26,182 nt of DNA from positions 1 through 26,182 of IMG/VR virus record IMGVR_UViG_3300048115_000419; one strand, 5' to 3'. The notes beneath the pieces are model-generated. The model had not been told where the DNA came from and made no database searches. It was given only the letters and a program-made list of their open reading frames with translations. This document shows, piece after piece, positions 1 to 26,182 of this stretch. The position numbers and the translations under genes are program-made. This DNA comes from a virus. Each line of letters begins with the position of its first letter. Position 1 is the stretch's first letter.

Positions 1-452
1 GGCATGGCGCCATCGGCATCAGCTAGTTGTACTATTGGCAAGTTGTTAGTACTGTCCCAAGCCGAAACACGATAAGGATAGCCTGAAGCAACTCCAGATC
101 CGCCTGCTATAACTTTTATGTATCTAGGTTCTAGCGATATATTAGTTGCTGATCCATTTTCAGCCGTGTATGTTAATACACCATCATCGAAAGAAAGGGT
201 GGTATCTGTTTCAGGGTTAGTTCCAACCCAGTTACCGCTTGAGTTGATTACCTCAGAACCACCAATAGAAAGCGAAGAAACATTAGCGCCAATTTCAAAA
301 ACGGCATCGTTATCTTGCCCGCCACGAGAATAGAGAATACCGTCTCTGGTGTTAAGGGCAAGTTCGCCCTCAATTATTTGGGGTGGGTTTGTCGTTTTAT
401 CGGGTATATTTCCCGAGACATTACTTCTTTTTATTTTAATCGTTGATGCCAT
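1..452 (-). CDS. Tail fibre-like protein with Mtd-like N-terminal module (3' end outside window)
   Basis: An open frame starts at the ATG at 452-450 and reads at least 150 codons to the left edge without a stop, so the C-terminus is missing. Residues 1-45 carry the pattern IKIKRS...P...GELALNTRDGILY, the N-terminal module seen in Mtd-type phage receptor-binding proteins and many marine phage fibres. Around residues 115-150 there is a fibre-type stretch ending NLPIVQLADADGAMP, similar to segments in T4-like fibres. The likely role is a virion adhesin or fibre component. It shares its N-terminal module with two neighbours (538-1320 and 1651-2070). A weak AAGGGG ribosome site precedes the start, and the ATG lies inside a 12-base palindrome (449-460). 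Fibre family is fairly sure; receptor and exact role are unknown. Confidence 0.75.
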   Translation of the reverse strand, partial: MASTIKIKRSNVSGNIPDKTTNPPQIIEGELALNTRDGILYSRGGQDNDAVFEIGANVSSLSIGGSEVINSSGNWVGTNPETDTTLSFDDGVLTYTAENGSATNISLEPRYIKVIAGGSGVASGYPYRVSAWDSTNNLPIVQLADADGAM

Positions 453-537
453 ATATATGGACCCCTTTTACGCACCTTATGTAAGGCTAATTAAGAAAGC
501 CCAAACTTATATAAGCATCAAGACTTTCACAATGTTT
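453..537. other. 85-base spacer with three short palindromes
   Basis: One of the few non-coding gaps in the cluster, between the 260-residue fibre gene and the fibre gene at the left edge. It holds CTTATATAAG (506-515, perfect) and CCTTATGTAAGG (475-486, two-base centre), and meets CCATATATATGG (449-460, perfect), which contains the next start codon. No G/C-rich hairpin followed by a T run is present and no exact TATAAATA. It may be a weak promoter or leader, or an RNA-structure element; I cannot decide which. Confidence 0.4.
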
Positions 538-1320
538 CTATGAATATGAACCGCCATCAATAATAGCATTTACTGTCGCCAACTCATAGCCTGTAGTTGA
601 AGCAGCAGTGGCAGTATCTACTGTAGTTCCTGGTTCGTATGTTGGACCTTTCAATCCTTTATAAAAATTGAAATCACCATCACTCGCATCTCTAAAGAAA
701 CCAGTAAACATTACATCGGCTCCATCGCTATATTCGCCATAAACGCCAATATCAACAGCATCGCTAGAAGTATTTCCGTCGGCTAGTTTTAGTTGACTAT
801 CGTCAATAGTAACAGTTGACGAATTAACTGTAGTGGTGGTTCCGGAAACTGTTAGATCGCCCCCAACAGTGAGATTGCCTCTAAGGTTTGCGTTGCCAGT
901 TACGCCTAATGTTCCTGTTATTTCCGCATTACCGTGAACATTCGCAGCACCACGCAATGTAGTGTCTCCAGTTACTGCTAAATTTCCTACAACGTCAGCG
1001 TTGCCACGTAGAGTAGCATTACCAGTTACGCCTAATGTTCCCGACACCTCAACATTACCGCTGCCGTTTCCGAGAGCAACATTACCATTAGTAACTGTAA
1101 AATTAGTATTATCAAAAGAAGCGATGCCTTTTACTGCGTCAGTAGCATCTTGACCGCCAAGAGCAATCGAAGTAGTTCCCGTGGTTCCTGAAACGCCCTT
1201 ACCAGCATACAAAACTCCAGTTTGTAGATTTACAGCTAATTCACCAACTGATAATGAATTTTCTGCTGGTGCGTTATTATTAGACGTATTTCTTTTTATT
1301 AGGATTTTTGAGTCAGCCAT
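538..1320 (-). CDS. Tail fibre/adhesin-like protein, Mtd-like N-terminus plus hexapeptide array
   Basis: A 260-residue protein, probably a short fibre or fibre accessory on the baseplate. Residues 1-45 form an Mtd-like N-terminal module (IKRN...P...VGELAVNLQTGVLY). Residues about 55-85 match a module also found twice in the 1466-residue fibre (KGIASF...F.V..G.VAL). Residues 88-159 are 12 consecutive hexads of the form G-x-x-x-V/L-x ([18 protein letters not shown] and so on), expected to make a beta-helical shaft. The C-terminal 100 residues (GVYGEYSDGADVMFTGFFRD...) look like a small globular tip. Part of the hexad array is near-identical in DNA to the large fibre gene. It starts 18 bases after the preceding gene; a GGGAATG stretch serves as ribosome site and a late-promoter match lies 66 bases upstream. 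No S74 chaperone domain is present. Confidence 0.75.
   Translation of the reverse strand: MADSKILIKRNTSNNNAPAENSLSVGELAVNLQTGVLYAGKGVSGTTGTTSIALGGQDATDAVKGIASFDNTNFTVTNGNVALGNGSGNVEVSGTLGVTGNATLRGNADVVGNLAVTGDTTLRGAANVHGNAEITGTLGVTGNANLRGNLTVGGDLTVSGTTTTVNSSTVTIDDSQLKLADGNTSSDAVDIGVYGEYSDGADVMFTGFFRDASDGDFNFYKGLKGPTYEPGTTVDTATAASTTGYELATVNAIIDGGSYS
844..1059 (-). repeat. 12-unit hexapeptide (18-bp) array in the 260-residue fibre
   Basis: Read on the - strand, the segment encodes 12 hexads in perfect phase, from GNVEVS to GDLTVS, with glycine at every sixth position and alternating small and hydrophobic residues. The part around 946-1036 is almost the same as 6092-6182 in the large fibre gene, with about six differences in 90 bases. 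Confidence 0.85.
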
Positions 1321-1338
1321 TTTTCATTCCCATGATAG

Positions 1339-1650
1339 TTATTTTTTAAACGCACTCGTTCTTCGTGGCATTATTATCTTATCCTTATTTATAACAACAG
1401 ACTCGTCGAGCTCTAATAATGCTTTCTCGTAGTAATCGATTAATTTGTCTTTGTACAATATATTTCTTTCTAGGTCCACTATCTGAGAAATAATAGTGTG
1501 TGGTAGAGGAATATTTTCTGTCAGTTCTCTTTCGCCTATGATAGCCTCTGTTAACATAACAATCTTAGTCCTAAGGGCAGAAATTGTCTTTTCTAACTCA
1601 ATTACTCTATCATCTGATTGTTCACTTTGAGGAATTATATTATCAGTCAC
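1339..1650 (-). CDS. Small coiled-coil protein of unknown function in the fibre cluster
   Basis: A 103-residue protein starting with GTG directly after the TAG stop of the preceding gene, which suggests translational coupling. It is charged and helical: residues 14-50 (RVIELEKTISALRTKIVMLT...) and 58-88 (DLERNILYKDKLIDYYEKAL) show heptad-like hydrophobic spacing, with a basic tail (MPRRTSAFKK). There is no signal peptide or membrane segment. I do not recognise the family. Lying between two fibre genes, it could be a fibre-assembly chaperone of the type played in T4 by small helical proteins, or a minor structural linker; both are guesses from context. It is probably expressed, since it is in frame with the tight gene ladder. 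Confidence 0.6.
   Translation of the reverse strand: MTDNIIPQSEQSDDRVIELEKTISALRTKIVMLTEAIIGERELTENIPLPHTIISQIVDLERNILYKDKLIDYYEKALLELDESVVINKDKIIMPRRTSAFKK
1386..1393 (-). promoter_or_regulatory. Putative late promoter (TATAAATA) for the 260-residue fibre gene
   Basis: An exact match to the T4-type late octamer on the - strand, 66 bases upstream of the start at 1320. It lies inside the end of the upstream coding region, so coding use could explain it by chance. Orientation and distance fit a promoter for the fibre gene. Confidence 0.4.
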
Positions 1651-2070
1651 CTAACTAAACTCGCCACCATTTAAATCACCAAACACAGGTCTACCGTCAT
1701 CAGAAACTTGCATAACCTGACCTGAATTTCCAGAAACGCCAACAACTCTTCCATCTGTATTAGTGTATAATACACCATTTTCCGTAAAATTATTAAAAAC
1801 TAGCTCTTCTACAGTCGCCCTTGTCGTTGCAGTAACGCTTGAGAATGTTCGAACTGTACTATCGCTGGCTATAATACTTTCAAGATTGGCTACCTTATCA
1901 ACAAGAAGTTTACCGCCAATATATTCGACAGAAACTGGGTCTTGTTGATTGTCAGTTTGCCCAATAAAAAGTTTATTTGAGGAATATGAATATGCCAGTT
2001 CTCCATTAGCAAGAGAGGTCGGCTCGCTAGTCGATTGGCTTTTCTTGATCGCCAAAATAACATTAGACAT
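1651..2070 (-). CDS. Small structural/adhesin-like protein with Mtd-like N-terminus
   Basis: A 139-residue protein. The start ATG overlaps the previous stop by one base (TAATG), so translation is probably coupled. Residues 1-40 (ILAIKKSQSTSEPTSLANGELAYSY followed by KLFIGQ, quoted here in two parts) match the Mtd-like module of two neighbouring genes. Residues 55-95 (VANLESIIASDSTVRT...) may form a short helix. The C-terminus (GVLYTNTDGRVVGVSGNSG and DDGRPVFGDLNGGEFS) resembles the linker repeats seen in T4-like phage fibres. Probably a virion component attached with the other fibres. The exact role is unknown, and it could be an adaptor rather than a receptor binder, since it has no clear tip domain. 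Confidence 0.65.
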   Translation of the reverse strand: MSNVILAIKKSQSTSEPTSLANGELAYSYSSNKLFIGQTDNQQDPVSVEYIGGKLLVDKVANLESIIASDSTVRTFSSVTATTRATVEELVFNNFTENGVLYTNTDGRVVGVSGNSGQVMQVSDDGRPVFGDLNGGEFS

Positions 2071-2387
2071 TAAAACTCACCGCCAGATATAGTCACAGTT
2101 TCTCCATCAATAATAAAGACGCCCCTCAATATATATGAACTAGAGTTCGGATCAAAAACTAAAACAGAACCATCAGGAGATCCGTTTAAATTCACATCAG
2201 AAAGATCAGATAGTTTTGAAGAAACTGATCTAAATGCATGCAAAGTTACAGATTTCCCAGTATCATTTAATACAACTTTATTTTGACTTTGACCGCTTAA
2301 TTTTACTTTTGATATTGACGAATCGCCTTCGCTCAAACTTACTTGATTCTGGCTTGGGCTATTCAATTGAACTTCTAAGTCTGACAT
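2070..2387 (-). CDS. Small beta-rich structural protein, unknown role
   Basis: A 105-residue protein beginning eight bases after the preceding stop, behind a poor GGGTGA ribosome site. The N-terminal part holds two copies of a short motif (QLNSPSQNQVSLS, then VKLSGQSQNKVVLN), suggesting paired beta strands. Residues 55-85 (KLSDLSDVNLNGSPDGSVLV) match the L-x-D-L-S-D-V-x-L...DGSVLV linker that recurs in phage fibre and baseplate proteins. The C-terminus (GGEF) resembles the end of the next gene product (GGEFS). Likely a minor virion protein of the fibre complex; no enzymatic motif seen. Confidence 0.6.
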   Translation of the reverse strand: MSDLEVQLNSPSQNQVSLSEGDSSISKVKLSGQSQNKVVLNDTGKSVTLHAFRSVSSKLSDLSDVNLNGSPDGSVLVFDPNSSSYILRGVFIIDGETVTISGGEF

Positions 2388-2393
2388 TCATCA

Positions 2394-2786
2394 TCACCCA
2401 CTCGTCGAACCTGTTGAACCTGTTGAACCTGTTGAGCCTGATGTTCCTGTCTTAGTTACTTGTGGGGTTACTGTAGCAATTCCTTCTACAAGCCTTGTTC
2501 TTTTGTCTCCACTGCTTGTGATTTCTATATCATAAACATATCTACCAGCAGGCATGTCTTCAGTAGTTGCTCTTGGCAATGTTGCTGATATTAAACCATC
2601 AGATCGATCTGTGCTAAACGAAATGACAAAATCAGCAATTGCTGTTGTAGATGAATAATGTTTCCTTATCTGACCAGCTGCAGTGTAATCAGTTAAATTA
2701 GTTGGAGTTCCATTATCGCCAGTTACGGTCAGAGTTGTACTATAGTCTGTTCCTTGATCGATTAATATATTCGCCTTAGCACCCAT
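2394..2786 (-). CDS. Small structural protein with Ig-like/BppU-N-like fold and GST-repeat tail
   Basis: A 130-residue protein with a strong start: AAGGAG at 2793-2798, six bases before the ATG, overlapping the stop of the large fibre gene. Residues 5-105 (ILIDQGTDYSTTLTV...AAGQIRKHYSS...ISATLPRATTEDMPAGRYVYDIEI) read like the all-beta domain found at the N-terminus of baseplate upper proteins and in small marine phage proteins: strand, T/D-rich turn, then 'AGRYVYDIEI' and a final strand 'GIATVTPQVT'. The last 16 residues are GST repeats ([14 protein letters not shown]), a short version of the collagen-like rod in the neighbouring large fibre. It could be an adaptor that binds the fibre. The domain assignment is by eye, so moderate. 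Confidence 0.65.
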   Translation of the reverse strand: MGAKANILIDQGTDYSTTLTVTGDNGTPTNLTDYTAAGQIRKHYSSTTAIADFVISFSTDRSDGLISATLPRATTEDMPAGRYVYDIEITSSGDKRTRLVEGIATVTPQVTKTGTSGSTGSTGSTGSTSG

Positions 2787-2789
2787 AAA

Positions 2790-5700
2790 TTACTCCTTTA
2801 ACTCCTCAATCATCGCCCTCAGTTCGTCGTTCTCTGCTTTGAGATCTTTAATCGCTTCAATGAATAAGGCTGATAACTGATTATATTCTACAGTTTTATA
2901 TTCTTGACCATCAAGCTCTGGATCTAAAGAACTATTCTTAGTTGAAACAGCTGAAGGTAGCACCTTCTCGACTTGCTGAGCAATCACGCCAGCAGATTTC
3001 TTTCCATCTTTCTTGTACTTAAATTGTACACCATCAATCTGAGATAATAACTCAAGAGCATTTTGTACTGGCTGTATATCTTCTTTCAAATTCTCATCAG
3101 ATAAGGTGTTTGAGAACGCAATAAGATCTTTAAAAACATGGAAATCGCCATCATCTTGCAGCCTAGCCCTTTCAGAATTACCAGCGTAAAAGCGCATACC
3201 AACATACTGCTGGTTTGCTGGTTCACCATCAAAGAAAATATAATCATGAGAATTACCAGTGTATACATTATCAGTCTCAGCGGTCGATCTTCGGTCTAAT
3301 GCCAAACCAATATGAAGGTTATTAATTTGTCCGTTTGCTGAATTAGTGATGGAGATTCCTGTAGAATCATCAATATAGAAATCACCAGTAGAGTAACCTA
3401 TACCACCGCCACCGATTTGTGTTTCGTTAGCTGTAAACGTAACCTTATTTGAGTTTGCATCAAAAGTAACGGTGGCATCACCGCCAGGAGCAAACCTGAT
3501 CTGCGGGTTAGCTACATATATTGGGCTGGAAGTAGTGCCACTATTACCCCAAGACCCAACCTTAAATTGTTCAGTGCCGTTATTAGTTGCAACACTAAAT
3601 GGCAACATATATCTACCATCTAAGTCTTGAGAGAGCTCTGTTGAGTCGAAATTGTTTCCTAAATTTAATACACCGCTTCCAACACTAAAGGATGTTTCAT
3701 CTATAAACTTAGCTTGTAAATTATTACCACTAATTTGGATTCCGTTAGCAGCTGCAGCTTGAAGATATTTGTGACCCGTCTCGCTGTGGTCAAAGAATAC
3801 AATTCTATCAGCGCCTGGAGATGCGGGCAAGTCGAGCAAACCAGTAGCCCCAGCCGAACCTGTAGAACCTCTGCTACCTGTAGAACCTGTAGAACCTCGA
3901 TTACCTGTAGAACCTGTAGAACCTCTGCTACCTGTAGAACCTCTGCTACCTGTAGAACCTGTAGAACCTCGATTACCTGTAGAACCTGTAGAACCTCTGC
4001 TACCTGTAGAACCTGTAGCGCCAACAGAACCTGTAGTACCTGTAGCCCCAGCCGAACCTGTAGTACCTGTAGTCCCAGCCGAACCTGTAGAACCTGTAGA
4101 ACCTCGATTACCTGTAGTACCTGTAGTCCCAGCCGAACCTGTAGAACCTGTAGAACCTCTGCTACCTGTAGAACCTCGATCGCCCTGTAAAGCAGCATTA
4201 GAAATGGTCACTTTCTTTAACTGACCATCAGTTCCATTAGCATCAGCTACTAGTAAGAAATCATCACCGCTAGGAGAACCTAGTGTTGCACGATCAGAAA
4301 TACTATAATCGTGTGCATTAAGCAAATTGACGAACTGCCCAGTTCCACTTGTTACGCCCTGCAACCCTACTTTCCATTTATCAGTATTTTCGTCCCAAGT
4401 AAACTTTGCATTAGGCTGAGCGCCACGATCAACTTCTAACCCAGCGTTTTCAGTTGGCGTTGCCGTTGCCCCGATATCGCCATTCAGCGTAATAATATTA
4501 TCGCCAACACTCAATTGATTGGTGTCAATTGTAGTGGTTGTTCCATTTACTGTCAAATTACCAGCGATAACTACATTATCAGGCAGACCAACAGTAACAG
4601 TACCATCTGTTCGACCAACTTCAATCTCACCAGACGTTCCTGTAACTCCAAGAACAGCACCACTAGATGCGTCTTTCAGAGTAACAGCGCCAGAACTGAC
4701 ATCGAAATCGCCACTGTTGAATGAAGCCAACCCTGTAGCTGATGTAGTTGCTGCTGGTATCGTTACTGATTCAGCTGAAGTCACAACACCCTTGTTGTTT
4801 ATTGTTAATTTAGAATATGACTTACCGCTAGTCGCCCCATATGTCCCAGCAGTCGCCCCACTATTCCCTAAATATGAGTTTGGTATTTTACCAGCCCATG
4901 TAGCAGTATTGTTTATAGTGGTTGGGTTCAATTTACCCGAAGAATCAAAAAGAGTATGAGACGTATGATCTATCGATGAATTGATCTCAGCGTTTATAAC
5001 TAATGTATCCAGATTATCTTGGTCGCCAAGAGTTATTGAACCGCCATTATCGGCTTTAATCGTGGCTTGCCCATCAACAACTAAATCCCCAGTAACCGTT
5101 AGTGTTGTGAAGTTTCCTGAATCACTAGTCACTACCCCGCCAGGAATGGTAACATTATCTTTGAATTCCGTATTAGCCCAAACTTTAAGATTACTGATTC
5201 CTCCATTTAGCCACATAGCTCTTCTTACTGAATCGTCAGTAACTCCCGAAGCCCCAACGCTACCTATCGTAAGAACAGCGCCATTGGCATACAACGACCC
5301 ATGAGCATTTAATGATCCTGTTACATTGATATTTCCCGAAACGCCAAGATTACCATTAACTGTACCATCACCAGAAATAGTGACATCATCAGGTAATCCA
5401 ACAGTAACAGTACCGTTTGATCGACCAACTTCAACCTCATTAGTTGTTCCTGCCACGGAAAGTACTGCGCCTGTAGACGCATCCGCTAATCCGATCGATC
5501 CTGAACTATTAGTAAATTGAGATGAAGGGAATTTAGCAACACCCTTAACATTATTAGTGGCATCCTTAGCTGAAAACGCTATTGTCCCAGTTGTTCCTGT
5601 ACCCCCAGTAAATCCTATTTCCAAACCATTAGTCGCAGTAAAGGTATAGTCGTTGCCGAGATCTGCAATAATATTCGAACCACTAACGCCAGATCCAGAA

Positions 5701-7190
5701 ATAAACTTAATATCATGGTTCGCTAATTTTGCGTTTGTTATGGTTGCATCAGTGACCGCATTAGTAACATTCAACTTACCAGCATCAGTAAATATTTCTG
5801 TACCATTATAAGTAATTTTATTTTCAAAATCTACTTTATCTACCCAAAGTTTATCCCATCGACTAGAATCGCCACCGCCTAGAGTTCTATTTCCGCTCGG
5901 CAAAATGTTAGAATCAACTTTAGCAGTTAGCGTCAATGTATCTGTGCCAGTAGTACCGATATTGGCGCTGCCTTTAGCGTCAAGCAAGCCTTGGAAAGTA
6001 GCAGTACCAGTTACTCCCAGAGTTCCTTTTATGGTTGCGTTCCCAGTAACATTAGCATTACCGCTTACGCCTAGATTTCCATGAACATTTGCAGCACCAC
6101 GCAACGTAGCGTCTCCAGTTACTGCTAAAGTTCCTACAACGTCAGCGTTGCCACGTAGAGTAGCATTACCAGTTACGCCCAGAGTTCCATTGACTGTAGC
6201 ATTCCCAGTAACATTAGCATTACCGCTTACGCCTAGATTTCCATGAACATTTGCAGCACCACGCAACGTAGCGTCTCCAGTTACTCCCAGAGTTCCTTTT
6301 ATGGTTGCGTTACCAGTAACATTAGCGTTGCCACTTACGCCCAGATTCCCATGAACATTAGCAGCACCACGCAAAGTAGCAGTACCAGTTACTCCCAGAG
6401 TTCCAGCAAAATCTGCGTTTCCGTTTGAATCTATAGTAGCGACAATAGCCTCAGAAGAATCCGCTATAACAAGAGCAGATTTACCGCTGGCGTCGACTAG
6501 TTTTAAATATAAATCTGATTTACCCTGATCAGAACCGCCACCAGTTGTCCCAAGATTACCTGCGAGGAACACCTCGATGACATCATTATTAGCATTACCG
6601 CCAGAGAAAATTAAATGCGGAGACTCTCCACGACTGGCAGTAGTTCCAAATGTTCCAGTGAAGCTAGTATTACCGCCTGCCAAAACTAAATGGTCATGAT
6701 CAAGTTTTAAATCAGTTAAATCTCTTATCGTTAGTTTTCTAGTATCTAGAACGTCATTTCCGCTATCGCCATTGATGTATAAGAAATCACCACCTTGGGT
6801 TCCCCCAACCCTAATGCGGTCCACAGAAGGTAGGTGTAAAGTATCTTGACCAGTGACATTGAAATTAACATTAGCTGTGAATGTCGCATCAGAATCTACA
6901 GTAAAATCAGAAACTGTAGAATCGATGGTGGTATTAGACATTATTGTTATCCCGCCAGAGATACCAGTTGTCCCGAGATGCCCACCAACTATAGTTGGCG
7001 TTCTTAATGTTACTGCTGAGAAATTTCCATGAACATGTCCATCTCCTATGGCTTCACCGCCACGAGCAGTATCCCCTGTACCAGAAACAGTAACAACATT
7101 ATTACTGATTATAGTAGCAACGAGGTTGGTATTAAGTCTCCAAGTGTCGAAACTATTATTAAGTTCGGTATTTGCAACAGTTACTGTCAT
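2790..7190 (-). CDS. Large tail fibre: hexapeptide shaft, collagen-like rod, C-terminal S74 chaperone
   Basis: A 1466-residue fibre, probably trimeric and involved in host recognition. Order: residues 1-260 beta-rich and Asn/Gly-rich; 263-412 form 25 perfect hexads (G-x-x-x-V/L-x); about 545-610 and 815-880 are two copies of a module containing GTVTVGLPD; 1003-1117 are 38 Gly-X-Y triplets without proline; then a beta domain; 1364-1466 is a peptidase S74 intramolecular chaperone. The chaperone has SDENLK with the Ser-Lys pair five residues apart that serves self-cleavage in endosialidase-type fibres, then [27 protein letters not shown] and a terminal coiled coil. Cleavage before Ser1364 would release about 103 residues. 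Start chosen at the first ATG after a weak AGAGAT; AATAAATA lies 34 bases upstream. Confidence 0.92.
2793..2798 (-). promoter_or_regulatory. Ribosome-binding site AAGGAG for the 130-residue protein
   Basis: The best Shine-Dalgarno match in the fibre cluster, six bases from the ATG at 2786 and adjoining the TAA stop of the 1466-residue fibre. It suggests strong, independent translation of the small protein. Confidence 0.75.
3099..3101 (-). other. Predicted S74 self-cleavage serine (Ser1364) of the large fibre
   Basis: The TCT codon of the SDENLK motif. Family knowledge: trimeric S74 domains cleave themselves at this serine, using a lysine five residues on. Here both residues are present, so cleavage is expected. 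Confidence 0.7.
3840..4184 (-). repeat. Collagen-like Gly-X-Y region, 38 triplets, built on 9-bp DNA units
   Basis: The segment encodes 115 residues of uninterrupted Gly-X-Y ([18 protein letters not shown]) with no proline and Thr or Arg dominant at Y. In DNA it is a tandem of 9-bp units close to acctgtaga/acctctgct. Because of the repeat, the opposite strand and other frames are also open, which is an artefact and not extra genes. Confidence 0.92.
5955..6404 (-). repeat. 25-unit hexapeptide array with 108-bp and 162-bp higher-order repeats
   Basis: 450 bases encode exactly 25 hexads. Six-hexad blocks (GTLGVT, Gx[22 protein letters not shown], GNATxx) occur at 6297-6404, 6189-6296 and 6027-6134 (the last opening with GTLAVT), with an extra three-hexad piece at 6135-6188. 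An 84-base stretch is identical at 6040-6123 and 6202-6285, 162 bases apart. Confidence 0.92.
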
Positions 7191-7218
7191 TTGAAATCTC
7201 TATTCTGTGTAAGTGGTT

Positions 7219-7428
7219 TTACTTATTTATTAAAGTTGTCAACATACTTTTTATGTCGTCAATATCATTTTTTAGCTGATCGACATCATCTTTCAGTTCT
7301 TTTTGTTTCTCAAATCTAGCTCTTTGTTCTTTATATCGTTTCTTTTCAGTGTCGTCAACAACAAATATAGAACCTGTATCTAGGTCTTTCATTAAATCGG
7401 GTCTTTCCGCCACATTAACTAATTTCAT
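7219..7428 (-). CDS. Small conserved-looking coiled-coil protein before the large fibre
   Basis: A 69-residue protein starting one base after the previous stop (TAATATG), so probably translationally coupled. The N-terminal half (VNVAERPDLMKDLDTGSIF) resembles the start of small hypothetical proteins common in T4-like marine phages (K-L-V...PDLVRD..TGAI). The C-terminal half (KELKDDVDQLKNDIDDIKSM) is a clear heptad coiled coil. It is acidic and basic by turns and lacks a membrane segment. Function is unknown; its place directly before the large fibre gene suggests an assembly or attachment role, which is inference only. Confidence 0.7.
   Translation of the reverse strand: MKLVNVAERPDLMKDLDTGSIFVVDDTEKKRYKEQRARFEKQKELKDDVDQLKNDIDDIKSMLTTLINK
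7224..7231 (-). promoter_or_regulatory. Possible late promoter variant (AATAAATA) for the large fibre
   Basis: On the - strand the octamer AATAAATA lies 34 bases before the fibre start at 7190, almost the same spacing as the TATAAATA ahead of gp48. It has one change from the T4 consensus and overlaps the end of the 69-residue gene, so chance is possible. Confidence 0.35.
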
Positions 7429-7429
7429 A

Positions 7430-9997
7430 TTATGTTATTTGTATGGGTTTATCGTGAGTAATAGCTGTTAAATCAGATATTTCTGGAGCGTATGCCGTTC
7501 CGCTATTATCAGGTTTGGTAAATAGTAATTTAATTTGGAATTCATTGAAGCCTTGATAAACCGAACCGTCAGAAGATTGATATTTGACAATATTATCTGT
7601 ATTATCCATCCTTAAATTATTAACTCCTGTAACTCCAAGTTGCCCAGCAGTTGCTTGTAAAAAGTGGTCTCCAGCAACATTTGCCGCAGGATAAAATACA
7701 AGAGTTTGTTTATCTTGAGTCTCGCCTAAAATTGATCTACCAGTATCAACCCCTTTCAACAATGTATATTGCTTATCAGTTATTTTCTGCGGATCAGAAT
7801 CGTTTTTAGCTCTAATATATGCAGTAATTCCAGATCCTTCCGGATAGTAAGCATCACAATGTATAACAAGCCTTTCTGATGGTTCACCGATAGCATCGCC
7901 AGTAACAGGATTCAGGTTATTGGCTCGGAGAACTTTAGAAACAAATCTAGCTTCAGATAATCCAGCTGGTCGCTCCTCATTGGTTGTTGAATTATTAATT
8001 CTTTGCCTTTTAGCGACAACAGCTACATCATGAGAATCAACTGTCGGTGAAATGCTTTTATTAGAAGTCGTCAACTCGCCTTTAATTAGCATAGACTTGA
8101 ACGCTTGATTAGATTTACTGTATATCTGTTTAGCTTTGTCAGTAAACTTAACCTCCTTTCCAGATATCCTTTCCCAGTCGTTGGTGATTGCGGTTGTTCC
8201 TGCATCGATATTTTTTATATACCAATCAATAGATGTCTTACTTAGACTGGTAAACTTACTTCTAATGCTAATTTCATCAATCTTGGGATCTACCACTGCG
8301 TCAATTTTAGCGCTGGCGCCATACGATTGACCACGAACATATTTACCTGCTTGGAATTTACTTTCAGTAGTAGAGTCTGCTGTGGAACTTCTTAATCTTA
8401 ATCTACCAAAGTCATTATTGATAAACGTCGCATAACCAAAACAACTGTTGGCAATAAATCCATTAGTTGAACCAGAGGCGCCAACCACACCAACTTGTTG
8501 CGAGTTTATAAAGACTGCTTCTCTATTAGTGCTATCAAAGTTACCGCAAGCATCAATCTTGACTGTAACTGTCCCTGTGGCTCCAGTTGTAGAAGTTGCC
8601 CCCGAAGAGCCTATGCTTCTAATTGTACCATTAGCCCAGTTCGCTTGCCCAATATTGGTTGGGTTGTCCTTAGCGTTAGTATTTTGTAACCGATCACCAA
8701 CGGAAAGTTGTTGAGTGTGTTCTATAGTGAGTATAGACTCACCACGAACCTTTTCGTCAACGTGGAAACCAGTATTATGTGTTCGATCTCCTTGCGGTGA
8801 TATATCACTAATATTCAAGAATTCTAATTCTGCATTCTCAAGAACAAATGAACCTGTTGTATTAATATTATAATCTTCTGATGCAATTACGAAATTTAAC
8901 GCTTCGCTTGGTAATTTTGACCAAACATTTCCAGAAGCAGAACCATACAGAGAACCTATAATTGGAGAGAAATTTGCATTAACATTAGTGGCGACGTCTG
9001 GGGAGTTATTTACTGCAGTCCAAACTTTAAATTCACTTCCAGGCTCGCTAGGAATAACTGTTAACGCATACTGTGTATTATTTTTTAACTTAGCAGGACC
9101 CGAAAACCTGAATGTCGTAGACACACTACCATCAGAAGTAGCATTGACCATATATTCTTTAGCATCATTGCCAGTTAGCGATGAAATAGTAGAGTCAGGG
9201 TGATTACTGTTATCAGCATAAACCCTTTCGCTTTGCGCAACAAGTTTGTCAGTTGGTCTTCCATCTTTAGAAGTTTCGCGAAGTTGGACAATGACATAAC
9301 TATTCTGATCTGTTGGTTTATCTGAGAAGAATAAGTAAACTTTTTTACAAAACACCCCATCAATATCCTCTTTGGATACATGAAAAGATTGAGAAAGGTA
9401 GTCGGGAACTTCTTCTTCAACTTTTACTGAAGAAACTACAGTTTTAGACTGATCAGCCAATAATTCAGTTAGAGCAAGATTAGTGGTTTGTGCAGCAACA
9501 TCGTCATCATCAAATCCATTTTTATTGGATGGGAAATAAATATATTGACCGCAACGTGTAGTGGATCCTAGCTTACCAGAAGTAATTCCAAACTCATTTG
9601 TATGAGCGGGAGGGCGCACGTCACTGATTTCAAGTAAATGTTTCAACCCTCTAAACTTCATGGTTGAGTCATTTGGTATTTGATACTTAAAATCTAAATT
9701 TCCTGCTGCATCTGTTATTAGAGCTTCGCCTGTTTGGTGATCTTCTCTGCTTGAAGCCAAACGGCAATATCCAGATATATCTCTTCCGTCTAATCTTGGC
9801 CAAACTTGAGTGTTAGGCTTAAGACCGCTACATCTCGCAATCGTAAATGAATGTTCTTTGATGGTATAGTCGTTTGTGCCGTTCTGATAACCAGAAACGT
9901 CAGAATACTCTGCGAGACCTGTATAATCTTGACCAGCATTGGCATAAACTTGCTTTAATGCCAATGCCGTAGAAGATGCCTGTGAAACTGTGCCCAT
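7430..9997 (-). CDS. Virion structural protein, DUF4815-partner type (baseplate periphery/fibre)
   Basis: An 855-residue protein after a good ribosome site (TAGGAATAATTTAA before ATG). Residues about 50-85 (RCSGLKPNTQVWPRLDGRDI, then SGYC) match the 'GLKPNT..W..FDG.DVS.YC' motif found in large marine phage structural proteins. Residues about 195-390 form an all-beta domain (KKVYLFFSDKPTD, VQLRETSKDGRPTDKLV, FRFSGPAKLKNNTQYALTV, PIIGSLYGSASG), which in relatives I recall lies in the same polypeptides as DUF4815. The C-terminal half has further beta segments ending DKPIQIT. It lies 28 bases after the DUF4815-like gene. No enzyme motif was seen. It may occupy the place of the T4 gp9-gp12 periphery; the exact counterpart is unclear. 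Confidence 0.75.
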   Translation of the reverse strand: MGTVSQASSTALALKQVYANAGQDYTGLAEYSDVSGYQNGTNDYTIKEHSFTIARCSGLKPNTQVWPRLDGRDISGYCRLASSREDHQTGEALITDAAGNLDFKYQIPNDSTMKFRGLKHLLEISDVRPPAHTNEFGITSGKLGSTTRCGQYIYFPSNKNGFDDDDVAAQTTNLALTELLADQSKTVVSSVKVEEEVPDYLSQSFHVSKEDIDGVFCKKVYLFFSDKPTDQNSYVIVQLRETSKDGRPTDKLVAQSERVYADNSNHPDSTISSLTGNDAKEYMVNATSDGSVSTTFRFSGPAKLKNNTQYALTVIPSEPGSEFKVWTAVNNSPDVATNVNANFSPIIGSLYGSASGNVWSKLPSEALNFVIASEDYNINTTGSFVLENAELEFLNISDISPQGDRTHNTGFHVDEKVRGESILTIEHTQQLSVGDRLQNTNAKDNPTNIGQANWANGTIRSIGSSGATSTTGATGTVTVKIDACGNFDSTNREAVFINSQQVGVVGASGSTNGFIANSCFGYATFINNDFGRLRLRSSTADSTTESKFQAGKYVRGQSYGASAKIDAVVDPKIDEISIRSKFTSLSKTSIDWYIKNIDAGTTAITNDWERISGKEVKFTDKAKQIYSKSNQAFKSMLIKGELTTSNKSISPTVDSHDVAVVAKRQRINNSTTNEERPAGLSEARFVSKVLRANNLNPVTGDAIGEPSERLVIHCDAYYPEGSGITAYIRAKNDSDPQKITDKQYTLLKGVDTGRSILGETQDKQTLVFYPAANVAGDHFLQATAGQLGVTGVNNLRMDNTDNIVKYQSSDGSVYQGFNEFQIKLLFTKPDNSGTAYAPEISDLTAITHDKPIQIT

Positions 9998-10025
9998 TTA
10001 AATTATTCCTATATTTTATTTTCTA

Positions 10026-13000
10026 TTAAAACCCGATACCGTGAGAACCCATATTGAAACCGCTAGTGGACCAGTGGTCGGAATTATAGCCATATCCATG
10101 ACCAGGAGAAACGTAACTGATCGGTGGCGGGTTCGGGGTTATCTCAGGAACAGGGGATGGGTCGACAACAGTATCGACAATCTGTTCGAGAGTACAAACC
10201 CTATGAGTAACTTCCATCTGACCATTATACAATTTAGCAGGAACATTAGATGATACTGTGACGCTCCTCCTTTTAGTTGCATATTGTTGATCAACTAGTG
10301 TTGAATACCCAGTTGAAGCAACGGTGATTATATCAGTCGTAGTATCTAAACCCGTGCTTCCAGCCTGAAGTTTAAATTCAATATCCTCAAGTTTTGGTAT
10401 AACTCTAAGAGGGTCTTTTGAATATGGAAGCGGAGAAGTTCTTAACGTATTCTCAACAACTGGTTCTGGAGGAGGATCGATTACCAAAGAATTTTTAGGT
10501 GGCTCTGCTACATCGATAGGATCTTCCGCTAGTAGAACGCTCTTATTCAAAGCTCTAACTTCTTTATGATTTAAGTAAATCCACTCTCGATGAATTTCTA
10601 CTTCATTAGCAACTTTACGCACATCTTCCATCGTGAGTCTACGATTATCCTTCCTAGCGACTATAACTTCATACGATGGTCTACCATAATGCAGTGCTGC
10701 AGCTGGAGCCAAAGAAGGATATGGCGGAATAAAGATTCCAGCTAAAACCATAGAATCTTCGTCTTTCGCTGGCGCTATAGGATAATCGTTAGAAGCGCCT
10801 TTCAACACCCTAACTTCACTTGATGGTTTTAATGTTACCAAGTCTATCCTAGGCAAAAACTTAGTGATATTTGTTTGATAATTCTCATCAGGAGTTGGGA
10901 AGAAACTTGCATTATTTGTTATGTTATATGCAGTCAACGCAGATGGATTAGTTGGCGCAGTTCCACTAGAAACTGTAGTTGCCGTATTAGTTTTTATCGG
11001 TCTAAAGTCGACAGAATCACGCAAGTCAACAACATTACCATCGCTTTTCACAAATTTAGGTATTTCTTGAGTAAATATCTTACTAGTATCAGAAACAGCT
11101 GCAGCATCATTAGTTTGGGGGTCGCCTGTAATGTATGAATCTATGTTATAATAACCACGACCAGATGATCTGCTTGTAACGAAATAGCTGAATTTAACTA
11201 AAAGGTGCTTTCCTGTAACGTCATATGTACTGTTTGCATTTTTAGATAGTCTAGCCCCATCATAAAATGCATCCCTTTGCCCTGTATCGAAATTAAAGTG
11301 CTTGGTTACATCGGTTCCCGCAGTTGATATACTACCACTAGATGATTCATAGACCGCCTCAAGCTCAAACCCATCAGCAACGCCAAGTTCCCATGGACCA
11401 TTAACGCCTGCTGAATTATTACCGATATCTAAATGCACATATTGAGATCTCTGTATTGATTTAGTAGATGGTGAAGAACTTGACCGCAAAACATTATAAA
11501 ACACCGTTGCGTTAACAGCAGAGGAGAACGTCTTATCAAGATTTATTGTCATCTGACCAGCTTGAGTTGCAACAACATCAGAGTCAGCCCAAGTATGGAC
11601 TTGACCTTGCTCAGTTGAAGAAGAAGCATCAGCATCCTTAAACACTATGATTATATTATTCTTATCACTAGTAGAGAGAGTACCAGTATCATTAAATGAA
11701 TGAGACCCTCCTGCTGGAGCAGAAGCAAGGTTTAACTGACCGTCACCACTACTATCAAACTGGATATCCTGCTCTTCTCTATATATGTATTGCTGACCAG
11801 AAAGAGATTTCATACCAGAACTTTGTAAAGGGTACACAAGGTTTAATAAATTTGTATCTTTAAGTTTAGCTTTAGATGATTCTAGAACTATATCTGCAAA
11901 ACTATTCTCACTACTACTCAAGCCATTAACGATGAGTAAAGATTTGGCATGATTTAGGAATGATTTGCCAGTGTTCATTTTAATATCATAAAGATATATT
12001 TTATATTTACTTGCTGAGTGGTATTCAAAACCACGAACTCTTGCTGTACCAACTTCAGAACCAGGAGTGGTGTTGTCTGTGCTAGACTTACCGTGGGCGG
12101 TAGATCGAATAGAAACTGCGTCCAAAGTTTTTGGACTGAAAGAACCCAAGACATTTTGACATATTACATAATTACCAATATTCTGACCGACTGTAACGGC
12201 ATTCCTAGATAATGTATCTGTAGCTTTATCTATAGTTGTTCTGCTAGTATTTACTAGTTCTGTCCTATATCCTTTAACATACCCAACGGATGGTTCAACT
12301 TCAACAACCAGTTTGCCAGAATCCCCCACCTCATCAGAACCAGTTGAACCATAAACGCCACCATTCACAAGTGTTCGGTTATGTTCTTGTACTGAAACCA
12401 CAAACGGCTCGAGGGAATAGTTACCAGACTCCTCAAAAGTCCTTCTAGCTAACTCATCTTCCAAGTCACCATAACTAGTAGAATCATAACTACGAATAAC
12501 TCTACCGTCTTGAATATCTGCAATAACAAAGAAATCTGATGTTTCTAATGAAGACGGCTCTCTAGAAGCCACCTTAGTTTGAATTTTTAAACGAGAAGCC
12601 CCAGGAGCAGTAAGGTTCGTTGACCCTGTGGCGTTATCTAGTAATGAAGAATCTTGATTAGAGTCAACAATACTTTCTAAAGTTTCTAAACCAACTTTAA
12701 CTGTCGAAGTTGTGCTATATTTGCTAACAACACCAACTTGCTCTTGAGACCTAATGAAATGCCCTTTATGATAAACAACCCCCTCAGAAACGGAAGCGCC
12801 CATGCCCAATCCAGTTGCGCTTGAATCGATAGTCTCTGCGACAAAACTTAAACTAGAATCGGTATTGTTTGTGAATGTAAGCCGTTCGCCATTCGCAAAA
12901 GTCTTAGTTAGTTTATCAGTTCCTGAGTTAGTATATGATACAAAAGCAGTCAGGTTATTTGGGGAAGCAGATTCAGAACCCTCAACAGCATACAATAACT

Positions 13001-13346
13001 TAGCGGTTACTCCAGAAGACACGCCAGTAATTGTTATGTCAGCAGTAGCAGTGCCGTTAAAAAATTGATTGAGAAGTATTGGGTTTGTGGTTACTGGATT
13101 TCTATCTTTTAATTTTACAAAATTCCACTTCTGTACCTCAAGATCACAGCCATTAACAATGGTTCCATTTTTTAAAATCTCATCACCGAACCTCTCTACT
13201 TGATTTTGTAGAATGGTTTGAAGTTGAGTCAGCTCCCTTGCTTGTACAGCATATCCAGGTCTGAACAAAATACGATGGAAGTTTTTTTCTTCGTTAAAGT
13301 CGTCGAAGAATGGGCTTTGGTTCAAATTAGTTTCGATTGACGCCAT
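10026..13346 (-). CDS. DUF4815-like baseplate/tail structural protein
   Basis: A 1106-residue protein. The N-terminus (NQSPFFDDFNEEKNFHRILF and RPGYAVQARELTQLQTILQN) is the signature of the DUF4815 family of marine T4-like phages, which are virion proteins of the distal tail. The middle is beta-rich and Ser/Thr/Gly-rich. Residues about 790-960 include a helix with RRLTMEDVRKVANEVEIHRE, followed by a Pro-rich linker (EPPKNSLVIDPPPEPVVE). The last 80 residues are Pro-rich and then Gly/His/aromatic-rich (PGHGYGYNSDHWSTSGFNMG). The start has AAAAGG eight bases before the ATG. It is the first gene after the wedge block, so it probably joins the baseplate to the fibres. I cannot assign it to a particular T4 gene. 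Confidence 0.8.
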   Translation of the reverse strand: MASIETNLNQSPFFDDFNEEKNFHRILFRPGYAVQARELTQLQTILQNQVERFGDEILKNGTIVNGCDLEVQKWNFVKLKDRNPVTTNPILLNQFFNGTATADITITGVSSGVTAKLLYAVEGSESASPNNLTAFVSYTNSGTDKLTKTFANGERLTFTNNTDSSLSFVAETIDSSATGLGMGASVSEGVVYHKGHFIRSQEQVGVVSKYSTTSTVKVGLETLESIVDSNQDSSLLDNATGSTNLTAPGASRLKIQTKVASREPSSLETSDFFVIADIQDGRVIRSYDSTSYGDLEDELARRTFEESGNYSLEPFVVSVQEHNRTLVNGGVYGSTGSDEVGDSGKLVVEVEPSVGYVKGYRTELVNTSRTTIDKATDTLSRNAVTVGQNIGNYVICQNVLGSFSPKTLDAVSIRSTAHGKSSTDNTTPGSEVGTARVRGFEYHSASKYKIYLYDIKMNTGKSFLNHAKSLLIVNGLSSSENSFADIVLESSKAKLKDTNLLNLVYPLQSSGMKSLSGQQYIYREEQDIQFDSSGDGQLNLASAPAGGSHSFNDTGTLSTSDKNNIIIVFKDADASSSTEQGQVHTWADSDVVATQAGQMTINLDKTFSSAVNATVFYNVLRSSSSPSTKSIQRSQYVHLDIGNNSAGVNGPWELGVADGFELEAVYESSSGSISTAGTDVTKHFNFDTGQRDAFYDGARLSKNANSTYDVTGKHLLVKFSYFVTSRSSGRGYYNIDSYITGDPQTNDAAAVSDTSKIFTQEIPKFVKSDGNVVDLRDSVDFRPIKTNTATTVSSGTAPTNPSALTAYNITNNASFFPTPDENYQTNITKFLPRIDLVTLKPSSEVRVLKGASNDYPIAPAKDEDSMVLAGIFIPPYPSLAPAAALHYGRPSYEVIVARKDNRRLTMEDVRKVANEVEIHREWIYLNHKEVRALNKSVLLAEDPIDVAEPPKNSLVIDPPPEPVVENTLRTSPLPYSKDPLRVIPKLEDIEFKLQAGSTGLDTTTDIITVASTGYSTLVDQQYATKRRSVTVSSNVPAKLYNGQMEVTHRVCTLEQIVDTVVDPSPVPEITPNPPPISYVSPGHGYGYNSDHWSTSGFNMGSHGIGF

Positions 13347-13358
13347 TTATAATACCTT

Positions 13359-15167
13359 TTAGAAATCTAGTATAATTTTAATATCTTCTATTTGCTCAGT
13401 GCTTCTAGTAACCTGATTTATACTTTCAGTGTAAAGCACTTCACCAGAATATGTATTAGCTTCTGGTGATTTGTAATTTTGGACAACAGCTATTTTTGTA
13501 TCGCTATGCTCACCAGTTGCGAAATTAGCTCTTAATAGTATATCGTCTTGAGCAAAAGGAATTCTATCACCATTACTCTGTACATTATTTAGGTACATTG
13601 TATAGAAAGATTTGTCGCTTATTGTCTCATCATCTCTTATATAAACTATTTGACCATTAGCCCCTTGGATAGCATTTTTCATAGCATCGAGAGACCTTTG
13701 CGAATCATTGAGTTCGGTGACAAACTCTAGTTGCCCAAATTCAGCTGCCAGACGCATCCTCTCGTTTGTTATAATATCATCTGAGTATAGCGGATATGTC
13801 GGATCGTCTCCGTCCATACTAGAGTATGAGATAGTCAAACGATGAGTAAATCTTAATGTTTCTGGACTGTTTGTGCTTTTCGCAATAACTTCAGTCGATA
13901 TCTCAGAATTGTTTTGATCAACCTTTAACATAGGATCTTTAATTAATGAGATAGTTCTAAATTCAGTATTTGCGGGTATATATCCAGCGCCAGTTGATGA
14001 TAATCCTTCACTCCCATCAAACTTTGCATTCACCATCAACTTATCACCACCAAGCTCTCTGATAGGATCAGAGCCATGCCCGCCAGGAGGGGAGATGATT
14101 GTATTTGCCGTTGCTCCAGATCCGTTTCTATCTGAAATTATGGCTTTTGCTCTTGTATATTGGTCGCCCCTATTCACTACGGTTATCCCTGATATCGCCC
14201 CTGACCCTGAATTTACAGTAGAATATGCCTGAGCTCCTTTTCCATCTCCGACGACAGTTACTGTGGGGGAAATTACAGCAGTAGAACCATTTGTCGGTAA
14301 CGTATCAAATGCAGTATTTACAGTAAGTGTTTTAGATTCTCCGACATAATCAATAATTCTTCTAAGCTGACCTGCCCCAGTTCCAGATGAGATGTAAATA
14401 CTAGAGCCTGCGTAGAAGTCATCATTATTTGACAGCCCTCCGAAACTCCCAGTACTAGATCCAACAGAAACTCTTACTGTCGTAGAAGAAGGCGATTCTT
14501 CAACCAATGCTCCAGATAGTTGATAATAACCAGAACCTCCAGTATTTGTTTGGACAATATCAATTGAACCATTAACGGATGCATCCTGAACGTCTTGCTG
14601 TCTTGTTGTTTCTGGGGAAGCGTCAACAGTTTCAATAAACTTTACTGGAAGGTGGCTTGTTGTCAAGAATTTCTCAGAATCTCCCAAAGAAACGCTGTAC
14701 AAATATTTCCAAACATAACCATCTGGGAGCTTTATAGATCCTGTAGAATATCCTGTAGGTTTATTCGTAGAAGCTGAATTTTTATTGTTATCTAAACACT
14801 TATATACGTTCAGCTCGTCAGTAATTACATAAAAATCAGTGTTATATAAGTCACTAATTGTATCTTTGTACATCGCATATACAGTACCTGACGACCAATT
14901 AATGCGCCTGACAACATGAGAAACATGAGAACCGTTTATTTTTTGCCCACCAATAAAGTCTCTTTGCGTTTCATACTGCAGAACTTGATCTGTGGGGTTG
15001 AGTATGTTGCGATTTGGCTCGTCATCCCACTGATTACTTCGACCCAGAACAGCATATAAAATTGTTGATTTCTTATCGCTTTCTGTATCTGTTGCATTAA
15101 TTCTTTCCAAAAACGACTTAGCGTTTTGTATTGAAAGTTCTTTAGTTGCGTATCTATACGTTGCCAT
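13359..15167 (-). CDS. gp8: Baseplate wedge protein gp8
   Basis: A 602-residue homologue of T4 gp8 (334 residues), a dimeric wedge component. Shared marks: the N-terminal pattern KSTILYAVLGRSNQWDDEPN (T4: NTIFITFGRSEPW), VSHVVRRINWSSGTVYAMYK (T4: PRRDWGD), YKCLDN, LPDGYVWKYLYSVS (T4: GDGYVWEYLFEI), and a C-terminus GEVLYTESINQVTRSTEQIE ahead of a terminal IILDF (T4: GEMIYMENRPPI ... EINILFTF). About 270 extra residues lie in the middle (roughly 190-450), rich in GGSGYY, RGDQYTRAKAIISD-type beta motifs. The ATG overlaps the stop of the preceding gene (TAATG), so translation is probably coupled. Confidence 0.9.
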   Translation of the reverse strand: MATYRYATKELSIQNAKSFLERINATDTESDKKSTILYAVLGRSNQWDDEPNRNILNPTDQVLQYETQRDFIGGQKINGSHVSHVVRRINWSSGTVYAMYKDTISDLYNTDFYVITDELNVYKCLDNNKNSASTNKPTGYSTGSIKLPDGYVWKYLYSVSLGDSEKFLTTSHLPVKFIETVDASPETTRQQDVQDASVNGSIDIVQTNTGGSGYYQLSGALVEESPSSTTVRVSVGSSTGSFGGLSNNDDFYAGSSIYISSGTGAGQLRRIIDYVGESKTLTVNTAFDTLPTNGSTAVISPTVTVVGDGKGAQAYSTVNSGSGAISGITVVNRGDQYTRAKAIISDRNGSGATANTIISPPGGHGSDPIRELGGDKLMVNAKFDGSEGLSSTGAGYIPANTEFRTISLIKDPMLKVDQNNSEISTEVIAKSTNSPETLRFTHRLTISYSSMDGDDPTYPLYSDDIITNERMRLAAEFGQLEFVTELNDSQRSLDAMKNAIQGANGQIVYIRDDETISDKSFYTMYLNNVQSNGDRIPFAQDDILLRANFATGEHSDTKIAVVQNYKSPEANTYSGEVLYTESINQVTRSTEQIEDIKIILDF

Positions 15168-18100
15168 TAGGTTATTTCGCCTGTCCTGTAATAAATTTTA
15201 GCCGAACTAATATTACCAGTAGCTCCTGTCGTTCCAATTAATCCTGCCCAAGAAACCTTAGAAGTCGCTGATGTATCGCTGCCTATACTATTTAGCGGAA
15301 TATCAACATACTGTTTATCAGATATTTCAACAATCATATCATCACCAGCAGTAAAGTGCTGAGTAAATGTAGTGTTGGTTCCTGTTATCCCAGAAGAACC
15401 GTATGCGATATCTACAGTCCCCGCAGATTTTAGTAACTTGCTGTTATGTTTTGTGGTTTGGATATCCAAAGCTACATTTGAATGCAGTTGATACTTACCA
15501 AAAATTGTTTGTCCTGCTGGGTGCACTAATTTTAACGCAACATCTTTATACCTCTGTAGCGCTAACGGAGCAATTACTTGGTAAGAATATTCTTGATAAT
15601 AATTACTGTCTTGTATAAAACCACGGCTAGAAGAGATATGACTACGAGATGTAGCATAATATCCTTCGCTATTAGCGGTGCCGTCAAGAGCAACATCAAC
15701 AACAGCTTGAGAAGAATTTGTTCTATCAGCTTCTTGTACCCTAACCCTCTCGTTCTGATCGTAAGAAAACCCTGAGTCGATTACTCTAAATCCTGTAGCA
15801 GTACCATCAGCACCAACGGTTGCGTTTATGATTGCATTTTTACCAAGAACCCCTTTATCTACAATTTTAACAACTGTACAGCCTGTTGTCCCGCTTTGCG
15901 TTCTATCATCAGCTGTACCGCCATTTTGCGTATATCCTGAACCAAAGTGTTGGATGGTTGCTGCAGAATTATTGGCGTATGTTATATTTCCAGGGTCTCT
16001 TTGTAAAAAGTCCTGCCAAACCCTTAGAACTGTATGGTACTTACCAGCGCTAACCAAAACTGAATCAGCAACATGCTTAATATGACCAGTTGCATTAGAA
16101 GAAGGTTGATTAATTTTATCGTTATTATCCACTGTGGCGGGAGCTTGCGTCAAATTAGTTGACGTCTCTACAGTTATGTACTGCTCACCAATCCCGAGCG
16201 AAGCAATATCAGGTTCAATGACCTTTACGTTAGGAGCAACACTAAATCCTGAACCGCCCACACGATTAGAAAGGTTTTCAATAGTACCAAAGGTTGCTGC
16301 TTTAAATTCAAGACAATCTCTGATTCTCATGTGGATATTCTCAACATTAGTATTCGCGGAGAAACCAGCAATGCCAGCAGATGCCACATTAGCAATAACT
16401 GTTGAGCTATTGACTAGCCTAATTCCATCTTCTTCCCTAAACGGAACAAGTGGACCCACATCAAACTGGGTCGGAACTAAAGAAGAAGTGGTATTGGCAA
16501 CAACAACCACTTTAACAAGATCTCTTGTTTCAGGAGTACCGCTAGGATCGTGAGTATATGTACCAGAAGCAGGAAATACTTTCTTAAGGACACCAAAACT
16601 ATAACGACCCTGTTCATTTGGGCTTACTGAAACAATCTCTTGCCCCTCAGATGGTATATTTGATGTAAGAACTCCCAGCTGTAGGATTTGATGACCAAAA
16701 GCATTGGCGCTAAATGAAGAAACTACACCTACATTCGCATCAGCTTCACTGGTTCCAAGATGAATGTACTCACCATCACCTTGACCGTTGTCATTAATAT
16801 CGGTGGTTCTTTGGTACATCTTCAATTCAGAACCTAGTGATTGTTGAGCGCCCCAAATAGAAAGACCAGAAGTTCCGTCTCCGTCGTATTTCCAAGAATT
16901 ATTACTGTCATTATTGCCCGCACTAAGTAGAGTAAATCTAAATGCAGTAGTAGAAGAAGATGGCTGTACTGCAGCAGAACATCTATACCAACCACCACCA
17001 ACAGCTTGCATTTGAACATTGGTCCAAGTAGTTCCATCGCCAGCATCTGCAATTACACCATCAGCAACATCAAACACTGGATACTTGTCATTCCCACCAA
17101 CGCCCATACCTCTAAACCCAAGCCACCTTTTACTCCCAGCTGAAATTGCTCTAGCATAGCAAGAGAAGTTCCAGGTAGTGTTTGTTGTGTGATTTATCGC
17201 AGAGTTTTTTACGCCTAGATAGTGAGTGACTCCTGAATTTTGCGCTACCGTTGTTGTATCTTCAATCAAATTCTCAGCTGTTTGGGATCCGTCAGGAGCA
17301 ACCACAATATTTGGGTTACTAATATTCGAGAAACTACTTACCCAGTGATCTCCATTTTCTACAGTTTCTGAATCGCTGAAATAGTTATGGATACTTGATA
17401 CAAAGTTTTTGTATGTATTTACTCTCAATACTTTTGGGTTGCCAGAACTTACAACTTCTGTGACGTGAGCATTGGCGCTGGTCGCTGACCCATATAAACT
17501 TGAACCAACAGGAATGGCTGTTGGGGTTGTTTGTTGTATTGTTATTATAGAATTTGCGTTAGTGAAAAAATCTTGATTAGTTTCTGATTCGTTCGGTTCT
17601 TGGATACCCCAGTTAGGCGAACACAGTAGCGTATTGGCGAATGTATTCATCAACCCTGTGGTTGAGTCAAGAACTACAGGAGCATTTTCACCAAATATAG
17701 TAGTTGCTCCAATAAGGTTTTTATTCATTGCGATAGCAAATCTACTACCAATATCGGGAGTTTCTAAAGTAAAGTTAGCAGGCGTTTGCCCATCACCGCC
17801 CTCTATAACGACTTGAGTTTCGCCAAGATCACCATAAGTTGTACTTGTATAACCTGACCCGCCATCAACAATATCAAAAGTTATGGCGCCCCCAAGGTCA
17901 ATAGTTCCCGTAACAACAACTCTACCCAAATCACCATTTTTATCTGATATGAGTTTTACGACATCCCCTTCCTTATATTCGCCACCAGCGTTAATGATTT
18001 TTAGGGATCTTATGCCAGCCTCAACTATAGGCATGAATGAAGATGGCGTTTGATCGGCACCATACAATCTTATAGGTTCTTTGTGATCAAACGAACCAAC

Positions 18101-18655
18101 AACATTAGAAACTAATATTTGCATGACGTTGCGATTTCGAACAACACGACCAACTACATTTTCGACTAATGCCCTTGCCCCTGAATACCTGCCTTCTATA
18201 GTTCTTCCTATAAAGTCAAAAACACGCTCATCGTTATTCGTCACCAGATAACGATCAAGCCTCCAATCACCATCAGAAACTTTTAACATTTGCTCAGACG
18301 GATAATTTAATTCAACATCTTCATTATAAATTGCTCTGAACATCAACTTATATGATGACTCTGTTCCTCTAGCTTGGTTGAAATATTTTACATATTTCGC
18401 CATCAATCTCTTATCGCCTAACACTTCATGAGGAACCGATGGTAAGAGTGTGTCTTGGAAATATTCTAAATACTCATCGAGAGTTGTGTTTATGTCTTTA
18501 TAATCTTCAATATTTTGTATTGCGTCTGTAAGTTTTCCGTTTTGCTCAAGATATTCATAATATGCTTCAATAAATGTAAGAAAATTCTTACCTTCTTCTT
18601 TGTAGAAGTCGGGGAACTGATTCTGTACAAGTTTTGATAATTTTGATTTTATCAT
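15167..18655 (-). CDS. gp7: Large baseplate wedge protein, probable gp7
   Basis: A 1162-residue protein lying exactly where T4 has gene 7, between gp6 and gp8, and of similar size to T4 gp7 (1032). Residues 1-115 are helical (FPDFYKEEGKNFLTFIEAYY ... RGTESSYKLMFRAIYNEDVE), a pattern found in marine T4-like wedge initiators. Repeated G-x-GY beta motifs follow (AGGEYKEGDVVKL, DGGSGYTSTTYGD, VGGSGFSVAPNVKV, DSGFSYDQNERV). Residues about 430-615 look like an inserted carbohydrate-binding-type jelly roll (PDGSQTAENLIEDTT, WNFSCYARA, GGGWYRCSA, SIWGAQQSLGSE). It overlaps gp6 and gp8 by TAATG at both ends. Naming as gp7 rests on position and size more than on direct similarity to T4. Confidence 0.75.
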   Translation of the reverse strand: MIKSKLSKLVQNQFPDFYKEEGKNFLTFIEAYYEYLEQNGKLTDAIQNIEDYKDINTTLDEYLEYFQDTLLPSVPHEVLGDKRLMAKYVKYFNQARGTESSYKLMFRAIYNEDVELNYPSEQMLKVSDGDWRLDRYLVTNNDERVFDFIGRTIEGRYSGARALVENVVGRVVRNRNVMQILVSNVVGSFDHKEPIRLYGADQTPSSFMPIVEAGIRSLKIINAGGEYKEGDVVKLISDKNGDLGRVVVTGTIDLGGAITFDIVDGGSGYTSTTYGDLGETQVVIEGGDGQTPANFTLETPDIGSRFAIAMNKNLIGATTIFGENAPVVLDSTTGLMNTFANTLLCSPNWGIQEPNESETNQDFFTNANSIITIQQTTPTAIPVGSSLYGSATSANAHVTEVVSSGNPKVLRVNTYKNFVSSIHNYFSDSETVENGDHWVSSFSNISNPNIVVAPDGSQTAENLIEDTTTVAQNSGVTHYLGVKNSAINHTTNTTWNFSCYARAISAGSKRWLGFRGMGVGGNDKYPVFDVADGVIADAGDGTTWTNVQMQAVGGGWYRCSAAVQPSSSTTAFRFTLLSAGNNDSNNSWKYDGDGTSGLSIWGAQQSLGSELKMYQRTTDINDNGQGDGEYIHLGTSEADANVGVVSSFSANAFGHQILQLGVLTSNIPSEGQEIVSVSPNEQGRYSFGVLKKVFPASGTYTHDPSGTPETRDLVKVVVVANTTSSLVPTQFDVGPLVPFREEDGIRLVNSSTVIANVASAGIAGFSANTNVENIHMRIRDCLEFKAATFGTIENLSNRVGGSGFSVAPNVKVIEPDIASLGIGEQYITVETSTNLTQAPATVDNNDKINQPSSNATGHIKHVADSVLVSAGKYHTVLRVWQDFLQRDPGNITYANNSAATIQHFGSGYTQNGGTADDRTQSGTTGCTVVKIVDKGVLGKNAIINATVGADGTATGFRVIDSGFSYDQNERVRVQEADRTNSSQAVVDVALDGTANSEGYYATSRSHISSSRGFIQDSNYYQEYSYQVIAPLALQRYKDVALKLVHPAGQTIFGKYQLHSNVALDIQTTKHNSKLLKSAGTVDIAYGSSGITGTNTTFTQHFTAGDDMIVEISDKQYVDIPLNSIGSDTSATSKVSWAGLIGTTGATGNISSAKIYYRTGEIT
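16810..17365 (-). other. Probable jelly-roll (carbohydrate-binding-like) module inside the gp7 gene
   Basis: Residues about 430-615 contain the ordered marks of jelly-roll modules common in phage spike proteins: PDGSQTAENLIED, then WNFSCYARA, GGGWYRCS, FRFTLLSAG and IWGAQ with GSE. The edges are approximate. The flanking sequence resembles a single interrupted beta domain. Confidence 0.55.
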
Positions 18656-20421
18656 TAGGTCTGCTCACCAACTACAGTAATTTTAGCATCTTTCGACTCC
18701 ATCAAAAGAACTTGCTCGCGGACAGGTATTATGTCAAGGTTCTCTGGCGTTACTGTAACTTTTAATTCAAGGTCAGCGAATGATGTTGGTGCAAAATTTG
18801 GTAAGAATATATGACCAGTGTCGTAGTTTATGGTTCCAGCGCTGGCGTCCATAACGGTGGTACTATTATCATTATTATATCTGAATATAGAAACTACTCC
18901 TGAACTATTGTCAGAAAGATTTGCCTGGAAACCGCCAAAGGTAAATTGACTACTGACTAATGTTCCCTTTCGTATTGCATTATTAAAGTACAAGTTTACA
19001 GATTCGGCATTATCAACATTTGGGGTGATCCGTTTTTCCATGCGAATACTTGCGTCATTATTTAAGATATAACCGCCAGATGTATTGTCTAGACTGCGAA
19101 CAAACCTTGAGTATCTGAATTTGTTACCGAATCTTTCAAGATTATTTGTAGCATAGTTTTCTATTTCATCTTTAATATTAGACTCAACGGCTGCAGCTGT
19201 CAGAGACGATCTAGTCAAATCATAGTATGATGTTATACTTGGAAGTATGTATGTATATTGACCATCAACGATTTCAGGATCAACTGCAAGTGGAGTTCTT
19301 TGTTTTATAGATGTTTTTATCTGATCCTTTCTATCTTTGGTGGTAAACTTTTCATTAAATGGCTTAACGGCAATAATAACCTTACCATTCTTAGCTGGGA
19401 CAGCTTCTTCTCCACCAAAAGCAATTACTGATTGTAAATCTGAATTTTCAGAAAGTAAGATTCTCTCGTAATCCTCAGCAACTACTGCTCTATTTTGAGT
19501 TTGGTAATTTCTTGGGGCAGAAAATTTTATTGAGGATACTGTTTCTTGACCCCTACCGCCAGTGGCGACGCTCTCGACAGATGTTATTGTTGCGCTAGAA
19601 TACGAAAGACCAATATTAATAGAATCGACGCTGAACTTCGAAGCGCCATTAGTCGCTTCTCCATTATTCACAAGATATTCTACAGTAACTATATTCCCAG
19701 CTTTCAGGGATTTCCCCAAAGAACCAGAACCAAATACAATCTCATATTTTTCATCTGCAGACTCTTCGATAAAAAATATTGGAGACGTTTCAAATACTTG
19801 CGTTATATTTGTCGCTTCTAGGAATTCTGTAGTTGTTGTATCAGTAGATGATTCTTGAACACGTACAGTAATGCTACTCGTGTCAACATTAGCGTTTGGG
19901 ATAATGTATTTGGTTGGGTTTGATGCTACAGTCCAACTAAACGATAGTGGCTCTCCTTCCTTGATCGTTATATTCTTTTCAAAAACACCAAGCGTATCTG
20001 CGTCAATCGTTTCAGCTTTAGGTGTCACATATGTATATGTCACGTCATCAAGTGTGGTTGTGAATTTAGAATTCTTAGGGAGTATTATCTGCGAAGTGCC
20101 TGAAGGTAGTCCATCAAACTTCAACTTAATGACAGATGAAGCTCCGATTGAAGAAACGGGAGTATAACCAAGTTCCTTTGCCCTTGACACAACAGAATCT
20201 CTTTGTTGGGCAGTATCTAAGAACATCTCATTAGCAACCATATTCAAATAATATGCATTATAATGAGTATTATATGCGAGAACGTCTAAGAGAGTTGCCA
20301 TAGCAGACCCCTCAAAGTCATAATCTGTGAATTCAGTTTGACTTGATAAATACGTTTTTAAATTAGAACGTATCCCATCAAAATCTAGTTCCGTAACCTG
20401 CAAGTATGTGTTCGCTGCCAT
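18655..20421 (-). CDS. gp6: Baseplate wedge protein gp6
   Basis: A 588-residue homologue of T4 gp6 (660 residues), the ring-forming wedge scaffold related to phage P2 gpJ and T6SS TssF. The N-terminus carries the family signature: FDGIRSNLKTYLSSQTEFTD, YDFEGSAMATLLDVLAYNTH, YNAYYLNMVANEMFLDTAQQ, RDSVVSRAKELGYTP. The mid-region holds APRNYQTQNRAVVAEDYERI, a segment typical of gpJ/gp6 proteins, and the C-terminal part has RITPNVDNAESVNLYFNNAI. The ATG directly abuts the gp25 stop (TAAATG), and the stop overlaps the next ATG (TAATG). Confidence 0.95.
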   Translation of the reverse strand: MAANTYLQVTELDFDGIRSNLKTYLSSQTEFTDYDFEGSAMATLLDVLAYNTHYNAYYLNMVANEMFLDTAQQRDSVVSRAKELGYTPVSSIGASSVIKLKFDGLPSGTSQIILPKNSKFTTTLDDVTYTYVTPKAETIDADTLGVFEKNITIKEGEPLSFSWTVASNPTKYIIPNANVDTSSITVRVQESSTDTTTTEFLEATNITQVFETSPIFFIEESADEKYEIVFGSGSLGKSLKAGNIVTVEYLVNNGEATNGASKFSVDSINIGLSYSSATITSVESVATGGRGQETVSSIKFSAPRNYQTQNRAVVAEDYERILLSENSDLQSVIAFGGEEAVPAKNGKVIIAVKPFNEKFTTKDRKDQIKTSIKQRTPLAVDPEIVDGQYTYILPSITSYYDLTRSSLTAAAVESNIKDEIENYATNNLERFGNKFRYSRFVRSLDNTSGGYILNNDASIRMEKRITPNVDNAESVNLYFNNAIRKGTLVSSQFTFGGFQANLSDNSSGVVSIFRYNNDNSTTVMDASAGTINYDTGHIFLPNFAPTSFADLELKVTVTPENLDIIPVREQVLLMESKDAKITVVGEQT

Positions 20422-20832
20422 TTACCTAACTCTTTCTAAGATTACATCCAGAACCACTGGGTTCGGATCGTTTATTATCATGAACGCTACAGAAACAACC
20501 AAAGCATGCATGTCTTGATTTTCTTCAACCAAAACCTCAATAATATCGGCTCTTGGTTCGTGGTTTGCTATCGTTTCTCGAATAGCGCTTTCCATTTGTT
20601 GCTTTACAGCTGGAGTAAACAGCTCAAATAAATAATACCTGATCCCGCAACCAATATTTGACTTGAATGGTCTGTCATAATAATCTGTGAGTATAAGCGA
20701 CTTAACCGATTGCCTTACAGCATCTCGATTAAGTTTTCGGGGAACCTTTCCAGTGATAGGATGGGCAAAGAAACCCAAATCTATGTCACTAAATATTTCT
20801 TCTTTTTTTTGTTTCACTCCAGATACAGACAT
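20422..20832 (-). CDS. gp25: Baseplate wedge protein gp25
   Basis: A 136-residue homologue of T4 gp25 (132 residues), the sheath-initiator at the wedge core, related to T6SS TssE. Diagnostic marks: DIDLGFFAHPITGKVPRKLN, AVRQSVKSLILTDYYDRPFK, then FELFTPAVKQQMESAIRETI and the family's EPR triad in NHEPRADI (residues 90-97). Its length is as expected and nothing is missing. A GTAGGG ribosome site overlaps the end of the preceding H1-like gene (seven-base gap), and the gene runs straight into gp6. Confidence 0.96.
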   Translation of the reverse strand: MSVSGVKQKKEEIFSDIDLGFFAHPITGKVPRKLNRDAVRQSVKSLILTDYYDRPFKSNIGCGIRYYLFELFTPAVKQQMESAIRETIANHEPRADIIEVLVEENQDMHALVVSVAFMIINDPNPVVLDVILERVR

Positions 20833-20839
20833 CTATACC

Positions 20840-21010
20840 CTACTTTAAATTTTTAGATTCTTGTATTTCTTTTCTTCTATCCTTACAAAGTTTGCTTATT
20901 TCAGCTAGAGCCTTTCTTGACCTAGTACCAGCAGCTTTATTGCCAGTGACAAACTTTTCATTCTCTTGAATGTATGTTTCAAATAAATTAATTAAACTAT
21001 CGTGTATCAT
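20840..21010 (-). CDS. Small histone H1/Hc1-like basic protein
   Basis: A protein of 56 residues from the ATG at 21010, chosen because AAGGA sits eight bases upstream; starts at 21028 (ATG) or 21034 (TTG) would lack a good site. The basic second half (GNKAAGTRSRKALAEISKLC, KDRRKEIQ) resembles the N-terminal segment of chlamydial Hc1-type histone H1-like proteins (GNKAAAQRVRTES...KVYRKE), a small family that also occurs in T4-like marine phages. It might bind DNA or act as a structural or assembly protein; the family's role in phages is not known to me. It is odd for its place inside the baseplate operon, and it has its own late-promoter match. Confidence 0.7.
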   Translation of the reverse strand: MIHDSLINLFETYIQENEKFVTGNKAAGTRSRKALAEISKLCKDRRKEIQESKNLK

Positions 21011-21018
21011 AAAAATAT

Positions 21019-21023
21019 TCCTT
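21019..21023 (-). promoter_or_regulatory. Ribosome-binding site AAGGA deciding the start of the H1-like protein
   Basis: AAGGA with an eight-base A/T spacer before the ATG at 21010. The two alternative upstream starts at 21028 and 21034 have no comparable site. Confidence 0.6.
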
Positions 21024-21082
21024 GACATTTCCAAACAATCAGGTATAATAAAAAATGTTCAACTTTCAATTATATTAGATTC

Positions 21083-21090
21083 TATTTATA
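21083..21090 (-). promoter_or_regulatory. Late promoter (TATAAATA) upstream of the H1-like gene
   Basis: An exact T4-type late octamer on the - strand in the 84-base gap after the 147-residue gene. It should start transcription near 21077 and serve the H1-like gene, gp25, gp6 and genes beyond. It is non-coding, which makes it more credible than the copies inside genes. Confidence 0.7.
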
Positions 21091-21094
21091 ATCA

Positions 21095-21538
21095 TTAAAA
21101 CGATTGAACAGTAATAATATCATTAGCAGTTACAGCTGGATCTAAGACAACGCTAGTGCCATTCGTTGCCGTGTAATCAGTTACTGGCGTGAGCAAAACG
21201 CCATTCATAAAAACAATTGTCTTGTCTGGGTCATATGATAATGTATTTCCCAGATCATCAGTACCACTAAATGTAGTTTGGTTCGCACTACCAGCGAAAA
21301 CAAACTGATCAAAAGCTCCCCCAATATCTGCAGCACCAATAGCAGGTAATCTTAATTTTTCCGTTCCTTCATATGAAAAAATCAAATCATTTGTAGGAGT
21401 TGGCTTAACTGTCCAACCAGATATTTTTAACAGACCCTCAATCCCATCCCCTGTGGTTGGGTCTATTTCTATACCGCCAAGTTTTATAGAAAACGCTGAT
21501 TCGTCTAGAAATCCACTTGTTTGATTGAAATCCACCAT
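21095..21538 (-). CDS. Small beta-rich virion protein downstream of the gp5 spike
   Basis: A 147-residue protein with an AGGAAATATT ribosome site immediately after the gp5 stop. N-terminal residues (NQTSGFLDESAFSIKLGGIE) precede a domain typical of marine phage tail proteins: LIFSYEGTEKLRLP, then FVFAGSANQTTFSGTDDLGN, and the C-terminal KTIVFMNGVLLTPVTDYTAT with a final NDIITVQSF. That 'V.MNG..L....DYT....' unit recurs in phage fibre and baseplate proteins, often as a knob-like beta domain. Its place beside gp5 suggests a hub or spike accessory protein, but a fibre-related role is equally possible. No enzymatic motif is visible. Confidence 0.7.
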   Translation of the reverse strand: MVDFNQTSGFLDESAFSIKLGGIEIDPTTGDGIEGLLKISGWTVKPTPTNDLIFSYEGTEKLRLPAIGAADIGGAFDQFVFAGSANQTTFSGTDDLGNTLSYDPDKTIVFMNGVLLTPVTDYTATNGTSVVLDPAVTANDIITVQSF

Positions 21539-21546
21539 AATATTTC

Positions 21547-22443
21547 CTATTGCGGTTTGCTCGTAGTACCAGCACCAAGCCCTGGAGTATCGCGATGAGT
21601 ATGACCTTTACCAGATATCCCTGCCGAAACATGATCAACAGATGCTGTAGACTTACCAGTAATGTCTAAATTACCAGTTAAATTAATATTTCCTGTCCAA
21701 TTAGTGGTTGGCGTATCAACTGTCGTTGTGCCAGCAACAGTCAAATCGGCATCGCCATCTACGAATACAGTTACATTACCCTTAACATGGAGGCTGTCGT
21801 TACTGGCGACTAGAGTATAATTATCCTTAACAATCTTTGTTACTTTATCACCATCAGGATACACTTCATACATTGTACCACTTCTATGGAACTCTTTGAT
21901 TCGTTCTGCGCCAGAAGTATCATCATATTCTTTATAATGCCCCGACTCAGTTTCCATAACATGGTTCATCGGATATACTGGCGCATATGTTGAAGGAGGA
22001 ATGCTAATCTTACCAGCATCTTCTTCCGTATCATCAGCAACTCCACGTGTCCTTTTGTTTACATCTGACTCGCCAGTATATTTTGGGTAAACACCATTTG
22101 GGTCGTTAAAACCGAGAGTTGTTTCCGCAGCCTGTGATGGAGCTCCAGTAAGAGTTCCAACTACAGCTGGCTCTTGCGCTCTTTCTCCATCCATGAAGAA
22201 CCCCACAACCCAAGTTCCTTCAACCATACCAGTTGGCGACTTACCTATTCCGCTAATTGATGCAGAGTCAATCCCGCTTAGTGGTATAGCCCATGGCAAA
22301 GCGTCTGTCGGTATTTTATCTTTATTATCGGTGTGATAACCGTATGCGCGAACACGCACACGACCAAGTTGCGCTGGGTCGTTTCGATCCTCAACTACAC
22401 CGAAGAACCAAGTAAATGACCCTCTACCGACAAACTCTCTCAT
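21547..22443 (-). CDS. gp5: Baseplate hub spike gp5, lysozyme-free, with HxH tip
   Basis: A 298-residue central spike protein. Residues 1-100 are the gp5/VgrG OB-fold (FFGVVEDRNDPAQLGRVRVR, WVVGFFMDGERAQEPAVVGT). A loop with NKRTRG and the region MNHVMETESGHYKEYDDTSG, typical of gp5/VgrG spikes, leads into a trimeric beta-helix at about 195-270. The tip is GHTHRDTPGLGAG, with His281 and His283 forming an HxH pair like the iron-binding tip of P2 gpV and phi92 gp138. T4 gp5 has 575 residues including a lysozyme domain; no such domain is present here. The gene follows the Lys-rich small gene by three bases, with only a weak purine-rich ribosome site. Confidence 0.92.
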   Translation of the reverse strand: MREFVGRGSFTWFFGVVEDRNDPAQLGRVRVRAYGYHTDNKDKIPTDALPWAIPLSGIDSASISGIGKSPTGMVEGTWVVGFFMDGERAQEPAVVGTLTGAPSQAAETTLGFNDPNGVYPKYTGESDVNKRTRGVADDTEEDAGKISIPPSTYAPVYPMNHVMETESGHYKEYDDTSGAERIKEFHRSGTMYEVYPDGDKVTKIVKDNYTLVASNDSLHVKGNVTVFVDGDADLTVAGTTTVDTPTTNWTGNINLTGNLDITGKSTASVDHVSAGISGKGHTHRDTPGLGAGTTSKPQ

Positions 22444-22446
22444 TTA

Positions 22447-22605
22447 CTATTTCTTTTTCTTAGCTTTGGTTTTTTTCTTTTTTGGTTTTTCTTCAACCAA
22501 TTCTTCTTCGTGAGAAGGTTCTTTAATCTCTTGTAAGAATTCTGGTTTGTCAGCGTTCGCTACTTCTGATAAAAATTTATCTCTCGCAGTTCCTGGGATG
22601 GGCAT
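22447..22605 (-). CDS. 52-residue protein with Lys-rich tail between the two hub genes
   Basis: A 52-residue protein from the ATG at 22605, selected because AGGAGA (22612-22617) stands six bases upstream; an upstream start at 22680 would overlap the hub gene deeply and lacks support. The N-terminus reads PIPGTARDKFLSEVANADKP, followed by an acidic stretch (EIKEPSHEEELVEEKP) and a basic end (KKKKTKAKKKK). It is probably disordered. The gene sits tightly between the gp27-like hub and gp5 genes, so a hub-assembly or charge-based contact role is conceivable, but no function can be assigned. The terminal Lys codons double as the purine-rich leader of gp5. Confidence 0.65.
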   Translation of the reverse strand: MPIPGTARDKFLSEVANADKPEFLQEIKEPSHEEELVEEKPKKKKTKAKKKK

Positions 22606-22611
22606 TTTATT

Positions 22612-22617
22612 TCTCCT
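22612..22617 (-). promoter_or_regulatory. Ribosome-binding site AGGAGA spanning the hub stop codon
   Basis: It overlaps the TAG stop of the gp27-like gene (22616-22618) and is six bases from the ATG at 22605. It fixes the start of the 52-residue protein. Confidence 0.75.
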
Positions 22618-23983
22618 ATTGTTTTGTACCTGTATCCTTAACGCACTCAATAATCGTTGACATCGATTCTGAACCGTCAAGAAACTTATTTCTTAGTTTC
22701 GTAATTAAATAGTTACCGCTCAAGTATTTATCTCCCACATTAACTTGGTCTATCACATTAGTCGCTGGTGGGATATTAAGCTGTATTACATCTCCAACAT
22801 TTAACTCACTATCCCCAGGAACGACAACTTCTAATTGAGTATTGAAGATGTGGGAATAATATCCTTCTGCTTGAGCAAGGTTCTCGCTGAACTTTTTAGT
22901 TGAAGGGATTTCGCTAGAAAAAAGCGCATCATTGTCATGCTCAAACCTCGATGTGTGCATTCTTACTACTGTATCGCCTTTAGGGGTTCCTCCCAATATT
23001 TTTAAATTCTGTAATTTTTTGAACTTTGAGAAGTAATCATCATATTTGTAAACCACTTCTCTTTTGTTTTTCTTCAATATATCCAAAAATATATTTCTAG
23101 ACTGAAACATTCCCGAACCTAAATTTTCTAAGAAATCGCCTTGCTTTATAACCTCGAATGCACGTATATTTGTTGATTCATTATATTCTTCTTTCTTCCT
23201 ATCTTTATATCCGCCTGAGAAGTTTGATACCTCATATGAAAATGTTTCTTTCGGTTCTTGGCTGACAAGCGTTCCTAAGTTTTTAAAATTAAATCCTAAA
23301 CCATTTTCATAGAACAAATAGTAAGGTATGTGGTCGTCAGAGTCTGCCTCCTTACATAAAAAACTTATAGCATCATCAACAGATAAGTTCGGTATGATAA
23401 ACTTGTGCTTACCGTTTGTGGAATCAAAATCATTTTTTCTTTCTACTGTAAATTTAGCAGGTCTCTTGATGGTTCCATATAAATCTTTAATTGATTGACT
23501 ATTGAGAAATTCATCAGTTATGCTCTTAACCATTGATGAAACGTCATTACCGTTTGTTCCTCCATAAGCACGGGAGATCTTCTGAGAGGAAGCGCTGTAT
23601 GCTTCGAGGCTAATTCCGGAAAAGAAATATGCTTCGCTATTTTCTTCAATACGTTTTCTATCAGTCATTTCGTATAAGTAGAATACATGGTTTTTGTAAG
23701 GCAGACTTTCATCATTAGAGCGATATGAGACAACCAAAAGATCAGCTCCAGAAAAACCACCCTGAGTAACCCCATCATCAAACGGATTTAATGTATTGAT
23801 CAAACCAAGAGAATCATTGAGTACAAGGTCACACTGTATATAATGCTCAAATAAACTTTGATATATGCTGAACTCAACCGTGATATTCTTGAGATCGATC
23901 ACCTGACCAGCAGCTGATATTAATTTAAATGTTCGGACATCAACATCACCTGCGTGTTTATATCCGCCAATAGACTCTGACAT
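22616..23983 (-). CDS. gp27: Baseplate central hub protein, gp27-like
   Basis: A 455-residue protein in the hub position just upstream of gp5; T4 gp27 has 391 residues. The N-terminal domain is the tube-like beta barrel (VRTFKLISAAGQVIDLKNIT, EHYIQCDLVLNDSLGLINTL, GADLLVVSYR, HVFYLYEMTDRKRIEENSEA). Later segments (DDAISFLCKEADSDDHIPYY, YEVSNFSGGYKDRKKEEYNE) and the C-terminal VPGDSELNVGDVIQLNIPPA ... DKYLSGNYLITKLRNKF are typical of gp27/gpD-type hubs. It overlaps gp53 by one base (TAATG). A trimer of it should cap the tube and carry the gp5 spike. The link to T4 gp27 is by architecture and place, since sequence similarity is low. Confidence 0.82.
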   Translation of the reverse strand: MSESIGGYKHAGDVDVRTFKLISAAGQVIDLKNITVEFSIYQSLFEHYIQCDLVLNDSLGLINTLNPFDDGVTQGGFSGADLLVVSYRSNDESLPYKNHVFYLYEMTDRKRIEENSEAYFFSGISLEAYSASSQKISRAYGGTNGNDVSSMVKSITDEFLNSQSIKDLYGTIKRPAKFTVERKNDFDSTNGKHKFIIPNLSVDDAISFLCKEADSDDHIPYYLFYENGLGFNFKNLGTLVSQEPKETFSYEVSNFSGGYKDRKKEEYNESTNIRAFEVIKQGDFLENLGSGMFQSRNIFLDILKKNKREVVYKYDDYFSKFKKLQNLKILGGTPKGDTVVRMHTSRFEHDNDALFSSEIPSTKKFSENLAQAEGYYSHIFNTQLEVVVPGDSELNVGDVIQLNIPPATNVIDQVNVGDKYLSGNYLITKLRNKFLDGSESMSTIIECVKDTGTKQ

Positions 23984-24591
23984 TAAACGCCATTCCTCAA
24001 TATATCTTCAACTTCATCTCTAACCTGAGACAAGTACCTTTTGTCTAATAATTTTATAGAACGCTTAGAATCATTCAATTCAACTTCATAATCAAATTTA
24101 CTTACTGCTGCCTTTCTAAAGTTGGAAGGAGTGGAATTATACTTCTGTTGATCAACAACCACAACCCTCTCGAGAAGGCTGGTGCCGTCATAAAGAATTT
24201 CTGCTTCTGCTGGAACCTTTACTCCATCCTTTATCCTCGAAAGAAATATCCTGTATTCATGTATCTCTGATTGAGCAGCTGAAACAGAACCATACTTTCC
24301 TACGATAAATTGCTCAAAATCATATGTTGATAGTGGCATATCAAAATTAGCATCCTTCTTGTTGGTAAAGTGCAACACAAGCCAAGCATACTTTGAATCA
24401 CCATAATATTTTTCAGCAATTGTGTCGGGTCTGTCTCCATCTTGTATATCATATTCATAATATACATCTGCACGGAAAGAAAGTTCGCTCGGTATCTTGA
24501 ACCTTCTCAATATATTTGTCAATTTTACTTTTTGACCAATATTCGTCAGGTCATGATCAATTTTTGGAAAGTATGAAAAATAATTTGACAC
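23983..24591 (-). CDS. gp53: Baseplate wedge protein gp53
   Basis: A 202-residue homologue of T4 gp53 (196 residues), which clamps neighbouring wedges around the hub. N-terminal YFSYFPKIDHDL and VKLTNILRRFKIPSEL are as in T4-like gp53. Residues 51-74 form the LysM-like core (DGDRPDTIAEKYYGDSKYAW, then LVL). FEQFIVGKYGS and the C-terminal KRSIKLLDKRYLSQVRDEVE complete the family pattern. The start is GTG, overlapping the stop of gp48 (TAGTG), so translation is probably coupled. Confidence 0.94.
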   Translation of the reverse strand: MSNYFSYFPKIDHDLTNIGQKVKLTNILRRFKIPSELSFRADVYYEYDIQDGDRPDTIAEKYYGDSKYAWLVLHFTNKKDANFDMPLSTYDFEQFIVGKYGSVSAAQSEIHEYRIFLSRIKDGVKVPAEAEILYDGTSLLERVVVVDQQKYNSTPSNFRKAAVSKFDYEVELNDSKRSIKLLDKRYLSQVRDEVEDILRNGV

Positions 24592-25703
24592 TATATACTA
24601 CCCTCTGGTTTGCTGTTGACTGGTTCTGGTAGCCCAGAATCTAAATCGCCACGTGTAATAATTTTCGTTTCCTGGAACGCTAACTGTATTTCAACCGACA
24701 CAGGCGCACCAGTATCTTGGAAAAATAGCGGTATGCCCTCACCGTTGTAGTTTACAGTCATGTTTTTAAGTACGCATGTCCCTATCTTGTATAAGTTTCC
24801 TGCGATGGCGTCAGCAAAAGTTATCTCAAACTCATCTGGGTATTTGAACGCAAGAGAACCAGCTGCATATTCTGGGTGCATATGATATTTGTATGCACCT
24901 ATTATTCTTTGTATTGCTATGGATTCATCAGCGTTTCTGGCAACAAACTTATACGAAAACTGATGTTCACGCATATCAACGCCTTTGAATAATACTGCCA
25001 TATGAGGATTTATCGCTAATCCTTCGTCGAGACCGACGCCTTGAGCAACCGCACTACCAGTGAAAGCACCACCTAATGCTGCGCCCGCAGAACCGCCTAC
25101 CTTACCTGCTGCAGCTGTAGCAACCACTGCAGCAATCGGAGCGCCAGCCTGCACCTGAGCATCCGTATCTCCCGACTTAAAAGCCCCAACAGTGGAACTT
25201 ATCCTTGATGAAATTAAGTCGGCTATATCATTCCCAGCAGCAGACAGTTGATCTCCTGATATTCTGCCTGCAGATGCTGCGCCAAGAGCTCCTATATCAG
25301 CGTTCTCATATTGCGCACCATAAGTTGTTTGTAGGTTACTAGGAACAGGCAATACTATATTTCTAATGGTTAAATCTTCAGCAGCTTCTTTCCTACTTTG
25401 ACGAATACGATTCTTAACTGTGAAAATCATATAATGTTCGTCGCTCAAATCAGCAGGGAACTGTAGCGGTTCTTTGACTTTGTTATTATTAAATAAATCC
25501 GCTAATGGTGAATTTACAAGATTGCCAATTTTAGTCTTTTCTAACAAAGCGTTGAAGTTAGCATTTATCGAGACGCCATTATCCCCAGCAGATATTGAGA
25601 AACCGCCTGTCCCGCCAGAGCCAAGAAAGTTCTCAAGATTGCCACTTGCTGAAGCGACAGTAGATTTGATTCCAGATGTTACTTGTTTCAGGTTTATTTT
25701 CAT
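24591..25703 (-). CDS. gp48: Baseplate tail-tube cap gp48
   Basis: A 370-residue protein (T4 gp48: 364), which with gp54 starts tail-tube growth on the hub. The conserved C-terminal half has NPHMAVLFKGVDMREHQFSY (residues 232-251), then ESIAIQRIIGAYKYHMHPEY (about 260-279), KYPDEFEITF and LKNMTVNYNGEG, the tube-like fold of gp48/gp54. Residues about 189-225 are an Ala/Gly-rich stretch (AAVVATAAAGKVGGSAGAAL) that looks like a glycine zipper. It could in principle be gp54, but length and order before gp53 favour gp48. First gene of the - strand cluster, with TATAAATA 35 bases upstream and a weak ribosome site. Confidence 0.88.
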   Translation of the reverse strand: MKINLKQVTSGIKSTVASASGNLENFLGSGGTGGFSISAGDNGVSINANFNALLEKTKIGNLVNSPLADLFNNNKVKEPLQFPADLSDEHYMIFTVKNRIRQSRKEAAEDLTIRNIVLPVPSNLQTTYGAQYENADIGALGAASAGRISGDQLSAAGNDIADLISSRISSTVGAFKSGDTDAQVQAGAPIAAVVATAAAGKVGGSAGAALGGAFTGSAVAQGVGLDEGLAINPHMAVLFKGVDMREHQFSYKFVARNADESIAIQRIIGAYKYHMHPEYAAGSLAFKYPDEFEITFADAIAGNLYKIGTCVLKNMTVNYNGEGIPLFFQDTGAPVSVEIQLAFQETKIITRGDLDSGLPEPVNSKPEGSI

Positions 25704-25715
25704 TGAAAGAGCCTG

Positions 25716-25723
25716 TATAAATA
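25716..25723 (+). promoter_or_regulatory. Late promoter (TATAAATA) for gp4
   Basis: An exact match on the + strand, 31 bases before the gp4 ATG. It should start transcription near 25729. It lies within the expected leader of the gp48 transcript. Confidence 0.72.
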
Positions 25724-25737
25724 TGCGTTGACGTATC

Positions 25738-25745
25738 TATTTATA
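25738..25745 (-). promoter_or_regulatory. Late promoter (TATAAATA) for gp48 and the baseplate cluster
   Basis: An exact match on the - strand, 35 bases before the gp48 ATG, with an expected start near 25732. It lies within the expected leader of the gp4 transcript on the other strand. Confidence 0.75.
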
Positions 25746-25753
25746 AGCAGATT

Positions 25754-26182
25754 ATGGCGCAATTTTATAAAGGAAAATATCAATGTAAGTTCCCTGAGAA
25801 ATATAAGGGAGATCCGTCAGATATTATTTATCGTTCCAGCTGGGAACTAAACTGCATGTCATACTTTGACAAGAACCCAGATATCCTTTGGTGGGCATCA
25901 GAACCCTTTCCGATAGGTTATCGCTCACCAATCGACGGCAAGAAGCACCGTTACTTTGTTGACTTTGTAATCAAAACAAAAAATAATGAAACGATTATGA
26001 TTGAAGTCAAACCACATCGCCAAACTCGTGAACCCAAACCGCAGAAACGACTCACAAAAAAGTACCTGAATGAAGTGAGGACTTGGGGAGTGAATCAAGC
26101 TAAATGGGAAGCAGCGATAGATTACTGTAAAGGTCGTGGTTGGAAGTTCCAAATACTTACAGAAAAAGAGCTGTACAAAAAG
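25754..26182 (+). CDS. gp4: Head completion protein gp4 (3' end outside window)
   Basis: 143 codons are open to the right edge with no stop; T4 gp4 has 150 residues, so only a few codons are missing. Matches by eye to T4 gp4: KYKGDPSDIIYRSSWELNCM (T4: KYRGDPKKITYRSNWE), YFDKNPDILWWASEPFPIGY, DGKKHRYFVDFVIK (T4: EGKKRRYFMDIWMK), IEVKPHRQT (T4: IEIKPKKET), KKYLNEVRTWGVNQAKWEAA and KGRGWKFQILTE. The E...D..(I)EVK arrangement is that of restriction-nuclease-like folds. The protein acts at the end of head filling, before tail joining. The ATG has only a weak AAGCAG ahead. It is the sole + strand gene. Confidence 0.95.
   Translation, partial: MAQFYKGKYQCKFPEKYKGDPSDIIYRSSWELNCMSYFDKNPDILWWASEPFPIGYRSPIDGKKHRYFVDFVIKTKNNETIMIEVKPHRQTREPKPQKRLTKKYLNEVRTWGVNQAKWEAAIDYCKGRGWKFQILTEKELYKK

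Follow-up and report, generated by a model that had tools for sequence, protein, structure and literature searches.

The window analyzed here, a 26,182-base fragment of a virus genome (IMG/VR record IMGVR_UViG_3300048115_000419), contains two exact copies of the octamer TATAAATA which face each other in the gap between the divergent genes gp48 and gp4. As judged from the sequence, the two octamers very probably function as T4-type late promoters, that on the + strand for gp4 and that on the - strand for the operon of gp48 and the baseplate genes, as originally predicted. This assignment is based on their position, their deep conservation, the presence of genes for gp55, gp33 and gp45 in two relatives, and the same layout in T4. 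It is likely that the two promoters work independently, that they are compactly packed at a strand-switch point and inherited from a T4-type ancestor, and that they do not form a switch. In this way, the family of T4 late promoters gains an uncultured marine lineage, and the facing pair next to gene 4 turns out to be common to T4, cyanophages and rhizobial phages. In a small search of open-access papers, we found no published account of facing T4 late promoters. Since T4 carries the same pair, promoter interference is measurable in a classical laboratory system.

Octamers and genes at the gp48/gp4 gap

The positions of the features are collected in Table 1. The sequence of the gap (25704-25753) is TGAAAGAGCCTGTATAAATATGCGTTGACGTATCTATTTATAAGCAGATT, and direct reading confirmed the two exact octamers, one on each strand, that had been reported in it. 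They are separated by 14 nt. The ATG of gp4 is located 30 nt downstream of the + octamer, and the ATG of gp48 is located 34 nt downstream of the - octamer. The late promoter of T4 is TATAAATA at positions -13 to -6 (PMC1524935), with no -35 element and no need for an upstream element (PMC2988020). The late element of phage S-PM2 is NATAAATA (PMC2984593), and that of Aeh1 is CTAAATA (PMC1524935). Applied to the window, the T4 rule places the expected RNA starts at 25729 (+) and 25732 (-), in agreement with the original prediction. Both octamers lie just 5′ of virion genes in the correct orientation, and together they form a pair of facing late promoters upstream of gp4 like those in T4 and Syn9. 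The earlier description was correct in that each promoter fires across the opposite element. It was wrong in calling the promoters back-to-back, as the elements are convergent and stand face-to-face.

Table 1. Positions of the gp48/gp4 gap, its flanking genes and the exact octamers in the window.
Feature	Position	Strand	Remarks
Gap between divergent ATG starts of gp48 (-) and gp4 (+)	25704..25753		50 nt; strand-switch point
TATAAATA octamer, -10-type element of the putative gp4 late promoter	25716..25723	+	exact match
TATAAATA octamer, -10-type element of the putative gp48/baseplate operon late promoter	25738..25745	-	TATTTATA on the + strand
gp4-like head closure/completion protein	25754..26182	+	PHROG phrog_218, E=5e-58; runs off the fragment end
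gp48-like baseplate tail tube cap	24591..25703	-	PHROG phrog_230, E=3e-58; leads the - strand baseplate operon
Predicted gp4 leader, 25 nt	25729..25753	+	start by the T4 -13/-6 rule; opposing octamer inside as UAUUUAUA
Predicted gp48 leader, 29 nt	25704..25732	-	start by the T4 -13/-6 rule; opposing octamer inside as UAUUUAUA
Third exact TATAAATA	21083..21090	-	intergenic; 54 nt before a co-oriented ORF start
Fourth exact TATAAATA	1386..1393	-	within the end of ORF 1339-1650; 65 nt before ORF 538-1320

The number of octamers in the window is by itself ordinary: four were seen against 2.5 expected, and 23 of 100 shuffles reached four. Their placement differs from expectation. Each of the four is followed within 80 nt by the start of a co-oriented ORF, against 0.1 expected, and several control octamers were placed near expectation; TATTTATA cannot serve as an independent control, since it is the motif in reverse complement. 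The third copy precedes the gp25/gp6/gp7 block and is probably a late promoter. The same placement was observed in two large relatives, G001 (133 kb) and G002 (110 kb), in which 12 of 18 and 13 of 21 copies, respectively, precede a co-oriented ORF by no more than 80 nt (0.9 expected), including one copy in front of gp23. In each of these two genomes, the exact facing pair occurs once, at the gp4/gp48 gap. Both genomes encode relatives of gp55, gp33 and gp45, on which the pair in the window presumably depends. The window contains none of the three, and their presence cannot be expected in a record of only 26,182 bases. In G001 and G002, gp4 is the first of six ORFs that make up a short + strand cluster in a genome that is mostly on the - strand, and the gp4/gp48 gap is therefore a strand-switch point.

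Conservation of the facing pair

No phage record matched the gap region in a near-identity search, so conservation was tested at protein-anchored loci. The set consisted of 156 loci with divergent gp4/gp48-type pairs, cultured records included, most of them from IMG/VR scans with gp48 and with Syn9 gp48 and gp4; with gp48 of phage OC as the query, no relatives were found in IMG/VR. Among close relatives, defined by a gp4 at least 80% identical, 27 distinct gap sequences were obtained. Both octamers are invariant in all 27, while the flanks and the sequence and length of the spacer vary. Two N[AC]TAAATA elements facing each other were detected in 33 of 50 gap-sequence clusters, as opposed to 0.06 in shuffles, and an outward pair in none of the 50; these counts depend on a relaxed regular expression and on start codons assigned automatically. 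The value of 33 is conservative because about a dozen loci (L025 and its identical copies), in which the choice of start misplaced gp4, were missed although both octamers are present on inspection.

The conservation of both octamers that had been proposed as a check of the pair was thus found in the close gaps, but it does not extend to several divergent lineages, where one octamer is lost. The spacing is not kept. With the genes still divergent, a single element is found in the distant relatives L038-L040, L059, L050 and L129, usually that of gp48, and in Ackermannviridae. One element may also be degenerate to CTAAATA independently of the other. The spacing between facing octamers is 7 nt in T4 and 10-25 nt in other relatives, with no evident periodicity of the kind expected from helical phasing in the 10-25 nt spread, as judged by eye. 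In the 12-nt gaps of the L032 type, only a CTAAATA-type gp4 element lies inside the gap, and no gp48 promoter was located. At L022, with a gap of 13 nt, the pair of late elements seems to form a palindromic overlap at the 3′ end before gp48 (AATAAATATTTATA).

The single elements of distant relatives could suggest that only one of the two octamers in the window is an active promoter and that the other is an AT-rich coincidence. We regard this as very improbable, since both octamers are exact in every close gap while adjoining bases change, and dinucleotide shuffling of the 50-nt gap yielded both in only 1 of 10,000 cases (frequency 0.0001).

Instead of promoters, the two octamers could also represent a protein-binding site or an RNA or DNA hairpin of which each forms one arm, as TATAAATA and TATTTATA make an exact inverted repeat with a 14-nt spacer. 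However, the distance between the arms drifts from 7 to 25 nt, one arm is lost or degenerates independently, and single octamers are found elsewhere upstream of co-oriented genes. Moreover, each predicted transcript begins downstream of its own octamer and would carry a single arm, and the leaders have no stable or unusual fold (z = +1.7 and +1.0). The hairpin was rejected on the basis of the fold and the drifting spacing, and the whole reading is highly unlikely.

In a sample of cultured phages, hand-picked from a spread list, the facing layout beside gp4 was found in Syn9, Ochrobactrum phage OC, Sinorhizobium phage phiM12, T4, JS10 and Acinetobacter phage DLP2. The gene 4/gene 53 gap of T4 (NC_000866) resembles the window in that gp4 is divergent from a baseplate gene and two exact copies of TATAAATA face each other. 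It differs in the partner gene (53 instead of gp48), the length of the gap (47 nt instead of 50 nt) and the distance between the octamers (7 nt instead of 14 nt). In addition, the T4 leaders carry Shine-Dalgarno sequences, whereas the predicted leaders of the window show none. Syn9 has the same two genes and the same facing layout as the window, but its gap is 37 nt long and its elements are degenerate (NATAAATA and CTAAATA), one of them overlapping the gp4 start codon. By the regular expression, one element only was detected in Klebsiella phage May and Salmonella phage Maynard (Ackermannviridae), in Citrobacter phage CfP1 and in S-CAM1. In Vibrio phages R10Z (L192, 67-nt gap) and EniLVp02 (L203, 150-nt gap), an outward pair, mostly of the CTAAATA type, is located beside gp4.

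Bacterial bidirectional promoters with overlapping -10 elements have two opposite starts close together and fire outwards from the shared -10. The elements of the window are separate and facing, 14 nt apart, and this class was rejected for them.

T4 has a second divergent gap with a facing late-type pair, the 49-nt gap between inh and segE (NC_000866, 112008-112056; L190). The genes on its two sides are unrelated to gp4 and gp48, and no such case was seen in the window. The inh/segE pair adjoins a homing endonuclease gene, as in Yersinia phage TG1 (L196, 251-1001), where an HNH homing endonuclease gene is inserted between gp4 and the facing pair. The TG1 pair (AATAAATA and TATTTATT) is now located between gp53 and the endonuclease gene, and the latter may have taken over the promoter of gp4.

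Probable compact packing and the proposed switch

In the likely scheme of two independent promoters, each octamer would be read by the host RNA polymerase together with the phage sigma factor gp55, the co-activator gp33 and the sliding clamp gp45. The + octamer would give the gp4 transcript from about 25729, and the - octamer the transcript of gp48 and the downstream baseplate genes from about 25732. Owing to the facing arrangement, each predicted start would lie across the opposite octamer, and each leader would contain it as UAUUUAUA. With each octamer set near the start codon of the other gene, both mRNAs would keep a leader of 20-30 nt even in a gap of only about 50 nt. Such a crossed layout is possible because late promoters need only the octamer and no -35 element. 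The facing layout was probably inherited, together with the strand switch at gp4, from the ancestor of T4-type phages. Simultaneous occupancy of the gap by two polymerases would hardly be possible, and this would be a by-product that costs some initiation on a single DNA copy.

We infer that packing is the reason for the layout and that it has no regulatory role. Facing pairs are associated with gaps of about 35-65 nt, and outward pairs with the longer gaps (67 and 150 nt) of the two Vibrio phages, the only two long-gap cases for the packing argument. Independence of the promoters is favoured by the spacing of 7-25 nt, which obeys no rule, and by the losses of single elements. The persistence of the facing layout across families could nevertheless reflect selection for the pair on grounds other than space.

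The original prediction went further and proposed that the two promoters exclude each other and thereby tie head completion to baseplate expression in one switch. We found this claim unsupported. In a regulatory form of it, steric exclusion between the two late promoters would make the choice of promoter set the ratio of gp4 to baseplate products, and this choice might be governed by how the gp45 clamp is oriented, which varies with the strand that is nicked. The geometry permits this. A polymerase footprint would be expected to span both sites, and with a melted region of -12 to +2 at T4 late promoters (PMC7892883), the predicted melted regions of the pair (25717-25730 and 25731-25744) abut exactly at 25730/25731. 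The facing layout is also kept across families. However, the drifting spacing lends no support to a switch: the melted regions overlap at 7 nt in T4 and are apart elsewhere, at distances of up to 25 nt, so there is no selection for one fixed geometry. Many lineages have lost one element, and in the two Vibrio phages with longer gaps the layout is outward. Furthermore, exclusion on one DNA copy would produce alternatives and not coupling of gp4 with the baseplate genes, and late timing through gp55 is already common to both. In T4, many genome copies are present late in infection, and exclusion would be averaged out among them. A switch of this kind is unlikely. Its narrower version, in which the facing pair is selected as a unit and the orientation of the gp45 clamp, reflecting the state of replication, picks one exclusive promoter and so balances gp4 against baseplate products, is quite unlikely.

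Other features of the window

The rest of the - strand of the window encodes relatives of gp53, gp5, gp25, gp6, gp7 and gp8, as well as tail fibre-like proteins. One tail fibre-like protein (2790-7190) contains a repetitive collagen-like stretch at 3701-4198, which is open in overlapping frames on both strands. Repeats of one type are common to this protein and to the product of ORF 538-1320 (-), which suggests duplicated fibre modules. The gp5-like baseplate hub protein (21547-22443, -) is only 298 aa long, a short length which suggests that the lysozyme domain found in T4 gp5 may be missing.
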